Origin: Streptomyces roseirectus
Lineage (GTDB): Bacteria; Actinomycetota; Actinomycetes; Streptomycetales; Streptomycetaceae
Length of the DNA: 64,000 nt
Assembly: GCF_014489635.1 (NCBI RefSeq)
Contig: NZ_CP060828.1
Location: 7,382,001 to 7,446,000, forward strand
Direction of reading: 5' to 3'
Position 1 is the stretch's first letter. Each line of letters starts with the position of its first letter. The notes under the pieces were generated by a model. It was given only the letters and a program-made list of their open reading frames with translations, did not search any database and was not told the DNA's origin. A program made the position numbers and the translations under genes. Of the stretch, positions 1-64,000 are shown piece by piece.

Positions 1-549
1 GAGCAGCCGGCCGGCGATGTCCTCCGGGGTGGTCCGCATGAGGCCGTCCATCGCGTCGGCGACGGGCGCGGTGTAGTTGGCGCGGACCTCCTCCCAGGTG
101 CCGGCGGAGATCTGGCGGGTCGTGCGGTAGGGGCCCCGGCGTGGGGAGGCGTACCAGAAACCCATGGTCACGGCCTCGGGCTGCGGTTCGGGCTCGTCGG
201 CCGCGCCGTCGGTCGCCTCGCCGAGGACCTTCTCGGCGAGTTCGGGCGAGGTCGCGGTGACGGTGACGTCCGCGCCCCGGTTCCAGCGGGAGATCAGCAG
301 GGTCCAGCCCTCGCCCTCCGCGAGGGTCGCGCTGCGGTCGTCGTCGCGGGCGATCCGCAGGACCTTGGCGCCGGGCGGGAGCAGGGTCGCGCCCGCGCGG
401 ACGCGGTCGATGTTCGCGGCGTGCGAGTACGGCTGCTCGCCGGTCGCGAACCGGCCCAGGAACAGGACGTCCACGACGTCGGACGGCGAGTCGGAGTCGT
501 CGACGGTGAGCCGGATCGGCAGGGCGTCGTGCGGGCTCTGGTCAGACAT
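1..549 (-). CDS. DUF5925 / AAA-type ATPase, N-terminal part (cut by window edge)
   Basis: The first 183 residues are present, reading MSDQSPHDALPIRLTVDDSD onward to ...TPEDIAGRLL at the window edge. This matches the N-terminal DUF5925 region of a conserved actinobacterial protein that continues into an AAA ATPase core; the Walker A loop would lie just outside the window, so the ATPase half is inferred from the family and not seen. No signal peptide or membrane segment is visible, so a cytoplasmic protein is expected. An in-frame ATG three codons upstream (at 558) is an alternative start. Substrate unknown. Confidence 0.8.
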   Translation of the reverse strand, partial: MSDQSPHDALPIRLTVDDSDSPSDVVDVLFLGRFATGEQPYSHAANIDRVRAGATLLPPGAKVLRIARDDDRSATLAEGEGWTLLISRWNRGADVTVTATSPELAEKVLGEATDGAADEPEPQPEAVTMGFWYASPRRGPYRTTRQISAGTWEEVRANYTAPVADAMDGLMRTTPEDIAGRLL

Positions 550-623
550 GTCCGCCATGATCCGGCACGGGGGCGGAGCGTGCACCCGTTTTAGGGGGTA
601 GCGGTTGACGTACTTGAGGGGGA

Positions 624-651
624 CGTACGACGGTCCCCCTGCCGTCGTACG
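624..651. terminator. Hairpin downstream of the glycosyltransferase/deacetylase operon
   Basis: Perfect 10-bp stem CGTACGACGG / CCGTCGTACG with an 8-nt loop, 19 bases beyond the deacetylase stop codon. No U-tract follows, as is usual for Streptomyces terminators. It separates the operon from the DUF5925 gene. Confidence 0.6.
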
Positions 652-669
652 GGTACCCCCTGAGCCCCC

Positions 670-1470
670 TCAACTCAGCGCCCCCACCGCCCTCCTCGCC
701 GTCTTGCGGGCCCCCCGCACCAACGCGTACCCCTTGGTCAGCGCGCGGTCGCCGGCGAAGGTCCGGGTGAGGGAGTCGCCGTCGAGGAGGCGGGCGAACT
801 CGGCGGCCGAGGTGCGCCGGCGGACGGTCACCCGGCGCAGGGCGTACGGCCCCTGCGCGCGGTGGGCCAGCGCGTTGCCCACGGCCAGCGCCTGGGCGAA
901 CCCGCTCTCCCGGACGGCGGCGCGGACCCGGCGGTCGGAGTAGCCGTACGGGTAGGCGAACGACACGGGCGGCGCGCCGAGTTGGTCCGCGAGGAGGTCC
1001 CGGCAGCGGGTCAGCTCGGTGCGCAGGGACGTGTCGTCGAGCTGGTCGAGCTGGGGGTGGGAGTGGCTGTGGCCGCCGATCTCGACGTCCGCGTCGGCGA
1101 GTTGGCGGATCTGGGGCCAGTCCAGCATGGTGTCGAGGGCGCCGCCGGTGTCGTGCGCGCCCTTGATCCAGCCGGTGGAGACGAACAGGGTCGCGGGGAA
1201 GCCGTGCCCGGCGAGGGACGGGAGGGCGTGGCGGTGGACGCCCTCGTAGCCGTCGTCGAAGGTGATGAGGACCGGGCGTGGGGGCAGGGGGCGGTTCGTG
1301 CGCCAGTGGGCCGCGAGGCCGGCCGTGGTGAGCGGGGTGCGGCCGCGCGCGGCGATCAGGTCCATCTGGTGCGCGAACGCCTCCGGGGTGACCGACAACT
1401 CCCTTGTCGCCGGGCTGGGTTGGTCGGCGATCGCGTGGTACATGAGGATGGGGACGCGGGTGTCGGTCAT
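670..1470 (-). CDS. Polysaccharide deacetylase (NodB domain)
   Basis: 266-residue protein starting MTDTRVPILMYHAI. The opening ILMYHAI, then VLITFDDGYEG (the TFDDG motif with the catalytic Asp/Asp pair), GGHSHSHPQLDQL (the HSH metal-binding motif) and SFAYPYGYSD are the standard carbohydrate-esterase-4 motifs in order, so it should remove N- or O-acetyl groups from a glycan using a divalent metal. There is no obvious signal peptide, which suggests action on a cytoplasmic or membrane-face intermediate. The start overlaps the upstream glycosyltransferase stop as ATGA, so it is translationally coupled and last of a three-gene operon. Together with two glycosyltransferases it points to assembly and modification of a surface or secreted glycan; the substrate is not known. 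Confidence 0.88.
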   Translation of the reverse strand: MTDTRVPILMYHAIADQPSPATRELSVTPEAFAHQMDLIAARGRTPLTTAGLAAHWRTNRPLPPRPVLITFDDGYEGVHRHALPSLAGHGFPATLFVSTGWIKGAHDTGGALDTMLDWPQIRQLADADVEIGGHSHSHPQLDQLDDTSLRTELTRCRDLLADQLGAPPVSFAYPYGYSDRRVRAAVRESGFAQALAVGNALAHRAQGPYALRRVTVRRRTSAAEFARLLDGDSLTRTFAGDRALTKGYALVRGARKTARRAVGALS

Positions 1471-2528
1471 GCGGCGTCCTCGATGGGGTCGTCGCCACAG
1501 CCGGGCGTGCTCCGTGACGCGATCTCGACTGCCTCGCCGGCCACCGCCGTTGCCGTGTCGATCGGGACCACCGCGAACGTCGTCCCCTGCCGCCGGGCCC
1601 GTACCGCGCCGACGACGTAGCCGGTCGCGGCGGTCAGTACCCCGGCGATGATCGCCCCCGCGCGCTGGGCTCCGCCGGGGCGGGCCCGCAGGGCGTCGCG
1701 CAGGCCGCGGGCGACTCCGGCGGGCAACACCCGTGTCGTGTACCGGCGTTCGGACTCCAGGCCCTTGCCGGCGCCGACGCTGCGGGCGACCAGCGCCTTG
1801 GACAGGCCCTCGGCGTAGGTGCGGGTGCGGAAGTAGGCGAAGTGCTCGCGGGCCGCGGGGACTTTGTGGTGGATGACGGCCCGGTCGTCGACGAGGAGGA
1901 TCGCGTCGGGTCTCATGTGGCCGAGCCTGATGCACAGTTCGGTCTCCTCGCCGCCCATCGGCCGCTTGTCGCCGTCGCGTCCGATGCCGCTGGCGAACCC
2001 GCCGACGAGGTCGAACGCGCCGCGCCGGAAGGAGGCGTTGCCGCCGAGGATGTTGCGCACCCGGACCCGGCCGGGCGGCAGACCCCGGTAGGAGCAGCCC
2101 ACCACCCAGTCGAACTCCTCCGGGAACCAGGTGGGCCGGCGCCCCGAGGACCAGACGGGCTCGCAGCGCCCGCCGACCGCCAGGACCCGGGGGTCGCTGT
2201 ACGGGTCGGCGAACCGGCGCAGCCAGTCCCGTTCGGCCACGGCGTCGTCGTCGAGGAAGGCGATGATCTCGCCGGTCGAGGCGGCGATCCCGGTGTTGCG
2301 CCCGGCGGACAGGCCGCGCGGCCCGGCGTTGGGGAGGACCCGTACCTCCGAGGTCTCCCCGTACTCCAGGGCCAGGCGTGCCAGGAGCGCCGGGTTGTGG
2401 TCGACGACCAGCAGGATCTCCCGGGCCGGCCGGCTCTGCGCCCGCACCGAGGAGACCGCCGCGAGGACGTCGTCCCAGCGGTCCTCGGTGTAGACGCAGA
2501 TCACCACCGAGATGTCGAGCGGGGTCAC
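1467..2528 (-). CDS. Family 2 glycosyltransferase
   Basis: 353 residues. ISVVICVYTEDRWDDVLAAV at the N-terminus, the AFLDDDAVAERDW metal-binding DDD motif near residue 95, and a GGEETELCIRL acceptor/catalytic segment near 195 identify a GT-A fold inverting glycosyltransferase. The C-terminal third (about residues 260-300) holds a short hydrophobic stretch (AGAIIAGVLTAATGYVVGAV) that may tether it to the membrane. It overlaps the genes on both sides by ATGA, so all three genes are made from one message. Donor and acceptor sugars cannot be read from sequence. Confidence 0.87.
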   Translation of the reverse strand: MTPLDISVVICVYTEDRWDDVLAAVSSVRAQSRPAREILLVVDHNPALLARLALEYGETSEVRVLPNAGPRGLSAGRNTGIAASTGEIIAFLDDDAVAERDWLRRFADPYSDPRVLAVGGRCEPVWSSGRRPTWFPEEFDWVVGCSYRGLPPGRVRVRNILGGNASFRRGAFDLVGGFASGIGRDGDKRPMGGEETELCIRLGHMRPDAILLVDDRAVIHHKVPAAREHFAYFRTRTYAEGLSKALVARSVGAGKGLESERRYTTRVLPAGVARGLRDALRARPGGAQRAGAIIAGVLTAATGYVVGAVRARRQGTTFAVVPIDTATAVAGEAVEIASRSTPGCGDDPIEDAA

Positions 2529-3577
2529 GCGACCTCACCCCGGGCTGCGCCCAGCTCCCGGCTCGCGCCCGACTTCCGGGCGGCGTCCAGCTCCAGACCG
2601 GCGTCCAACTCCCGTGCGGCGTCGGACTCCTGGGCCAGGCCGGTACCCGGGCCGGCGTCGAGCGCGCGGCCCGCGTCGGTCCTCTGGGCAGGGCCGGCGT
2701 CGAGCCCCCGGCCCCCGTCGGCCGCCGAGGCCGGGTCCGGCACGCGGGCGGCCTCCACCCCGCCCGCCCCCTCCAGCAGCGGCGACCGCCGGGTACGCCG
2801 GCGCAGTGCGCGCCGGTTGGAGCGTTCCTTGAGGATGACCCGTAGTACCCGTAGCCCGTCCCGGACGGCCCGCAGGTTGGAGACGCCGTGGATGCGCAGG
2901 TACTCGTGGCTCGGTATCTCCTGCACCTTCAGCCCCGCCTTGACGACCCTGATGTTGATCAGGGTCTCGATCTCGAAGCCGGTGCAGTCGAGGTCGATCT
3001 TGTCGAGGCAGTGCCGCCAGAACGCGTTGTAGCCGTAGCAGAGGTCGGTGTAGCGGGCACCGAACTTGCGGTTGACGACGGCGCACAGGGCGCTGTTGCC
3101 GAGCCGGCGGATGAAGGTCATGTCGTCGGTGCCGCCGCCGTTGGCGAAGCGCGAGCCCTTGGCGAAGTCGGCGCCGGAGACCAGCGCGGAGACGTAGGAG
3201 ACGATCTCGTTGCCGTCGGCCGAGCCGTCCGCGTCGACCATCACGATGATGTCGCCGGTGCACGCCTCGAACCCGGTGATCAGGGCGTCGCCCTTACCGC
3301 GCCCGCGCTGGGGGACGACCTTGACGCCGGGCCACAGTTCGCGGGCGACGCGGACGGTCGCGTCGGTGGAGTTGCCGTCGACCAGGACCACCTCGTGGAT
3401 CCAGTCCGGCAGGGTCTTGAAGACGTACGGCAGGTTCTCCGCCTCGTTCATGGCGGGGATCACCACGCTGACCGGCGGGGTGATCGCGAGGTGCGAGGAG
3501 ATCGGGCGGTACGCGGCGGCCGTCTGGTCCGCGTGTCGGTCCCGGTCCGTGCTCGCCGGTTGCAGAACGGAACTCAT
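2525..3577 (-). CDS. Family 2 glycosyltransferase, dolichyl-phosphate-mannose-synthase type
   Basis: 350 residues from MSSVLQPASTD. The core (residues about 27-270) begins VSVVIPAMNEAENLPYVFKT and has VLVDGNSTD, the VMVDADGS metal-binding motif, and FAKGSRFANGGGTDDMTF, as in DPM1/DPG-synthase-like enzymes that load a sugar on a polyprenyl phosphate. The last about 75 residues are a low-complexity Ala/Asp/Leu/Arg tail with imperfect repeats of the type LDAG or LDAA, not part of the catalytic domain. Longer upstream in-frame starts exist but would add an unrelated Arg/Pro-rich stretch. First gene of the operon; the next gene overlaps its stop by ATGA. Confidence 0.85.
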   Translation of the reverse strand: MSSVLQPASTDRDRHADQTAAAYRPISSHLAITPPVSVVIPAMNEAENLPYVFKTLPDWIHEVVLVDGNSTDATVRVARELWPGVKVVPQRGRGKGDALITGFEACTGDIIVMVDADGSADGNEIVSYVSALVSGADFAKGSRFANGGGTDDMTFIRRLGNSALCAVVNRKFGARYTDLCYGYNAFWRHCLDKIDLDCTGFEIETLINIRVVKAGLKVQEIPSHEYLRIHGVSNLRAVRDGLRVLRVILKERSNRRALRRRTRRSPLLEGAGGVEAARVPDPASAADGGRGLDAGPAQRTDAGRALDAGPGTGLAQESDAARELDAGLELDAARKSGASRELGAARGEVA

Positions 3578-4052
3578 GGGTCTGGTCCCTCTCGTCCGGC
3601 GGACCGCCCGCCCCAGGGGCGGCCCGGCTGGAAATCCGGTTCGAAAGGGGGGTTTCTCGCCCGGAGCGGCCAGGGCCCGGCGCATGCGACGTGAGCGCGT
3701 CGCGTCCGCCGGCCCGGGTACGCCGGGTGATGGCAAAGCTGACCGGCCGCCGGAAAACGACGACGGCCGACCGCGCGGCACGGCCCGGTCACCGTGACGG
3801 TCACCAGGCTCGGCACCCCCCTACCGCGCCCCGCACCGGTTGCCGCCGCGGTCCCTGAGCCCTCCCCTGGAGCCGATGCCGACGGTCCGATGCGAGTGAG
3901 ATGTACGACGGTATTGATGAATGAGCCTGTATGGCAAGACCTGAAACGGGGGCTCACATTTTTGTTCGTTTGACCGATACACGCCCTGTCGTCCGTCTGT
4001 GGTTCCCTCTCCGCCCCGGAGAAATCCCTGATTTTCCGGCCCTGACATGGGA
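3578..4052. other. Non-coding leader region upstream of the glycosyltransferase operon
   Basis: No convincing reading frame on either strand. The part from about 3890 to 4040 is noticeably more AT-rich than its surroundings, as expected for promoter DNA of the leftward operon. A loosely matching leftward element (TTGCCA, 17 bases, ATACCG, around 3900-3935) is visible but I would not assign it firmly. Confidence 0.5.
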
Positions 4053-4086
4053 GTTCCCCGGAGGCGGTGGGGCGCCTCCGGGGAAC
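4053..4086 (-). terminator. Strong hairpin terminator after the subtilase gene
   Basis: Perfect 14-bp GC-rich stem (GTTCCCCGGAGGCG with CGCCTCCGGGGAAC) closing a 6-nt loop, 46 bases beyond the subtilase stop codon. Very likely its terminator. Confidence 0.8.
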
Positions 4087-4105
4087 GGTTACATCACCTG
4101 AGATG

Positions 4106-4138
4106 TACGGGTATTACGGGACCTACGGGTATTACGGG
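4106..4138. repeat. Two exact copies of TACGGGTATTACGGG at the subtilase 3' end
   Basis: The 15-mer TACGGGTATTACGGG occurs at 4106-4120 and again at 4124-4138, 18 bases apart; the second copy contains the subtilase stop codon. It belongs to a short repeat family seen throughout the window (see findings). Confidence 0.85.
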
Positions 4139-5340
4139 ACGAGCTTCAGCAGCCGGTTGGGGGAGCCGCTGCCGGGGCTGGTGACGACGCTCGGGGTCGA
4201 GCCGGACACGAGCGCCGAGGCGACCTGCGCCGGGGTCGCCGACGTGTGGCCCGCGAGGTAGATTGCCGCCGCGCCCGCGACGTGCGGCGTCGCCATGGAC
4301 GTCCCGGAGATGGTGTTGGTGGCCGTGTCGCTGGTGTACCAGCCGGCCGTGATCGAGGAGCCCGGGGCGAAGATGTCGAGGACCGAGCCGTAGTTGGAGT
4401 AGCTGGCGCGGGCGTCGGTGTTGGTGGTGGCGCCGACGGTGATCGCCTCGGTGACCCGGGCCGGGGAGTACGAGGAGGCGTTGGCGTTGCTGTTCCCGGC
4501 CGCGACGGCGTAAGTGACCCCGCTCGCTATGGAGTTGCGCACCGCCGTGTCCAGCGCGGCGGACGCGCCGCCGCCGAGCGAGAGGTTGGCGACCGAGGGC
4601 CCGGAGTGGTTCGCCGTCACCCAGTCGACGCCCGCGATGACGCCCGCCGTGGTGCCGCTGCCGCCGTTGTCGAGCACGCGCACGGCGACGATCTTCGCCT
4701 TCTTGGCGACGCCGTAGGTCGAGCCCGCGATCGTGGTGGCGACGTGCGTGCCGTGGCCGTTGCCGTCGGCGGCGGTGGTGTCGCCGTCGACCGCGTCGTA
4801 GCCGTACGAGGCGCGCCCGCTGATCTGGGAGTGCGTGATGCGGACGCCGGTGTCGATGACGTACGCCGTGACGCCGCTGCCCGCGCTGTCGGGGTAGGTG
4901 TAGGTGCCGGACAGCGGCAGCGCGCTCTGGTCGGTGCGGTCCAGGCCCCAGGGGGCGCTGGTCTGGGTCGTGTCGGCCAGGCGGACGGTCTGGTTCTGCT
5001 CGACGGCGGCGACGGCCGGGTCGGCGGCGAGTCTGCGGGCCTCCCGCGCGGAGAGGGTCGCCGTGTAGCCGTTGAGCGCGGAGCCGAAGGTCTTGTCGAC
5101 CGTGCCGCCGTACTCCTTGATCAGGCTCTTGCCCGCGGCCGAGGCCGACTTGAGGCCGGCCCGCTGCTTGAGGGTGACGATGTAGCTGTCCTTGACGGCG
5201 GTGGGGGAGCCGGCCGCGACGACCGTGCCCTCGGCCGGGGCGGCCTGGGCGGGGAGCGCGGTGAGCCCGCCGGCGAGGGCGGCCGCCGCGACGGTGACGG
5301 CGGCGGTCAAGCGGGCCTTGTCGCTACGCAGTTGTGCCAT
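4132..5340 (-). CDS. Secreted S8 family serine peptidase (subtilase) with I9 propeptide
   Basis: 402 residues from MAQLRSDKARL, preceded by GAGGAGG at good distance; a longer in-frame extension lacks support. A Sec signal peptide (hydrophobic AAVTVAAAALAGGLTALPAQA) is followed by an inhibitor-I9 propeptide (DSYIVTLKQRAGLKS to AVEQNQTV) and the peptidase domain. The catalytic triad is clear: Asp in TAYVIDTGV, His in GNGHGTHVATT, Ser in SGTSMATPHVAGAA, with the oxyanion Asn in AVAAGNSN. It resembles proteinase-K-type extracellular peptidases, and the length is typical of pre-pro-enzymes without extra C-terminal domains. It diverges from the secreted SGNH hydrolase, with which it shares an operator-like region. 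Confidence 0.93.
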   Translation of the reverse strand: MAQLRSDKARLTAAVTVAAAALAGGLTALPAQAAPAEGTVVAAGSPTAVKDSYIVTLKQRAGLKSASAAGKSLIKEYGGTVDKTFGSALNGYTATLSAREARRLAADPAVAAVEQNQTVRLADTTQTSAPWGLDRTDQSALPLSGTYTYPDSAGSGVTAYVIDTGVRITHSQISGRASYGYDAVDGDTTAADGNGHGTHVATTIAGSTYGVAKKAKIVAVRVLDNGGSGTTAGVIAGVDWVTANHSGPSVANLSLGGGASAALDTAVRNSIASGVTYAVAAGNSNANASSYSPARVTEAITVGATTNTDARASYSNYGSVLDIFAPGSSITAGWYTSDTATNTISGTSMATPHVAGAAAIYLAGHTSATPAQVASALVSGSTPSVVTSPGSGSPNRLLKLVP

Positions 5341-5659
5341 GACGAGGGGGTCCTCCTCTGGGCGTGCCGCTCCTGGGTGGGGAGGGCGACTGTGGGGGAA
5401 TGCGCACGTCGTCGCGCACATCCGCCGCTGAACGTTGCGTTCCGCTCGCGGCGTCGGGTAAAGACTCCGCCGTCTACCTGCGTAGAACAAGGGGGTTGAC
5501 GATCTGTCAACAAACTTGACATGTACGCGAAATCAAGCGGGCGGAAAGCGGCAGAAAACGGTCCCGGTAGATCCTCGAAAGTCTTGGCATGGGCACTTCC
5601 CGTCAACACGTGTGGTTGCTACGACAGTTGTGGCAAGCATGCTGCTAAAGGGAGGTTCC
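5341..5659. other. Divergent promoter region between two exoenzyme genes
   Basis: 319 bases with no gene. It holds an AT-richer core around 5480-5530 with alternating TTGAC/GTCAA half-sites (next entry) and a TTGC...GCAA dyad near 5620-5640. The 5341-5360 end carries the subtilase ribosome binding site and 5647-5655 that of the lipase (AAAGGGAGG). Confidence 0.6.
5496..5520. promoter_or_regulatory. Phased half-sites TTGAC-N5-GTCAA-N5-TTGAC
   Basis: TTGAC (5496-5500), GTCAA (5506-5510) and TTGAC (5516-5520) follow one another at exactly 10-bp centre spacing, so the three half-sites lie on one face of the helix. The first two form a perfect inverted repeat. Located between the divergent subtilase and lipase genes; likely a repressor/activator site, and the TTGAC units may double as -35 elements. 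Confidence 0.5.
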
Positions 5660-6457
5660 ATGAGACGTTCCCGATTTGCCGTATTCGTCAGTGCGACGCT
5701 CCTCGCCGCCGGCGCCGCCCTCACCGGGGGAGCCGGCCCCGCCCAGGCCGCCACCGGCGGTTACGTCGCCCTCGGCGACTCCTACTCCTCCGGGGTCGGC
5801 GCGGGCAGCTACATCAGCTCAAGTGGCGACTGCAAGCGCAGCACCAAGGCGTACCCGTACCTGTGGAACGCCGCCCACGCGCCGTCCTCGTTCACCTTCG
5901 CCGCCTGCTCGGGCGCCACCACCGGCGACGTCCTCGCCGGCCAGCTCGGCGGCCTCAACTCCTCGACCGGGCTGGTCTCCATCAGCATCGGAGGCAACGA
6001 CGCGGGCTTCGTCGACGTCATGACGACCTGCGTCCTCGGCAGTGACAGCACCTGCGTCAACCGCATCAACACCGCCAAGGCGTTCGTCGACTCGACCCTC
6101 CCCGGCCGGCTCGACGGCGTCTACGACGCGATCAGCTCCCGGGCCCCCAACGCCCATGTGGTCGTGCTGGGTTACCCGCGCTTCTACAAGCTCGGCACCA
6201 CCTGTGTCGGCCTCTCCGAGGCCAAGCGCAGCGCGATCAACGGCGCCGCCGACCACATCAACACCGCCATCGCCAAACGCGCCGCCGACCACGGCTTCAC
6301 CTTCGGCGACGTCCGCACCACCTTCGCCGGACACGAGATCTGCTCCGGCAACTCCTGGCTGCACAGCCTCGAACTGCTCAGCCTCAGCGACTCGTACCAC
6401 CCGACGGCGGCAGGGCAGTCGGGCGGGTATCTGCCGGTGCTCAACGCCAACGACTGA
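5660..6457 (+). CDS. Secreted SGNH/GDSL lipase-esterase
   Basis: 265 residues starting MRRSRFAVFVSATLL after AAAGGGAGG. Sec signal peptide with cleavage near AQA-ATGG. Block I is YVALGDSYSSG with the nucleophile Ser, block III SISIGGNDAGF with the oxyanion Asn, block V LSDSYHPTAAGQ with the catalytic Asp and His. Cysteine pairs (CKRS/CSGA, CVLGSDSTC, CVG/CSG) fit the three disulfides of Streptomyces extracellular SGNH lipases. It should hydrolyse lipid or acyl esters outside the cell. The gene ends six bases from the convergent kinase stop, so there is no room for a separate terminator. Confidence 0.93.
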   Translation: MRRSRFAVFVSATLLAAGAALTGGAGPAQAATGGYVALGDSYSSGVGAGSYISSSGDCKRSTKAYPYLWNAAHAPSSFTFAACSGATTGDVLAGQLGGLNSSTGLVSISIGGNDAGFVDVMTTCVLGSDSTCVNRINTAKAFVDSTLPGRLDGVYDAISSRAPNAHVVVLGYPRFYKLGTTCVGLSEAKRSAINGAADHINTAIAKRAADHGFTFGDVRTTFAGHEICSGNSWLHSLELLSLSDSYHPTAAGQSGGYLPVLNAND

Positions 6458-6463
6458 CAGAGC

Positions 6464-8044
6464 TCAGTAGGTTGCGGAAGGTGAGGGGGAGGCTTCGCCC
6501 GACGGGGTCTCCTCCTCGCACGTCACCGAGAACGGCACCGAGTTGGACGTCGCCTTCGCGGGCCGGCGCACCTCCACCCACAGCTCGTTCTCGAACGTCC
6601 CGCTCTGCCGGCCCGTCGTCAGAAAGACCCGCGCCTGCTGCGAACGGCTCCCCCCGCCGGCGAACTCCAGTGTCCGCCAACCGGAGTCGACGGCCTTGCC
6701 GTCCTTCGACACCCACCGGTACGACACCGTCGCCGGCACCCGGCCCACCGTGAACGTCGCGGTGAACGCGGGAGCCGCGGACTGCTCCGGCGGACACGGC
6801 CCCGAGTACTCCGTGCCCCGGCCCGACACGCTCACCGCGACCGTCTGGGGCGGCGGCGAGGACGACTTCGACGCGCTCGGCGAGGGAGTAGGCGACTCGG
6901 AGGGCTCCTCGCTGCGACTCGCCGGCGGCGAACTCACGCCCTGCGACTGGCTGTTGGTCTGCTGACCGCCCTTGGCCTCGCCCCCGTCGCGGTTGTTCAG
7001 CAGCGCGTACGTCAGCCCTCCGATCGCCAGCGCGATGGCCAGCACCCCCGCGACCAGGACGGCCGTCGCCCGCCGGTTCCCGCCGGCGGACTCGGGCTGG
7101 TCGCGCACCAACGGCTCGGTGGCGGGCTGCTGTCGGTAGGACGGCTGCTGGTACGGCGGGGGCGGCGGAGGCGGCGCCGCCGCGAGCGTCGGCGTGTACG
7201 GCACCGTCCGCGCCGTGCCGCCCGCCGCGATGATCCTCAGGTCCTGCTCCGCGCGGCCGGCGGGCAGCCGTTCGGCGGGGTCCTTGCGCAACAGGCCCTC
7301 GATGACCGGCGAGAGAGGACCGGCCCGGCGCGGCGGCGGCAACTCCTCGTCCACGATGGCCCGCAGCGTGCTCAGCGGGGTGTCCTGGCGGAACGGCGAC
7401 TGGCCCTCGACCGCCGTGTAGAGCAGCACGCCCAGCGACCACAGGTCCGACTCCGGACCCGGTGTACGCCCCAACGCCCGCTCAGGGGCCAGGAATTCGG
7501 GCGAGCCGATCACCTCGCCGGTCATCGTGATGGCCGAACTGCCCTCGTACGTCGCGATCCCGAAGTCCGTGAGGACGACCCGGTCGTCGTTCGACAGCAG
7601 CACGTTGGCCGGCTTCACGTCCCGGTGCAGCACCCCCGCGTCGTGCGCCGCCCGTAGCGCCGACAGCACCTCGGCACCGACGTACGCGGCCCGCGCGGGC
7701 GCCAACGGGCCCTCCGCGTCCAGGAGTTCGGCCAGCGAGATACCGCGCACCAGCTCCATCACGATCCACGGACGGCCGTCCTGCGCGGCGACGTCGTACA
7801 CCGTCACGACGTTGCGGTTCGCCACCCGCGCCGCCGCCCACGCCTCGCGCTCCAGGCGCGCGTACATCCGCTCGACCTCGTTCGCCGGCAGACCGGCGGG
7901 CGCCCGGACCTCCTTGACGGCGACCTCGCGGTGCAGGACCTCGTCCCGCGCGCGCCACACCGTCCCCATGCCGCCCTGGCCGAGCGGGGTGAGCAGTCGG
8001 TAGCGGCCCGCGATCAGCCGCTCTCCACCGGGTCCCTCTGACAT
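6464..8044 (-). CDS. Membrane-anchored Ser/Thr protein kinase (PknB/Hanks type)
   Basis: 526 residues. The kinase domain covers about 10-270: glycine loop LGQGGMGTVWRA, VAVKEV lysine, HRDVKPANVLL catalytic loop, TDFGIATY, and FLAPER in the activation segment. A Pro-rich linker (APPPPPPPPYQQP) leads to one transmembrane helix (AVLVAGVLAIALAIGGLTYALL, about 335-356) and then a Ser/Pro-rich stalk and an extracellular domain of about 130 residues ending CEEETPSGEASPSPSATY. There are no PASTA repeats, so the external ligand is not peptidoglycan by the usual rule. A strong GA-rich ribosome binding site precedes the ATG. Confidence 0.93.
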   Translation of the reverse strand: MSEGPGGERLIAGRYRLLTPLGQGGMGTVWRARDEVLHREVAVKEVRAPAGLPANEVERMYARLEREAWAAARVANRNVVTVYDVAAQDGRPWIVMELVRGISLAELLDAEGPLAPARAAYVGAEVLSALRAAHDAGVLHRDVKPANVLLSNDDRVVLTDFGIATYEGSSAITMTGEVIGSPEFLAPERALGRTPGPESDLWSLGVLLYTAVEGQSPFRQDTPLSTLRAIVDEELPPPRRAGPLSPVIEGLLRKDPAERLPAGRAEQDLRIIAAGGTARTVPYTPTLAAAPPPPPPPYQQPSYRQQPATEPLVRDQPESAGGNRRATAVLVAGVLAIALAIGGLTYALLNNRDGGEAKGGQQTNSQSQGVSSPPASRSEEPSESPTPSPSASKSSSPPPQTVAVSVSGRGTEYSGPCPPEQSAAPAFTATFTVGRVPATVSYRWVSKDGKAVDSGWRTLEFAGGGSRSQQARVFLTTGRQSGTFENELWVEVRRPAKATSNSVPFSVTCEEETPSGEASPSPSATY

Positions 8045-8089
8045 CGCGCCCCCCTCTTCGCACCCTCGCGAATTCTCCCCGAAACCGGC

Positions 8090-9778
8090 TCAACCCACCA
8101 CAGTGGACGCCCCCTTGAGCATCAGACCGACGCCGAGCGCCACGACGATCAGCGCCGACCACAGCGGCATGTTGCGGCGGACGAGGGCGACGAGCCGGTG
8201 CGACGTCCAGCGCGGGCCCTCGTCCAGCAGCCGGGAGACCCTGCTGCCCAGCCGGACGACCGCGAAACCGGCGGCGGTCAGGGTGAGGGCGAGGCCGACG
8301 CCGTACGCGACGACCAGGAGCAGGCCGAACCACGCCTGGCCGAGGGCCGCCGCGCCGACCAGGACGACGACGGCGGAGGGGCTGGGGACCATGCCGCCGG
8401 CGAGACCGAGGAGGATGGTGCCGCGCAGGGTGGGGGCGGTGGAGTGGGTGTGGGTGTGGCCGTTGTGGGTGTGCGTGTGGGTGTGGGGGGTGTGGTGGTG
8501 GTCGTGGGGGTGGGTGTCGTGACTGTGGCTGTGGGCCGGGGAGTTGGGGAGGGCGGAGGTGTGGGCCGGGGTGGACTCGGCGCCCACCAGGGCGAGTTGG
8601 CGGGAGGGGGTGGGCTCGGGGGAGTGGTCGCCGTCGTGGGAGTGGGGGTGGCCGTGGTCGTCGCCGTGGCTGTGATCGTGCGTGTGGCCGTGCCCGTGGC
8701 TGTGGCCGTGACCGTGGCTATGTCCGTGCCCGTGCCCGCGGTTCTGCCAGGCCCGGCGCAGCAGGGTCACGCCCGCGACGGCGACCAGGGCGCCGCTCGC
8801 GAGGCCCAGCCAGGTGATGACGGAGGGCGCGGCGGCGGAGCCGGCGGTGACGAGGAGGCCGAGGGCGACGACGCCGATGGTGTGGGTGACGGTGACCGAC
8901 GCGGCGAGCGGCAGGACGTCCTTCATGCGCGCCTTGCCGCCCCGCGCGGCGGCGGTCGCGGCCATGATGGTCTTGCCGTGGCCCGGCGCGACGGCGTGCA
9001 TCGCGCCCAGGAAGATCGCGAGGACGATCGCCAGCGCGGCGAAGCCGACCGTGAGGTGCCGGCGCGCGACCAGGTCGTCCAGCGCCTGCGTCCAGCGGTC
9101 CGCGCCGCGCGGGAGGACGGCGGCGCCGGGCGCGGTGCGCTCGTCCGCGTCCTCGGCCAGGGCCGGGCCGCCGGGGCGGATCGTCGTGGCGGCGGTCGTG
9201 GTGTCCGCCGGGGAGGACAGCAACTCCTGCGGGTACGTGGTGAGTTCGCCGGAGATCGACTTCTCGGGGACGTCCGAGTCGGCGAGGGTCATCCGGTCGC
9301 CGCGTGCCGTGATCTCGCGCCAGCCGGGGCCGGTCGAGGCGCCCGCGCTGTGGAAGGCGAGGGCGATCGACTCGGTCTCGGGCAGCGGAGCCGTGAGGTC
9401 GCACTCGACGCGCAGGGTGTCGAGGCCCGCCTGACCCGGATGGACGACGGCCTTCGCCGACGTCGAAGTCAGGGCGACGGAACGGCCGTTGACGGTGAGG
9501 CGGCTCTCGGCGGCGGCCGTCTCGCAGCGTTGCCCGGCCCACGGGGTGAGGCCGCCCGCGCGTTCGATGGCCGGCTTGGCCTGGGTCGCCGGGATCTCGG
9601 CGAGGTCTTCGACATGGGCGACACGGAGCTTGCCCGGGGCGGCGACGAGGCCGTCGTACCGGTTGACCGTGAAGTTGCCGAGTGGGTGCGCGCTCGCGTT
9701 GGCGGTGGGAAGGAGCGCGAGCGCGCACCCGGCCGTCAGGACGGCCGCACCGGAGGCGAACAGACGACGGGAGATCAC
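8090..9778 (-). CDS. NicO/HoxN-type nickel-cobalt transporter with an exported N-terminal domain and a His-rich loop
   Basis: 562 residues, GTG start overlapping the TPR gene stop as GTGA. Signal-like N-terminus, then an external domain of about 220 residues beginning HPLGNFTVNRYDGL, then at least six membrane helices. The NicO signature HAVAPGHGKT is at about residue 290. Between helices lies a loop of about 90 residues packed with His (GHGHSHGHGHSHGHGHTHDHSHGDDHG and a second cluster ending HTHTHNGHTHTHS), a likely metal reservoir. Family members import or export Ni2+/Co2+; direction cannot be read here. Last gene of the DUF4331-TPR-NicO run. Confidence 0.85.
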   Translation of the reverse strand: MISRRLFASGAAVLTAGCALALLPTANASAHPLGNFTVNRYDGLVAAPGKLRVAHVEDLAEIPATQAKPAIERAGGLTPWAGQRCETAAAESRLTVNGRSVALTSTSAKAVVHPGQAGLDTLRVECDLTAPLPETESIALAFHSAGASTGPGWREITARGDRMTLADSDVPEKSISGELTTYPQELLSSPADTTTAATTIRPGGPALAEDADERTAPGAAVLPRGADRWTQALDDLVARRHLTVGFAALAIVLAIFLGAMHAVAPGHGKTIMAATAAARGGKARMKDVLPLAASVTVTHTIGVVALGLLVTAGSAAAPSVITWLGLASGALVAVAGVTLLRRAWQNRGHGHGHSHGHGHSHGHGHTHDHSHGDDHGHPHSHDGDHSPEPTPSRQLALVGAESTPAHTSALPNSPAHSHSHDTHPHDHHHTPHTHTHTHNGHTHTHSTAPTLRGTILLGLAGGMVPSPSAVVVLVGAAALGQAWFGLLLVVAYGVGLALTLTAAGFAVVRLGSRVSRLLDEGPRWTSHRLVALVRRNMPLWSALIVVALGVGLMLKGASTVVG

Positions 9779-11712
9779 TGGTTCGCCTCCAGCGACTTGA
9801 GGACGGCGCGCGCGGTGCGGGCGCCGAGGGGGGAGAAGCCGGGGTTGAGGCCGAGGGCCTTGGTGAGGTGGGCGCGGGCGTTCTTCCTGTCGCCGGTCGC
9901 GTTCTCGATGACGCCCCGGTGGTAGAGGAAGGACGCGTTGCGGTAGCCGGTCGCGGTGGCGCGCCTCGCGTACGGAAGGGCTTCCGCGTCACGGCCGTTG
10001 ACGTGCAGGGCCCACGCGAGGGCGTCCGCCGTGTGGACCGTCTCCCGGCGGTTCCACTCCGCCTGGGCCGCGCGCAGCGCCGCCTGCTTGTCGCCGTGGT
10101 CGGCCGCCGCGAGGGCCGTGTCCAGGTCGGCGTTGACGCCGTTGGCGCGGGCGAGGGCCGTCCAGGCGTCGACGAGGGCGTACTGGTCGGCGGCCTTCAC
10201 GCGGTCGCCGTCCGCGCCGCGTGCCTCGTACAGCTCGCCGAGTTCGACCAGCGGGCCGGGGAGCGGGTATTGGGCGACGACTGACTCCAACCCCTTGACG
10301 GCGTCGGTCTGTTGGCCGTGCGCCGCCTGGGCCTTCGCGCGGCCCTCCAGCGCCGGGAGGTAGTCCTCGTCGGCGGCCAGGGCACGGGCGTAGTCGGTGA
10401 GGGCGGTGGTGTGGTCGCCCTGGTTCCAGGCGAGTTGGCCGAGCTGGGTGGCGACGTACGCGATGTCGCCCTTGGCCGTCGCACTCGCGAGGGCCTGTTC
10501 GAGGACGCGGCGGGCGGTCGTCACGTCGCCGCGCAGCTCCTGGACGTACGCGTACCGGGTGAAGACCGGGATGCCGGGGCGGCGGGTGTCGGCCGTCTCC
10601 GCCGCCGTCAACGCCTCGTCGTAGCGGCCGAGTTCGACCAGGGCGTCGATACGGGTGCACAGGGCGCGTTCGTTGTACGGGTTCTCCTTCAGGACCTGGT
10701 CCGCGTACTTCAGCGCGCCGGGGAAGTCGTGCCGGGCCGCGGCGAGGGCCGCGCGGCCCGCCAGTGCCTGGCCGTTGCCGGCGGAGAGGTCCAGGGACTT
10801 CGTGAACGCCTTCTCCGCCTGGGGGTAGCGCGAGGGGTCCCCCTTCGTGCGGGCCTGCTCGACGTACGCGAGACCGAGCGTGGCCCAGCTCCCGAAGTCC
10901 CTTGGCTGCGCACGGAGATGGGCCTGCAACGCGGTGATCGCGCTGTCGATGTCCCCGCTGCTGAGGAGGCCCGGGGAGACCGCCGCCGCCGTGGCGACCG
11001 GGGCCGCGGTCCCGTCCTTCATCGCACCGAACGCGATCGCCCCGCTGGTGAGGGCGACCGCCAACATCGCGGCGCAGGCGCCGAGTTGCGCCGCACGCCA
11101 GCGGCGGCCGGCGGCAGCGGCGCGGCGGACGGCGGCTACTCGGGGGTCGAGGGCGGGGGAGTCGGGGGCTTCGGACGGGATGTCGCCGGCCGGCGTGGGG
11201 GAGCCGGGCTCCGCCGGAACCGGGGCGTCGGAGCCGGGCTCAGTGGAAGTCGGGGCGTCGGAGCAGGGTTCGGCGGCAGCCGGGGGCGCGGTGGACGCGG
11301 TTGCGGGCGTGGGGTCCGCGGCGGCGTCCGTCGTGCTTCCGGCGTCCTTCGCGGAGCCCCCGTGCGCCAAGTCGCCCCGCCGCACGGCTTCGTCGGCGTC
11401 GGCGCCCGTCGCCTGCGTCGAACCGGCCGCCTCCGCAGGGGTGTTCTCCTGCCGCCGCACCTCTGCTTCCGGGCCGGCCTGTACCGAACCGTCCCGCCCT
11501 GAACCGGAGTTCGCCGGTGTCTCCTCGGTCCCCTTCGAAGAGTGCGCCGGTATAGAGGAGTTGGCCCCCGCTGGGGTGGCCGTGGGTGTCGGTGCCGCTT
11601 CGGCCTGCGGTGAACTTCCCTCGGGCCGCTGCCCCTTCGGCTCGTCGGTGGGGTCCGGGGTGTGCCCGGAGTCCGTCCGGTCCGGTTCGCCGTTGTCGGT
11701 GCGCGGGGCCAT
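9775..11712 (-). CDS. TPR-repeat membrane protein with long disordered N-terminus
   Basis: 645 residues, starting after GAGGAGAGGGC. Residues 1 to about 195 are Pro/Thr/Ala/Ser-rich and disordered; one transmembrane segment (LGACAAMLAVALTSGAIAFGA) follows at about 208-228; the rest is a stack of about ten tetratricopeptide repeats (for example RYPQAEKAFTKSLDLSAGN, DFPGALKYADQVLKENPYN, RYDEALTAAETADTRRPG). TPR stacks are protein-binding scaffolds, so it probably places a partner at the outer face of the membrane. Coupled by GTGA to the NicO gene. Partner unknown; DUF4331 is the natural candidate. Confidence 0.85.
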   Translation of the reverse strand: MAPRTDNGEPDRTDSGHTPDPTDEPKGQRPEGSSPQAEAAPTPTATPAGANSSIPAHSSKGTEETPANSGSGRDGSVQAGPEAEVRRQENTPAEAAGSTQATGADADEAVRRGDLAHGGSAKDAGSTTDAAADPTPATASTAPPAAAEPCSDAPTSTEPGSDAPVPAEPGSPTPAGDIPSEAPDSPALDPRVAAVRRAAAAGRRWRAAQLGACAAMLAVALTSGAIAFGAMKDGTAAPVATAAAVSPGLLSSGDIDSAITALQAHLRAQPRDFGSWATLGLAYVEQARTKGDPSRYPQAEKAFTKSLDLSAGNGQALAGRAALAAARHDFPGALKYADQVLKENPYNERALCTRIDALVELGRYDEALTAAETADTRRPGIPVFTRYAYVQELRGDVTTARRVLEQALASATAKGDIAYVATQLGQLAWNQGDHTTALTDYARALAADEDYLPALEGRAKAQAAHGQQTDAVKGLESVVAQYPLPGPLVELGELYEARGADGDRVKAADQYALVDAWTALARANGVNADLDTALAAADHGDKQAALRAAQAEWNRRETVHTADALAWALHVNGRDAEALPYARRATATGYRNASFLYHRGVIENATGDRKNARAHLTKALGLNPGFSPLGARTARAVLKSLEANQ

Positions 11713-11747
11713 GCCCTCTCCTCGGTCGCTCTCGGTTGTCCTGCGGT

Positions 11748-11834
11748 CGGCGCGGCCCGGCCCGTGGGGGATGGGGTGGGCCGGGCCGCGCCGGTCTGCG
11801 GGGTGGGCCGGGGAGGTGCAGGGGCCTCCCCGGC
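11748..11834 (-). terminator. Two consecutive strong hairpins between DUF4331 and TPR genes
   Basis: 11748-11793 is a perfect 16-bp stem (CGGCGCGGCCCGGCCC and its complement) with a 14-nt loop; 11807-11834 is a perfect 10-bp stem (GCCGGGGAGG / CCTCCCCGGC). They sit in the 176-bp gap after the DUF4331 stop. They either terminate the DUF4331 message or attenuate read-through so that the TPR and NicO genes are expressed at a lower level. Confidence 0.7.
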
Positions 11835-11888
11835 TCGCCCGGTCACTGCGCGGGCGTCAGCGCGTCAACACGTCAACGCGCCGGCGCG

Positions 11889-13421
11889 TCAGTACGCGCG
11901 CCCCCGGCGCCGGAACCACATGAGGCCGCCGCCGATGAGCAGCACCCCGGCCGCGCCGGCCCCGGCGGACGCGGCGATCAGGGCGTTGTTGTCCGTCCCC
12001 GAAGTCCCCGACGGCTGAAGGGCGTTGCCGAGCTGGCTGCGGACGTCGTTGCCGCCGTCGACACCCTTGGCGACGGGACCGCGCGACCCCTCGGTGGGCA
12101 GGGCGACGTACGGGAAGGACTTCTCGAACTCCTTGTCGTTCTTGTCGACCGCGTCGCCCAAGTCGTTCTTGGCGCCCACGAGTTCACCCTCGACGACCTG
12201 GAGCGCGGCGTCGATGACGTCGTCCGTGAGGCGACGCCCGTTCGGGAAGCCCGCGTTGTCGCCGTCGAGCACACCGAGCCGCTTGGGGGCGGCGGTGGGC
12301 TTGATCGACGTGTTGAGCCGCAGCTGCTCAGAAGGCGTCACGTACGGCGGCTGGTTGAGGCCCTTGACGCCCTTGAGGAACACGTCGACGAGGTCGTTGC
12401 GCGGCTCCGCCGGGGCCTTGATCTTGTAGATCGCCTCGATGAGCTTGGGCAGTTCGGGGTTGGTGACGTTCTTCAGGAACTGCCCGTCGTCCTTGGGCTC
12501 GGACGCGTTGAACTTGTCCTTGTCCTTGATGGGGTTGACGACCTCGTTCACCAGCGGGTTGCCGAGCCGGGAGACCTGCTCGAACTTGCCGCGCGCGTTC
12601 TTGCGCTGCGTCGTCGACCAGATGCCGACGACCGGCTGGTGCTCCGCCTGGCGGATCATGTCGTTGGGCACCTGGAGGGCGATCGTGTTGACGTTGTAGC
12701 CCTTGAGGGTGTCGTTGCCGACCTCGGAGAGGTTCCCGCCGTACAGCAGGTCGAAGACGCGCAGGTCGAGGAAGAACGGGTCGTCGGCCTGGCCGGCGAA
12801 CGTCTTCGAACCGTTGGAGAGCTTGTAGATCGCTTGGTCGCGCAGCTTGGCGTAGTTCGGCATCGACGCCTTGCCGACGTTCGACGGCGCCACCGGCACA
12901 TCGTTGGCGATCTTCGTCTTCTGCTGGACCTTGCCCCGCTTGAGCTTGATCAGCTCCAGGTCGTAGGTCTGCGTGACGTTCAGGTCGGGGTCGTCCAGGC
13001 TCTCGACCGCGCCGGTGTTGTAGAGGAACGTCTTCTTGTTCTTCACATGCGTCTTGAACGTGTAACGGAACGTCAGATCCTGGCGCGCGTCACCGTCGTT
13101 GTCGATGTTGAGGTCGTACTGCGCGTCCTCCGCGAACGGGAAGAAGTTCGGGCCGCCGGCCGGTTCCTCGAAGGGGATCCAGTTGGCGACGAGCGTCGTC
13201 GTGTCCGGGTGGTCCGGGCTCACGAACGCGTACACGTCGGTGTTGTCGTACTGCGGAGTGCCGGAGATCAGCGGAGCTTCGCGGTGGCTGGACGCGGCGG
13301 CGACGCCCGGTTCCAGCAGGGCCACCGAGGCGGCGGTGAGCCCGCCCGCGGCCAGCGCGCCGCAGATGAGGGTCGCGATGCTCCTGCGCCCCGCGGCGCT
13401 CCGGAAGTGAGGTGTCGTCAT
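11889..13421 (-). CDS. DUF4331 surface protein with C-terminal membrane anchor
   Basis: 510 residues from MTTPHFRSAAGRRSIAT. Signal peptide (ATLICGALAAGGLTAASVALLEPGVAAA) followed at once by SSHREAPLISGTPQYDNTDVYAF, the conserved start of DUF4331 (SHREAP...D.TD.YAF). Long beta-rich body, then a sorting-like tail: hydrophobic ALIAASAGAGAAGVLLIGGGLMWF and basic RRRGRAY, i.e. anchored in the membrane and facing out. The biochemical role of DUF4331 is not known. A SigK-type promoter and a 20-bp palindrome lie immediately upstream (separate entries), so it is probably the main target of the divergent sigma factor. Confidence 0.9.
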   Translation of the reverse strand: MTTPHFRSAAGRRSIATLICGALAAGGLTAASVALLEPGVAAASSHREAPLISGTPQYDNTDVYAFVSPDHPDTTTLVANWIPFEEPAGGPNFFPFAEDAQYDLNIDNDGDARQDLTFRYTFKTHVKNKKTFLYNTGAVESLDDPDLNVTQTYDLELIKLKRGKVQQKTKIANDVPVAPSNVGKASMPNYAKLRDQAIYKLSNGSKTFAGQADDPFFLDLRVFDLLYGGNLSEVGNDTLKGYNVNTIALQVPNDMIRQAEHQPVVGIWSTTQRKNARGKFEQVSRLGNPLVNEVVNPIKDKDKFNASEPKDDGQFLKNVTNPELPKLIEAIYKIKAPAEPRNDLVDVFLKGVKGLNQPPYVTPSEQLRLNTSIKPTAAPKRLGVLDGDNAGFPNGRRLTDDVIDAALQVVEGELVGAKNDLGDAVDKNDKEFEKSFPYVALPTEGSRGPVAKGVDGGNDVRSQLGNALQPSGTSGTDNNALIAASAGAGAAGVLLIGGGLMWFRRRGRAY

Positions 13422-13461
13422 GCCGTCCGTCCTGAGGTCCCAACTTGCTTGACGGACGGGT

Positions 13462-13489
13462 ATACGGAGCGGAGGGCCTGTTCGGATTG
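13462..13489 (-). promoter_or_regulatory. SigK-type promoter for the DUF4331 gene
   Basis: Reading leftward, CAATCC (13489-13484) is followed after exactly 16 bases by CCGTAT (13467-13462), about 40 bases before the DUF4331 start. The M. tuberculosis SigK consensus is CCATCC with a 16-17 base spacer and CCGAAT, so both elements agree closely. The neighbouring divergent gene encodes a SigK-family factor, which supports the assignment. Confidence 0.65.
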
Positions 13490-13500
13490 GTCGATCCGAA
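13481..13500. promoter_or_regulatory. 20-bp palindrome overlapping the SigK -35 box
   Basis: TTCGGAT, 6 bases, ATCCGAA: a perfect dyad that covers the -35 element CAATCC and is flanked by an A/T-rich run (13500-13515). Its position would let a DNA-binding protein block or help sigma binding. Confidence 0.55.
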
Positions 13501-13628
13501 AAAAATTTATTTTGGGTCCGCACCCGCGTTTTCGGCCCGTGCATCCGTACCTCCACCGGAGGTGTGTGCGCGTGCGAGTGCCTGGGGTGACGGGACGGCC
13601 CGGCTGCGGCCGCGGAGAGGGGAACCGC

Positions 13629-14171
13629 ATGGAGGCGGACGACCTGCTGGTACTCGTCGCGCGAGGCGACCAACGGGCCTTCGAGCAGTTGTACGGTCTG
13701 GTCTCCGGCCCGGTGTTCGGACTCGTCCGGCGCGTGCTGCGCGATCCGTCCCAGTCGGAGGAGGTGGCCCAGGAAGTGCTGCTCGAATGCTGGCGCTCGG
13801 CCGCCACCTTCGACCCCGCGCGCGGCAGCGCCCTGTCCTGGATCCTCACCCTCGCCCACCGCCGCGCCGTCGACCGGGTGCGCAGCGTGCGCGCGGCCGG
13901 CGAACGCGAGCAGCGCGAGGCCCTGCGCACCCACCACCCCGCCTTCGACCAGGTCTCCGAGGAGGTCGAGGCGGGCATGGAGCGCGAGTGGGTGCGCCGC
14001 TGCCTCGGCCGGCTGACGACGCTCCAGCGGCAGTCCGTCACTCTCGCGTACTACGACGGCTACACATACCGTGAAGTGGCCGAGCGGCTTTCCCTGCCGC
14101 TGGGCACGGTGAAGACGAGGATGCGCGACGGGCTCACGCGGCTGCGCAACTGCCTGGGAGGTGCCGCATGA
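13629..14171 (+). CDS. sigK: ECF sigma factor, SigK family
   Basis: 180 residues from MEADDLLVLVARGDQRAFEQ after GAGAGGGGAA. Sigma-70 region 2 (VYGLVRRVLRD-like segment, SEEVAQEVLLECWRSAATFDP, SALSWILTLAHRRAVDRVR) and region 4 (LTTLQRQSVTLAYYDGYTYREVAERLSLPLGTVKTRMRDGLTRLRNCL) are complete and closely follow the order and length of mycobacterial SigK. The anti-sigma gene overlaps its stop codon (ATGA). Likely target: the divergent DUF4331 promoter; autoregulation is possible but I could not find a second clear SigK box on the rightward strand. Confidence 0.88.
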   Translation: MEADDLLVLVARGDQRAFEQLYGLVSGPVFGLVRRVLRDPSQSEEVAQEVLLECWRSAATFDPARGSALSWILTLAHRRAVDRVRSVRAAGEREQREALRTHHPAFDQVSEEVEAGMEREWVRRCLGRLTTLQRQSVTLAYYDGYTYREVAERLSLPLGTVKTRMRDGLTRLRNCLGGAA

Positions 14172-15022
14172 GCGTCCTGAACCGTCTGCTGCGCAGAGGT
14201 GACCTCCACTCGCTGGCCGCGCCCTACGCCCTCGACGCCCTCGACGGCGACGAGCGGCGCCGGTTCGAGAAACACCTGCGCTCGTGCGCCTCCTGCGCCG
14301 CCGAGGTCCGTGAACTCGCCGAGGACGCGGTCCGGTTGGCCTGGTCGACGGCGGCTCCCGCGCCGGCCGCGCTGCGCGACCGGGTGCTGGCCGCCGTCCA
14401 GGTCACCCCGCAGGAACGGGCGGGAGCGACGGGGACGGCGGGGGCGGCACGCTCCGCGCCGGAGCGCGCACCACAGCTTCCGCCGCACGTGTGGGGCGCG
14501 CAGCCGCCGCCCGCGCGCTCCCGTGCTTCCCGCGCCCCGCGTGCGCGCCGTCCGCTCTTCGTGCCGTTCGCCACCGTCACCGCCGCCGCGGCCCTCGTCG
14601 TCGCCGGCCTCTTCGCGGTCCAAACCAGCCGGACGCAGGACCAGTTGGACGCCGCCGAAGCGCGCGCCCGTGACATCGCGCAGGTGCTCTCCGCGCCCGA
14701 CGCGCGCGCCGGGAACGGGCAGGACGCGCAGGGCCGCGGCATCGGCGTGATCGCCTCCGCGTCGGAGGGCGAGGCGATCGTCACGCTGCGCGGGTACGGC
14801 TCCCTCGCGGACGGCCGGGTGCGTCAACTCTGGCTCATGCGGCCCGATGTGCAGCCCCGCTCGCTCGGACTGTTCGACGGCGACACGCCCTTGGTGGCGA
14901 CGGGTCTCACCACCGACGCGACGTCACTCGCTGTGACCGTCGAGCCCGCTGGTGGTTCACCTCAGCCCACTTCGCAGCCAGTTGTCCAACTCGCCCTGAA
15001 ATCTGTTGGATTCGGAGAGTAA
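14168..15022 (+). CDS. Anti-sigma factor, RskA family
   Basis: 284 residues. N-terminal anti-sigma domain with the zinc-type motif around RRFEKHLRSCASCAAEV (HxxxCxxC), a flexible Arg/Pro linker, one transmembrane helix (PFATVTAAAALVVAGLFAV, about 137-156), and an extracytoplasmic RskA_C domain (ASEGEAIVTLRGYGSLADG...RVRQLWLMRPD...LAVTVEPAGGSPQPT). It should hold the co-transcribed sigma factor until the external domain is cleaved in response to an envelope signal. Confidence 0.88.
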   Translation: MSVLNRLLRRGDLHSLAAPYALDALDGDERRRFEKHLRSCASCAAEVRELAEDAVRLAWSTAAPAPAALRDRVLAAVQVTPQERAGATGTAGAARSAPERAPQLPPHVWGAQPPPARSRASRAPRARRPLFVPFATVTAAAALVVAGLFAVQTSRTQDQLDAAEARARDIAQVLSAPDARAGNGQDAQGRGIGVIASASEGEAIVTLRGYGSLADGRVRQLWLMRPDVQPRSLGLFDGDTPLVATGLTTDATSLAVTVEPAGGSPQPTSQPVVQLALKSVGFGE

Positions 15023-15150
15023 TCGCGGGGGAGTCGTCAACCCCCTTGCGGGGAAGGTCAATCGTGTGGACGCGATACACGCGTGACCCCCGGGGGAGAT
15101 AGGGTTACCCTGCCCGGGGTCGGGTGGACTCGTACGGGTGGGGAGTGACG

Positions 15151-15426
15151 ATGGAACAGATAACGATGCGAAGCAGGGCGAGGGTCCCTGCGATCACCTG
15201 CGGCAGCAGCGCGACCAGTTCGCGGCTCGACCGCCACCTCTCGGTACTGGCGGGCCCCGCCATACCGCAGCGGGAGACGGTCGAGGCGACCTCGCTCATG
15301 CGTGAGCTGACCGCGCGTGACACCCAGCACCAGCCCAGCGACCAGGGTCGCCGAGTGAGCCGCGTCTCGCTCTTCGCCCCGCTGCGCCGGCTCCGTCGCA
15401 CCCTCTTCGGCGGCCGTCGGCACTGA
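15151..15426 (+). CDS. Small conserved hypothetical protein (91 aa)
   Basis: MEQITMRSRARVPAITCGSS onward, with GGGGAG upstream. Codon usage is gene-like and the composition (SRLDRHLSVLAGP, RETVEATSLMRELTARD, basic C-terminus RRLRRTLFGGRRH) resembles a short protein I believe is widespread in Streptomyces; no function is known. No membrane segment or signal. An 11-bp palindrome AGGGTTACCCT (15101-15111) lies in its leader. Confidence 0.6.
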   Translation: MEQITMRSRARVPAITCGSSATSSRLDRHLSVLAGPAIPQRETVEATSLMRELTARDTQHQPSDQGRRVSRVSLFAPLRRLRRTLFGGRRH

Positions 15427-15798
15427 ATCCCGCCACGGCGCGCCCGTCACGGCGCCTCGAAGACCCGCGCTCGGGCGGTCCGCCGCCCCGCCGCGCTCCC
15501 CGCCGCCCGTCATCCCCACGGCGCGCGGCGGAGCCCGGCGCATCCCGAGCGCGGGCGCCTCACCCCCCGATCGACGCCGGACCTCCCCGACCCCGGCGAC
15601 CCGCAAGGGCTACCCGTAGTACTCCCCGACTCGGGTGCCCCCTGGGGACGTTCCCGTAATACCCCTGGTACTCCCGGCCGCCGGGCGCCCACCCGGCTCC
15701 GGCGACCCGTAAGGGCGTACCCGTAGTGCCCCGGAGCCACCCCGGCCTCCGGGACCACCCGACACCTCCGCTGCCGCTCCACCCCGCCCCGGCTCACC
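15427..15798. other. Non-coding stretch with clustered GTAGTACCC-type motifs
   Basis: No supported gene. Between 15610 and 15735 there are three members of the dispersed short repeat: CTACCCGTAGTACTCCCCG, TTCCCGTAATACCCCTGG and GTACCCGTAGTGCCCCGG, separated by about 42 and 66 bases. Lies downstream of the exporter permease gene and of the small protein. Confidence 0.6.
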
Positions 15799-16581
15799 TC
15801 ACCCCGTGGCGCGTGCGTATTTCCGCACCGCCAGCGGCGCGAAGACGCCGATCAGCAGCGCGCACCAGGCCAGTGAACCGGCGACCGGATGAGCCACGGG
15901 CCAGGCCGCGCCCTCGGGCACGGGCGCGTTGCCCAGAAGGTCACGCAGAGCGGTCGTCACCGCGCTGATCGGGTTCCACTCGGCGACCGTCCGCAGCCAG
16001 CCCGGCAGGTTGTCGACCGGGATGTACGCGTTGGACAGCAGCGGCAGCATGAAGGTGGAGCTGCCGAGTTGGCCCGCCGCCTCCTCGCTGCGCGAGAGCA
16101 GCCCGAGGAAGACACCGACCCACGTGCAGGCGAACCGGAACAGCAGGAGCAGCGCCAGCGCGCCGACCGCACCGAGCGCCGAGCCCTCGACCCGCCAGCC
16201 CACCGCCAGCGCCACCAGCAGGAACGGCACGGTCCCGACCGCCGTGACGACCAGATCGGCCACCGCCTGCCCCAGCGGCACCGCCGCCCGGCTCACCGGC
16301 AGCGTCCGCAGCCGGTCCGTCACCCCCCGATGGACATCCTGCGCCGCCTGGAACATCCCCGTCATGATCCCGTTCGCGGCGGTCGCCACCAGCAGCCCGC
16401 CGACGAGCACGGTGCGGTACCGCTCGCCCGGCATCGCCAGCGCGCTGCCGAACACGTAGCCGAAGAACAGCAGCATCGTGATCGGCATCGTCTGGGTCAG
16501 GATCACCAGCGCCGGATTGTTGCGCACCCGCAGCAGCTGACGGCCCAGCATGGCCGTCCCGTCGTAGGCCAACCCGCTCAT
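15799..16581 (-). CDS. ABC-2 type exporter permease (DrrB-like)
   Basis: 260 residues with six predicted membrane helices (for example ALVILTQTMPITMLLFFGYVFGSAL, ALGAVGALALLLLFRFACTWVGVFLGLL, VAGSLAWCALLIGVFAPLAV) and the ABC-2 signature region TFMLPLLSNAYIPVDNLPGWLRTVAEWNPIS. It forms the membrane channel for the ATPase encoded just upstream, whose stop it overlaps by ATGA. Typical of drug or antibiotic self-protection exporters; substrate unknown. Confidence 0.88.
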   Translation of the reverse strand: MSGLAYDGTAMLGRQLLRVRNNPALVILTQTMPITMLLFFGYVFGSALAMPGERYRTVLVGGLLVATAANGIMTGMFQAAQDVHRGVTDRLRTLPVSRAAVPLGQAVADLVVTAVGTVPFLLVALAVGWRVEGSALGAVGALALLLLFRFACTWVGVFLGLLSRSEEAAGQLGSSTFMLPLLSNAYIPVDNLPGWLRTVAEWNPISAVTTALRDLLGNAPVPEGAAWPVAHPVAGSLAWCALLIGVFAPLAVRKYARATG

Positions 16582-17579
16582 GCCGCAGCCTCCTTGAGGT
16601 CGCCGGTGCCGCCGATGCCGGCGGTGTCGTCCGTGTTGCCGGTGTCGTCGGTGTTCCGGGTGAGCCGCAGGAACACCTCGTCGAGCGTCGGCGCCCGCAG
16701 GCTCGCGTCGAGCAACGGCACGCCCGCCGCGTCGAGTTCGCGCACCAGAGCGGGCAGGGTGAGGCCGGGGCGGCGCGAGATCGCCCCGACGGCGCCGCGT
16801 TCGTGGTCGAACGACGGCTTGCCGCCCGTGAGTTGGTCGAGCACCGCCGCGGCCCTCGGCAGCGCGTCCGGATCGGCGACGACGGCCTCCGCGAACGCGC
16901 CCACCAGCGCCTTGAGTTCGGCCGGTGTCCCGGTCAGCGCGGCCCGGCCCCGGTCCACCAGGGTGATGTCGTCGGCGAGTTGGTCGGCCTCCTCCAGGTA
17001 CTGGGTGGTGAGGAGGACGGTGGTGCCCTGCCGCTTCAACTCCCTTACGGCGTCCCAGATGTCGTTCCTGCTGGCCGGGTCGAGACCGGTCGTCGGCTCG
17101 TCGAGGAAGAGCACCGCCGGACGCCGGACCAGGCTCGCGGCCAGGTCGAGCCGGCGCAGCATCCCGCCCGAGTAGGTCGAGGCCGCCCGGTCCGCCGCCT
17201 CCAAGAGGCCCATGCGCTCCAGCAGTTCGCCGACGCGCCGGTCCGGCCCGGGGACCCGGTGCAGCCGGGCGAACAGCCGCAGGTTCTGCCGGCCGGTGAG
17301 GTCGCCGTCCACGGACGTGCTCTGCCCGGTCACCCCGATGGCACGGCGGACGGCGGCGGCCTCCCGGACGAGGTCGTGCCCCGCCACGCGCGCCGAGCCC
17401 GCGTCGGGCCGCAGCAGCGTCGTCAACAGCCGCACGGCCGTCGTCTTGCCCGCGCCGTTCGGGCCCAGGACGCCCCGGACCGTGCCTTCCGGGACCGCGA
17501 GATCGAGGCCCGTCACGGCGCGGGTCTGCCCGAACCGCTTCTCCAGACCTTCACTAAGTACAGCGTACGTAGAAGTCAT
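16578..17579 (-). CDS. ABC exporter ATPase (DrrA family)
   Basis: 333 residues from MTSTYAVLSEGLEKRFG. Walker A GPNGAGKTT, Q-loop VTGQSTSVDGDLTG, signature YSGGMLRRLDLA, Walker B LFLDEPTTGLDP, H-loop LTTQY. The C-terminal part (ALVGAFAEAVVADPD... to RLTRNTDDTGNTDDTAGIGG) carries the DrrA-type accessory domain. An in-frame ATG six codons upstream is possible. A TetR operator copy lies over its start region, so expression should be repressed by the divergent regulator. Confidence 0.9.
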   Translation of the reverse strand: MTSTYAVLSEGLEKRFGQTRAVTGLDLAVPEGTVRGVLGPNGAGKTTAVRLLTTLLRPDAGSARVAGHDLVREAAAVRRAIGVTGQSTSVDGDLTGRQNLRLFARLHRVPGPDRRVGELLERMGLLEAADRAASTYSGGMLRRLDLAASLVRRPAVLFLDEPTTGLDPASRNDIWDAVRELKRQGTTVLLTTQYLEEADQLADDITLVDRGRAALTGTPAELKALVGAFAEAVVADPDALPRAAAVLDQLTGGKPSFDHERGAVGAISRRPGLTLPALVRELDAAGVPLLDASLRAPTLDEVFLRLTRNTDDTGNTDDTAGIGGTGDLKEAAA

Positions 17580-17614
17580 GGCGTGACCATAGCGCACTAC
17601 GTACGGTGTACGTA
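17555..17614. promoter_or_regulatory. Pair of TetR operators between exporter and regulator
   Basis: Site 1 (17598-17614) is the perfect dyad TACGTAC-GGT-GTACGTA. Site 2 (about 17555-17572) is CTAAGTAC-AGC-GTACGTAG with one mismatch. Centres are 43 bp apart, one in the short divergent gap and one over the first codons of the ATPase. Expected binding sites of the TetR encoded at 17643. Confidence 0.75.
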
Positions 17615-17642
17615 ACTACTATGAGGGGCGAGGTGATGATCG

Positions 17643-18359
17643 ATGGCGAGGCGTCCGGCCGTGCCCGAAGTGATCTGGGCCCGTCCCGAACGGACCGGCC
17701 GGGGGCCGAGGCCCGCGTACACGCGCGCCGACATCGCGGCGGCGGCCGTCCGCATCGCCGACGAACAGGGGCTCGACGCGGTCTCCATGCGGCACGTCGC
17801 CGCCGAACTGGGCTGCGGGACCATGTCGCTCTACAACTACGTCCCCCGCAAGGAGGACCTGTACGAGCTGATGGTCGACCTGGTCAGCGGCGAACACGAA
17901 CTGTGGGAGCCGGGCCCTGACTGGCGGGACGACATGCTGCGGGTCGGGCGCCAGACCCGGCGGCTGATGCTGCGCCACCCCTGGCTGCCCGGCCTGATGT
18001 CACCGGTCTACGGGTTCAGCCCCAACGCCCTGCGCTACCTCGAACACTGCCTGACCTGCCTCGATCCGCTGACTGACATGCGGTACGGCATGAAGCTGCA
18101 ACTCGTCGGGATGCTCAACGGGGTGGTCACCACCTACGTCGCCAACGAGCTGGCCACCGCCGAGCGGACGCGGTCGCTGCCGTGGTCCGTGGAGGAGGAG
18201 AACGCCGTCCGGATCGCGTACCTGGGGACGCAGGTGGCGAGCGGGAAGTATCCCCGGATGGGCGCGGCGTTCGCGGAGGATCCGGGGCCGATCGATCTGG
18301 AGGCGGTGTTCGAGGAGGCGCTGCGGCGGGTGCTGGACGCGTTCGTGCCGCGCGGCTGA
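17643..18359 (+). CDS. TetR-family repressor of the adjacent exporter
   Basis: 238 residues; AGGTG precedes the ATG by eight bases. The HTH is AAAVRIADEQGLDAVSMRHVAAELGCGTMSLYNYVPRKEDLYELM (residues about 30-75), and the C-terminal ligand domain is of the TetR_C_1 kind seen beside DrrAB-like pumps. Diverges from the pump genes with two matching operators in between, so control of the pump and itself is likely. Confidence 0.9.
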   Translation: MARRPAVPEVIWARPERTGRGPRPAYTRADIAAAAVRIADEQGLDAVSMRHVAAELGCGTMSLYNYVPRKEDLYELMVDLVSGEHELWEPGPDWRDDMLRVGRQTRRLMLRHPWLPGLMSPVYGFSPNALRYLEHCLTCLDPLTDMRYGMKLQLVGMLNGVVTTYVANELATAERTRSLPWSVEEENAVRIAYLGTQVASGKYPRMGAAFAEDPGPIDLEAVFEEALRRVLDAFVPRG

Positions 18360-18376
18360 CGGGCCCGCGGACGGCG

Positions 18377-19507
18377 TCACAGCAGAGTGAACTGGCCCGC
18401 CGGTCCCTCCTCCTGGAAGTCCAGGACCGAGGCCGGGTGGTGATACCTACGGGGTACGGGGAGTACGCCCGCCTCGCGCAGGTCCTCGATGCCGTGCTCC
18501 ACCTCCAGCGGGTCCCGCAGGTCCGCCAGCAGCGTGAGGACCGTGATCAGCTCCAGGAGTTCGGACGTCCACGACTGGGGCCAGGTGCGGGGGCCGATCG
18601 CCGACAGGGTGCCCTGCTCACCGGGCTCGGTCCGTGCCGCGAACCACTGCTCCAGGATCCTCGTCCCGCCGTGGGTGAAGTCCCACGCCTCCCGGGGGAC
18701 CGGGGAGACGCGGCCCTCGTCCAGGTGCAGGGTCTCCTCCTCGGGGTCGTACCTGAGGGTTACGGGTCGGGGCGGGAGCGGGGCCCGGACGTAGGGGCGG
18801 CGACCGCCGGGGAGCTTCGGGCGGTCGCCGTTGCGGCGGTGGAGCCACAGCACGTGGTGACCCCTGCGGGTTCCCTCGGCCCAGGTCTCGGGGTCGCTCG
18901 TCAGGGGGACCCGTAGTCCTGAGGTAGTGGTCGCGAGGATCCAGGCGAGGACGTCCTCGGGGCCCGGGATCTCCCCCAGACGGGCGGCGAGGTGGTCCAG
19001 GAGACCGGGGGCCAGGTTGGGTTCCTCGGCACCGGGACGGCGGTACAGGGGGCGGATCCGGGAGCCGCGGACGAGGGGGAGGCGCGAGGTGGCCAGCAGG
19101 CCGTCCGGGGTCTCCACCAGGAACACCTGGTGCTCGTCGGCGACCCGCCACAGCTCCGGGCGGGCCACGTCGATCAGCCGGTGGTCCGGGATCAGCCACT
19201 GCTCGTCGTACGGGGCGTACAGGACCCGGATCGGCGCCGGGCAGGGGCCCGAGGCGTGCGCCAGCCGGCCGGTCCCCGTTGCCTGCCCCGGCAGTTGGGC
19301 CACCGTCGAGTGCGGACCACGGACCCTGCTCACCTCGAACAGGCCCTCCCGCTCGGCCCCCTCGGCCCGCAGCAGCGCCTCCCAACGGGCCTTCAGAGCC
19401 CCCTCGTCAGGCCCCGCCGGCCACCCCCGGCCCAGCCGTGGGGGCCCGACGGACCACGGCATGAGGTCCGCGAGCGCCGGAGCGTCGTCGTGCGTCACGC
19501 TGGGCAT
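18377..19507 (-). CDS. Stand-alone type ISP restriction-modification specificity-like protein
   Basis: 376 residues from MPSVTHDDAPALADLMPWSV. The sequence (LADLMPWSVGPPRLGRGWP, LYAPYDEQWLIPDHRLIDVARPELWRV, VFLVETPDGLLATSRLP, PNLAPGLLDHLAARLG, DVLAWILATTT, PVPREAWDFTHGGTRILEQWFAAR) matches the C-terminal target-recognition part of single-chain type ISP enzymes. The helicase, nuclease and methyltransferase domains of a full-length enzyme (about 1500 residues) are absent, and no partner gene is nearby. So it recognises something like a TRD would, but restriction activity is not expected. Cytoplasmic. Confidence 0.65.
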   Translation of the reverse strand: MPSVTHDDAPALADLMPWSVGPPRLGRGWPAGPDEGALKARWEALLRAEGAEREGLFEVSRVRGPHSTVAQLPGQATGTGRLAHASGPCPAPIRVLYAPYDEQWLIPDHRLIDVARPELWRVADEHQVFLVETPDGLLATSRLPLVRGSRIRPLYRRPGAEEPNLAPGLLDHLAARLGEIPGPEDVLAWILATTTSGLRVPLTSDPETWAEGTRRGHHVLWLHRRNGDRPKLPGGRRPYVRAPLPPRPVTLRYDPEEETLHLDEGRVSPVPREAWDFTHGGTRILEQWFAARTEPGEQGTLSAIGPRTWPQSWTSELLELITVLTLLADLRDPLEVEHGIEDLREAGVLPVPRRYHHPASVLDFQEEGPAGQFTLL

Positions 19508-20416
19508 GGTACGACGGAGCCGACGCGGCTCGTAGGGCGGACATAGGGGTTCATGTCGACGCGGGCCCACCGGAACGCACGTCCACGACGGCCCTTGGCC
19601 GGGGCCGCTCCACCGTGCCCCGGTCCCGGACGGCGACCCCGCGCCGCGCCGGCGATCTCCTCGACCCGGCGTGGAACCACCCCGGCCTGGGGCGCGGCGC
19701 ACGGACCGAGGCCACAGCACCGGCCGATCGGCTCGACGCGGCGCCGCGCAGGTACTGCTCGGCAAGGACGCCTGGACGCCTCGGACGCCTCGGGCGCCTT
19801 GGGCGACGGCCCGCCGAACCCCACGGGCCCGGCCCGCAGCAGCCGGAAGGCGTTTCGGTCGCGGTGCCGCGCGGCGGGTGGAACGGACGGGTGTTCGTGG
19901 GCGTCGTGCGGCGGCGCCGCGTGACCGACAGCGGGCGAACGGCCCTCACGGCGGCGCCGGTTGAACAGCGCCCGACGATGTCACGAACCTCGGACGCCGC
20001 GCCCCGGCGCGCTTCTCCGGCGGAGCCGCGCCGCCTGGCTCGGGCTCGGTGTCCGCCTGGTCCGGCGGTTTTGTGGGTCTCGGACGGTGTGCTTCGGTGG
20101 GGTTCTCCGGCGGGGCTGTGTCGTCTGGCTCGGGCTCGGTGCCCGCCCGGCCCGGCGGCTTCGCGGGCCTCGGACGCCGTGCCCGGCACGGTGGTCCGCC
20201 GGGGCGACCCGCGCTCGGGTGCCCTGCCCGCCCCGGCGCCCTGGCGTCCCGGCCCTCGGCGAGCGCGCCGCGCCTCTTCGCCGATCTCACCTCCGCCCTG
20301 CGGAGCGCCCGCCTCGGACGGACGGTTGCCTGACTCGGCCGCCCGCCTCAGAAGGCCGCCCGACCTGGCCGCCCGCCTGACCAGAACGGTGTGCTCGCGC
20401 CCCGTCGCCCCCCTCC
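19508..20416. other. 909-bp stretch without a supportable gene
   Basis: Open frames here are Arg/Pro/Gly-rich on both strands, with no domain, start site or codon pattern that persuades me. The notable content is a degenerate 90-bp direct repeat (19989-20190) with more A/T than the rest. Confidence 0.6.
19989..20190. repeat. Two and a bit copies of a degenerate 90-bp direct repeat
   Basis: CTCGGACG recurs at 19989, 20079 and 20169, exactly 90 bp apart, and the intervening sequence (TTCTCCGGCGG, CTGGCTCGGGCTCGG, CCGGCGG) aligns throughout. Most differences between copies are C/T or G/A changes. The period is a multiple of three, giving a 30-residue repeat in the leftward frame. Confidence 0.8.
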
Positions 20417-21166
20417 TCACGGCGCCTCCAGCGTCACCGTGAACGAGAACCGGTCCCCCCGGTAGTGGATGACGGCGACGTCCAGCACGCGCCCCGACGG
20501 GTCGTACGTGACGCCCGTGTAGTGCAGGATCGGGCTCAGCAGGGGGACGTCGAGGAGGCGGGCGGTCTCCGGGTCGGCGAGGCGGGCCTCGACGGTGTCG
20601 GTGATGCGGGCGATGTCGGCGTGGACGACGTCCCGCAGGACCTTGGTCATGGGGTGCCGGACGAGGTCGTCGGGGTCGACACGCGCGGCGAGTTCGGGGC
20701 GCAGCCAGTTGCGGGCGTGGTTGGTGGGCTCATCGCTCGCCTCGTCGCGGCGCAGCCGGTGATAGGCCGTCACCTCGGCCAAGTCCGGGAAGTGCTCGGC
20801 GAGTTCGGGCGGTACGGGAACCGTGCGCGTGTCCAGCAACTTCGTGCGCATGCCCGACTGCTGGGCCACGATCGCGTCGACCGACCCCAACAGCCGTACC
20901 GGCGTGCCGCGTTGGGCGCTCGGTTCGATGAAGGTGCCCCGGCGCCGGTGCCGGGTGATCAGCCCCTCGGCCTCAAGTTCCTTGAGGGCCTGACGCATCG
21001 TCAGGACGCTGACGCCGTAGTGGGCCGCGAGCTTCTCCTCCGTGGGCAGGCGCAGCGGGTCGTGCGGTGAGCGCCCGAGGATCGAGGCGCGCAGCGACTG
21101 CGAAACCTGGTACCAGAGAGGGAGTTTGCGGTTCAGGGTGAGCGAGTCGGGCGCGAAGGAGGTCAC
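20417..21166 (-). CDS. GntR-family regulator (HutC/UTRA type)
   Basis: 249 residues, GTG start overlapping the hmgA stop as GTGA. N-terminal winged helix [16 protein letters not shown]...[42 protein letters not shown], followed by a UTRA ligand domain ([21 protein letters not shown]...[31 protein letters not shown]). Being coupled to homogentisate dioxygenase suggests that it senses a tyrosine or phenylalanine breakdown intermediate and controls this unit. The ligand is inferred only. Confidence 0.85.
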
Positions 21167-22503
21167 GGCGCCTGCCGGAAACGCCAGTGCGAGGGCCGGA
21201 AGTGCCGCTCCAGGCCCCGCCACACGTCGTCGTACCGCTCCTGAAGGTGCTCCCCGGCGTGCGGCGCGAGCGTGATCGGCCAGCGCGTCTCGAACATGAA
21301 CGCCAGCCCGTCGTCCAGGCGTTGGGGCTTCAGCTCGGCCTTGCTCGCCCGCTCGAACGTCTCCCGGTCGGGGCCGTGCGCGGACATCATGTTGTGCAGC
21401 GAACCCCCGCCCGGCACGAACCCCCCTTCCCCGGAACTCTTCGCGTCGTACGCCCCCTCGATCAGCCCCATGTACTCGCTCATCACGTTGCGGTGGAAGT
21501 ACGGCGGCCGGAACGTGTCCTCGCCGACCAGCCAACGCGGCGCGAACACCACGAAGTCGACGCCGGCCAGCCCCGGTGTGTCCGACGGCGACGTCAACAC
21601 CGTGAAGACCGACGGGTCGGGGTGGTCGTACGAGATGGTCCCGATGACGTTGAAGCGGCGCAGGTCGTACACGTACGGGACGAGGTTGCCGTGCCAGGCG
21701 ACGACGTCGAGCGGCGAGTGGTCGTACTCCGCCCGCCAGAGGTTGCCGCAGAACTTGTTGACGACCTCGACGGGCCCCTCGACATGCTCGTACGCGGCGA
21801 CCGGGGCCCTGAAGTCCCGTGGATTGGCAAGGCCGTTGGCGCCGATCGGGCCGAGGTCGGGGAGACGGAAGTGGGTCCCGTAGTTCTCGCAGACGTACCC
21901 GCGTGCCGTCTCGTCGAGGAGGGTGACCCGGAACCGGACGCCTCGCGGGATCAGGGCGAAGTGCCCCGGCTCCGCCGCGAGTTGGCCGAACTCCGTGTGC
22001 AGGAGGAGCCCACCGTGCTCCGGGACGATCAGCAACTCGCCGTCCGCGTCGGAGAAGACGCGGTCCATCGAGGCGTTCGCGTGGTAGAGGTGCACGGCCA
22101 TGCCGGTGCGCTGGGTGGCGTCGCCGTTGCCGCCGACCGTCCACAGCCCGCCGACGAAGTCGGTGCCGGGCGCCGGTTCGGGCAGGGGGTTCCAGCGCAG
22201 GCGGTTGGGGTCGGGGACGGTCTCGGTGAAGGGACCCGTACGGATCGCGCCGTTGTCGATCCGGGTGAACGCGGGGTGCGCGGCCGAGGGGCGGATCCGG
22301 TACAGCCACGAGCGGCGGTTGTGGGCGCGCGGCTCGGTGAACGCCGTACCGCTGAGTTGTTCGGCGTACAGGCCGAGCGGGGCGCGCTGCGGGGAGTTGC
22401 GGCCCTCGGGGAGGGCGCCGGGTACTGCCTCCGAGCTGTGCTCGTTGCCGAAGCCGGTGAGGTAGGTCAGCCCCTCGGCGGTCTTGCGCGCCTCCGTGCC
22501 CAT
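21163..22503 (-). CDS. hmgA: Homogentisate 1,2-dioxygenase
   Basis: 446 residues from [27 protein letters not shown], preceded by GAGGGAG. It opens the aromatic ring of homogentisate to maleylacetoacetate in tyrosine and phenylalanine degradation, using Fe(II). The family signatures [13 protein letters not shown]-like [14 protein letters not shown], the iron site [23 protein letters not shown] and PFTE-like [18 protein letters not shown] are present, and the length is normal. Without this enzyme homogentisate polymerises to brown pyomelanin. It shares an operon with the GntR regulator. Confidence 0.96.
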
Positions 22504-22665
22504 GCTCGCTCCCTCGCGCGTACGAATCCTCTGCACCACCGTAGGATTCAGGGCTCTGCCCCGCAAGAGTTACCCCCGTAGTCCTCTGGTAGGACGATCA
22601 CCGGGTGACGAGAACCAGACTCCAGGGGGATTCGAGTGCCGGACCGCTGTTCTAGGCTCACCGGC

Positions 22666-23430
22666 ATGTCGTGGATGCGTGGTCTCATCGCCGCGCTCGT
22701 GGTCTGTGTCCTGCTGCCTGCCGGACTCGCGGGCTGCGGGTCGGGTGCCGGGTCGGAACAGGGGGACGGGAAGAACGGGGCGTCGACCGCCCCGGTCGGC
22801 AAACTCCTGGAGCACACGGACGAGGCGGGACGCCAGTACCGGGAGGTCGGCGCGAAGGGGGCGCCCTGGGTCGGCGTCCAGGTCGAGCCGGAGTCCGACG
22901 GGAGCTGGGAGGTCCGGCTCACCCTGCGCAACTTCCGGTTCTCCCCGCAGGGCGCCGCGCCCATGGCCGTGGAGGGGCGCGGGACCGCGCGCCTGTACGT
23001 CGACGAGAAGGCGCTCGCCGAGCTGCGCACCCCGATGTACCGCATCGGCGCCGGCTACCTCCCGCACGGCACGCACCACGTCACGGCACGGCTGTACGCG
23101 GACGACGGGACGGTGTGGGCGGTCGACGGAAAGGCCGTCGAGAGCACGGCCGACATCACGGCGTCCGAGCCGGAGGAGTCGAAGTCGCCGTCCGGGACCC
23201 CCGCCGGAAGTACTACGGGTACCACCGGGGGAGGCCCGACCCCCAAGCCCTCCCGCGAGGGACCCCCCAAGGGTTCCCCCTCTCCCTCGACAGGGGCGAC
23301 CGGGGTACTGGGCGCGGGCGCGCCGCACACGGCGGTAGCCTCTAGCACCTCCGCGCAGTCGAGCGCGGCCGGTGCCCCTCCCCGTACCCAGGGGCGAGGC
23401 ACAGCGGTCCCCGGCGGAAAGGCGTCATGA
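22666..23430 (+). CDS. Lipoprotein of unknown function
   Basis: 254 residues from MSWMRGLIAALVVCVLLPAGLAGCGSG, a clear lipoprotein signal with lipobox LAGC. A beta-rich domain of about 120 residues (VGVQVEPESDGSWEVRLTLRNFRFSP ... LYADDGTVWAVDGKAVEST) is followed by a Ser/Thr/Pro/Gly-rich tail. Part of the tail (STTGTTGGG) is encoded by the dispersed GTACTACGGGTACC motif. The stop overlaps the TetR start (ATGA), so the two are co-expressed; the beta-rich part may bind a small ligand or metal, which I cannot specify. Confidence 0.75.
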   Translation: MSWMRGLIAALVVCVLLPAGLAGCGSGAGSEQGDGKNGASTAPVGKLLEHTDEAGRQYREVGAKGAPWVGVQVEPESDGSWEVRLTLRNFRFSPQGAAPMAVEGRGTARLYVDEKALAELRTPMYRIGAGYLPHGTHHVTARLYADDGTVWAVDGKAVESTADITASEPEESKSPSGTPAGSTTGTTGGGPTPKPSREGPPKGSPSPSTGATGVLGAGAPHTAVASSTSAQSSAAGAPPRTQGRGTAVPGGKAS

Positions 23431-24044
23431 ACTCCGTGCCCCAAGCGACCTCGCTGCGCCGCGCGCCCGTCCAGCGGCGCAGCGCGGAACGGCTGACCAG
23501 GATCCTCGACGCCTGCGCCGACCTCCTCGACGAGGTCGGCTACGACGACCTCAGCACCCGTGCCGTCGCCCAGCGGGCCGGCGTCCCCATCGGCTCCGTG
23601 TACCGCTTCTTCGGCAACAAGCGGCAGATGGCCGACGCGCTCGCCCAGCGCAACCTCGAACGGTACTCGGGGCGGGTCAGGGAACGGCTCGGGCAGGGCC
23701 CCGCCGGGGACTGGCGGGCGGCCATGGACGTGGTGCTCGACGAGTACCTGGAGATGACCCGCAGCGCCCCCGGCTTCTCCCTCGTCGACTTCGGCAACCA
23801 GATCCCGGTCGGCTCCCGGCACGCGGAGCCCAACACGCGCGTCGCCGACCGCCTCACCGAGCTGCTGTCGGACTACCTCGACCGCACCCCCGACGACGAT
23901 CTGCGCCGGACCTTCCTGATCGCCGTCGAGACCGCCGACACCCTCGTCCACCTGGCCTTCCGGCTGGCTCCCGAGGGGGACGCGAAGGTGATCGAGGAGA
24001 CCAGAGAGCTACTGCGCGCGTATCTGGCGCGGGTGCTGGACTGA
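23427..24044 (+). CDS. TetR-family regulator
   Basis: 205 residues. HTH: SAERLTRILDACADLLDEVGYDDLSTRAVAQRAGVPIGSVYRFFGNKRQMADALAQRN. It is coupled to the lipoprotein gene and lies 111 bp before the molybdopterin oxidoreductase, whose leader has a TACCGGTCGGTA dyad (24098-24109) resembling TetR operators; control of that gene is a reasonable inference. Confidence 0.87.
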   Translation: MNSVPQATSLRRAPVQRRSAERLTRILDACADLLDEVGYDDLSTRAVAQRAGVPIGSVYRFFGNKRQMADALAQRNLERYSGRVRERLGQGPAGDWRAAMDVVLDEYLEMTRSAPGFSLVDFGNQIPVGSRHAEPNTRVADRLTELLSDYLDRTPDDDLRRTFLIAVETADTLVHLAFRLAPEGDAKVIEETRELLRAYLARVLD

Positions 24045-24097
24045 GAGAGCCGAACCGAAGCCCGTCCCGAGTCCCCCAAGGGACTCCCCGTAATACC

Positions 24098-24109
24098 TAC
24101 CGGTCGGTA
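24098..24109. promoter_or_regulatory. TACCGGTCGGTA dyad upstream of the molybdopterin oxidoreductase
   Basis: A 12-bp imperfect palindrome 47 bases before the start codon, similar in core (ACCGGTCGGT) to the operators at 30853, 43374 and 48845. Confidence 0.45.
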
Positions 24110-24155
24110 CGCTCGGGTCGTACGAGCGTCAGCGTCGCCGCACCGGGAGGAACCC

Positions 24156-26387
24156 ATGCCCCGCACCGCACTCCGTGTCTGCCCCCTGTGCGAGGCCACC
24201 TGCGGGCTGACCCTGACGATCGAAGGGAGCAGGGTCACCCAGGCCAGGGGCGACCGCGACGACGTGTTCAGCAAGGGGTTCATCTGCCCCAAGGGCGCGT
24301 CCTTCGGGGCGCTCGACGGCGACCCCGACCGGCTGAGCGCACCGCTCGTCCGCCGGGACGGCGAGCTGCGCGAGGCGACCTGGGCCGAGGCGTTCGACGC
24401 GGTCGCGGCCGGCGTCCGGGGCGTCGTCGAGCGACATGGGGCCGACTCCGTCGGCGTCGTGCTCGGCAACTCCAACGTGCACACCGTCGCCGGCGCCCTC
24501 TACCCGCCCGTCCTGCTCGCCGGCCTCGGCACGCGCAGCTACTTCACCGCCTCGACGGTGGACCAGATGCCCAAGCACGTCTCCAGCGGACTCCTCTTCG
24601 GTGACGCCAACGCCATCCCCGTACCCGACCTCGACCGCACCGACCACCTGCTGCTCATCGGCGCCAACCCCCTTGAGTCCAACGGGAGTCTGTGCACGGC
24701 CCCCGACTTCCCGGGCCGCCTCAAGGCGCTCAAGGCGCGCGGCGGCACCCTCGTCGTCATCGACCCGCGCCGCACCCGGACGGCGAAACTCGCCGACCGG
24801 CACATCGCGATCAGGCCCGGCACCGACGCCCTCCTGCTCGCCGCGACGGCCCGCACCCTGTTCGAGGAAGACCTCGTGAAACTCGGGGAGTTGACCCCGC
24901 ACGTCGACGGCCTCGCCGAACTCCGGGACGCCGTGGGCGAGTTCACCCCCGAGTCCGTCGCCGAAGCCTGCGACGTCGACGCCGGCACGATCCGCGCCCT
25001 CGCGCGGGACCTCGCCGCCGCCCCAACTGCCGCCGTGTACGGGCGGATCGGCAGCTGCACGGTCCCGTACGGCACGCTCGCGAGCTGGCTCGTGGACGTC
25101 CTGAACATCCTCACCGGCAACCTGGACCGCCCCGGCGGCGCCCTCTTCCCGCAGGCCCCGACCGACCGGACACCCCGCCCGGCCGGCCCGAGCCACGGGT
25201 TCGCCCTCGGCAGGTGGCACTCCCGGGTCGGCCGACACCCGGAGGCCAAGGGCGAGTTGCCGCTCTCCGCGCTGGCCGAGGAGATCGACACGCCGACGGC
25301 CGAGGGCGAGCCGATCCGCGCGTTGATCGCCGTCGCCGCGAACCCGGTGCTGTCCGCGCCGGACGGCGACCGGCTCGACAAGGCGCTGGCCGGCCTCGAC
25401 TTCATGGTCAGCGTCGACCCGTACCTCAACGAGACGTCCCGGCACGCCGATGTCGTCCTGCCCCCGCCGCCGCCCGCGCAGAGCCCGCACCACGACTTCG
25501 CGCTCAACACCCTCGCCGTCCGCGCCCAGGTCCGTTACAACCGTGCCGCGGTCCCCCTGGAACCCGGGCGCATGGCCGAGAGCGAGATCCTGGCCCGTCT
25601 GACTCTCGCCGCGACCGGCATGCACGGCGCCGACCCCGCCGCCGTCGACGACATGGTCATCGCCCAGACCCTCGGCAAGGCCGTCAAGGAAGCGCACTCC
25701 CCGGTCCACGGCCGCGACCCGAAAGATCTCGCGGACCAACTCGCCGGTGAGAACGGCGTGGAGCGCCGCCTCGACCTGATGCTCCGCCTCGGCCCCTACG
25801 GCGACGGCTTCGGCACCCGGCCCGACGGCATCACCCTGGAGAAGGTCCTCGCGCACCCGCACGGCATCGACCTCGGCCCCCTGCGCCCGCGCCTCCCGCA
25901 GCCGTTGAAGACCCGCAGCGGCAGGATCGAGCTGTTCCCCGAGCCGATTGCCGCCGATCTGCCACGACTTGGGCGCGCACGGGACGAACTCCCCGCCGGA
26001 CTGGTCCTGGTGGGCCGCCGCCACCTGCGCTCCAACAACAGCTGGATGCACAACGTCCCTGCCCTGACCGGCGGTTCGAACCGCTGCACCCTGCACGTCA
26101 ACCCCGAGGACGCCGAACGCCTCGGCATCGCCGACGGACAGGACGTGCGTGTGCGGGGCGCCGGGGGAGCGGTCACCGCGCCCGTCGAGGTGACCGACTC
26201 GGTGCGGCGCGGCGTCGTCAGCCTGCCGCACGGCTGGGGCCACAGCCGCCCCGGAACCCGCCTGAACCACGCGGCCCTCGACCCCGGCGTCAACGTCAAT
26301 CAGCTCCTCGACGGCGGCATGCTGGACCCCCTGTCGGGGAACGCGGTCCTCAATGGGGTGCCCGTGGAACTGAGCCCCGTCGACTGA
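24156..26387 (+). CDS. Molybdopterin oxidoreductase (formate dehydrogenase/nitrate reductase superfamily)
   Basis: 743 residues. The N-terminus CPLCEATCGLTLTIEG ... SKGFICPKG gives the CxxCxxxC...C ligands for one [4Fe-4S] cluster. Bis-MGD binding segments follow: GNSNVHT, IGANPLESNGS, VIDPRRTRTAKLADRHIAIRPGTD, and the C-terminal molydop-binding domain (LRSNNSWMHNVPAL...NPEDAERLGIADGQDVRVR...VSLPHGWGHSRPGTRLN). No Tat signal, so cytoplasmic. No electron-transfer subunit or ferredoxin gene is adjacent, so its partner is elsewhere. The substrate is not determined: the sequence is closer to the BisC/assimilatory nitrate reductase-like group than to a classic formate dehydrogenase, and I do not see the usual Sec/Cys ligand segment. 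Confidence 0.87.
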   Translation: MPRTALRVCPLCEATCGLTLTIEGSRVTQARGDRDDVFSKGFICPKGASFGALDGDPDRLSAPLVRRDGELREATWAEAFDAVAAGVRGVVERHGADSVGVVLGNSNVHTVAGALYPPVLLAGLGTRSYFTASTVDQMPKHVSSGLLFGDANAIPVPDLDRTDHLLLIGANPLESNGSLCTAPDFPGRLKALKARGGTLVVIDPRRTRTAKLADRHIAIRPGTDALLLAATARTLFEEDLVKLGELTPHVDGLAELRDAVGEFTPESVAEACDVDAGTIRALARDLAAAPTAAVYGRIGSCTVPYGTLASWLVDVLNILTGNLDRPGGALFPQAPTDRTPRPAGPSHGFALGRWHSRVGRHPEAKGELPLSALAEEIDTPTAEGEPIRALIAVAANPVLSAPDGDRLDKALAGLDFMVSVDPYLNETSRHADVVLPPPPPAQSPHHDFALNTLAVRAQVRYNRAAVPLEPGRMAESEILARLTLAATGMHGADPAAVDDMVIAQTLGKAVKEAHSPVHGRDPKDLADQLAGENGVERRLDLMLRLGPYGDGFGTRPDGITLEKVLAHPHGIDLGPLRPRLPQPLKTRSGRIELFPEPIAADLPRLGRARDELPAGLVLVGRRHLRSNNSWMHNVPALTGGSNRCTLHVNPEDAERLGIADGQDVRVRGAGGAVTAPVEVTDSVRRGVVSLPHGWGHSRPGTRLNHAALDPGVNVNQLLDGGMLDPLSGNAVLNGVPVELSPVD

Positions 26388-26424
26388 CGTCTTTCTGACC
26401 TGGAGTTTTGCGCTTATTGCTCGC

Positions 26425-26445
26425 GTGTCAACGTCTTGTTAACAC
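26425..26445. promoter_or_regulatory. Inverted repeat GTGTCAAC-N5-GTTAACAC upstream of the citrate-type transporter
   Basis: Eight-base arms with one mismatch, about 80 bases before the transporter start and just upstream of its leader hairpin; it includes the symmetric TGTTAACA. Likely regulator site, binding protein unknown. Confidence 0.5.
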
Positions 26446-26455
26446 TTCCCGGCGC

Positions 26456-26514
26456 CACCTAACGTCGTCGCACCGCCAGCCCCCGGTGGGATGTTCAAGG
26501 GCGAACGTTAGGTG
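26456..26514 (+). promoter_or_regulatory. Structured leader that sequesters the transporter ribosome binding site
   Basis: CACCTAACGT (26456-26465) pairs perfectly with ACGTTAGGTG (26505-26514). The 3' arm contains AGGTG, the only Shine-Dalgarno sequence for the ATG at 26523. The 39-nt interval holds a second stem CACCG/CGGTG. In the folded form the ribosome site is hidden. Confidence 0.6.
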
Positions 26515-26522
26515 TCCAACTC

Positions 26523-27962
26523 ATGCTGACCATCCTCGGCTTCACCATGATCGCGACCTTCTTGGTCCTGATCATGCTGAAGAAGATGTCGCCGATCGCG
26601 GCGCTCGTACTGATTCCCGCGCTGTTCTGCGTGTTCGTCGGCAAGGGCGCCCACCTCGGCGACTACGTCATCGACGGCGTCACCGGTCTCGCCCCCACCG
26701 CGGCGATGCTGATGTTCGCGATCGTCTACTTCGGTGTGATGATCGACGTCGGCCTCTTCGACCCGATCGTGCGGGGCATCCTCAAGTTCTGCAAGGCCGA
26801 CCCGCTGCGGATCGTCGTCGGCACGGCACTCCTCGCGGCGATCGTCTCCCTCGACGGCGACGGCTCCACGACCTTCATGATCACCGTCTCGGCGATGTAC
26901 CCGCTCTACAAGCGGCTGAAGATGAGCCTGGTCGTGATGACCGGCGTCGCCGCGATGGCCAACGGCGTGATGAACACGCTGCCCTGGGGCGGGCCGACGG
27001 CCCGTGCGGCGACCGCGCTGAAGCTCGACGCCAGCGACATCTTCGTCCCGATGATCCCGGCGCTGGGCGTCGGCCTGCTCTTCGTGATCGCGCTCTCCTA
27101 CGTCCTCGGCCGGCGCGAGCGCAAGCGGCTCGGTGTGCTGACGCTGGACGAGGTGCTGGTGGAGGAGAAGGAGTCGGAGACGGTCCTGGTCGGCGCGGGT
27201 ACGCCGGGTACTACGGGGGCTACGGGCTCCAAGGCCGCCGCCGGAGGCACTGCGGGTACTACGGGTACTGCGGGTACTACGGGCAGCGGCGACAGTACGG
27301 ACTCCGAGGACGACGACGGCTTCCGCGCCCTCGACCCCGACCGGCCCACCCTGCGCCCCAAGCTCTACTGGTTCAACGCGCTCCTCACGGTCACCCTGCT
27401 CACCGCGATGATCATGGAGTGGCTGCCGATCCCGGTGCTGTTCCTGCTCGGCGCGGCCCTCGCCCTGACCGTCAACTTCCCCCACATGCCCGACCAGAAG
27501 GCCCGTCTCGCCGCGCACGCCGAGAACGTCCTCAACGTCTCCGGGATGGTCTTCGCCGCCGCTGTCTTCACCGGCGTCCTCAAGGGCACCGGCATGGTCG
27601 ACCACATGGCCCGCTGGCTCGTCGACAACATCCCCGACGGCATGGGCCCGCACATGGCCTTCGTCACCGGCCTGCTGAGCCTGCCGCTCACCTACTTCAT
27701 GTCCAACGACGGCTTCTACTTCGGCGTCCTGCCCGTGCTCGCCGAGGCCGGCCAGGCGCACGGCGTGTCCTCGCTGGAGATCGCCCGTGCCTCGCTCGTC
27801 GGACAGCCGCTGCACATGTCCAGCCCGCTCGTCCCGGCCGTCTACGTCCTCGTCGGCATGGCGAAGGTCGAGTTCGGCGACCACACGAGGTTCGTCGTCA
27901 AGTGGGCCTGCCTCACCTGCCTGGTGATCCTCGCGGCGGGCATGCTCTTCGGGATCATCTAG
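26523..27962 (+). CDS. CitMHS-family citrate-metal/H+ symporter
   Basis: 479 residues with about 12 helices in two halves; the first half starts MLTILGFTMIATFLVLIMLKKMSPIAALVLIPALF, and the family motifs SLDGDGSTTFMITVSAMYPLY, MANGVMNTLPWGGPTARAA and LTYFMSNDGFYFGVLPVLAEA are clear. Takes up citrate complexed with a divalent metal, driven by protons. Odd: the central cytoplasmic loop (about 225-255) is low-complexity GTPGTTGATG...GTAGTTGTAGTTGSGDSTDSEDDD, encoded by five near-copies of the window's GGGTACTACGGG motif, an apparent insertion in a non-conserved loop. Translation is probably controlled by the leader hairpin. Confidence 0.92.
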   Translation: MLTILGFTMIATFLVLIMLKKMSPIAALVLIPALFCVFVGKGAHLGDYVIDGVTGLAPTAAMLMFAIVYFGVMIDVGLFDPIVRGILKFCKADPLRIVVGTALLAAIVSLDGDGSTTFMITVSAMYPLYKRLKMSLVVMTGVAAMANGVMNTLPWGGPTARAATALKLDASDIFVPMIPALGVGLLFVIALSYVLGRRERKRLGVLTLDEVLVEEKESETVLVGAGTPGTTGATGSKAAAGGTAGTTGTAGTTGSGDSTDSEDDDGFRALDPDRPTLRPKLYWFNALLTVTLLTAMIMEWLPIPVLFLLGAALALTVNFPHMPDQKARLAAHAENVLNVSGMVFAAAVFTGVLKGTGMVDHMARWLVDNIPDGMGPHMAFVTGLLSLPLTYFMSNDGFYFGVLPVLAEAGQAHGVSSLEIARASLVGQPLHMSSPLVPAVYVLVGMAKVEFGDHTRFVVKWACLTCLVILAAGMLFGII

Positions 27963-27963
27963 G

Positions 27964-28001
27964 ACAGGTACGTCTGGGGCAGGTACTACAGATACAGGTA
28001 C
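27964..28001. repeat. Three CAGGTAC repeats at 15-bp spacing after the transporter gene
   Basis: CAGGTAC begins at 27965, 27980 and 27995. The block fills most of the gap between the CitMHS gene and the ribosome binding site of the next gene. Confidence 0.7.
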
Positions 28002-28032
28002 TAGGGGAAACCCCGTACAACCGGAGGTATCA

Positions 28033-29295
28033 GTGGGGCCCGGCAGGAACCGCGGCTGGCTGCTCAGGCTCGTCGTCGCCTTCTCCTTCGCGCAGGGGGC
28101 GGTGTCGATGGCGCGGCCCGCCGTCTCCTACCGGGCCCTCGCGCTGGGTGCGGACGAGCGGGCGGTCGGTGTGATCGCGGGGGTGTACGCGCTATTGCCC
28201 CTGTTCGCGGCGGTGCCGCTGGGGCGGCGCACGGACCACGGGCGGTGCGCGCCGCTGCTGCCGGTGGGCGTGGTGCTGATCGCGGGCGGCTGCGCGCTGA
28301 GCGGGGTCGCCGGCTCGCTGTGGGCGATGGCCCTGTGGAGCGGGGTGATGGGGCTCGGGCACCTCAGCTTCGTCATCGGCGCGCAGTCGCTGGTGGCCCG
28401 GCAGTCCGCGCCGCACGAACAGGACCGCAACTTCGGCCACTTCACCATCGGCGCCTCCCTCGGGCAATTGGCCGGGCCCGTCGCCGCCGGCGCCCTCATC
28501 GGCGGCCACGACCTGGCCGGCACCAGCGCCCTCGCGCTGCTCGTCGCGGGGGCGGGCGCGGCCGTCGCGGTCAGCTCGCTGTGGCGGATCGAGGACCGGG
28601 CGACGATCCCCACGTCCCGTGCGCGGCAAGGCGACCGGGTGTCCGTGACGGGGATCCTGCGGACCCGGGGAGTGCCCGCCGGGATGCTCGTCAGCATGTC
28701 GGTGCTGTCCGCGACCGACATCCTCACCGCCTATCTGCCGGTGGTCGGCGAGGACCGCGGCATCTCGCCGGCGGCCGTCGGTCTGCTGCTCAGCCTGCGC
28801 GCCGCCGCGTCCATCGCCTGCCGGCTGATCCTCACGCCGCTGCTGCGCCTGCTCGGCCGCACCCGGCTCCTCACCCTGACCTGCCTGCTGGCCGCGCTGC
28901 TGTGCGCCGCGATCGCGGTTCCCGTGCCGGTGTGGGTGCTCGGCGTCGTCCTCGCGGCCCTCGGCTTCTGCCTCGGCGTCGGCCAGCCGCTGTCCATGAC
29001 GACGGTCGTCCAGGCGGCCCCCGCCTCCGCCCGCTCGACCGCCCTCGCGCTGCGCCTCACCGGCAACCGCCTCGCCCAGGTGGCGGCCCCCGCCTCCGCC
29101 GGCCTCCTCGCCGGCGCCGTCGGAGTGGCGGCCCCCTTCCTGCTCCTGGGCACCCTCCTGCTCCTGTCCTCGGGGGTGGTCCTGCGGGCACCGGCACCCG
29201 AGAGGGACGAGAACCCCCAGGAGGACGACCCCCCGAACCGACCCGTACGCCAGGACTACCCCCTGAGTCGCAAGACCGAGGACCGACACCCCTAG
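28033..29295 (+). CDS. MFS transporter
   Basis: 420 residues, GTG start with GGAGG seven bases upstream. Twelve hydrophobic segments and an MFS loop-2 type motif PLGRRTDHGRCAPLL after the second helix; the two halves are separated by the Arg-rich loop ARQGDRVSVTGILRTRG. Substrate unknown. It is 70 bp after the citrate-type transporter and may share its message. The C-terminal tail (PAPERDENPQEDDPPNRPVRQD) is charged and disordered. Confidence 0.85.
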   Translation: MGPGRNRGWLLRLVVAFSFAQGAVSMARPAVSYRALALGADERAVGVIAGVYALLPLFAAVPLGRRTDHGRCAPLLPVGVVLIAGGCALSGVAGSLWAMALWSGVMGLGHLSFVIGAQSLVARQSAPHEQDRNFGHFTIGASLGQLAGPVAAGALIGGHDLAGTSALALLVAGAGAAVAVSSLWRIEDRATIPTSRARQGDRVSVTGILRTRGVPAGMLVSMSVLSATDILTAYLPVVGEDRGISPAAVGLLLSLRAAASIACRLILTPLLRLLGRTRLLTLTCLLAALLCAAIAVPVPVWVLGVVLAALGFCLGVGQPLSMTTVVQAAPASARSTALALRLTGNRLAQVAAPASAGLLAGAVGVAAPFLLLGTLLLLSSGVVLRAPAPERDENPQEDDPPNRPVRQDYPLSRKTEDRHP

Positions 29296-29299
29296 GGGT

Positions 29300-29336
29300 A
29301 TCCCGCACCCTGAATGGGGCATCCCGCACCCTGAAT
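29300..29336. repeat. Direct repeat of ATCCCGCACCCTGAAT, 21 bp apart
   Basis: Exact 16-mers at 29300-29315 and 29321-29336. Two helical turns of spacing is typical of sites bound by a dimer or by two molecules of a regulator. Located between the MFS gene and the ABC ATPase gene. Confidence 0.7.
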
Positions 29337-29357
29337 TCGGACGTCCGCTTTCTCATA

Positions 29358-29380
29358 CTTCGGGACTAGGGGTCCCGAAG
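29358..29380. terminator. Hairpin downstream of the MFS gene
   Basis: Perfect 9-bp stem CTTCGGGAC / GTCCCGAAG with a 5-nt loop. Confidence 0.6.
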
Positions 29381-29487
29381 CCTTCCCCCGGGGTGGCCCG
29401 TCCATTAGCTTCCCTTGCTCACCCGTCCCGTACGACCCGTGAGGGACGGCCGAGGGCCGGGTGCCGGCGCAGCTGGGGACGAGTCTC

Positions 29488-30786
29488 ATGACACGCGCGA
29501 TCTCTCTGCACGATGTGAGCAAGGCTTATACGAAGGGCGTACGGGTGGTGGACGGTCTGACGCTGGACGTCGGGCCGGGGGAGTTCCTGGTGCTGCTGGG
29601 GCCGTCGGGGTGCGGAAAGTCGACGGTGCTGAGGATGATCGCGGGCCTGGAGGAGATCAGCGAGGGCGAACTCCTGCTGGACGGCGCGTACGCGAACGAT
29701 CTCCCGCCCGCCGAACGGGACATCGCGATGGTGTTCCAGAACTTCGCGCTGTACCCGACGATGACGGGCCGCGCCAACATCGGCTTCCCGCTGCGCATGG
29801 AGGCGCCCGGCGCCGACCCGTCCCCCCAGGTCGACGCCACCGCTCGGATGCTGGGCATCGAGGACCTGCTGGAGCGCTACCCGTCCCAGCTCTCCGGCGG
29901 CGAACGCCAGCGCGTGGCGATGGGCCGGGCGCTGGCCCGCAGACCCTCCGCGTTCCTGATGGACGAACCCCTCTCCAACCTCGACGCGAAACTCCGCACC
30001 CACTTACGCGCCGAGATCGCGCAGCTGACGACGGGGCTCGGCGTCACCACCCTGTACGTCACCCACGACCAGGCGGAGGCGATGTCGCTGGGCGACCGGG
30101 TCGCCGTCCTGCGCGGCGGCGTCCTGCAGCAGGTGGACACCCCGCGCAACGTCTACGCGCTGCCCCGCAACGTCTTCGTCGCCGCGTTCATCGGCACCCC
30201 CAGGATCAACCTGCTGCGCGGCGTGGTGCGCGCCCCGCTCGACGGCGCGATGTCGATCAACCTCGGCCGGCAGGCCCTGCGGCTGCCCGAACCCCTGTCC
30301 GCCGAGCACAAGCTGCTCCGCGTCCAGCAGGGCCGCGAGGTGATCGTGGGCCTGCGCTCGGAGGCGATCCGGGTCGCCCCCGGCAGGGCGGCGCGCCCGG
30401 GGGAGGCCCTGATCACCGGCCTCGTGCGGCACGTCGAGTTCCAGGGCCACGAAGTCCTCGCCCACTTCGACACGGGCTCGGCCCCCGCCCAGGTCCCCAC
30501 CCTGGAGTCCCCCCGCCCCGACCTCCCCCGCCCGCCCCGCCGCCGCAGAACCCCACCCCTCCTGACGCGGTTACGCCCCCACCCGGCGCCCCCGGAGACC
30601 CCGCCCCCTACCCCTCAGGTAGTAGTCCCCGGCGACCTGATCGTCCGGACCACTCCCGATCTCGACCTGCGCCCCGGCGCCCAGCTCCCCCTGCTGGTCG
30701 ACCTCACCCGCCTCTTCGTCTTCGACCACCGAGGCGAACGCGTCTCCCCGGCCCCGGCCCACCACCTCCCCGACCTGGCGGAATGA
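29488..30786 (+). CDS. ABC sugar-importer type ATPase (UgpC/MalK-like) with two TTA codons
   Basis: 432 residues from MTRAISLHDVSKAYTKGVRV. Walker A GPSGCGKST, Q-loop FQNFALYPTMTG, signature LSGGERQRVAMGRAL, Walker B FLMDEPLSNLDAKLR, H-loop YVTHDQAEAM, and a C-terminal OB/TOBE domain as in MalK and UgpC. No permease or binding protein is adjacent, so it may energise distant importers as MsiK does, though it differs from MsiK. A Pro/Arg-rich insert of about 40 residues interrupts the TOBE domain. TTA leucine codons at 30004-30006 and 30571-30573, the only in-frame TTA codons I found in the window, predict dependence on the bldA tRNA. An upstream GTG (29461) is an alternative start. Confidence 0.9.
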   Translation: MTRAISLHDVSKAYTKGVRVVDGLTLDVGPGEFLVLLGPSGCGKSTVLRMIAGLEEISEGELLLDGAYANDLPPAERDIAMVFQNFALYPTMTGRANIGFPLRMEAPGADPSPQVDATARMLGIEDLLERYPSQLSGGERQRVAMGRALARRPSAFLMDEPLSNLDAKLRTHLRAEIAQLTTGLGVTTLYVTHDQAEAMSLGDRVAVLRGGVLQQVDTPRNVYALPRNVFVAAFIGTPRINLLRGVVRAPLDGAMSINLGRQALRLPEPLSAEHKLLRVQQGREVIVGLRSEAIRVAPGRAARPGEALITGLVRHVEFQGHEVLAHFDTGSAPAQVPTLESPRPDLPRPPRRRRTPPLLTRLRPHPAPPETPPPTPQVVVPGDLIVRTTPDLDLRPGAQLPLLVDLTRLFVFDHRGERVSPAPAHHLPDLAE

Positions 30787-30852
30787 CCCACCCGCACCAC
30801 CGAACCCAGAAACGGGTCGAGCACCCCGCTTCTCGTTCATCCCGTTGACCCC

Positions 30853-30870
30853 ATACCGTCCGGTCAGTAT
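30853..30870. promoter_or_regulatory. Operator ATACCGTCCGGTCAGTAT over the promoter of the MHS transporter
   Basis: 18-bp dyad with two mismatches to ATACCGACCGGTCGGTAT. A TTGACC element lies at 30845-30850 with TATGTT 17 bases later (30868-30873), so the dyad sits inside the promoter, as expected for a repressor site. A TetR gene is convergent at the far end of the transporter. Confidence 0.55.
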
Positions 30871-30911
30871 GTTCCCGGGAACGTCCCCCGCGCCCCACGG
30901 AGTGTGCACGC

Positions 30912-32231
30912 ATGGACACGTTCCCCACCGCTCACCCCCGTACCACCCCTGGCTCCAAGGCGTCCCACCGCCGCGTCGCCACCGCCGCCGCGCTCGCCTC
31001 GGCCGTCGAGTGGTACGACTACTTCGTCTTCGGCATCGCCGCCGCCCTCGTCCTCGGTGACCTGTACTTCCCCTCGGGCAGCTCGACCGCCGGCATCCTG
31101 GCCGCCTTCGCGACGTTCGCCGTCGGTTTCCTCGCCCGCCCCATCGGCGGCATCGTCGCGGGCCAGCTCGGCGACAAGCGGGGCCGCAAACCGATGCTCG
31201 TGCTCGCCCTGACCCTGATGGGCCTCGCGACCACCGGCATCGGACTCCTCCCCACCTACGACACGATCGGCGTCGCCGCGCCGATCCTGCTCGTCCTGCT
31301 GCGCGTCGTCCAGGGCGTCGCCGTCGGCGCCCAGTGGGGCGGCGCGATGCTGCTCGCCACCGAGTACGCGCCCGAGGGCAAGCGCGGCATCTACGGCAGC
31401 TTCGTCCAACTCGGCGTCCCCATCGGCGTGGTGAGCGCCAACTCCGTCTTCCTGCTGGCCGGCGCCTTCACCAGCGAGAGCGCGTTCGAGGCGTGGGGCT
31501 GGCGAGTCCCGTTCGTCATCGGCCTGTTCGTCCTCGCCCTCGCCTGGTACATACACACCCGCGTCGAGGAGACTCCCGAATTCCGGGCGGCGGAACAGAA
31601 GTTGGCCGAACAGGAGAAGTCCGAACAGGGCTCCCCGCTGCGCACGGTCCTACGCCACCACCTCGGCACCGTCCTCCTCGCCGGCGGCTCCTTCGCCGTC
31701 AACACCGCGACGTTCTACATCCTGATCACCGGCGTCCTCGACTACACGACCCGCGACCTCGACATGAAACGCGGCGCGGTCCTCACCGTCTCCCTCTGCG
31801 TCAGCCTCACCCAACTCGTCCTGATCCCCGCCTCGGCCGCCCTCTCCGACCGGGTCGGCCGCATCCGGATCTACGCCCTCGGTGCGGCCGGCATCGCCCT
31901 GTGGGCCGTCCCGATGTTCCTGCTCATCGACACCGGCTCGCTGCTGTGGCTGGCCGTCTCGACCTTCGTCGCCGGCTGCTTCCTCAGCATCATGTACGGA
32001 CCCCAAGCGGCCCTGTTCGCCGAGCTGTTCACCCCCGAGATGCGCTACACCGGCGCCTCGCTCGGCTACCAGATCGCGGCGGTCGCGGGCGGCGGACTCG
32101 CCCCGTTCGTGATGGTGCTGCTCCTGGAGACGACGGGGACGTCGATGTCGGTCTCGGCGTACATCATCGGCCTCGCCGTGATCGCGCTGCTCTCCATCAA
32201 GGTCCTTGCGGACCGGGCCCGTTCACGCTGA
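30912..32231 (+). CDS. MFS transporter, metabolite:H+ symporter family
   Basis: 439 residues with 12 helices. The SAVEWYDYFVFGIAAALVLGDLYFP start, GDKRGRKPMLVLALTLMG loop, LRVVQGVAVGAQWGGAMLLATEYAP and SDRVGRIRIYALGAAG segments are those of the MHS group (ShiA, KgtP, ProP, CitA). It should import an organic acid, osmolyte or shikimate-like compound. The C-terminal codons overlap the convergent TetR gene by 35 bp. Confidence 0.9.
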   Translation: MDTFPTAHPRTTPGSKASHRRVATAAALASAVEWYDYFVFGIAAALVLGDLYFPSGSSTAGILAAFATFAVGFLARPIGGIVAGQLGDKRGRKPMLVLALTLMGLATTGIGLLPTYDTIGVAAPILLVLLRVVQGVAVGAQWGGAMLLATEYAPEGKRGIYGSFVQLGVPIGVVSANSVFLLAGAFTSESAFEAWGWRVPFVIGLFVLALAWYIHTRVEETPEFRAAEQKLAEQEKSEQGSPLRTVLRHHLGTVLLAGGSFAVNTATFYILITGVLDYTTRDLDMKRGAVLTVSLCVSLTQLVLIPASAALSDRVGRIRIYALGAAGIALWAVPMFLLIDTGSLLWLAVSTFVAGCFLSIMYGPQAALFAELFTPEMRYTGASLGYQIAAVAGGGLAPFVMVLLLETTGTSMSVSAYIIGLAVIALLSIKVLADRARSR

Positions 32232-32865
32232 TCCGGGCGAACTGGGCCGCGAGGCCGTCCAGCAGCGCCGTCAGCCCGGTCTCGAAGGCCCGCTCGTCGA
32301 TCGTCTCCTGCCGCTCGGCCAGCAGATGGGCCTGGCCGAGGTGCGGATAGTCGCCGGGGTCGTACGCGGCGCGGTCCTCCACGAAGCCACCCGCGAACGA
32401 CCCCAGCGCGGAGCCCATCACGAAGTACCGCATCAGCGCCCCCACGGACGTCGCCTGCGCGGGAGGCCAGCCCGCCCGGACCATCGCCCCGTACACCGCG
32501 TCCGCGACCCGTAGTCCCGCAGGTCTACGACCCGGACCCCGGGCCAGTACCGGGACGATGTTGGGGTGGTCGCGCAGGGCGGCCCGGTAGGACATCGCCC
32601 AGTCGTACAGGGCGGTGCGCCAGGGGCGGCCGTCCTCGAACATCGACAGGTCCACCCGCGCGCTCACCGAGTCGGCGACCGCCTCCACGATCTCGTCCTT
32701 GGTGGCGAAGTGGTTGTACAACGACGGCCCGCTGACGCCGAGTTCGGCGGCGAGCCGGCGGGTCGACAGCGCGTCGAGCCCTTCCGCGTCGATCAGCTCC
32801 CGGGCCGCCTCGACGATCCGTCCGGTGCTCAGCAGGGGCTTGTGCGGTCGGGCCATGGCGCTCAT
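32197..32865 (-). CDS. TetR-family regulator
   Basis: 222 residues; start MSAMARPHKP at 32865, with MARPHKP at 32856 as alternative. HTH STGRIVEAARELIDAEGLDALSTRRLAAELGVSGPSLYNHFATKDEIVEAVAD, then a TetR_C_1-like domain. A leftward TACTAT -10 element lies just upstream (about 32871-32876). It is divergent from an acyl-CoA dehydrogenase and convergent with the MHS transporter, either of which may be its target. Confidence 0.87.
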   Translation of the reverse strand: MSAMARPHKPLLSTGRIVEAARELIDAEGLDALSTRRLAAELGVSGPSLYNHFATKDEIVEAVADSVSARVDLSMFEDGRPWRTALYDWAMSYRAALRDHPNIVPVLARGPGRRPAGLRVADAVYGAMVRAGWPPAQATSVGALMRYFVMGSALGSFAGGFVEDRAAYDPGDYPHLGQAHLLAERQETIDERAFETGLTALLDGLAAQFARISVNGPGPQGP

Positions 32866-32921
32866 AGTAGGGCTGCGCCAGAAAACTAGCAGTGATAATT
32901 TACCCTTACAGGAATCGCCGC

Positions 32922-34073
32922 ATGAATCTGGAACTCACCGAGGAACAGACCGCCGTCCAGCGGCTCGCCCGGGACTTCGTCGACCGCGAGATCACCCCGC
33001 ACGTCCGCGACTGGGACCGCGCCGAGGCCGTCGACCGGGGCATCGTCAAGAAGCTCGGCGAGGTCGGCTTCCTCGGCCTCACGGTCGACGAGGAGTACGG
33101 CGGCTCGGGCGGCGACCACCTCGCGTACTGCCTGGTCACCGAGGAACTGGGACGCGGCGACTCCTCCGTGCGCGGCATCGTCTCCGTCTCCCTCGGCCTC
33201 GTCGCCAAGACGCTCGCCGCGTGGGGCGGCGAGGAGCAGAAGCGGCGCTGGCTCCCAGGGCTGACGTCCGGCGCGCTGATCGGCTGCTTCGGGCTGACCG
33301 AGCCGGGGACCGGCTCCGACGCCGGGAACCTCGTCACCCGGGCCGTACGTGAGAGTGACACCTACGTCGTCAACGGCACCAAGATGTTCATCACCAACGG
33401 GACGTGGGCCGACGTCGTCCTGCTCTTCGCCCGCTCCACCGACGCCCCCGGACACCGGGGCGTCTCCGCGTTCCTCGTCCCCACCGACACCCCGGGGCTG
33501 ACCCGCCGCACGGTCCACGGCAAGCTCGGGCTGCGCGGGCAGGCCACCGCCGAGCTGGTCTTCGAGGACGTCCGCGTGCCCGCGTCCGCGCTGCTCGGCG
33601 AGGAGGGGAAGGGGTTCTCCGTCGCGATGTCGGCGCTCGCCAAGGGGCGGATGTCGGTGGCCGCCGGGTGCGTCGGGATCGCGCAGGCCGCGCTGGACGC
33701 CGCCGTCGGGTACGCGGGGGAGCGGGAGCAGTTCGGGACGCCGATCGCCGGGCACCAGCTCGTTCAGGAGCTGATCACCGACATCGCGGTCGACGTCGAC
33801 GCCGCCCGGCTGCTGACCTGGCGCGTCGCCGATCTCGTCGACCGGGGGCTGCCGTTCGCCACCGAGGCGTCCAAGGCGAAGCTCTTCGCGTCCGAGGCGG
33901 CCGTGCGCGCGGCGGGCAACGCGCTCCAGGTCTTCGGCGGGTACGGCTACATCGACGAGTACCCGGTGGGCAAGCTGCTGCGGGACGCGCGGGTGATGAC
34001 GCTGTACGAGGGGACGAGCCAGATCCAGAAACTGCTGATCGGGCGGGCACTGACGGGGGTGTCGGCCTTCTGA
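32922..34073 (+). CDS. Acyl-CoA dehydrogenase
   Basis: 383 residues from MNLELTEEQTAVQRLARDFV, typical full length. FAD-dependent alpha,beta-oxidation of an acyl-CoA. Signatures: CFGLTEPGTGSDAGN (ACADS_1), YVVNGTKMFITNG, QVFGGYGYIDEYPVGKLLRDARVMTLYEGTSQIQ (ACADS_2, with the catalytic Glu in YEG). Chain-length preference cannot be read with confidence; the closest look is to short/branched-chain or glutaryl-type enzymes. Confidence 0.93.
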   Translation: MNLELTEEQTAVQRLARDFVDREITPHVRDWDRAEAVDRGIVKKLGEVGFLGLTVDEEYGGSGGDHLAYCLVTEELGRGDSSVRGIVSVSLGLVAKTLAAWGGEEQKRRWLPGLTSGALIGCFGLTEPGTGSDAGNLVTRAVRESDTYVVNGTKMFITNGTWADVVLLFARSTDAPGHRGVSAFLVPTDTPGLTRRTVHGKLGLRGQATAELVFEDVRVPASALLGEEGKGFSVAMSALAKGRMSVAAGCVGIAQAALDAAVGYAGEREQFGTPIAGHQLVQELITDIAVDVDAARLLTWRVADLVDRGLPFATEASKAKLFASEAAVRAAGNALQVFGGYGYIDEYPVGKLLRDARVMTLYEGTSQIQKLLIGRALTGVSAF

Positions 34074-34086
34074 GGTACCTCCTATG

Positions 34087-34137
34087 ACTGAGTACTTACT
34101 GAGTACTACGGCGGATGTGGCGCGGGCCACGTCCGCC
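34087..34137. terminator. 11-bp direct repeat followed by terminator hairpin
   Basis: ACTGAGTACTT is followed at once by ACTGAGTACTA (34087-34108), then a 12-bp stem with one mismatch, GGCGGATGTGGC / GCCACGTCCGCC, and a GCGG loop (34110-34137). Terminates the acyl-CoA dehydrogenase message. Confidence 0.65.
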
Positions 34138-34150
34138 GAGACTCATCCCC

Positions 34151-34435
34151 ATGAGTGACACACCCAAGCAGCAGAGCACGACCGCCTTCTACGGCCAGGC
34201 CGTGGCCTCCTTCTCCGTCGCCATGGCGGCCACCGCCGTCGGGATCTACCAGCTCAGCGCCGACGCCTGGGTCCGCGCGTTCCTCGCGATCGCCGTGCTC
34301 TACCTCGTGACGTCCTGCTTCACCCTCGCCAAGGTGATCCGTGACCGGCAGGAGGCCGGGAAGATCGTCAGCCGGGTCGACCAGGCGCGCCTGGAGAAGC
34401 TGCTCGCCGAGCACGACCCGTTCGAAAAGCTCTGA
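34151..34435 (+). CDS. YiaA/YiaB family small membrane protein
   Basis: 94 residues from MSDTPKQQSTTAFYGQAVASF. Two closely spaced helices (FYGQAVASFSVAMAATAVGIYQL and VRAFLAIAVLYLVTSCFTLAKVI) form the YiaAB two-helix domain, followed by a charged amphipathic tail. Inner-membrane protein of unknown role. The stop codon lies in an exact 13-bp tandem duplication (34427-34452). Confidence 0.85.
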   Translation: MSDTPKQQSTTAFYGQAVASFSVAMAATAVGIYQLSADAWVRAFLAIAVLYLVTSCFTLAKVIRDRQEAGKIVSRVDQARLEKLLAEHDPFEKL

Positions 34436-34452
34436 CCGGAAGCTCTGACCGG
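34427..34452. repeat. Exact tandem duplication of AAGCTCTGACCGG across a stop codon
   Basis: Two adjacent copies (34427-34439 and 34440-34452). The first contains the last two codons and the TGA of the YiaAB gene; a recent slippage event. Confidence 0.9.
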
Positions 34453-34458
34453 CTGCCC

Positions 34459-34472
34459 TAAGCGCTCGCTCA
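34459..34472. promoter_or_regulatory. TAAGCGCTCGCTCA operator-like site before the TetR gene
   Basis: Matches TAAGC-N4-GCTNA, the same pattern as the perfect dyad upstream of the MaoC gene (35714-35729). Probable binding site of the TetR at 34522. Confidence 0.5.
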
Positions 34473-34521
34473 CCCGGGGCGGTATGGTAGGGCGACTGTC
34501 TGCGAGAAGGGTCGGTGAGCG

Positions 34522-35148
34522 ATGAGTACGGCGCAGGACACGATCGGCGGCGAGGCCGAGCCGTGGGAAGAGGTCACGCCCGACGCGGCCCGGCGTCTGC
34601 TCGTCGCCGCGGTCGAGGCGTTCGCCGAGCGCGGCTACCACGCCACCACCACCCGTGACATCGCGAGCCGCGCCGGTATGAGCCCGGCCGCGCTCTACAT
34701 CCACTACAAGACCAAGGAAGAGCTGCTCCACCGGATCAGCCGCATCGGCCACGACAAGGCCCTCGGCATCCTGCGCACCGCCGCCCGCCGCGAGGCCGGT
34801 GCCGCGCAGCGCCTCGCCGACGCCGTCAGCTCCTTCGTCCGCTGGCACGCCGTCCGGCGCACGACGGCCCGCGTCGTCCAGTACGAACTCGACGCGCTCG
34901 GCCCCGACGCCCGCGCCGAGATCGTCGCCCTGCGCCGCGAGGTGAACGCGGAGGTCCAGGGCATCCTCGACGACGGGGTGGCCTCGGGGGAGTTCGACGT
35001 CATCGACGTCCGCGGGACGACGCTCGCGATCCTCTCCCTGTGCGTCGACGTCGCCCGGTGGTTCAACGTCAACGGGACGCGGACGCCGGAGGAGGTCGGC
35101 GAACTGTACGCCGACCTCGTCCTGCGGATGGTGGGGGCGGCGAAGTAG
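34522..35148 (+). CDS. TetR-family regulator, likely of acyl-CoA metabolism
   Basis: 208 residues. HTH AARRLLVAAVEAFAERGYHATTTRDIASRAGMSPAALYIHYKTKEELLHRIS. The C-terminal domain (RLADAVSSFVRWHAVRRTTARVVQYELDALGP) resembles KstR2/PaaR-like acyl-CoA sensing regulators. Convergent with the MaoC gene, which carries a matching operator. Confidence 0.87.
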   Translation: MSTAQDTIGGEAEPWEEVTPDAARRLLVAAVEAFAERGYHATTTRDIASRAGMSPAALYIHYKTKEELLHRISRIGHDKALGILRTAARREAGAAQRLADAVSSFVRWHAVRRTTARVVQYELDALGPDARAEIVALRREVNAEVQGILDDGVASGEFDVIDVRGTTLAILSLCVDVARWFNVNGTRTPEEVGELYADLVLRMVGAAK

Positions 35149-35192
35149 CTCTGCCGGGGTAGCACTCCGGGAGTAGCCCCCGTGCTGCTTCT

Positions 35193-35654
35193 CTAGAGGT
35201 AGTACCGCGACACCGACTCCGCCACGCACACCGGCTTCTCGCCGCCCTCGCGCTCGACCGTGAACGCGACGGTGAGCTGGACGCCGCCCTGCACGTCCTC
35301 GACGGAGCTGATGCGGCCGGTGGCGCGCAGCCGGGAGCCGACCGGTACCGGGGCGGGGAAACGGACCTTGTTCGTGCCGTAGTTGACGCCCATCTTCGTG
35401 CCGTCGACACGGATGAGCTGGGGGCCGAAGAGGGGCAGCAGCGAGAGTGTGAGGTAGCCGTGCGCGATGGTCGTCCCGAACGGGCCGGCCGCCGCCTTCT
35501 CGGGGTCGACGTGGATCCACTGGTGGTCACCGGTGGCCTCGGCGAACAGGTCGATCCGCTTCTGGTCGACCTCCAGCCAGTCGCTGTACCCCAACTGCTC
35601 GCCCACCGCCGCCTTCAGCTCGTCGACGGACGTGAAGATCCTCGGCTCTGCCAT
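35193..35654 (-). CDS. MaoC-family (R)-enoyl-CoA hydratase
   Basis: 153 residues from MAEPRIFTSVDELKAAV, single hot-dog domain. FAEATGDHQWIHVDPEKAAAGPFGTTIAHGYLTLSLLP contains the hydratase motif with catalytic Asp (TGDHQ) and His (WIH). Hydrates 2-enoyl-CoA; in Streptomyces such proteins act in beta-oxidation side steps or polyketide starter supply. Regulated through the dyad at 35714. Confidence 0.9.
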   Translation of the reverse strand: MAEPRIFTSVDELKAAVGEQLGYSDWLEVDQKRIDLFAEATGDHQWIHVDPEKAAAGPFGTTIAHGYLTLSLLPLFGPQLIRVDGTKMGVNYGTNKVRFPAPVPVGSRLRATGRISSVEDVQGGVQLTVAFTVEREGGEKPVCVAESVSRYYL

Positions 35655-35713
35655 GGTCCCGGCCTCTCGCTGTGAATCCCGAAGTGAAGTCCCGAAGGGG
35701 GAAGTCCCGAAGT

Positions 35714-35729
35714 CTAAGCAACTGCTTAG
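35714..35729. promoter_or_regulatory. Perfect dyad CTAAGC-AACT-GCTTAG upstream of MaoC
   Basis: 60 bases upstream of the MaoC start, also between it and the divergent SoxR gene. Shares TAAGC-N4-GCTNA with the site at 34459. Confidence 0.65.
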
Positions 35730-35796
35730 CATGGTCGGTCCGGAGGGCACTGTCAACGGACCTGTGACCCCACGGCCACCCCACTAGGCTGGCCGG

Positions 35797-36261
35797 GTGC
35801 CCCAGATCCGCGAGAACGTCCAAGAGCTGACCGTCGGCCAGTTGTCGGCGCGCAGTGGTGTAGCCGTGTCCGCCCTGCACTTCTACGAGTCGAAGGGGCT
35901 GATCACCAGCCGCCGCACGTCCGGCAACCAGCGCCGGTACTGCCGCGACGCGCTGCGCCGGGTGGCGTTCGTCCGGGCCGCCCAGCGGGTCGGCATACCG
36001 CTCGCGACGATCCGCGAGGCCCTGGCGCAGCTCCCCGAGGAACGGACCCCGACCCGCGAGGACTGGGCCCGCCTCTCCCAGGCGTGGCGTTCCGAACTGG
36101 ACGAACGCATCAAGCAGTTGAACCGCCTCCGCGACCACCTCACCGACTGCATCGGCTGCGGCTGCCTCTCCCTCGACACCTGCGTCCTCTCCAACCCCGA
36201 CGACATATTCGGCAACCGCCTCACGGGCTCCCGCCTGGTCGTCGAACACCGGGAGGACTGA
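35797..36261 (+). CDS. soxR: SoxR, redox-sensing MerR-family regulator
   Basis: 154 residues, GTG start. N-terminal Mer[60 protein letters not shown], dimer helix, and the [2Fe-2S] cluster motif [12 protein letters not shown] (CxxCxCx5C), which defines SoxR. In Streptomyces SoxR responds to redox-active metabolites such as actinorhodin-like quinones rather than superoxide in general. No adjacent gene is an obvious SoxR target. Confidence 0.96.
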
Positions 36262-36276
36262 GGCGAGCTCACCCCC

Positions 36277-37179
36277 TCACCCCCAGACCCACCGGATCCC
36301 GAACCGGCACTCCCCGGCCCCCAGCGCCACCGCGTGCACCGCCCCCGCCGCGTCCAGCCGCAGCCGCCGCTCCCGCCGGAACCCCGCCCCGCGCCCGGCA
36401 ACCCCCTCAAGTCCCGTAGTACGAAAGGAGTAGCACGCGGACGGCAGCGCCTCGGGACGGAACCGCACCTCCAGGAGGTGTTCACGCATCGGGACATGGA
36501 TCGCCGTCTCGATGCGGCGGGACACCGGACGGGGTTCGCGGTGCTCGACCGTGTAGTCCACGATCACCGTCTCCCCCCGGGCGAGGGGCCGTTCGAACAG
36601 CATCTCCGCGACGATCAGCCCCTCCTCGGGGAGCTCGACGACGGTCCCGAGGCGCAGCGGCCCGGCGGGGCGGAGCCGGGGCAGCGGGCCGGGGGAGTCG
36701 AGGCGGTAGAGGGCGATCCAGCGGTCCGCCCCGTCGGCCTCGGCCCGCAGCAGCCGCCGGCTGGACAGCGACCGCAGCCGCCGCTCCCCGTCGACCTCGG
36801 CCCGGTTGTGGCAGCTGAGCCGCGTCAGGGAGGCGTCCCAGCGGACGTCGACGGCGTCCCGGACGTCCCCCAGGGGCCACGCCCGGTCCAGCGCGGGGTG
36901 CCCCTCGGCGGGCGGCAGCCAGCGTCCGCGCGGCCGGGGCGGGGCGAGCCGCGCGCTGAGGGTCGCCGGCGGCAGCGCGAGGACGTCCTCCAGAACCGCC
37001 AACGCCGAGAGCGAGCGCCGCCGTTCGGGCTGGTGGCGCCCCGACTGCCAGGAGCTGAGCGTCGCCGCGGACACGGGTGCCCCGCGCAGCCGCAGCCGTT
37101 CGTGGATCCGGTCCAGGCTCAGCCCGCTCGCGGCGATGGCGGCCCGCAACTCCTCGTGGAACGGTCTCTCACCCTGCAT
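36277..37179 (-). CDS. XRE-type helix-turn-helix protein with large C-terminal domain
   Basis: 300 residues from MQGERPFHEELRAAIAASGLSL. The N-terminal HTH (LDRIHERLRLRGAPVSAATLSSWQSGRHQPERRRSLSALAVLEDVLAL) is cro/XRE-like. The remaining about 220 residues (DVRWDASLTRLSCHNRAEVDGERRLRSLSSRRLLRAEADGADRWIALYRLD ... GLIVAEMLFERPLARGETVIVDYTVEH) form a beta-rich domain found in Streptomyces regulators of unknown ligand. Longer upstream starts are possible but add Arg/Pro-rich sequence. Confidence 0.75.
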   Translation of the reverse strand: MQGERPFHEELRAAIAASGLSLDRIHERLRLRGAPVSAATLSSWQSGRHQPERRRSLSALAVLEDVLALPPATLSARLAPPRPRGRWLPPAEGHPALDRAWPLGDVRDAVDVRWDASLTRLSCHNRAEVDGERRLRSLSSRRLLRAEADGADRWIALYRLDSPGPLPRLRPAGPLRLGTVVELPEEGLIVAEMLFERPLARGETVIVDYTVEHREPRPVSRRIETAIHVPMREHLLEVRFRPEALPSACYSFRTTGLEGVAGRGAGFRRERRLRLDAAGAVHAVALGAGECRFGIRWVWG

Positions 37180-37431
37180 CCGCACAGTCTCCGCCCGGCC
37201 CCCGCACGGTGCGGAAGGCCGCCGTCCGGATGTTGGGGGAAAGTTTCCGTGCGTTTGAACGGAACCGGCCGAATCCCAAGCCTTCCTCCAGCGGGCGTTT
37301 CGGCGGCGTTGCGGCTCAATTCCCGCAGGACTGAACGCACTCGGCCTCCTTGCCATGCTCATGCAAGCTCACGGAAGCTGCTGGTCACCGCCGCAGGATC
37401 CCCCCACCTCCCCCTGAACCACGGAGAGTTC

Positions 37432-38238
37432 ATGTCCAGCATCAGGTCCGCGAGCCTCGCCGTCCTCGCCGCAGGCACCCTCACCGCCGCCCTCGCCACC
37501 CCGGCACTCGCCGCGTCGCAAGCAGCCTCGGCGCAGGCCCCTCAGCGGCTCACGCAGTCCATCGAACGCCACGAGAACCACGCCCCGCACGGCGCGCTGA
37601 AGCACGTCGGCAAGGTCAACGCCTCGGAGACGTCGACCAATTGGTCCGGCTACGCGGCCACCGGCTCGGCCGGCGCCTTCACCTCCGTCACCACGTCCTG
37701 GACCCAGCCCACGGTCACCTGCGGCTCGGCCACCACGTACTCCTCGTTCTGGGTCGGCCTCGACGGTGACGGCAACGACGCGCTGGAGCAGACCGGCACC
37801 GAGGCCGACTGCATCAACGGCCGTGCGGTGTACGGCGCTTGGTGGGAGGTCCTGCCGGCCGCCTCGACGGCGTGGGACGACGTCACCGTCGCCGGCGGCG
37901 ACAAGCTGACCGCGACCGTGACCTACAACGGCAGTAATTTCACGATGACGCTGAAGGACGCCACGCAGGGCTGGACGAAGACCCAGACCGACGCCGGCTC
38001 CTCCGACTTCCAGAACGCCTCCGCCGAAGTCATCGCCGAGGCCCCCGAGGTCGACGGATCGCTCGCCAAGCTCGCGAACTTCGGCACCGTGAACTTCACC
38101 GGCGCGAAGGCCAACGGCTCCAACCTCGACAACGCCGCGCCCGACAAGATCACGATGACCAACAGCGGCGGCACGGTCCGCGCCCAGCCGGGCACGCTCT
38201 CGTCGGGCGCGTTCTCGGACACGTGGAAGTCCGCGTGA
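37432..38238 (+). CDS. Secreted G1-family glutamic endopeptidase (eqolisin-like)
   Basis: 268 residues from MSSIRSASLAVLAAGTLTAALATPALAA (Sec signal), a short pro-region, then TSTNWSGYAATG which opens the G1 domain. The catalytic pair of eqolisins is recognisable: Gln in WVGLDGDGNDALEQTG and Glu in SAEVIAEAPEVDG; YGAWWEVLPA is also a G1 signature. This peptidase family was described from fungi (scytalidoglutamic peptidase) and is active at acidic pH. GGAGAG-type ribosome site upstream. Confidence 0.9.
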   Translation: MSSIRSASLAVLAAGTLTAALATPALAASQAASAQAPQRLTQSIERHENHAPHGALKHVGKVNASETSTNWSGYAATGSAGAFTSVTTSWTQPTVTCGSATTYSSFWVGLDGDGNDALEQTGTEADCINGRAVYGAWWEVLPAASTAWDDVTVAGGDKLTATVTYNGSNFTMTLKDATQGWTKTQTDAGSSDFQNASAEVIAEAPEVDGSLAKLANFGTVNFTGAKANGSNLDNAAPDKITMTNSGGTVRAQPGTLSSGAFSDTWKSA

Positions 38239-38255
38239 CCCGGATGATCTGACGC

Positions 38256-38311
38256 CGCCCGGAATCAAGGACGGCGCCCGGATTCAAGGACAGCGCCCGG
38301 AATCAAGGGGG
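38256..38311. repeat. Three 19-bp tandem repeats CGCCCGGAATCAAGGACGG
   Basis: Copies start at 38256, 38275 and 38294 with one to three differences. They lie between the G1 peptidase stop and the terminator. Confidence 0.85.
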
Positions 38312-38335
38312 TGCGGCATCCCCGTCGCACCCCCT
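38306..38335. terminator. Bidirectional terminator between G1 peptidase and zinc-ribbon gene
   Basis: Perfect 10-bp stem AGGGGGTGCG / CGCACCCCCT with a 10-nt loop, between convergent genes; its left arm overlaps the third 19-bp repeat. Confidence 0.75.
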
Positions 38336-38353
38336 CTGCCCTGGCCCGGGGGC

Positions 38354-38956
38354 CTACGCCGACACCAGCATCCGCCCACGCCGCGCGGACGCCAGCGCCT
38401 CCGGGGTGAGGACGGGGCGCGGGACCAATATGCCGCACTCCGTGCAGACCGGGCCCGCCGACGGCTCGTGGTCCAGGTCGTACTTCCACAGCAGCCGTTC
38501 GCCACCGCACACCGGGCAGCACGCACCCGGCTCGCGCTCCAGCGCGGCGATCAGCCGGCGCAGCACCTCGGCCAGCGGCTCACGGGGATGAAGCCGCGGG
38601 TCGTCGCACCACGCCACGCCGAACCCGCCCCAGGTCAGCCGGTGCCAGTCGTCGAAACTCCCCGGCCTGCGCAGTCCGTCGTGCTTCTCTTTCCTGCGCC
38701 GTTCGGCGAAGCCCGCCTCGTAGGCCAGCCAGACCGTCCGCGCCTCCTCAAGCTCCTCCAGCGCGGCCACGAGCCGCGCCGGGTCGGGAGAGCGGTCCTC
38801 GGGGCCGAACCCGGCCCGCGAGCAGAGATGGTCCCAGGTCGCCCGGTGCCCGTAAGGGGCGAACCGCTCAAGGCACTTGCGCAGCGAATAACGCCGCAGT
38901 GCCAGATCGCTGCGCGGATCGCGCGCCTGTCTCGCCAGACTTCTGAATCCTGCCAT
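38354..38956 (-). CDS. Hypothetical protein with C-terminal zinc ribbon
   Basis: 200 residues from MAGFRSLARQARDPRSDLALRR. Helical Arg-rich body; the last 60 residues contain CPVCGGERLLWKY...CTECGILVPRP, four Cys in CxxC pairs, i.e. a zinc ribbon. Family not recognised. Divergent from the amidase gene. Confidence 0.7.
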   Translation of the reverse strand: MAGFRSLARQARDPRSDLALRRYSLRKCLERFAPYGHRATWDHLCSRAGFGPEDRSPDPARLVAALEELEEARTVWLAYEAGFAERRRKEKHDGLRRPGSFDDWHRLTWGGFGVAWCDDPRLHPREPLAEVLRRLIAALEREPGACCPVCGGERLLWKYDLDHEPSAGPVCTECGILVPRPVLTPEALASARRGRMLVSA

Positions 38957-39187
38957 CGCCTTGCACCTCCGTCACACCTGCACCTGTACTTCGGTCACTT
39001 CGGCGCCGTCGCGCCGAACTCGCGCGACGTCGTCGAATAGACGTATCGACTCTCGATTCGGCTCCATCCGATTTTCCGGACGGCCCCCGCCGGGTGAGCG
39101 CCGTGAAAAAACTTGACGCATGTTCATCTTCAATCCCGGGGATACCGGCGGTAACCTTCCGGCCACCCCCGTCGCTAGGAGCTGCAC

Positions 39188-41944
39188 ATGCCACGGCGAA
39201 CTCCCTTCGACAGACTGAGAACTCCCGGCAGATTCCCCGGGTTCCTGAAGAGCGCGACCGTATGCGCGCTTCTCGCCGGTCTGTTGTCGCCACTCACCCA
39301 GGTCGCCACCGCCGAGGCGGCCGAACCGAACGACTACTGCGGCGGACAGTGTTCCGACATCCTGCCGCCCGGCCAGAACGGCAACGCCACCCTCGCGCAG
39401 ATCATCCTCAACCAGGCGTTCGGCACCCAGCCCGAGCACGCCCAGGACCAGCTCGGCCCGTACAACAACCTGGCCAAGGGCTATCCGACGCTGACCAACG
39501 CCACCATCAACACCTTCTTCAACGACGCCTCCTTCGGCGTCCCCGCCGATCAGGTCGCCTCCACCCTCAAGCCGGCCGGCCGCAGCGACGTGACGATCGT
39601 CCGCGACAAGAAGACCGGCGTCCCGCACATCACCGGCACCACCCGGTACGGCACCGAGTTCGGCGCCGGATACGCGGCGGCCCAGGACCGGCTGTGGCTG
39701 ATGGACGTCTTCCGCCACGTCGGCCGGGGCCAGCTCACCAACTTCGCCGGCGGCGACCCGTCCAACCAGGGCCTGGAACAGCAGTTCTGGCGCAACGCCC
39801 CCTACACCGAGGCCGACCTCCAGGCGCAGATCGACAACGCCGTCGCCACCAGCGGCGCCCGGGGGCAGCAGGCCCTCGCCGATGTGAACGCCTACCTCGA
39901 CGGCATCAACGCCTACATCGACGCCTCCGACAGCGGGCGTTACTTCCCCGGCGAGTACGTCCTCACCGGCCACAAGGACTCCATCACCAACGCCGGCACC
40001 ATCCAGCACTTCAAGATCACCGACATGGTCGCGCTCGCGTCCGTCATCGGCGCCCTCTTCGGCTCCGGCGGCGGTGGCGAGGTCAACAACGCGATCTCGC
40101 TGCTCGCCGCGCAGGAGAAGTACGGCGTCGCCGAGGGCACCAAGGTCTGGGAGTCGTTCCGCCAGCGCAACGACGCCGAGGCCGTCCTCACCGTCCACAA
40201 CGGCGAGAGCTTCCCGTACGCCACCAAGCCCGCGAGCCCGCAGGGCACCGCGCTGCCGGACGCCGGGACGGTCACCGCGGAACCCCTGATCTACGACGCG
40301 ACCGGCACCGGCGGCCCCGCCGCGACGGCAGCCGCCGCGGCGACGACGTCCGCGAAGCGCGGCATGTCCAACGCCCTCGTCGTCAGCGGCGCGCACACCG
40401 CGAGCGGCCATCCCGTCGCCGTCTTCGGTCCGCAGACCGGGTACTTCGCTCCACAGCTCCTCCTTCTCCAGGAGATCCAGGGTCCCGGAATCAGCGCCCG
40501 TGGCGCGTCGTTCGCAGGTCTCTCGATGTACGTGGAACTCGGGAGGGGCCAGGACTACGCCTGGAGTGCTACGACGTCCGGCCAGGACATCATCGACACG
40601 TACGCCGTCGAGCTGTGCCAGGACGACTACCACTACCTCTACCGAGGTACCTGCACGGCGATGGACAAGGTCGAGCAGAAGAACGCCTGGAAGCCGACGA
40701 CGGCCGACGGCACCGCGGTCGGCTCGTACACCATGCGCGTGTGGCGCACCAAGTACGGTCCCGTCACGCACCGGGCGACCGTCGGCGGCAAGAAGGTCGC
40801 CTACACCACCCTGCGCTCGTCCTACCTGCACGAGGCCGACTCGATCATCGGCTTCCAGATGCTCAACGACCCCGGTTTCGTGAAGGGCCCGGACACCTTC
40901 AAGCAGGCGGTCGAGCACATCAACTACACCTTCAACTGGTTCTACGCCGACTCCCAGCACACCGCCTACTACAACTCCGGCGACAACCCGGTCCGCGCGG
41001 CCGGCGTCGACGCCGAGTTCCCGGTCTGGGCGCGGCCGGCGTACGAGTGGCGCAACTGGAACCCCGCCACCAACACCGCCGACTACACGCCCTCGGCGCA
41101 GCACCCCCAGTCCGTCGACCAGGACTACTACATCTCCTGGAACAACAAGCAGGCCAAGGACTACACCAGCGCGCCCTGGGGCGAGGGCTCGGTGCACCGC
41201 GGCAACCTGCTGGAGACCCGGGTCAAGAAGCTCGTCACGGCGGGCGGCGTCACCCGCGCCTCCCTCACCAAGGCGATGGCGGACGCGGCGCTGGCCGACC
41301 TGCGCGCCGAGGACGTCCTGCCGGACCTCCTCAAGGTCGTCAACAGCGCGCCGGTGACGGACCCGGCGGCAGCGGCGGCGGTCACGAAACTCCAGACGTG
41401 GCTCGCGAACGGCGGTAAGCGCACGGAGACTTCGGCAGGATCCAAGACGTACGCCGACGCCGACGCGATCCGCATCCTGGACGCCTGGTGGCCGCTCCTG
41501 GTCCAGGCCGAGTTCCAACCCGGCCTCGGCAGCGGCCTGTTCACCGCCATCACCACCAACCTCCCCGTGGACGAGGCGCCTTCGGCCGCCCACGGCCCGA
41601 CCGGCTCGCACGCGGGCAGCTCCTTCCAGTACGGCTGGTGGAGCTACGTCGACAAGGACATCCGCGCGGTCCTCGGCGAGACCGTCAAGGACCCGCTGGC
41701 CCGCAAGTACTGCGGGGACGGCGTCCTGTCCGCCTGCCGCGACACCCTCATCGCCACCCTGAAGACCGCCGCGGGCAAGACCGCCGCCCAGGTCTACCCG
41801 GGCGACGCCCAGTGCGCGGCCGGCAACCAGTGGTGCGCCGACTCGATCTTCCAGCGCGCTCTCGGAGGCATCAAGCACTACAACATCAGCTGGCAGAACC
41901 GGCCGACCTACCAGCAGGTGGTGGAGTTCACCTCGCACCGGTAA
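39188..41944 (+). CDS. Secreted penicillin-acylase-family amidase (Ntn hydrolase)
   Basis: 918 residues. Signal peptide (FLKSATVCALLAGLLSPLTQVATAEAA), then the alpha-chain with VTIVRDKKTGVPHITGTTRYGTEFGAGYAAAQDRLWLMDVFRHVGRGQL, a linker TSAKRGM, and the beta-chain starting SNALVVSGAHTASGHPVAVFGPQTGYFAPQLL. The Ser of GM-SNALVV is the expected N-terminal nucleophile exposed by self-cleavage. Substrate classes in this family include beta-lactams, acyl-homoserine lactones and cyclic lipopeptides; the specificity here is undefined. Length exceeds classic PGA (about 850), due to the C-terminal Cys-containing part. Confidence 0.92.
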   Translation: MPRRTPFDRLRTPGRFPGFLKSATVCALLAGLLSPLTQVATAEAAEPNDYCGGQCSDILPPGQNGNATLAQIILNQAFGTQPEHAQDQLGPYNNLAKGYPTLTNATINTFFNDASFGVPADQVASTLKPAGRSDVTIVRDKKTGVPHITGTTRYGTEFGAGYAAAQDRLWLMDVFRHVGRGQLTNFAGGDPSNQGLEQQFWRNAPYTEADLQAQIDNAVATSGARGQQALADVNAYLDGINAYIDASDSGRYFPGEYVLTGHKDSITNAGTIQHFKITDMVALASVIGALFGSGGGGEVNNAISLLAAQEKYGVAEGTKVWESFRQRNDAEAVLTVHNGESFPYATKPASPQGTALPDAGTVTAEPLIYDATGTGGPAATAAAAATTSAKRGMSNALVVSGAHTASGHPVAVFGPQTGYFAPQLLLLQEIQGPGISARGASFAGLSMYVELGRGQDYAWSATTSGQDIIDTYAVELCQDDYHYLYRGTCTAMDKVEQKNAWKPTTADGTAVGSYTMRVWRTKYGPVTHRATVGGKKVAYTTLRSSYLHEADSIIGFQMLNDPGFVKGPDTFKQAVEHINYTFNWFYADSQHTAYYNSGDNPVRAAGVDAEFPVWARPAYEWRNWNPATNTADYTPSAQHPQSVDQDYYISWNNKQAKDYTSAPWGEGSVHRGNLLETRVKKLVTAGGVTRASLTKAMADAALADLRAEDVLPDLLKVVNSAPVTDPAAAAAVTKLQTWLANGGKRTETSAGSKTYADADAIRILDAWWPLLVQAEFQPGLGSGLFTAITTNLPVDEAPSAAHGPTGSHAGSSFQYGWWSYVDKDIRAVLGETVKDPLARKYCGDGVLSACRDTLIATLKTAAGKTAAQVYPGDAQCAAGNQWCADSIFQRALGGIKHYNISWQNRPTYQQVVEFTSHR

Positions 41945-41990
41945 GTCCCGTACGGGCGGGCCGGGTTCGCCAGGAACAGAGCCAACGGGC

Positions 41991-43235
41991 TCACCCCTGG
42001 GGAATCCGCCCCGCCCCCAGCACCACCCTCGCCAGCTCGGGGTGCACGATGTCACTGTGCGCCCCGGCCGGCGGCCCACCGCGCCGGACGACGGCCGCCG
42101 CGTCGACGTTGACACACCCGGACACCGGCAACGGCCCCCGCAGCGCCTCGGCGAGGCTCAACTCCCGGGTCCCCGCGACCGACTTGACCCCGTCGAACCC
42201 CATGGCACCCCACTTCGCGCCCAGCACTTCCCCGACCGCCCCGCGCGCGTCCCCCGCCATCCGCGAGGCCAGCGGGTACATCGTCCCGAGGGCCAGGTCG
42301 TGCGAGGAATGGCAGCACACCACCGGACCGTCGACCCGGCCGTGCCGCCCGGCGAGCGCCCCCTCGGCCGCGAACGCGTAGTGGGAGAAGGCCCCTTGGA
42401 GCAGCGTCACGGACTTCACCGCACGCACGCCCGGCGCGAGCCCGCTAAGCGCGAACGACACCAGGCGCCCGCCGAAGCTGTGCCCGACCAGATGGACCCG
42501 CACCCCGGGCGCGGACGCCGCCAACTTCCCCAGCAGCGGCCCGAGTCCACGCTCGCCGACCGTCCCGGCCCGGCGTTTCATCGCGTAGTACGCCGCCTGC
42601 CGCAGCACCTCCTTGGCGCCGTCCCAGGGGTTCGGCAGCGAGAACTCCCGTACGCCGCCCAGCTCGTGGAGCGCCTGGGCGAACTCCTCGCACACCTGGT
42701 CCACCGGCTCGGTGAGCAGCGCGGGCGTCTCCTCCTCCGGCAGGTCCGCCGCGCACCGCTCCGGCACGGCGTCCACGAGCTGCCCGACCAACTCGCCGAA
42801 CTCCGCCAACGCGGCGTCCCCCGGCGGGCGTTGCTCCAGCAGCGCGGCGATCCGCTCGACGGCGTGGGCCTGGCCGGGGAAGGTCTCCAGCAGGGCGCGG
42901 CGCGTGCCGTCGTCCAGGCCGACTCCTTGACGGACCGTCAAGTGCGGGAAGTCCGGGACGGGTTCGTCGCAGAACCGCATCGACGGCCACACGACGCCGA
43001 CGTACCCGAGTTTCGCCTTCGGGGCGAGGTGGGGGAACGGGGCGAAGAAGGCGCGGTAGAGGGCGGTCGCGCGGGTGCGGTCGTTGTTCCAGCCGTGCGA
43101 GAAGAGGATCAGGTCCCGGACCCCGCGCGGCCCGGCCTCGGTGAGGAGCCGGTCGCGTTCGGCGGGGTTCACGTCCCCGTCCGCGTCGAAGGTGAGTTGC
43201 CAGTAGGGAGTCACTGTCATTGCCGGTCCGGCCAT
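41991..43235 (-). CDS. Alpha/beta hydrolase, lipase-like
   Basis: 414 residues using the ATG at 43235, which has GGAGG at proper distance; GTG 43238 and ATG 43220 (MTVTPYWQL) are alternatives. LILFSHGWNNDRTRA supplies the oxyanion region and VHLVGHSFGGRLVSFAL the GxSxG nucleophile; SSHDLAL and a late His (AHSDIVHPEL) may complete the triad. No signal peptide. Substrate unknown. Confidence 0.8.
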   Translation of the reverse strand: MAGPAMTVTPYWQLTFDADGDVNPAERDRLLTEAGPRGVRDLILFSHGWNNDRTRATALYRAFFAPFPHLAPKAKLGYVGVVWPSMRFCDEPVPDFPHLTVRQGVGLDDGTRRALLETFPGQAHAVERIAALLEQRPPGDAALAEFGELVGQLVDAVPERCAADLPEEETPALLTEPVDQVCEEFAQALHELGGVREFSLPNPWDGAKEVLRQAAYYAMKRRAGTVGERGLGPLLGKLAASAPGVRVHLVGHSFGGRLVSFALSGLAPGVRAVKSVTLLQGAFSHYAFAAEGALAGRHGRVDGPVVCCHSSHDLALGTMYPLASRMAGDARGAVGEVLGAKWGAMGFDGVKSVAGTRELSLAEALRGPLPVSGCVNVDAAAVVRRGGPPAGAHSDIVHPELARVVLGAGRIPQG

Positions 43236-43373
43236 CACGGCCTCCGTCCCCCGGAGCGATGTGGGCGCAGTGTCCTGCTAACCGGACCGGTTGGCCATAC
43301 GTCACGGCATACGTCCGGGCCCGCGTCCGGGCACAGGTCCGGTACAGGCTGTCCGACGCCCCTTCCCCGCTAC

Positions 43374-43391
43374 ATACCGACTGGTTAGTCT
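43374..43391. promoter_or_regulatory. Operator ATACCGACTGGTTAGTCT over the SDR/acyl-CoA synthetase promoter
   Basis: Dyad related to ATACCGACCGGTCGGTAT; its right end forms a TAGTCT -10 element (43386-43391), 39 bases before the SDR start. The same motif precedes the phosphotransferase/dehydrogenase unit at 48845. Confidence 0.6.
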
Positions 43392-43429
43392 GTACCCGTT
43401 CCGAGCCGTGTCGTGTCGAGGGAGACCCG

Positions 43430-44194
43430 ATGGTGGAAGCCGTGCGAGGTGCCGGGGTTGTCGTGACCGGGGGCGGAGGTGGGATCGGGGCGGCGCTCGC
43501 GCGCCGGTTCGCCGCCGAGGGCGCGCGGGTCGTCGTCAACGACCTCGACGGCGCCAGGGCCAAGGCCGTCGCCGACGAGATCGGCGCGATCGCCGTCGCC
43601 GGGGACGCCTCCGTCGTCGTCGAGGAGGCCCGCGAGGCGCTGGGCGGCAGTGTCGACGTCTACTGCGCCAACGCCGGCGTCGGCTCGGGCGGCTCCGAGG
43701 CGGCCGGGGAGGACGTCTGGGCGCTCGCCTGGGACGTCAACGTCATGGCCCACGTCCGCGCGGCCAAGGCGCTGCTCCCGGGGTGGCTGGAGCGCGGCGA
43801 GGGCCGTTTCGTGTCCACCGTGTCGGCCGCCGGGCTGCTCACCATGATCGGCGCGGCGCCGTACAGCGTCACCAAGCACGGCGCCCTCGCGTTCGCCGAG
43901 TGGCTGTCCCTGACGTACCGCCACCGCGGCCTCAAGGTCCACGCGATCTGCCCCCAGGGCGTGCGCACCGACATGCTGGAGGCGTCCGGCAGCGCGGGCG
44001 ACCTGGTGCTCAAACCGACCGCGATCGACCCCGAGGACGTCGCCGAAGCCCTCATGCGGGGCATCGAGGACGACCGCTTCCTGATCCTCCCGCACCCCGA
44101 GGTCGCCGGCTTCTACCAGGGCCGCGCCACCGACACCGACGGCTGGCTGGCCACCATGAACCGCCTCCAGCAGAAGTGGGAGGCGGCCCGGTGA
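43430..44194 (+). CDS. Short-chain dehydrogenase/reductase
   Basis: 254 residues, GAGGGAGA upstream. Cofactor loop GVVVTGGGGGIGAALARRFA (TGxxxGxG), VVNDLDG (acidic residue favouring NAD), NAG in YCANAGVG, Ser in VSTVSAAG and YSVTK catalytic Tyr-Lys. Oxidises a hydroxyl, plausibly a hydroxyacyl intermediate given the acyl-CoA synthetase that overlaps its stop (GTGA). Confidence 0.9.
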   Translation: MVEAVRGAGVVVTGGGGGIGAALARRFAAEGARVVVNDLDGARAKAVADEIGAIAVAGDASVVVEEAREALGGSVDVYCANAGVGSGGSEAAGEDVWALAWDVNVMAHVRAAKALLPGWLERGEGRFVSTVSAAGLLTMIGAAPYSVTKHGALAFAEWLSLTYRHRGLKVHAICPQGVRTDMLEASGSAGDLVLKPTAIDPEDVAEALMRGIEDDRFLILPHPEVAGFYQGRATDTDGWLATMNRLQQKWEAAR

Positions 44195-45852
44195 CGACGT
44201 CGATCTACGCGGCCAAGCCCTGGCTCGCCCTCCTGGACGACGTCCAGCGCGCCCCCGTCACCCCGCTGGACTCGATGGTCGACGCCCTGCGCGCAGCCGT
44301 CGGAACGGCACCGGATCGTCCTTTCCTCACCTACTTCGACGGCCGCCTCACCTATGCCGAGGTCGACGCGCTCACCGACTCCGTCGCCGCCCACCTGGCC
44401 GGCCGGGGCGTCGAACGGGGCGACCGGGTCGCCGTCCTCCTGCAGAACTCCCCGCACTTCGTGCTCGCCCTGCTCGGCGCCTGGAAGGCGGGCGCGATCG
44501 TCGTCCCCGTCAACCCCATGTACAAGTCCGGCGAGGTCGCCCACGTCCTGCGGGACGCCGAGGTGGCCGTGCTGATCTGCGGCGAGCGCGCGTGGGAGAC
44601 GTACCTGCGCGAGACGGCCGCCGACTCGCCCGTGCGGTTCGCCCTCACAGCGAGCGAGTTGGATTTCCAGACCCGCGACGACGCGCGCGTGCTGAACTTC
44701 GCCCGCACACCCACCGACGCGGACGACCTGGTCGACGTCGCCCGGCGCGGCGGCACCCCGCCCCAGGGACGCGCGCTCACCCCCTCCGACATCGCCCTGA
44801 TCAGCTACACCTCCGGCACCAGCGGCACCCCCAAGGGCGCCACCAACACGCACGGCAACCTCATGGGCAACGCCGACCGCCAGCGCGCGTGGCTGCACCT
44901 GCCCGACGTCCCCGTGTACTACGCGCTCGCGCCCCTGTTCCACATCACCGGCATGGTCTGCGAACTCGGCGCCTGCCTCAACAGCGCGGGCACGCTGGTG
45001 CTGACGTACCGCTTCGAACCCGGCGTCGTCCTGGACGCGTTCACCGAGCACCGCCCGCACTACACCGTCGGCCCCTCCACCGCGTTCATGGCACTCGCCG
45101 CGCACCCCGGCGCGACCCCGGAACACTTCGCCTCCTTCGCGCACATCAGCTCCGGCGGGGCCCCCGTGCCGCCGGCCCTCGTCGAGAAGTTCCGGGCGGG
45201 CTTCGGGCCGTACATCCGCAACGGGTACGGGCTCACCGAGTGCACCGCCCCCGCCGCCTCCGTGCCGCCCCAGCACGAGGCGCCCGTCGACCCCGCCTCG
45301 GGCACCCTCGCGGTCGGCCTGCCGGGCCCCGACACCGTCGTCCGCGTCCTCGACGACACGGGCGCCGAGGTGCCCTTCGGGGAGCACGGCGAGATCGTCG
45401 TGCGCGGGCCCCAGGTCGTCCCCGGCTACTGGCGGCGGCCCGAGGCGACCGCCGAGACCTTCCCGGACGGCGAACTGCGCACCGGGGACATCGGGTTCAT
45501 GGACGAACAGGGCTGGCTGTACGTCGTCGACCGCAAGAAGGACATGATCAACGCGTCCGGGTTCAAGGTGTGGCCGCGCGAGGTCGAGGACGTGCTCTAC
45601 ACGCACCCCGCGGTCCGCGAGGCGGCCGTCGTCGGGGTGCCCGACGGGTACCGCGGGGAGACCGTACGGGCCTACATCAGCCTCCGTCCGGACGCCGACG
45701 CGACCCCCGCCGACCTCGCCGCGTACTGCAAGGAGAGACTGGCCGCCTACAAGTACCCCCGGCAGGTGGAGATCCTGCCCGACCTGCCCAAGACGGCAAG
45801 TGGGAAGATCCTCCGTCGGGAACTGCGTTCCCGCAGCACAGACAGCGACTGA
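44191..45852 (+). CDS. Acyl-CoA synthetase (AMP-forming)
   Basis: 553 residues, GTG start. ATP-binding P-loop ISYTSGTSGTPKGATNTHGNL, the adenylate motif NGYGLTECTAP, GDIGFMDEQGWLYVVDRKKDMINASGFKVWPREVE and the catalytic Lys in KTASGKILRRELR. Activates a fatty or aromatic acid to its CoA ester through an acyl-AMP. Part of the SDR-ACS-TetR transcription unit. Confidence 0.93.
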   Translation: MTTSIYAAKPWLALLDDVQRAPVTPLDSMVDALRAAVGTAPDRPFLTYFDGRLTYAEVDALTDSVAAHLAGRGVERGDRVAVLLQNSPHFVLALLGAWKAGAIVVPVNPMYKSGEVAHVLRDAEVAVLICGERAWETYLRETAADSPVRFALTASELDFQTRDDARVLNFARTPTDADDLVDVARRGGTPPQGRALTPSDIALISYTSGTSGTPKGATNTHGNLMGNADRQRAWLHLPDVPVYYALAPLFHITGMVCELGACLNSAGTLVLTYRFEPGVVLDAFTEHRPHYTVGPSTAFMALAAHPGATPEHFASFAHISSGGAPVPPALVEKFRAGFGPYIRNGYGLTECTAPAASVPPQHEAPVDPASGTLAVGLPGPDTVVRVLDDTGAEVPFGEHGEIVVRGPQVVPGYWRRPEATAETFPDGELRTGDIGFMDEQGWLYVVDRKKDMINASGFKVWPREVEDVLYTHPAVREAAVVGVPDGYRGETVRAYISLRPDADATPADLAAYCKERLAAYKYPRQVEILPDLPKTASGKILRRELRSRSTDSD

Positions 45853-45877
45853 CTTCCAGGAAAGGCAGGTGGCGGCA

Positions 45878-46471
45878 GTGCCCAGGACGACGGACGGCGA
45901 CGGTACCCCCGTCCCCCAGCGGCTCCTCGCCGCCGCCACCCGGCTCTTCGCCGAGCAGGGCTACGACCGGACCTCCGTCCAGGAGATCGTCGAAGCGGCC
46001 GGCGTCACCAAAGGCGCCCTCTACCACTACTTCGGCTCCAAGGACGACCTCCTCCACGAGGTGTACGCGCGCGTGCTGCGCCTCCAGCAGGAACGCCTCG
46101 ACGCCTTCGCGAACGCCGACCGGCCCATCGAGGAACGCCTGCGCGCGGCGGCGGCCGACGTCGTCGTCACGACCATCGACAACCTGGACGACGCCGCGAT
46201 CTTCTTCCGCTCGATGCACCACCTGAGCCCCGAGAAGTACAAGCAGGTCCGCGCGGAACGCCGCACCTACCACGAGCGGTTCCGCGCGCTGGTGGAGGAG
46301 GGCCAGCAGGCGGGCGTCTTCTCGAAGGCGACCCCGGCCGACCTCGTCGTCGACTACCACTTCGGCTCGGTCCACCACCTGCCGACCTGGTACCGCACGG
46401 ACGGCACCCTGACCCCCCAGGAGGTCGCGGAACACCTGGCGGACCTGCTGCTGAGGGCGCTGCGGCCGTAG
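45878..46471 (+). CDS. TetR-family regulator of the acyl-CoA block
   Basis: 197 residues from GTG at 45878; GTG at 45869 is an alternative. HTH PQRLLAAATRLFAEQGYDRTSVQEIVEAAGVTKGALYHYFGSKDDLLHEVY. Last gene of the SDR-ACS unit. Dyads of one type lie at the far ends of this unit and of the convergent dehydrogenase unit, so this protein is the likely repressor of both. Confidence 0.87.
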   Translation: MPRTTDGDGTPVPQRLLAAATRLFAEQGYDRTSVQEIVEAAGVTKGALYHYFGSKDDLLHEVYARVLRLQQERLDAFANADRPIEERLRAAAADVVVTTIDNLDDAAIFFRSMHHLSPEKYKQVRAERRTYHERFRALVEEGQQAGVFSKATPADLVVDYHFGSVHHLPTWYRTDGTLTPQEVAEHLADLLLRALRP

Positions 46472-46496
46472 CCGCACAGGGCATGTGACGCAGGAC

Positions 46497-46535
46497 GTGT
46501 AAGGGGCGGTCGCCATGGACGACCGCCCCTTACAC
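46497..46535. terminator. Bidirectional terminator with 16-bp perfect stem
   Basis: Arms GTGTAAGGGGCGGTCG and its exact complement around a 7-nt loop CCATGGA, between the convergent TetR and acyl-CoA dehydrogenase genes. Confidence 0.9.
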
Positions 46536-46555
46536 ACGCGCTCTCGCCTACGCGC

Positions 46556-47770
46556 CTACGCGTACTTGCGCAGCTCCCGTCGCGCCAGCGACCGCTGGTG
46601 CACCTCGTCCGGCCCGTCCGCGATCATCAGCGTGCGCGCGCCCGCGTACAGCTCGGCCAGCAGGAAGTCCTGGCTGAGACCGCCGGCCCCGTGCAGCTGG
46701 ATCGCCCGGTCGATGATGTCGACGACCGCGCGCGGGGTGGCGATCTTGATCGCCTGGATCTCCGTGTGGGCGCCCCGGTTGCCGACGGTGTCCATCATCC
46801 AGGCGGTCTTGAGGACCAGCAGCCGCAACTGCTCGACCGTCACGCGCGCGTCGGCGATCCAGTTGTGCACGACGCCCTGCTGGGCCAGCGCCTTCCCGAA
46901 CGCCTCCCGGGACACGGCCCGCCGGCACATCAGCTCGATCGCCCGCTCGGCCATCCCGATGAGCCGCATGCAGTGGTGGATCCGGCCGGGCCCGAGCCGC
47001 GCCTGCGCGATCGCGAACCCGCCGCCCTCCTCGCCGATCAGGTTCGTGACCGGCACGCGCGCGTCGTCGAAGACGACCTCGGCGTGCCCCCCGTGGTAGT
47101 GGTCCTCGTACCCGAACACCTTCATGGCCCGCTTGACCGTGACACCCGGCGTGTCACGCGGCACGAGGATCATCGACTGCTGACGGCGTATGTCGGGTCC
47201 GTCGGGGTCGGTCTTGCCCATGACGATGAAGATCTTGCAGTCGGGGTTCATGGCCCCGGAGATGTACCACTTGCGCCCGGTGACGACGTACTCGTCCCCG
47301 TCCCGCCGGATGAACGTCGTGATGTTGGTGGCGTCGGAGGAGGCCACCTCGGGCTCGGTCATCGCGAACGCGGACCGGATCTCCCCGGCGAGCAGCGGCT
47401 CCAGCCACTGCTTGCGCTGCGCGTCGTCCCCGAACTGCGCCAGCACCTCCATGTTCCCGGTGTCCGGTGCGGAGCAGTTCAGCACGGTCGGCGCGAGCTG
47501 CGGTGAGCGCCCGGTGATCTCGGCGAGCGGCGCGTACTGGAGGTTGGTGAGACCGGCCCCGTACTCCTCGTCGGGCAGGAAGAGGTTCCACAGGCCCTGG
47601 CGGCGCGCCTCGGCCTTCAGCTCCTCCACGACCGCCGGGGTGTCCCACGGGGACGCCAGGGCGGCACGCTGCTCCTCGGCCAGGGCCTCGGCGGGGTAGA
47701 CATGCTCGTCCATGAAGGCGAGCAGCCGCCCGCGCAGCTCCTCGGTGCGCGCGTCGTACGCGAAGTCCAT
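46556..47770 (-). CDS. Acyl-CoA dehydrogenase (ACAD10/11-like)
   Basis: 404 residues. SAFAMTEPEVASSDATNI, YVVTGRKWYISGAMNPDCKIFIVMGKTD, and HGAGGLSQDFLLAELYAGARTLMIADGPDEVHQ in place of the usual YEG...Q region. This variant, paired with an aminoglycoside-phosphotransferase-like protein, corresponds to the two halves of human ACAD10/ACAD11, which act on 4-hydroxy acids: phosphorylate, then eliminate and dehydrogenate. The kinase gene lies just upstream with a 5-base gap. Confidence 0.9.
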   Translation of the reverse strand: MDFAYDARTEELRGRLLAFMDEHVYPAEALAEEQRAALASPWDTPAVVEELKAEARRQGLWNLFLPDEEYGAGLTNLQYAPLAEITGRSPQLAPTVLNCSAPDTGNMEVLAQFGDDAQRKQWLEPLLAGEIRSAFAMTEPEVASSDATNITTFIRRDGDEYVVTGRKWYISGAMNPDCKIFIVMGKTDPDGPDIRRQQSMILVPRDTPGVTVKRAMKVFGYEDHYHGGHAEVVFDDARVPVTNLIGEEGGGFAIAQARLGPGRIHHCMRLIGMAERAIELMCRRAVSREAFGKALAQQGVVHNWIADARVTVEQLRLLVLKTAWMMDTVGNRGAHTEIQAIKIATPRAVVDIIDRAIQLHGAGGLSQDFLLAELYAGARTLMIADGPDEVHQRSLARRELRKYA

Positions 47771-47775
47771 CCCGG

Positions 47776-48801
47776 TCAGCCTTCCTGGAGAGTGGTCAGT
47801 CCGTGCTCGACGAAGACGGGGACGAGCTCGCCGATCCGGTCGAAGCCCCGCCCGACCGTCTGGCCGAGGGTGTAGCGGTAGTGGATGCCTTCGAGGATCA
47901 CGGCGAGCTTGAACCAGGCGAACGCCGTGTACCAGGACACGTCCGAGACGTCCCGCCCGGAGCGCGCGGCGTACCGCTCGACCAGCTCGGCGGGGGAGGG
48001 GTGCCCGGGGGCCTCGGCGGTCGTCGAGACGGGGGAGTCGGCCATCTCCAGGGGCACGCTGTACATCACCAGGAGACCCAGGTCGGTCAGCGGATCGCCG
48101 AGCGTGGACATCTCCCAGTCGAGCACGGCGTTGATCCGGTCGTCGGGGCCGATCAGCACGTTGTCCAGCCGGTAGTCCCCGTGCACGACCGTCGCCGCGG
48201 GCGACACCGGCAGGCTGCGCCCCAGCGCCGAGTGCAGCTCGTCGATCCCGGCCAGCTCCCGGTTGCGGGACGCGTCGAGCTGCTTGCCCCAGCGCCGCAG
48301 CTGCCGGTCGAGGAAGCCCGCCGGACGGCCGAAGTCGCCGAGGCCGACCCCCTCAGGGGCGACGCCGTGCAGCTCGACGAGCGTGTCCACGAGCGACAGC
48401 ACCGCGCCCCGCGTCCGCTCGGGCCCGAGCGGGGCCAGCTCCCCGGCGGTCCGGTACGGCGTCCCCTCGACGAACTCCATGACGTAGAACGGCGCCCCCA
48501 GCACCTCCTCGTCCTCGCACAGCAGCACCGGACCGGGCACCGGCACGGACGTCTCGCGGTGCAGCGCGCTGATCACCCGGTGCTCGCGCCGCATGTCGTG
48601 CGCGGTCGCCAGCACGTGCCCCAGCGGGGGCCGGCGCACGACCCACTTCGCCGCCCCGTCCGAGACGGTGTACGTCAGGTTCGAGCGCCCGCCCTCGATC
48701 AGCCGTCCGCTGAGCGGTCCCGTGACCAGTCCGGGCAGCTCGCGCTCCAGCAGGGCGCGCAGCCGGTCGAGATCGAGCCCGGGTGGATGATCGGTGCTCA
48801 T
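47776..48801 (-). CDS. Phosphotransferase-family protein (ACAD10/11 kinase-like)
   Basis: 341 residues. APH fold: LIEGGRSNLTYTVSDGAAKWVVRRPPLG, HGDYRLDNVLIGPDDRINAVLDWEMSTLGDPLTDLG gives the Brenner motif HxDxxxxN and the metal-binding D. In ACAD11-type systems this domain phosphorylates 4-hydroxyacyl-CoA before the dehydrogenase partner acts. Not an antibiotic resistance gene by context. First gene of the unit controlled by the dyad at 48845. Confidence 0.88.
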   Translation of the reverse strand: MSTDHPPGLDLDRLRALLERELPGLVTGPLSGRLIEGGRSNLTYTVSDGAAKWVVRRPPLGHVLATAHDMRREHRVISALHRETSVPVPGPVLLCEDEEVLGAPFYVMEFVEGTPYRTAGELAPLGPERTRGAVLSLVDTLVELHGVAPEGVGLGDFGRPAGFLDRQLRRWGKQLDASRNRELAGIDELHSALGRSLPVSPAATVVHGDYRLDNVLIGPDDRINAVLDWEMSTLGDPLTDLGLLVMYSVPLEMADSPVSTTAEAPGHPSPAELVERYAARSGRDVSDVSWYTAFAWFKLAVILEGIHYRYTLGQTVGRGFDRIGELVPVFVEHGLTTLQEG

Positions 48802-48844
48802 ACGGCGCTCCAGATTCCGTGCGGCGATGGACGTGGATCACATG

Positions 48845-48862
48845 ATGCCGACCGGTCGGTAT
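48845..48862. promoter_or_regulatory. Operator ATGCCGACCGGTCGGTAT before the phosphotransferase unit
   Basis: 18-bp dyad with a single mismatch, 44 bases upstream of the phosphotransferase start. Same family as the sites at 43374 and 30853. Confidence 0.7.
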
Positions 48863-48963
48863 GTCGTCCAGTACGGGAGCCCCACGTGATCGGGGCCACC
48901 CTAGGGGTACGGCTCCCCGCGAGGTGTCGCGGGGAGCCGTGAGGAGCGATTTCCGGACGTGCG

Positions 48964-49260
48964 TCAGTGGTCGTCGTAGTGGCCGTCGTGCTCGGCGTGA
49001 CGGTGGCCGTCGTGCAGGTAGTCCACGTGGTCGCCGTGCTGTACGCGCGCGTGGCCGCAGCCCTCGTCGTGACGGTGCTCGTGACCGGAGTGCGTCACGT
49101 GGCCGGCCGGCTCGCACTCGTCCCAGTGGCCCTCGTGCGAGCGGTGCAGGTGGCCGTCGTGCGCGTAGTCGACGTGGTCACCGTGGTCGACCTCGGTGTG
49201 GCCGCAGTCGGGCCCGTGCGCGTGGGGGTGGGTCGGGTGTTCCTGGTGCAGAACGCTCAT
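48964..49260 (-). CDS. His-rich, internally duplicated metal-binding protein
   Basis: 98 residues from MSVLHQEHPTHPHAHGPDCG; by my count 27 are His and 3 Cys. Residues about 19-48 and 68-98 are copies of one unit, CGHxxVxHGDHVDYxHDGHxH followed by xxHxGHxDxH. No signal peptide or helix is visible, so a cytoplasmic zinc/nickel/cobalt buffer is the simplest reading. The ribosome binding site GAAGGTG is one arm of a 15-bp palindrome (49267-49281). Similar proteins are common in Streptomyces but unassigned. Confidence 0.8.
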   Translation of the reverse strand: MSVLHQEHPTHPHAHGPDCGHTEVDHGDHVDYAHDGHLHRSHEGHWDECEPAGHVTHSGHEHRHDEGCGHARVQHGDHVDYLHDGHRHAEHDGHYDDH

Positions 49261-49266
49261 GGTGCT

Positions 49267-49281
49267 CACCTTCGGAAGGTG
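49267..49281 (-). promoter_or_regulatory. Palindrome CACCTTC-C-GAAGGTG containing the ribosome binding site
   Basis: 15-bp perfect dyad whose right arm in the message is the Shine-Dalgarno of the His-rich gene, so it could act as operator or as a translation-blocking hairpin. Confidence 0.45.
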
Positions 49282-49394
49282 TGGGGAAAACGTGGGGGAA
49301 CTGCTCCCCTCAGGCTCCCACGTAAACGGCCCATATGGCGTATATAGGGGCACTCCGGTTGCGTGGCGCCGCCCCTGCCCGGAGGGTCGTGGAC

Positions 49395-50357
49395 ATGAAG
49401 GCCATCAGCTACCGCCGGTACGGCGGACCCGAGGTGTTCGAGTACGGCGAGGTGCGCGACCCCAAGGTCGGCCCCGACTCGGTGCTGGTCAAAGTCCGCG
49501 CCGCCGCGGTCAACCCCGTCGACTGGAAGGCGCGCGAGGGCTATCTCGACGGCATCATCGACCCGGTGTTCCCCGTCGTCCCCGGCTGGGACGTCTCCGG
49601 CGTCGTCGTCCAGCCCGGAGTCTCCGTCACGGAGTTCGCCGTCGGCGACGAGGTCATCGGGTACGTCCGTGAGGACTTCCTCTCCCGGGGCACCTTCGCC
49701 GAGTACGTCGCCGCGCCCGTGCGCACCCTCGCCCGCAAGCCCCGCAATCTCTCCTTCGAGGAAGCCGCGGGGCTCCCTCTGGCGGGCCTCACGGCCTACC
49801 AGAGCCTTTACCACGTCCTGCGCGTCAAACGGGGCGAGACCGTCCTCGTGCACGCCGCAGCGGGCGGCGTGGGCTCTCTCGCCGTCCAGCTCGCCCACCA
49901 CCTCGGCTGCCGCGTCCTCGGCACCGCGAGCGAGGCCAACCACGACTTCGTCCGCTCCCTCGGGGGCGAACCCCTCACCTACGGCGACGGCCTCGCCGAC
50001 CGCGTCCGCGGCCTCGCCCCCGAAGGCGTCGACGCGGCCCTCGACACCGTCGGCGGCGACGCCCTCAAGGCGTCCGCCGCGGTCCTCACGCCCGACGGGC
50101 GCCTCGCCTCCATCGCCGACGGCGACGTCCTCGCCTACGGCGGCCACTACTTCTGGGTCCGCCCCGACCCCCGCGACCTCACCCACCTCACCGAACTCGC
50201 CGAGCAGGGCGCGCTCTCGGTCCATCTCGCCGAGACGTTTCCTCTGGAGCGGGCGGCGGAGGCGTACCGCCTGAACCAGACGGGGCGGACTCGGGGGAAG
50301 ATCGTGGTGACGGTGGACTGGGAGGAGGAGGGGGAAGTGGGAGAGACGGGGGATTAG
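49395..50357 (+). CDS. Quinone oxidoreductase-like, zinc-independent MDR protein
   Basis: 320 residues from MKAISYRRYGGPEVFEYGEV, GGAGG upstream; an earlier ATG (49335) lacks a ribosome site. AAAVNPVDWKAREG, VIGYV, FEEAAGLPLAGLTAYQSLYHV and the NADPH loop VLVHAAAGGVGSLAVQLAHHLG identify the QOR group of medium-chain reductases. Reduces quinones or enones with NADPH. Confidence 0.9.
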   Translation: MKAISYRRYGGPEVFEYGEVRDPKVGPDSVLVKVRAAAVNPVDWKAREGYLDGIIDPVFPVVPGWDVSGVVVQPGVSVTEFAVGDEVIGYVREDFLSRGTFAEYVAAPVRTLARKPRNLSFEEAAGLPLAGLTAYQSLYHVLRVKRGETVLVHAAAGGVGSLAVQLAHHLGCRVLGTASEANHDFVRSLGGEPLTYGDGLADRVRGLAPEGVDAALDTVGGDALKASAAVLTPDGRLASIADGDVLAYGGHYFWVRPDPRDLTHLTELAEQGALSVHLAETFPLERAAEAYRLNQTGRTRGKIVVTVDWEEEGEVGETGD

Positions 50358-51281
50358 GGGGGCGGGGGGAGGGTGGGTGGTTGGGCGGTCGATTCGCGAG
50401 AGGCCGGGCGGGGGCTGGGCGGTTGGTTTGTGGGACGGCGGGCGGCGGGTGGGTGGTTGTTTGTGGGACGCCGGGCGGGCGGGCCGACGCCGGCTGCTTG
50501 CTGCGGGTGGTCCTGGTGCGCGTGCGGGTGGCGTGCCGTCGAGTGGTGGAGAGCCGTTCGGAGCGTGCTGCGATCGCCTGCTCGGCCGAGGCCCGCGCTG
50601 CTGTGTGAGCCGGTCGGCGCGGCGGGGCTGGTTAGCGCGGCGGGCGGGACTCGGCGGTGACCTGCGAAGCAGCGACAGCTGAGCGGCTGCGCCACTTGGC
50701 GGACGCTTGATGGGACGCCATCCGCGTGCGCGAAGGGGGGAGGGTGGTCGGAGGGGCTGCTGCGGGGCAGGGCTCCTCGCGCGCGTACGTACGCGTGGTG
50801 CGGTGCGGGGTCGTGCGGTGACGTGGCGTGGCGAAGGCGCCGGGGTAGCCGTTAGCGGCCTCGCTGTGCCTCGCACGTGCGTGCGCGTAGGGCGGTGCGA
50901 ACCCGGCAAGGTCCTCGTCCGCCTGCACAGCTCGCACGCGGGGGTGGTGTCTCGCCGGGTGGCTCGACGACGGTCGCCGCCGTGACTGCGCGAGCCGTGG
51001 CGCTGCCCGGCCTGCCGTCCGGGGCCGGATGCTCCTCGCGCGCTGGGTGACTTGCGTGTCGGTGCGGCGGTGTAGTGCTTGCCCTCGGGGCCCGCCCGCT
51101 CGCGCGCGGGGCCGCCGTCTCCGGTGGAGCACTCCTCAGCGTCCGCCCGGGGCCCTCTCGCCGCTGGCCTCCCCCTCGAACCACCAGAGCCCGCGCGGGG
51201 AACCCCCTCCGAGAGAGTCGGCGTTCCGCGCGGAAGGGGCATGGTGCCCCGCGAGTGAGCCCCCGTGCACCCACCCAGCCC
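50358..51281. other. 924-bp stretch without a supportable gene
   Basis: Frames on both strands are low-complexity Arg/Pro/Gly or Ala/Arg sequence without domain or start support. Near the left end TTTGTGGGACG recurs at 50427 and 50460, part of a two-copy 33-bp repeat. Several GCGCGTACGTACGCG-like short dyads near 50780. Looks like decayed DNA. Confidence 0.6.
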
Positions 51282-51641
51282 TCACACCACCACCAACGCC
51301 GCCGCGCACACCGCCGTCGCCGCCGTGCACAGCACCGCCGCTGTCGCGAGGCGGGGGGCGAGGACGGGTGGGTGGGGGGTGGAGGTGAGGGTGCGGATGC
51401 GGATGTGGGCGAGGGAGAGGAACGCCAGCCAGAGGGCGAAACAGAGGGCGCAGATGAGGACGCCGGGGAGCGAGGGGCCGTCGTGGAGGGCGGTCTTCAT
51501 GGCCAGGACGGCGGACACCGTGCCCGCCAGCGTCGTCCGGCGCCACGCGAGCCGCGTGCGCTCGGGCTGGAGCCCGGGATCACGGACGTCGGGGTCGGCA
51601 ACCGGAACGCGCGCCCCGCCGACGTCGTCCCCGTCCCTCAC
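51282..51641 (-). CDS. DUF202 membrane protein
   Basis: 119 residues, GTG start overlapping the upstream gene as GTGA. DPGLQPERTRLAWRRTTLAGTVSAVLAMKTALHDG carries the DUF202 ERTxLAW motif; three helices follow (LAGTVSAVLAMK, VLICALCFALWLAFLSLA, AAVLCTAATAVCAAALVVV). Function unknown. Confidence 0.85.
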   Translation of the reverse strand: MRDGDDVGGARVPVADPDVRDPGLQPERTRLAWRRTTLAGTVSAVLAMKTALHDGPSLPGVLICALCFALWLAFLSLAHIRIRTLTSTPHPPVLAPRLATAAVLCTAATAVCAAALVVV

Positions 51642-52030
51642 TTGTTCCACCCCAGCACCACCGCCACGACCATCGCGACGGCGACGACGGCGACGACGAG
51701 ACTGAGCACCGCGGGGAACCGGGACGCCGGCAGATCCTCCCCGCGCCGCATCGCCCGCTCGCACCGCACCCAGTGGTTCAACGCCCGCACCGCGCACAGC
51801 ACCCCGGCGACCAACAGGGCCAGCGCGAGCCCGACGCGCCACCCCCAGCGCAGGTCGGGAAGGAACTGGTCGACCGCGAACCCGCCGCCGACCAGCGCCA
51901 TCGCCGTACGGAGCCAGGCGAGGAACGTGCGTTCGTTGGCGAGCGAGAACCGATAGTCCGGCGTGGTCCCTTCCTCCCGGACGCGCTCGGGCGCGAACCA
52001 CAGGCGGACGTTTCGAACAAAATCGATCAC
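51638..52030 (-). CDS. DUF202 membrane protein, YidH type
   Basis: 130 residues from MIDFVRNVRLWFAPERVREEG. TPDYRFSLANERTFLAWLRTAMALVGGGFAVDQF is the YidH/DUF202 start, with three helices and the ending VVLGWNK. The pair of DUF202 proteins is translationally coupled and probably forms a hetero-oligomer in the membrane; related domains occur in eukaryotic VTC polyphosphate complexes, but a role here is unknown. Confidence 0.9.
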   Translation of the reverse strand: MIDFVRNVRLWFAPERVREEGTTPDYRFSLANERTFLAWLRTAMALVGGGFAVDQFLPDLRWGWRVGLALALLVAGVLCAVRALNHWVRCERAMRRGEDLPASRFPAVLSLVVAVVAVAMVVAVVLGWNK

Positions 52031-52095
52031 GCTCAGGACCCTACCCGGCGCCGGGGGAGGGGGCGTTGTCAGTGGCGGGCGTTACGGTCGGTGAC

Positions 52096-52872
52096 ATGGA
52101 GGTACCAGCGCCGCCGAGCGGCTACCCGCACCCCAACCCCGGCCTGACCCCGGCCGAACACCACCTCGCCCTGCCGGGCTTCTGGCCCGCCTACCTGGCC
52201 GTCCCCCAGGCCGACTTCGAGGAGTACGGCGCGGACGAGGCGGACGTCGACGCGGCGTGCGAGGCGCTGTACGACGCGACGGAGGCATGGCCGGCGCTCA
52301 GACTCCCGCTGCCCCGGGGCCGCGCGGTGCGGATCGTGTTCGCGAACCGTCCGGACGACCCGGGCGTCGAGTACATCCTCACCGACCCCGCCCCGCGAGC
52401 ACTCGCCCCGACCGGAACCCGCCTCACCGCCCTCCCCTGGCCGGACCTCCTCGCCCTGGCGGAGGCGGTCGCGGACGACGGAGAGGGCGGGGCGGTCCTG
52501 GATGCCGGCGAGGGCGAGGCGATCGCGGACGGTGGCGAGGGCGAGGCGATCCCGGACGACGGAGAGGGCGGGGCGGTCCCGGATGCCGGCGCGGGTCAGG
52601 CGGTCGTGGACGGTGGCGAGGGTGAGGCGGTTCCGGAGGACGACGGCGAGGGCGTCCGCGACGCCCACCGCCGACTCCTCCTGCTGCTGCCCGTGTACGC
52701 CGCCACGGGCGCGCCCGCCGACGAGGCCCTGGCGCGCACGTGCACCGCCCTGACGTCGATCGGCGTACCCGCGCGCAGCGCCCCCGCCCTGGCCGGCCGG
52801 CTCCTCGACCGACCCCTCTGGGACGCGTCGGGCGCCAGCCCCCTCAGCGGAGCCCACCCCGGTGCTCTCTGA
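52096..52872 (+). CDS. Conserved hypothetical protein with acidic 9-residue repeats
   Basis: 258 residues from MEVPAPPSGYPHPNPGLTPAEHHLALPGFWPAYLAVPQADFEEYG. The N-terminal about 125 residues (VRIVFANRPDDPGVEYILTD) look folded and conserved; residues 128-181 are six tandem units of nine residues such as DGEGGAVPD and GGEGEAIPD; the C-terminal about 70 residues (AHRRLLLLLPVYAATGAPADEALARTCTALTSIGVP) are helical. Function unknown. The 3' end overlaps the convergent NUDIX gene by 29 bp. Confidence 0.75.
   Translation: MEVPAPPSGYPHPNPGLTPAEHHLALPGFWPAYLAVPQADFEEYGADEADVDAACEALYDATEAWPALRLPLPRGRAVRIVFANRPDDPGVEYILTDPAPRALAPTGTRLTALPWPDLLALAEAVADDGEGGAVLDAGEGEAIADGGEGEAIPDDGEGGAVPDAGAGQAVVDGGEGEAVPEDDGEGVRDAHRRLLLLLPVYAATGAPADEALARTCTALTSIGVPARSAPALAGRLLDRPLWDASGASPLSGAHPGAL
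52477..52638 (+). repeat. Six 27-bp tandem repeats arranged as a duplicated 81-bp block
   Basis: Units 1-3 (52477-52557) and 4-6 (52558-52638) correspond one to one, so three units were duplicated together. In frame within the acidic-repeat protein. Confidence 0.9.
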
Positions 52873-53362
52873 GCCGTTCGTACGCCGCCAGCCCGTCCGG
52901 CACCCACGTCCACTCCCTGAGCCGTCCCTCGACCTCCTCCTCGGACAGGAACCCGTACCAGTCGACCTCCTCCACCTGAGGCCGCACCGGCAGCGACCAC
53001 CGCGCCTCGTACACGGCGGACCACCAACTGTTCCCCGCCCCGTCGTCGTACAGGAACTTGAACAGGAACTCCGGCTGCCCCAACCCCCTCACCCCCAACT
53101 CCTCCTCCGCCTCCCGCAACGCCGCCTCGTCATACGCCTCCCCGGCCCCGACCACCCCGCCCACGAACATGTCGTACAGCGACGGAAACACCATCTTCGT
53201 GGCCGTCCGCCGGTGCACGAACAACCGCCCCGCGTCATCCCGCACCTCGATGAACACACACCGATGCCGCATCCCCCGCGCATACACCTCCCCACGCGGC
53301 GCCCGCCCCACCACGTTGTCCCGTTCATCGACGACGTCAAGAATCTCGTCAGCAGCACTCAT
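52844..53362 (-). CDS. NUDIX hydrolase (isopentenyl-diphosphate isomerase-like fold)
   Basis: 172 residues from MSAADEILDVVDERDNVVGR; an ATG four codons upstream is possible. The Nudix box GX5EX7REUXEEXGU is exact in GGVVGAGEAYDEAALREAEEELGV. The surrounding HRCVFIEVRDDAGRLFVHRRTATKMVFPSLYDM resembles the YfcD/IDI-like subgroup. Hydrolyses a nucleoside-diphosphate-linked or related phosphate substrate, not defined. Confidence 0.9.
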   Translation of the reverse strand: MSAADEILDVVDERDNVVGRAPRGEVYARGMRHRCVFIEVRDDAGRLFVHRRTATKMVFPSLYDMFVGGVVGAGEAYDEAALREAEEELGVRGLGQPEFLFKFLYDDGAGNSWWSAVYEARWSLPVRPQVEEVDWYGFLSEEEVEGRLREWTWVPDGLAAYERLREHRGGLR

Positions 53363-54756
53363 GGACCCATCCAAGCAGCCCCCACACCCCGACTCCCCAG
53401 CATCGACGCCCCCGGGCCGCCCACCCGGAACCGGTCACTCTACGGCCCGCCGTCCCGCGTCGGCCGTGCGTCGGCAGTCGCTCTGGACCGGCCGCCTCCG
53501 GCCCGGCTGCTCAGGCTGGCTGTTCCGGCGTCAGCCCACAGCCCCGCCTGCCTGGGACCGGTCACGCTGCGGCGCGCCGTTCCGCGTCGGTCGCGTGTCG
53601 CCAGTGGCTCTGGACCGGTTGTCTCCGGCCCGGCTGCTCAGGCTGGCTGTTCCGGCGTCAGCCCACAGCCCCGCCTGCCTGGGACCGGTCACGCTGCGGC
53701 GCGCCGTTCCGCGTCGGTCGCGTGTCGCCAGTGGCTCTGGACCGGTTGTCTCCGGCCCGGCTGCTCAGGCTGGCTGTTCCGGCGTCAGCCCACAGCCCCG
53801 CCTGCCTGGGACCGGTCACGCTGCGGCGCGCCGTTCCGCGTCGGTCGCGTGTCGCCAGTGGCTCTGGACCGGTTGTCTCCGGCCCGGCTGCTCAGGCTGG
53901 CTGTTCCGGCGTCAGCCCACAGCCTCGCCTGCCTGGGACCGGTCACGCTGAGGCCCGTCATCCCGCGTCGGCCGCGTGTCGCCGTGGCTCTGGACCGGTT
54001 GTCTCCGGCCCGGCTGCTCAGGCTGGCTGTTCCGGCGTCAGCCCACAGCCCCGCCTGCCTGGGACCGGTCACGCTGAGGCCCGTCATCCCGCGTCGGCCG
54101 TGCGTCGGCAGTCGCTCTGGACCGGCCGCCTCCGGCCCGGCTGCTCAGGCTCGCCGCTTTGGCGTCAGCCCAACAGCCCCGCTCTCGGCATCGTCCGCTC
54201 GGACCGGCCGCCCTCAGGCCCGCCGTCCCGCGTCGGCCGTGCGTCGGCAGTCGCTCTGGACCGGCCGCCTCCAGCCCAGCCGCTCAGGCTCGCCGCCCGG
54301 CGTCAGCCCCCTCCCGGCGCCCGGAACCTCCTCAGCCCTTACCGCCTCGGGCCAGTCACCCTCGCGCCATTTCCCCAAGCCGGCAGCCTCGGCGCCAGCC
54401 ACCCGCACCGGTTGCCCCAGCCAGGCACCACCCAGGAGCGACCGCCCGGCACCAACTGCCCGGACCAGCCGCTGCCCGGACCGGTGACTCAGGCCGGCTG
54501 TCCCGGTGCCGGACATCCCGGATCGGCCGCTCCGGGCGCAAGCCGCCCCAACCTTGCCTCCCACGCCATCTCCAACGCTGCCTCCGCAGACGGCCACCCC
54601 AGGTGCTGACCACTACAGATGCCGCCCCCCGACACCGCCCTCCCGACACCGCCCTCCCGACACCGGCCGTCCCGGCCCAGCCGCCTCCCCAGACCTGCCC
54701 CGCAGACCAGCCCCGGTCAGGCCCTCTCTAGTCCGGCCCCCGGACCACCCCCACCC
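53363..54756. other. 1.4-kb gene-free region dominated by a 127-bp tandem array
   Basis: No gene supported. Long open frames in all three rightward frames result from the repeat having a period of 3n+1 and no stops. Beyond about 54330 the sequence keeps fragments of the unit (GGACCGGT, CAGGCCGGCTG) up to about 54540, i.e. a decayed flank. Confidence 0.7.
53430..54330. repeat. 127-bp tandem repeat array, about seven copies
   Basis: The marker ACCGGTCAC starts at 53430, 53557, 53684, 53811, 53938 and 54064 (spacings 127, 127, 127, 127, 126), with a degenerate seventh copy from 54203 after a 12-bp insertion. Each unit includes CTCTGGACCGG, CCGGCCCGGCTGCTCAGGCT, GTTCCGGCGTCAGCCCA and CCCGCCTGCCTGGGACCGG. 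Confidence 0.95.
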
Positions 54757-55650
54757 TCACCCCGGCTGAAGATTCCGCGCAGGTTCCCGCACCCCGCCCC
54801 CCTGCGGCATGGCCGGATGCAACCCCAGCAGCACGATCCCCGTGACGATCCCGGCCAACCCCGCCGCCTCCCAGGCGAGTGCCCCGGTGTCGGTCCGCAG
54901 CCGGTCGCCGAGGAAGCCCACGCCGCAGGCGATGCCGGCGAGGGGCTGGGCGGCGGTGAGGGCGGGGAGGGACATCCGCAGGGGCGCCGTCTCGAACGCG
55001 CTCTGGACGAGGACGAGCCCGGTGACGCCGAGCGCCAGGACGGCGTAGGGCTGCCACCCGGTGAGGAGCCCGGCGAGCCCGCCGGCGGCGAACCGCTGCC
55101 CGCTGACCCGCGTCAGAGCGTCCTGGACGCCGTACAGCAGCCCGGCCGCGAGGGCGAGCAGGACGGGCCCGGAGCTGAGCCGGGACCGCTTGGCGTACGC
55201 CGTCAGCAGCAGCGCGAGCCCGGTCATCGCGCCGATGATCAGCCAGTGCCGCAGCGGATCGGCGACCGCGTGCCCGCCGCGCGGCTCACCGGCGACGATG
55301 AACGCGGTCACGCCCCCGGCGAGCAGCGCGAGCCCCGTCCACCCCTGTTTCCCGAGGCACTGGCGGGTGTACCGGCGCGAGAGCGCCAGCGCGAAGAGCA
55401 GGTTCGTCGCGAGCAACGGCTCGACGAGGGACACCTCACCCCGTCCGAGCGCGACCGCGCCCAGCGCCATCCCGGCGACCATCAGCCCGAGCCCGCCCAG
55501 CCAGCGCGGCACCCGCACCAGGTCGAGCAGCAGCCGGGGCGAGAGGAAGTCGCCGAGCGGCGCCCGCCGCGCGGCCTGCTGCTGGAGCACGAACCCGAAA
55601 CCCAGACAGCAGGCGGCGCTCACGGCGAGAGTCAGAACCAGTACCGACAC
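54757..55650 (-). CDS. DMT-superfamily transporter
   Basis: 297 residues from the GTG at 55650 (VSVLVLTLAVSAACCLGFGF), which has GAGGTAC at the right distance; a longer frame upstream is not supported. About ten helices in two EamA-like halves (PRWLGGLGLMVAGMALGAVALGRGEVSLVEPLLATNLLFALAL and PYAVLALGVTGLVLVQSAFETAPLRMSLPALTAAQPLAGIACGVGFLGDRL). Exporter of small metabolites by family; substrate unknown. Confidence 0.85.
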   Translation of the reverse strand: MSVLVLTLAVSAACCLGFGFVLQQQAARRAPLGDFLSPRLLLDLVRVPRWLGGLGLMVAGMALGAVALGRGEVSLVEPLLATNLLFALALSRRYTRQCLGKQGWTGLALLAGGVTAFIVAGEPRGGHAVADPLRHWLIIGAMTGLALLLTAYAKRSRLSSGPVLLALAAGLLYGVQDALTRVSGQRFAAGGLAGLLTGWQPYAVLALGVTGLVLVQSAFETAPLRMSLPALTAAQPLAGIACGVGFLGDRLRTDTGALAWEAAGLAGIVTGIVLLGLHPAMPQGGGVREPARNLQPG

Positions 55651-56128
55651 GCTGCGTACCTCGATGATCGTCCGGTCGGACCACGGTCGTCGCGGCCGAC
55701 TGTAGTGCCCCGCGCGCCGACCGCTCCGGGGAATGCGAGGAACGACGCCCACGGGTACCCCGCAGCCGTGCGCTCACCCCGCTGCAACGCGGAGCAAAGC
55801 GGACGGGAGGGGGCCGGCCGTCCCGACATCGTGGGCCGCGCCGCCCCGCCGCGCCATGGCGTACGCCACACCCCCGTCACGTCCGCGCCATACGCCACAC
55901 CCGCGCCACGTGCCCCGCACCGCCCCCGACCAGCACTCCCGCCTGGTTGATCACCGGTCCAAGTCCCTTGGGACGGCAGTCACTTGATACGTGTCATGTT
56001 CCCCTGGCCCTTGACGCTGACCGCTACCTGGGGCTTTGCTGTGCGTGATCGGCCGATCGCAGGCCGACGGCAATCCGTGCCGTGCCCGTGTCGTGCCAGT
56101 CCTGCCAGGAGGATGAGGAAGTCCCGCG
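55651..56128. other. 478-bp intergenic region
   Basis: No gene seen. Contains two copies of a CGCCATACGCCACACCC-like sequence (about 55855 and 55888) and, near 55985-56040, a TTGACG element upstream of the next gene that could be part of a promoter. Confidence 0.5.
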
Positions 56129-57172
56129 GTGCCCCCACCCCCGCCCTCCCCGGTTCCCGGTCGCGAACACCCGCCCAGGACCCTGGACGCCACCCTCGAC
56201 GACGCCGAACTCGGCGTCGCCCGCGCCGCGCTGGCCCAGGGCCGCTGGCAGGCCGCCCGCACCCTCCTCGCCCGCACCGGCGACGACTGGGACCGCCGGG
56301 GCCACCGCGCCGCCGTCCTCTCACTCGAACCCCACGCCGCCCCCGGAGCCACGGAGTGGCTGACCGCCGAACCGCACAACCCCGACGCCGCGACGCTCCT
56401 CGCCCTCGCCCTCGTCCGCCGCGCCTGCCGGGACGAGCGCGCCTGCCGGGACGAGCGCACCTGCCGGGACGAACGCGCCCACCGGGGCGGGCCCATCCAC
56501 CGGGACGAGACCGACGCGGACGACGCCCGCGCCGCCTGCCACGCGGCGGCCCGCCTCGCCCCCGCCGACCCCACCCCCTGGCTGGGCCTGCTCCGCCTCG
56601 ACGGCGACGACGCCCCCGCCGCCGTCCGCCTCTTCGAGGAGGTCCGCGCGCGTCACCCCGACCACCACCAGGCCCACCACCTGATGGTCGCCCGCCTCGC
56701 CGAACGCCGTGCCGACAGCGGGCCCGACCCGCTCCACGAGGTGTACGACTTCGCCGCCTGGGCCGCCGAACAGGCGCCCGCCGACTCGCCGCTCGCGATC
56801 CTCCCGGTCGTCGCGCACGCCGAGCGCTACCGCGTCCTCGCCGCCCACGGCCACCTCTCCGCCGACCCCGCCGCCTCCGGGCACTGGGCCGGCGGGCGCT
56901 CCCGCGAGGTGATGAAGGCCGCGTACGACTGGTGGCTGGAGTGGGAGCACGAGGGGCACCCCCGCCGCCTCATCGACCTCAACTACCTCGCCCACGCCGC
57001 GACCTGCGCCGGCCGCCCCGCCGAGGCGTCCGCCCTCTTCCAGCGCATCACCGGCCACGCGACACCCCGCCCCTGGTCCTACCCGGACCGGGACCCGTAC
57101 GACGCGTTCACGAGGGCGAGGGAACGAGCGCTGAGGAGGGGGTACGGGGAGGAGACCCCGTCATACCCGTAG
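56129..57172 (+). CDS. Hypothetical helical (TPR-like) protein
   Basis: 347 residues, GTG start after GGAGGATGAGGAAG. Alternating helices such as DDAELGVARAALAQGRWQAARTLLARTGDDWDRRGHRAAVLSLE, DDARAACHAAARLAPADPTPWLGLLRLDGDDAPAAVRLFEEVRARHPDHHQAHHLMV and RPAEASALFQRITGHATPRPW resemble degenerate tetratricopeptide repeats. An insert of three exact-to-near copies of (A/T)CRDER comes from an 18-bp tandem repeat. No signal or membrane helix. Family with known function not recognised. Confidence 0.75.
   Translation: MPPPPPSPVPGREHPPRTLDATLDDAELGVARAALAQGRWQAARTLLARTGDDWDRRGHRAAVLSLEPHAAPGATEWLTAEPHNPDAATLLALALVRRACRDERACRDERTCRDERAHRGGPIHRDETDADDARAACHAAARLAPADPTPWLGLLRLDGDDAPAAVRLFEEVRARHPDHHQAHHLMVARLAERRADSGPDPLHEVYDFAAWAAEQAPADSPLAILPVVAHAERYRVLAAHGHLSADPAASGHWAGGRSREVMKAAYDWWLEWEHEGHPRRLIDLNYLAHAATCAGRPAEASALFQRITGHATPRPWSYPDRDPYDAFTRARERALRRGYGEETPSYP
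56420..56491 (+). repeat. 18-bp tandem repeats coding (R)ACRDE
   Basis: CGCGCCTGCCGGGACGAG at 56420-56437, 56438-56455 (identical), 56456-56473 (two changes) and a degenerate fourth copy to 56491, in frame inside the helical protein gene. Confidence 0.9.
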
Positions 57173-57232
57173 TACTCAGCCATACCCGTAGTACCCCTAC
57201 GCCCCGTAATACCCCCTACAACCCTGAGAACC
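57173..57232. repeat. Cluster of CCCGTAGTAC motifs
   Basis: CATACCCGTAGTACTC, CATACCCGTAGTACCCC and CCCCGTAATACCCC follow one another in the gap after the helical protein gene; the first overlaps its stop codon (57170-57172). Same family as the repeats at 4106 and 15610. Confidence 0.85.
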
Positions 57233-57290
57233 CAGTGAGACTGCCCCCGAGGACTGGCCCTCACCCACCCCCAAGTGCTCGAATGGATAC

Positions 57291-58028
57291 GTGAAACCCG
57301 AACCACCCGAGGAAACCCCCGCAGGCGACGGCACCCCCATCGGCCGCCGTGTCCTCCTCGGCACCCTCGGTCTCGGCGCCCTGGGCGTGGCCGCCGCGCC
57401 CGTCCTGCAGCGCGGCATGGAATCCGTGCTCGGCACGATCGCCGGCAAGGACCCCACGGGCCTCACCGGCCTCCTCCCGAACGGCGGCGGTTTCCGCTAC
57501 TACTCGGTGACCTCGTCCGTCCCCCACAAGAACGACACGAACTACCGCCTCACCGTCGACGGCCTGGTGGACCGCCCCGCGACGTACACCCTCCCCGACC
57601 TGAGAGCCATGCCCCAGACCCGCATGGTGAAGGACGTCCAGTGCGTCACCGGCTGGCGCGTGCCCGACACCCCCTTCGAGGGCGTACGCCTCTCCCACCT
57701 CCTGGACGCGGCGGGCGTCCGGGCCAAGGCCGGCGCGATCCGCTTCACCTGCTTCGACGGCGCCTACACCGAGAGCCTGACCCTCGCGCAGGCCCGCCGA
57801 GCCGACGTCCTGGTCGCCCTGCGGATGCAGGACAAGGACCTGGGCCACGCCCACGGCGGCCCCGTCCGCCTGTACGTCGCCCCGATGTACTTCTACAAGT
57901 CCGCCAAGTGGCTCTCAGGTATTACGGTCACCGAGGACGTCGAACCCGGCTACTGGGAGGAACGCGGCTACGACGTCGACGCCTGGGTCGGCAAGTCGAA
58001 CGGACGCGACGATGACCCCACCGCCTGA
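57291..58028 (+). CDS. Molybdopterin-dependent oxidoreductase, sulfite oxidase/MsrP fold
   Basis: 245 residues, GTG start. Twin-arginine-like GRRVLLGTLGLGALGVAAAP (RR near residue 20) implies Tat export or membrane attachment. The Mo ligand Cys lies in VKDVQCVTGWRVPDTPFEGVRLSHLL as in YedY/MsrP, and HGGPVRLYVAPMYFYKSAKWLSGI is the substrate-side motif. It pairs with the cytochrome b gene that overlaps it by 17 bp. MsrP repairs methionine sulfoxide in periplasmic proteins; the actual substrate here is open. Confidence 0.9.
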   Translation: MKPEPPEETPAGDGTPIGRRVLLGTLGLGALGVAAAPVLQRGMESVLGTIAGKDPTGLTGLLPNGGGFRYYSVTSSVPHKNDTNYRLTVDGLVDRPATYTLPDLRAMPQTRMVKDVQCVTGWRVPDTPFEGVRLSHLLDAAGVRAKAGAIRFTCFDGAYTESLTLAQARRADVLVALRMQDKDLGHAHGGPVRLYVAPMYFYKSAKWLSGITVTEDVEPGYWEERGYDVDAWVGKSNGRDDDPTA

Positions 58029-58650
58029 CACCCTCACGCCGACGACGTCCGGCGTCCCCCGCTTCACCCGCGCCGAGCGGTGGATCCACCGCACGACCGC
58101 CTTCCTCATGGGCGTCTGTGTCGTCACCGCCGGCTGCCTCTACCTCCCCGAACTCGCCGAACTGGTGGGCCGCCGCGAACTCGTCGTCCGCGTCCACGAG
58201 TTCGCGGGCCTCGCGCTTCCCGTCCCGGTCCTGGCCGGCCTCTTCTCCCGCCCCTTCCGCAAGGACCTCGGCCACCTGAACCGCTTCGGCCCCCACGACC
58301 GCCGCTGGCTGCGCGCCGCCCTGCGCCGCGACCGGCACCCCGCCTCGCGCCCGGCCGCCAAGTTCAACGCAGGCCAGAAGATCTACGCCGCCTGGGTCGC
58401 CGGCGCCACCCTGGTCATGCTCGGCACCGGCCTCCTCATGTGGTTCACCCACCTCACCCCGCTCATGTGGCGCACCAGCGCCACCTTCGTCCACGACTGG
58501 CTGGCCCTCACCCTCGGCATCGTCCTCGCCGGCCACATCGGCATGGCCCTCGCCGACCCCGAATCCCGCCACGGCATGCGCACCGGCAGGGTCAGCCCCG
58601 ACTGGGCCCTGCGCGAACACCCCCTGTGGCGTCCCGACGAACGGCCGTGA
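58012..58650 (+). CDS. Membrane cytochrome b partner of the Mo-oxidoreductase
   Basis: 212 residues. Four helices with heme-ligand His: TRAERWIHRTTAFLMGVCVVTAGCLYL, VVRVHEFAGLALPVPVLAGLF, IYAAWVAGATLVMLGTGLLMWFTH, FVHDWLALTLGIVLAGHIGMAL. This cytochrome b/b6 arrangement as in formate dehydrogenase gamma subunits would pass electrons from quinol to the oxidoreductase. Its stop codon lies in a hairpin. Confidence 0.9.
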   Translation: MTPPPDTLTPTTSGVPRFTRAERWIHRTTAFLMGVCVVTAGCLYLPELAELVGRRELVVRVHEFAGLALPVPVLAGLFSRPFRKDLGHLNRFGPHDRRWLRAALRRDRHPASRPAAKFNAGQKIYAAWVAGATLVMLGTGLLMWFTHLTPLMWRTSATFVHDWLALTLGIVLAGHIGMALADPESRHGMRTGRVSPDWALREHPLWRPDERP

Positions 58651-58683
58651 GCGGACCAGGACGACGCCCTGATCCGCTCACGG
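58645..58683. terminator. Terminator between cytochrome b and idonate dehydrogenase genes
   Basis: Perfect 11-bp stem CCGTGAGCGGA / TCCGCTCACGG with a 17-nt loop; the left arm includes the TGA of the cytochrome b gene. Confidence 0.75.
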
Positions 58684-58703
58684 ACACACGCCCGTCCCGG
58701 AGT

Positions 58704-59720
58704 TCACCCCCCGAAGCCCCCGAAGTCCAGCAGCACCTTGCAGGACCGCCCCCGGTCGGCCGCCAACTCGAACGCGGACTCGGCCTGCGCGACCGGCACC
58801 ACCGCGCTCACCAGCCCGTCGAACGACGGCTGGGCGGCGAGGAGTTGAAGGGCCTCGTCGAACTCGGTGTCGAAGCGGAACGCCCCGCGCAGCTCGATCT
58901 CGCGGCTGACGACGAGGTTCCCGGCGAAGGGGCTGCGGCCGGACGGCAGCATGCCGAGCTGGACGACGACCCCGCCGCGCCGGACGAGGCGGAGGCAGGT
59001 GTCGAGCCCGGCGGCGACGCCGGACGCCTCGACGGCGACGTCAACCTCCAGAGGCCAGCCGGGATCTGACGGATCGTCGGCCCGGACGGCGGCGTCCGCG
59101 CCCGCGACCCGCCCGAACTCCAGCGCGGCGGGCAGGAGATCGGTCACCGTCACCCGCGCGGCCCCGGCGGCCTTCGCGGCGGCCACCACCAGGCACCCGA
59201 TCGGCCCGGCCCCGGTCACCAGCACGTGCCGCCCGCGCACCTCCCCGGCCCGCCGCACGGCGTGCAGTGCGACGGAGAGGGGTTCCGCGAGAGCGGCCCG
59301 GCGCAGCCCGAGCCCGTCCGGCAGCACCCTCAACTGCTCCCGCGGAACGGCGATCCGGGCCGCGAACCCGCCCTGCACGTGCGGCGTCCGCGCCGCGCTG
59401 CCCAGGTACCGGGTGTCCCGGCAGACGTTGCGCCGCCCGTCCGCGCACTCCGGACAGACCCCGCAGGGCGTGGCCGGGTGCACGGCGACCGCCTGCCCGG
59501 AGAACGGCCCCGACAGCGCCGTCCCGACGACCTCGTGACCCAGCACCATCGGCTCCTTGAGCCGGAAGTCACCGACCCTGCCGTGCCGCCAGTAGTGCAG
59601 GTCGGAACCGCAGACCCCGCCGTAGCGGACGGCGACCAGCGCCTGCCCGGGTCCGGCCTCGACCGGCGTCAACTCCTCGACGCGCAGGTCCCCTTGACCG
59701 TGGATGACACAACTCAGCAT
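58704..59720 (-). CDS. idnD: L-idonate 5-dehydrogenase (zinc MDR family)
   Basis: 338 residues from MLSCVIHGQGDLRVEELTPV. Zinc site GGVCGSDLHYWRHGRVGDFRLKEPMVLGHEVVG, structural zinc loop CGVCPECADGRRNVCRD, Rossmann VLVTGAGPIGCLVVAAAKAAGA. Oxidises L-idonate to 5-keto-D-gluconate. Fourth and last gene of the leftward cluster, 14 bp from the SDR gene that takes the product on. Confidence 0.88.
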   Translation of the reverse strand: MLSCVIHGQGDLRVEELTPVEAGPGQALVAVRYGGVCGSDLHYWRHGRVGDFRLKEPMVLGHEVVGTALSGPFSGQAVAVHPATPCGVCPECADGRRNVCRDTRYLGSAARTPHVQGGFAARIAVPREQLRVLPDGLGLRRAALAEPLSVALHAVRRAGEVRGRHVLVTGAGPIGCLVVAAAKAAGAARVTVTDLLPAALEFGRVAGADAAVRADDPSDPGWPLEVDVAVEASGVAAGLDTCLRLVRRGGVVVQLGMLPSGRSPFAGNLVVSREIELRGAFRFDTEFDEALQLLAAQPSFDGLVSAVVPVAQAESAFELAADRGRSCKVLLDFGGFGG

Positions 59721-59734
59721 GCCCGTACCCCCGT

Positions 59735-60493
59735 TCACAGCACGCTCGTCATGCCGCCGTCGACATACAGGATCTGCCCGCTGACGAAGTCCGCCGCCGG
59801 CGAGGCGAGGAACAGCACCCCGCCCACCAGGTCCTCGGTCCGCCCCCACCGCCCGGCCGGCGTCCGCCGGCGCACCCAGGCGCTGAACTCCTCGTCGTCC
59901 ACGAGGGCTTGGGTCAGCTCCGTCTCGATGTACCCGGGCCCGAGCCCGTTGACCTGGACGCCGGACGGCCCCCAGTCCGCGCACATGCCCTTCGTCAGCA
60001 TCTTCAGCGCGCCCTTGGTCGCCGCGTACGGCGCGATACCGGGCCGCACGACCTCGCTCTGCAGCGAGCAGATGTTGACGATCTTCCCGTGCCCGCGCGC
60101 CGTCATGTACCGGGCGGCCTCGCGGCCCACCAGGAACGCGCTGGTGAGGTTGGTGTCGAGCACGCGGTGCCAGTCGGAGTCGGTGAACTCCAGGAGCGGC
60201 GCCCGCAGTTGCATCCCCGCGTTGTTGACGAGGATGTCGAGCGGACCGACCCGCTCCTCGACGTCCTTGATCCCGGCGGCGACTGACGGACCGTCAGTGA
60301 CGTCGAACACGGCCGTGTGGACCTTGCCGGGCAGCTTCCGCGCCGCCTCGGCCAGCCGCTCGCCGTCACGCCCGTTGAGGACGACCGTGCAGCCCGCTTC
60401 CGCGAGACCCCGGGCGAGCGCCAGGCCGATACCCCGGCTGGACCCGGTGACGAGCGCGGTCCGGCCGGTGATGTCGAAGAGAGGATGACTCAT
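59735..60493 (-). CDS. idnO: SDR, gluconate 5-dehydrogenase (5-keto-D-gluconate reductase)
   Basis: 252 residues. ALVTGSSRGIGLALARGLAEAG, NNAG in LVNNAGMQLRAPLLEF, catalytic Ser in NICSLQSEVVRPGIAPYAATKGALKMLTKGM with Tyr-Ala-Ala-Thr-Lys. The closing VSGQILYVDGGMTSVL is typical of IdnO/GNO. Reduces 5-keto-gluconate to D-gluconate, linking idonate to the gluconokinase. Confidence 0.9.
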   Translation of the reverse strand: MSHPLFDITGRTALVTGSSRGIGLALARGLAEAGCTVVLNGRDGERLAEAARKLPGKVHTAVFDVTDGPSVAAGIKDVEERVGPLDILVNNAGMQLRAPLLEFTDSDWHRVLDTNLTSAFLVGREAARYMTARGHGKIVNICSLQSEVVRPGIAPYAATKGALKMLTKGMCADWGPSGVQVNGLGPGYIETELTQALVDDEEFSAWVRRRTPAGRWGRTEDLVGGVLFLASPAADFVSGQILYVDGGMTSVL

Positions 60494-60503
60494 CGCCGTA
60501 CTC

Positions 60504-61901
60504 CTAAAGGACCAGAGACAGAAGGAGGACCACACCGCCCGCGACCACGGAGATGATCGTCTCCATGACGGACCAGGTCTTGAGGTTCTGGCCGACACTC
60601 AGCCCGAAGTACTCCTTGACCATCCAGAACCCGGCGTCGTTGACATGGCTGAAGAAGAGGGACCCGGCGCCGATCGCGAGGACGAGCAGCGCGGCGTGCG
60701 TCGTCGACATGTCGGCCGCGAGCGGCGCCACGAGGCCGGCCGCCGACACCGTCGCCACCGTCGCCGAACCCGTCGCGAGCCGGATCGCGACCGCGATCAG
60801 CCAGGCCAGCAGGATCGCCGAGATCGACCAGTCCTCGGAGATCTCCAGGATCATCTGCCCGACCCCGGAGTCGATCAGCGTCTGCTTGAAACCACCGCCC
60901 GCGCCGACGATCAGCAGGATCCCCGCCATCGGCGCGAGGCTCTTCTCGACCAGCTCGTTGAGCCGCTGCTTGGAGAACCCGGCCGGCCGCCCGAGCGTGA
61001 AGATGCCGACGAGGACGGCCGCGAGCAGCGCGATCAGCGGCGAGCCGACGACGTCGAAGACCCGCTGGACGGTGTTCTCCTTGTCGTCGATCACGATGTC
61101 GACCAGCGCCTTCGAGAGCATCAGGACGACCGGCAGCATGATCGTGAACAGCGTCGCACCGAAGCTCGGCCGCTTCTCCAGGTCCTCCGACGGCCGCTGC
61201 GGCACCATCTTGTCGGGCGCCTGGACGTCGACCCAGCGGGCCGCGTACCGCGAGAACAGCGGCCCCGCGATGATCACCGTCGGGATCGCCACCAGCACGC
61301 CGAGCGCCAGCGTGACCCCGAGGTTCGCGCCGACCGTGTCGACCGCGACCAGCGGGCCGGGGTGCGGCGGGACCAGCCCGTGCATCACGGACAGCCCGGC
61401 CAGCGCCGGGATCCCGATCCGCATCAGCGAGTAGTCGCCGCGCTTGGCGACCATCAGCACGACCGGGATCAGCAGGACGACGCCGACCTCGAAGAACAGC
61501 GGCAGCCCGATCACCGAGGCGATCAGCACCATCGCCCACGGCATCGTCCTGCCGGTGGCCTTCGCGAGGATCGTGTCGACGATCTGGTCGGCGCCGCCGG
61601 AGTCCGCCAGCAGCTTGCCGAGGATCGCGCCCAGCGCGATCAGCACCCCGACGCCGGCGACCGTCGAACCGAGGCCGGAACTGAAGCTCGCGATCGCCTT
61701 GTCCAGCGGCGCCCCGGCGAACGCGCCCAGCGCGAGCGTGCCGATGGTCAGCGACAGGAAGGCGTGGAGCTTGAACTTGGTGATGAGCAGGACGATGACG
61801 GCGATGCCCGCCAACACGGCGATACCGAGCTGCGCGTGCCCGGCCGAGGTGATCGGCTCCGGCGCGTCCGCTGCCAGCATCTCGACGCTGAGTCTGGTCA
61901 C
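60504..61901 (-). CDS. gntP: Gluconate:H+ symporter, GntP family
   Basis: 465 residues, 12-14 helices. PITSAGHAQLGIAVLAGIAVIVLLITKFKLHAFLSLTIG, LVPPHPGPLVAVDTVGANLG, GAGGGFKQTLIDSGVGQMI, GSATVATVSAAGLVAP and SLFFSHVNDAGFWMVKEYFGL are GntP-family signatures. Imports D-gluconate and possibly idonate. Lies between the kinase and the SDR in one orientation, 215 bp after the kinase and 10 bp before the SDR. Confidence 0.93.
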   Translation of the reverse strand: MTRLSVEMLAADAPEPITSAGHAQLGIAVLAGIAVIVLLITKFKLHAFLSLTIGTLALGAFAGAPLDKAIASFSSGLGSTVAGVGVLIALGAILGKLLADSGGADQIVDTILAKATGRTMPWAMVLIASVIGLPLFFEVGVVLLIPVVLMVAKRGDYSLMRIGIPALAGLSVMHGLVPPHPGPLVAVDTVGANLGVTLALGVLVAIPTVIIAGPLFSRYAARWVDVQAPDKMVPQRPSEDLEKRPSFGATLFTIMLPVVLMLSKALVDIVIDDKENTVQRVFDVVGSPLIALLAAVLVGIFTLGRPAGFSKQRLNELVEKSLAPMAGILLIVGAGGGFKQTLIDSGVGQMILEISEDWSISAILLAWLIAVAIRLATGSATVATVSAAGLVAPLAADMSTTHAALLVLAIGAGSLFFSHVNDAGFWMVKEYFGLSVGQNLKTWSVMETIISVVAGGVVLLLSLVL

Positions 61902-62080
61902 GGGGGTCCCTTACGACTACGGGGAGGGATGGGTGAGGTGGGGGCGGGGATGGGGGAGCGGAGGGTGGTACGGGAGATGGCTCGGAGGTACTACGGGTCG
62001 GACGGCCGGGGAGCGGCGGATGATCAGACCGTCCGACGTCCCGCTCCTGCCCGGCCCCGCGCAGCCCAATCGATCAGCCG

Positions 62081-62135
62081 GACTACCCGGCGACTACCCG
62101 GCGACGACCCGGTGGACTACCCGGCGGACGACCCG
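62081..62135. repeat. Tandem 11-12 bp GACTACCCGGC repeats at the gluconokinase 3' end
   Basis: GACTACCCGGC (62081), GACTACCCGGC (62092), GACGACCCGGTG (62103), GACTACCCGGCG (62115) and GACGACCCG (62127). The fourth copy carries the stop codon of the gluconokinase. Confidence 0.8.
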
Positions 62136-62626
62136 AGCCCGGCGACCGCCCGCTCGGTGATCTCCTCCGGACGCCCAGAGACATCCACGACGACCCCCGC
62201 CTCGTCCTCCTGGAGGGGTTCCAACGTGGCGAACTGGGAGTCGAGCAGCGCGGTCGGCATGAAGTGGCCCTCCCGGTGCCCCATACGGTCCTCGATCAGC
62301 TCGCGCGAGCCGCTGAGGTGCAGGAACAGCAGCCCCGGGGCCGCCGCACGCAGCCGGTCCCGGTACGACCGCTTCAGCGCCGAACAGCTGACGACCCCGC
62401 CGAGACCGGCCCGCTCACGCGCCCACGCGCCGATCGAGTCCAGCCAGGGCGCGCGGTCGTCGTCGTCCAGCGGGGTACCGGCCGACATCTTCGCGATGTT
62501 CGCCGGCGGATGGAAGTCGTCGCCCTCGGCGTACGGGACACCGAGCCGGGCCGCGAGCAGGGGACCGATCGTGGTCTTGCCGGTGCCCGCGACGCCCATG
62601 ACCACGACGACCTGGGGGGTGCTCAT
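62117..62626 (-). CDS. gntK: Gluconokinase
   Basis: 169 residues from MSTPQVVVVMGVAGTGKTTIGP, with GAGGTAG upstream. P-loop GVAGTGKTT, GDDFHPPANIAKMSAGTPLDDDDRAPWL, and SCSALKRSYRDRLR are specific to GntK. Phosphorylates D-gluconate to 6-phosphogluconate for the pentose-phosphate pathway. First gene of the cluster next to the shared regulatory region. Confidence 0.95.
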   Translation of the reverse strand: MSTPQVVVVMGVAGTGKTTIGPLLAARLGVPYAEGDDFHPPANIAKMSAGTPLDDDDRAPWLDSIGAWARERAGLGGVVSCSALKRSYRDRLRAAAPGLLFLHLSGSRELIEDRMGHREGHFMPTALLDSQFATLEPLQEDEAGVVVDVSGRPEEITERAVAGLGSSAG

Positions 62627-62663
62627 CACTACCTCGCTGTCTTCCTCGACGTACTGCCGACAC

Positions 62664-62694
62664 GTGATGTCGACATCACTGAAACCTATTAGGT
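62664..62694. promoter_or_regulatory. Two palindromes in the gntK/gntR divergent region
   Basis: GTGATGTCGACATCAC (62664-62679) is a perfect 16-bp palindrome; ACCTATTAGGT (62684-62694) is a perfect 11-bp one. They are 5 bp apart, between the kinase operon and the GntR gene. One or both should be operators of the GntR protein. Confidence 0.7.
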
Positions 62695-62767
62695 ACGACG
62701 AATTCAAGCCCTCGTGACCAATAAATCTGACTTTTTGGGTCCGTGACCGGGGACGTACGCTGAGTGC

Positions 62768-63469
62768 ATGACCATTCCGGGCCGAGGTCTGCACGGCCAT
62801 GTACTCGACACCCTCGGACCCGCGATCACCGCAGGCGAGTTCCCCCCTGGCAGCGTTCTGCGCACCGACGAGCTGTCCCAGCGCTTCGACGTCTCCCGCT
62901 CCGTCATGCGCGAGGCCGTCCGCGTCCTCGAATCCATGCACCTCGTGGAGTCACGCCGGCGCGTGGGCGTGATCGTGCGCCCCACCGCCGAGTGGAACGT
63001 CTACGACCCCCAGGTCATCCGCTGGCGCCTCGCCGGCGCCGACCGCCCCCGCCAACTGCGCTCACTCACCGTCCTGCGCTCGGCGATCGAGCCGGTCGCG
63101 GCGGGCCTCGCGGCGAGGAACGCGACGCCGCAGCAGTGCGCCGAACTCACGGAGTGCGTCCTCGGCATGGTCGCCAACTCCAAAGGCCACCGACTGGAGG
63201 GCTACCTCATCCACGACGTCGCCTTCCACCGCGTCATCCTCACGGCCTCCGGCAACGAGATGTTCGCCCGCCTCGGCGACGTCGTCGCGGAAGTCCTCAC
63301 CGGCCGCACGGAGCACCAGGTCATGTTCGAGGACCCCGACCCCGCCGCCGTCACCCTCCACGTCCAGGTCGCCGAAGCCGTCCGCGAAGGCAACGCCGAA
63401 CGCGCCGAACAGCTCACCCGCGAGATCACCGAGGGCGCCCTCCAGGAACTGGACATCCTGGCGCCCTGA
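62768..63469 (+). CDS. GntR/FadR-family regulator of the gluconate cluster
   Basis: 233 residues. Winged helix GLHGHVLDTLGPAITAGEFPPGSVLRTDELSQRFDVSRSVMREAVRVLESMHLVESRRRVGVIV and an FCD ligand domain with the metal-binding His residues (HDVAFHRVIL, HVQVAEAV). It is divergent from gntK with palindromic sites between; likely induced by gluconate, 6-phosphogluconate or idonate. Confidence 0.9.
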   Translation: MTIPGRGLHGHVLDTLGPAITAGEFPPGSVLRTDELSQRFDVSRSVMREAVRVLESMHLVESRRRVGVIVRPTAEWNVYDPQVIRWRLAGADRPRQLRSLTVLRSAIEPVAAGLAARNATPQQCAELTECVLGMVANSKGHRLEGYLIHDVAFHRVILTASGNEMFARLGDVVAEVLTGRTEHQVMFEDPDPAAVTLHVQVAEAVREGNAERAEQLTREITEGALQELDILAP

Positions 63470-63499
63470 GCCGGCCTCACTCCCCAGGAGACCCCGGCC

Positions 63500-63895
63500 T
63501 CACTCCCCGGGAAACTCCCCGTCCACATACACCCAGGCCCCGTCGACCCGCTCGAACCGGCTCACCTCGTGCAGCGACCCACCCCGGTACGAGGCCCGGA
63601 ACTCCACAACCCCCTTGGTGTGGAACGCCGTTCCGTCCCGAGTCGCGACGATCTCCAACCCGGTCCACCGCATCCCCGGATCCAGCTCCAGGCTCCCGGG
63701 CCGCGTCCGGGGATGCCACGTCCGCACGAGATACCCCGCGTCCCCCTTCACGAACGCGCTGTACCGCGACCGCATCAACGCCTCAGCGGTCGGCGCACCG
63801 ACCGCACCGGCACCGACCACACCGGCGTGATACCGCCCACAACAGGCGTCGTACGGCTGGGGAAGCCCACAGGGGCAGAGGACGGGACGCACCAT
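63500..63895 (-). CDS. YchJ-family protein with SEC-C type zinc motif
   Basis: 131 residues. CPCGLPQPYDACCGRYHAG is the N-terminal SEC-C-like zinc motif; the NTF2-like YchJ middle domain (ALMRSRYSAFVKGDAGYLVRTWHPRTRP ... GVVEFRASYRGGSLHEVSRFERVDGAWVYVDGE) follows. Cytoplasmic, function unknown. Confidence 0.9.
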   Translation of the reverse strand: MVRPVLCPCGLPQPYDACCGRYHAGVVGAGAVGAPTAEALMRSRYSAFVKGDAGYLVRTWHPRTRPGSLELDPGMRWTGLEIVATRDGTAFHTKGVVEFRASYRGGSLHEVSRFERVDGAWVYVDGEFPGE

Positions 63896-63927
63896 GCCCC
63901 CATTCTGCCGGACCCCGCCGAACCGCC

Positions 63928-64000
63928 CTACGCAGGCAACGGCGGCACCGGCGGCATCGCGGGAAACTCCGGCAGCACACCCCCATACACCCACGCGTCG
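63928..64000 (-). CDS. C-terminal end of an unidentified gene (cut by window edge)
   Basis: The last 24 codons read DAWVYGGVLPEFPAMPPVPP then LPA and TAG. Codon choice and position 32 bp upstream of the YchJ start fit a real leftward gene, but there is too little to name it. Confidence 0.45.
   Translation of the reverse strand, partial: DAWVYGGVLPEFPAMPPVPPLPA

Follow-up and report, generated by a model that had tools for sequence, protein, structure and literature searches.

In the M. tuberculosis complex, the gap between rnc and fpg1 carries 279-358 bp of direct repeats, versus 1-54 bp in other mycobacteria, and the downstream gene's expression is reported to be linked to repeat length (PMC2734929). 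Phase-variable promoter tandem repeats have also been reported in M. tuberculosis (PMC12817950). In their survey of prokaryotic satellites, Subirana and Messeguer (2019) report 38 satellites in S. coelicolor, or 4.2 per Mb, using a search that requires at least four repeats of a decamer (PMC6749651). Among the papers listed on Streptomyces tandem and intergenic repeats, judged by titles and abstract openings, we found no account of the array or gap described here.

The locus analysed here resembles the rnc-fpg1 MIRU-VNTR, as described in that report, in that lineage-specific direct repeats fill a gap between conserved neighbours that are nearly contiguous in relatives, and in that several repeat lengths are nested in each other (PMC2734929). 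The likeness is one of layout: the rnc-fpg1 units are 16-37 bp long, while the Streptomyces unit is 127 bp, and strain variation was measured in the mycobacterial case (PMC2734929). Like the satellites of the prokaryotic survey, of which about 40% are given as unique in sequence, it is a local tandem array, and many of the surveyed unit lengths are likewise not multiples of three (PMC6749651). The intergenic repeats of archaeal Borgs are described as having an independent local origin and partial repeats at their edges, as here; their units, like the 127-bp unit, are mostly not divisible by three, and some Borg arrays start within the last part of a gene (PMC9879509). Borg repeats are described as perfect and A-enriched, whereas the Streptomyces array is GC-rich and its older copies have decayed (PMC9879509).

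A 127-bp tandem array between a membrane-protein gene and a NUDIX gene

We analysed a 64-kb stretch of a Streptomyces genome, referred to as the window. The strongest tandem array found in it by TRF has a period of 127 bp, with 6.9 copies, 92% matches and a score of 1253, and no other array in the window comes near it. The same stretch also gives a TRF row of period 380 (score 1316). The array and its neighbours are as follows.

52844..53362, minus strand: NUDIX hydrolase gene (PF00293, E 2e-14), with a conserved start
53375-54756: gap between the two minus-strand genes, 1,382 bp
53430..54309, no strand: 127-bp tandem array, 6.9 copies, non-coding (TRF; flat GC by codon position)
54757..55752, minus strand: upstream gene, for a multi-spanning membrane protein (genes in this order in 73 of 80 loci)
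C1:7382001-7446000: position of the window in its own genome, a single contig of 9,947,447 bases

The array occupies 880 of the 1,382 bp of the gap, and together with two smaller arrays it accounts for 1,017 bp. The upstream gene matched no Pfam family at E 0.001; by reading of its sequence, we regard its product as DMT/EamA-like. As in a minisatellite or VNTR, the copies run head to tail with a unit longer than about 10 bp (127 bp, 6.9 copies), and they are intergenic and non-coding. Six ACCGGTCA anchors are spaced 127, 127, 127, 127 and 126 bp apart, and the last step of the array is 139 bp. An earlier note on this DNA had described about seven copies with a near-constant 127-bp step, each read in a different frame. 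Both points agree with these measurements, since 127 is 3n+1 and each copy therefore takes a new reading frame.

Adjacent units are alike along their full length, unlike a CRISPR array, in which short repeats alternate with differing spacers. Near the array, we also observed a 27-bp (81-bp) tandem repeat at 52462-52654, whose period is a multiple of three and which lies inside a convergent open reading frame (52066-52872, plus strand). The end of this frame overlaps the end of the NUDIX gene, and 8 of the 80 loci contain a match to the frame at E 1e-5.

Copy variants record growth inside old edges

We aligned seven units and also compared them in a shifted phase. The parts that could be told apart are listed below.

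53430..53503, no strand: old half unit of 74 bp at the edge nearest the NUDIX gene, matching the newest units at 84% and those at 54011-54276 at 92-93%
53496..53924, no strand: newest part, with exact 127-bp periodicity (a 302-bp match run at lag 127 starts at 53496)
53938..54063, no strand: copy 5, an intermediate variant with a 1-bp deletion (126 bp; copy alignment)
54064..54320, no strand: the older, decayed copies 6 and 7, with a step of 139 bp (copy alignment, shifted-phase comparison)
54321..54756, no strand: decayed tail with weak similarity to the unit (best match 54476-54507) and short arrays (TRF, local alignment)
54344-54427: short array in the tail, 42 bp x 2.0 (TRF)
54622-54674: short array in the tail, 14 bp x 3.8 (TRF)

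Over their 127 bp, copies 2 and 3 show no difference, and copy 4 departs from them at one site, in line with the description of copies 2-4 as almost identical. Copy 6 is 80-87% and copy 7 is 76-85% identical to copies 1-5. The outer copies (1, 6 and 7) had been said to share a variant. The shared variant is limited to some 30 bp (alignment columns 50-78). Over columns 101-140, copy 1 has the inner type, i.e. that of copies 2-5. Copy 1 thus combines outer-type and inner-type blocks, and the array is a mosaic.

In the shifted phase, the units at 53504-53630, 53631-53757 and 53758-53884 are exactly alike. The units after 53884 resemble these three newest ones at 94, 90 and 83%, and then at 75-80%. 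The newest copies are therefore off-centre: they lie beside the old half unit on the NUDIX side, and the copies become older towards the upstream gene. Identical units near the left edge with an old half unit outside them indicate that the array grew inside old edges, off-centre and on the NUDIX side. The earlier proposal of nested expansion from the centre of the array thus holds as expansion within old edges and has to be amended to an off-centre, mosaic one; growth from the centre itself is contradicted by the position of the newest units (53504-53884) next to the old half unit.

The earlier note had also placed decayed units beyond 54330, and weak similarity does continue past 54320: local alignment of the tail (54321-54756) with the doubled unit gave z 4.5, reached by 1 of 300 shuffles, and z -0.1 on the other strand. 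An older sub-period near 14 or 28 bp in the tail is no more than a hint, at z about 3 with many periods tried, and 72 bp scored higher. We also considered whether the unit is itself made of two half-units (57 + 70 bp), but 124 of 1000 shuffles scored equally well and this is unsupported. No seed of the unit was found, as the unit matched neither the upstream gene nor the NUDIX gene in the own species.

Since assemblies can mis-size tandem arrays, the array could in principle be an artefact of assembly. We consider this extremely improbable: the genome is a single contig, and the ordered substitutions and the indel between copies are unlike a simple assembly duplication. What is least certain about the array is how many identical units it has.

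The array shows no sign of coding for protein or of folding as a structured RNA

The 541-aa open frame on the plus strand (52862-54487) spans the array, which would be compatible with a coding repeat. However, this frame is antisense to the NUDIX gene, and GC content by codon position is flat both in the array (0.74/0.78/0.76) and in the tail (0.75/0.73/0.78), while it is strongly uneven in the real genes (0.71/0.45/0.88 in the NUDIX gene and 0.77/0.55/0.92 in the upstream gene). The frame matched no Pfam family, and none of the 8000 candidates scored was a protein relative of its residues 185-480 at E 0.001. The unit length is not a multiple of three, and the codon bias expected of a coding repeat is not seen. 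The array is thus, as had been stated, not built to code. On codon-position GC and the absence of relatives among those scored, we rejected coding in any frame, and we give a coding repeat practically no credence.

The earlier note had further suggested a small-RNA array or a protein-binding array. Single copies folded separately reach -53.9 to -69.9 kcal/mol, which is stable, as GC-rich sequence is in general, and the folds show no clear excess over shuffled sequences: the unit has z -1.32 on the plus strand (25 of 200 shuffles as good) and z -1.17 on the minus strand (24 of 200), and the whole array on the minus strand has z -0.63 (6 of 20). We then scored changes between copies on the fold of copy 3 as reference. 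Copies 2 and 4 alter no pair of this fold. On the plus strand, changed pairs were still canonical in 1 of 5 cases in copy 1, 1 of 4 in copy 5, 3 of 13 in copy 6 and 2 of 13 in copy 7; on the minus strand, the corresponding counts were 1 of 4, 0 of 3, 4 of 11 and 3 of 10. Most changed pairs are broken, and there is one compensatory change in total across all copies and both strands. Rfam gave no match in 52000-56500 at E 1. A structured RNA would fold better than its shuffles and keep its pairs when it changes; the array does neither, and the small-RNA idea finds no footing in these tests.

As for protein binding, the hexamer GACCGG occurs 13 times in the array, and the full 8-bp palindrome GACCGGTC occurs just five times, once in each of five copies. 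The claim that palindromic GACCGG-type bits recur in every unit has to be corrected on this point. A search for inverted repeats with arms of 8 bp or more and a spacer of up to 60 bp found none inside the array; by the same definition, the gap contains two, both outside the array. A scan of 53300-54900 found no terminator-like or sigma-70-type sites; the scan does not cover all promoter types. By our own arithmetic, 127 bp is close to 12 helical turns, which together with the recurring palindrome would suit an array of sites maintained by selection. On the other side are the lack of inverted repeats as defined above, the broken pairs of copy 7 and the presence elsewhere of only short or weak matches to the unit. 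As far as the sequence can tell, a protein-binding array does not appear to be borne out, and we consider it very unlikely that the array is held by selection as a set of binding sites or small RNAs.

A conserved element precedes the NUDIX start codon

The listed open reading frame of the NUDIX gene starts at a TTG (53374), 12 nt upstream of an ATG at 53362. Directly before this ATG, many of its relatives share a block, CTGCTTGGATGG, which in the window contains the following element.

53369..53377, minus strand: conserved element TGCTTGGAT, resembling an extended -10, at 6 nt from the NUDIX ATG; across NUDIX orthologues its form is TGnTTGGAT, mostly at 6-7 nt

From the aligned rows we wrote the pattern TGnTWnnnT, placed 5-8 nt before the ATG; as it was written after viewing these rows, its presence in 76 of the 81 rows (window included), at a distance of 6 nt in 58, 7 nt in 17 and 8 nt in one, describes the same rows. 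The pattern stands before 73 of 77 NUDIX-start ATGs, versus 4 of 12,506 other ATGs (both strands, 80 loci); 77 is the number of loci with an ATG at the expected place, and the other 3 have none there. Because spacings of 6 and 7 nt would put the block in different reading frames, the conserved block lies outside the protein. With the conserved element directly before it, the ATG at 53362 would be the true NUDIX start, and we moved the start of the gene there.

Leaderless transcripts occur in Streptomyces. The layout of the block suggests the extended -10 element of such a transcript, i.e. a putative conserved leaderless promoter. The block could instead contain a weak ribosome-binding site; the scan of 53300-54900, which takes in this block, gave no sigma-70-type promoter.

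The element lies between the gene and the array, 52 bp from the latter, and 67 bp separate the NUDIX ATG from the array. This short distance is one point for an alternative in which the array is a promoter-upstream VNTR whose copy number changes often and tunes NUDIX expression, by analogy with the rnc-fpg1 repeats of the M. tuberculosis complex. The layout is the same, in that one lineage has repeats throughout the space before a gene and its relatives have a short gap (PMC2734929), and the newest copies are exact, so the length change is recent. However, the conserved element that precedes the NUDIX gene is outside the array, and no promoter-like site was found in the array by a scan that does not cover all promoter types. 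We regard this alternative as improbable.

The gap is short in related species

We examined 80 loci, the best of 567 confirmed NUDIX relatives, of which 79 are from Streptomyces and one is from an 'Actinobacteria bacterium'. The upstream gene precedes the NUDIX gene in 73 loci. It was not found in seven, one of which (L098) has 29 bp of upstream DNA only. Taken as the distance between the two protein matches, the gap in the 73 relatives is 20 to 537 bp long (median 65 bp) and is longer than 200 bp in nine. Since it is 1,382 bp here, the gap has swollen in its own lineage, and, as expected of a minisatellite or VNTR, relatives have no array or a much shorter one at this site.

Across the 80 loci, three of the seven non-coding-like arrays with a score of at least 200 sit in this gap (L072, L108 and L134). 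The gaps total 7,175 of the 796,608 bp of the loci, and this enrichment is a lead, since the loci are centred on the NUDIX gene. In two of the three, the gap repeats the last codons and the stop of the upstream gene: L108 (S. shenzhenensis, about 4464-5000; z 6.5, 0 of 300 shuffles) and L134 (S. griseosporeus, about 4717-5000; z 5.6, 0 of 300 shuffles). The other ten loci with gaps of at least 150 bp gave z -1.1 to 2.0 against the end of the upstream gene, and the window gave z -1.9. The repeats in L108 and L134 come from the gene end, for which the window gives no signal; arrays have thus arisen in this gap independently of each other, with the gene end as their source in at least two cases.

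It is conceivable, though rather unlikely, that satellites arise again and again in the gap upstream of the NUDIX gene in Streptomyces. In that case, the leaderless promoter would free the DNA upstream of it, lineages would grow arrays of their own, some of them seeded from the upstream gene's final codons, and the lengthening spacer would progressively uncouple the NUDIX gene from read-through of its neighbour.

The unit is confined to one site

A query of 380 bp from the array finds nothing but the array in its own genome (4 matches), and the full array as query adds one scrap of 31 bp. We searched the full array against 392 genomes of the genus (own included) and the whole gap against 395 relatives (own included), with two candidates scored per genome in both searches; the relative set overlaps the genus set. 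Neither these genomes, nor the 80 loci, nor the protein search with the open frame brought up a second strain of the species. The full array had matches at E 0.001 in 89 genomes. Among the matches listed from other genomes, these cover 24-180 bp of the query with a best E of 5.8e-7, and the longest is 69% over 180 bp, in genome G284.

The whole gap had matches in 13 genomes at E 1e-6. Of the 12 that are not the own genome, 11 fall within query positions 1239-1341, the short-repeat tail, and the remaining one (G117) covers query positions 71-131, 61 bp in the first copy at 82%. The 11 matches come from the region of the 14-bp x 3.8 array and not from the 127-bp unit.

Plasmid records gave no match at E 1e-5. 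A MIRU-like family would have related units interspersed at many sites, and the unit is found at one site in its own genome. A mobile or interspersed element is ruled out by this single site, the short or weak matches elsewhere and the lack of a plasmid match.

The array is large but ordinary in kind

We compared the array with others found under the same TRF settings, using a filter for non-coding-like arrays (flat GC by position, score of at least 200) that can miss units that are a multiple of three. This gave 11 rows in 0.8 Mb of the own genome, two of them CRISPR-like, versus 14 rows in 2.4 Mb of other Streptomyces, a count that keeps a CRISPR-like-looking control row (L265). A narrower first comparison (11 rows in 0.8 Mb versus 3 in 1.2 Mb) had hinted that the own genome is unusually rich in such arrays. 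We rejected this, as 9 versus 14 rows, with the two CRISPR-like rows removed, gives a one-sided binomial p of 0.097.

None of the arrays that pass the filter in the 3.2 Mb of comparison sequence scores 1000, but such arrays are common; the 127-bp array is therefore large, and ordinary in kind. Five arrays that fail the filter do reach 1000 (L156, L150, L170, L245 and L264). The L170 array, in the own genome, may be non-coding; it lies at 2651-3311, with 8.2 copies of 81 bp, 98% matches and a score of 1245. Also in the own genome, L184 contains at 16271-19224 (near C1:9671271-9674224) a CRISPR-like repeat together with arrays whose step is close to 61 bp (183 = 3 x 61); by reading, this is a putative CRISPR.

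Discussion

Taken together, the array is very probably a neutral, lineage-specific, non-coding intergenic minisatellite. In our best reading, its growth is of a kind already known, and intergenic VNTRs of this kind are known from mycobacteria. Older and shorter duplications would have enlarged the gap first, and slippage in replication or unequal recombination between direct repeats would then have duplicated a 127-bp stretch several times. The gap would tolerate such growth because the NUDIX gene seems to have its own promoter element, of a leaderless type, right before the ATG, which would make further upstream DNA dispensable and leave the gap free to grow. Most likely, the array does nothing that is selected.

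The array had also been proposed as a recombination hot spot. Its own history implies turnover of copies by slippage or recombination within it, and the proposal holds to that extent and no further. Array length may differ between strains.

Little depends on a single array. It shows plainly how satellite growth can stretch a compact gene pair, and the ages of its copies can be read in order. The series of gaps, from 20 to 537 bp in relatives to 1,382 bp here, is a natural set for measuring the effect of spacer growth on the downstream gene, and, should its copy number vary, the array might be used for strain typing.
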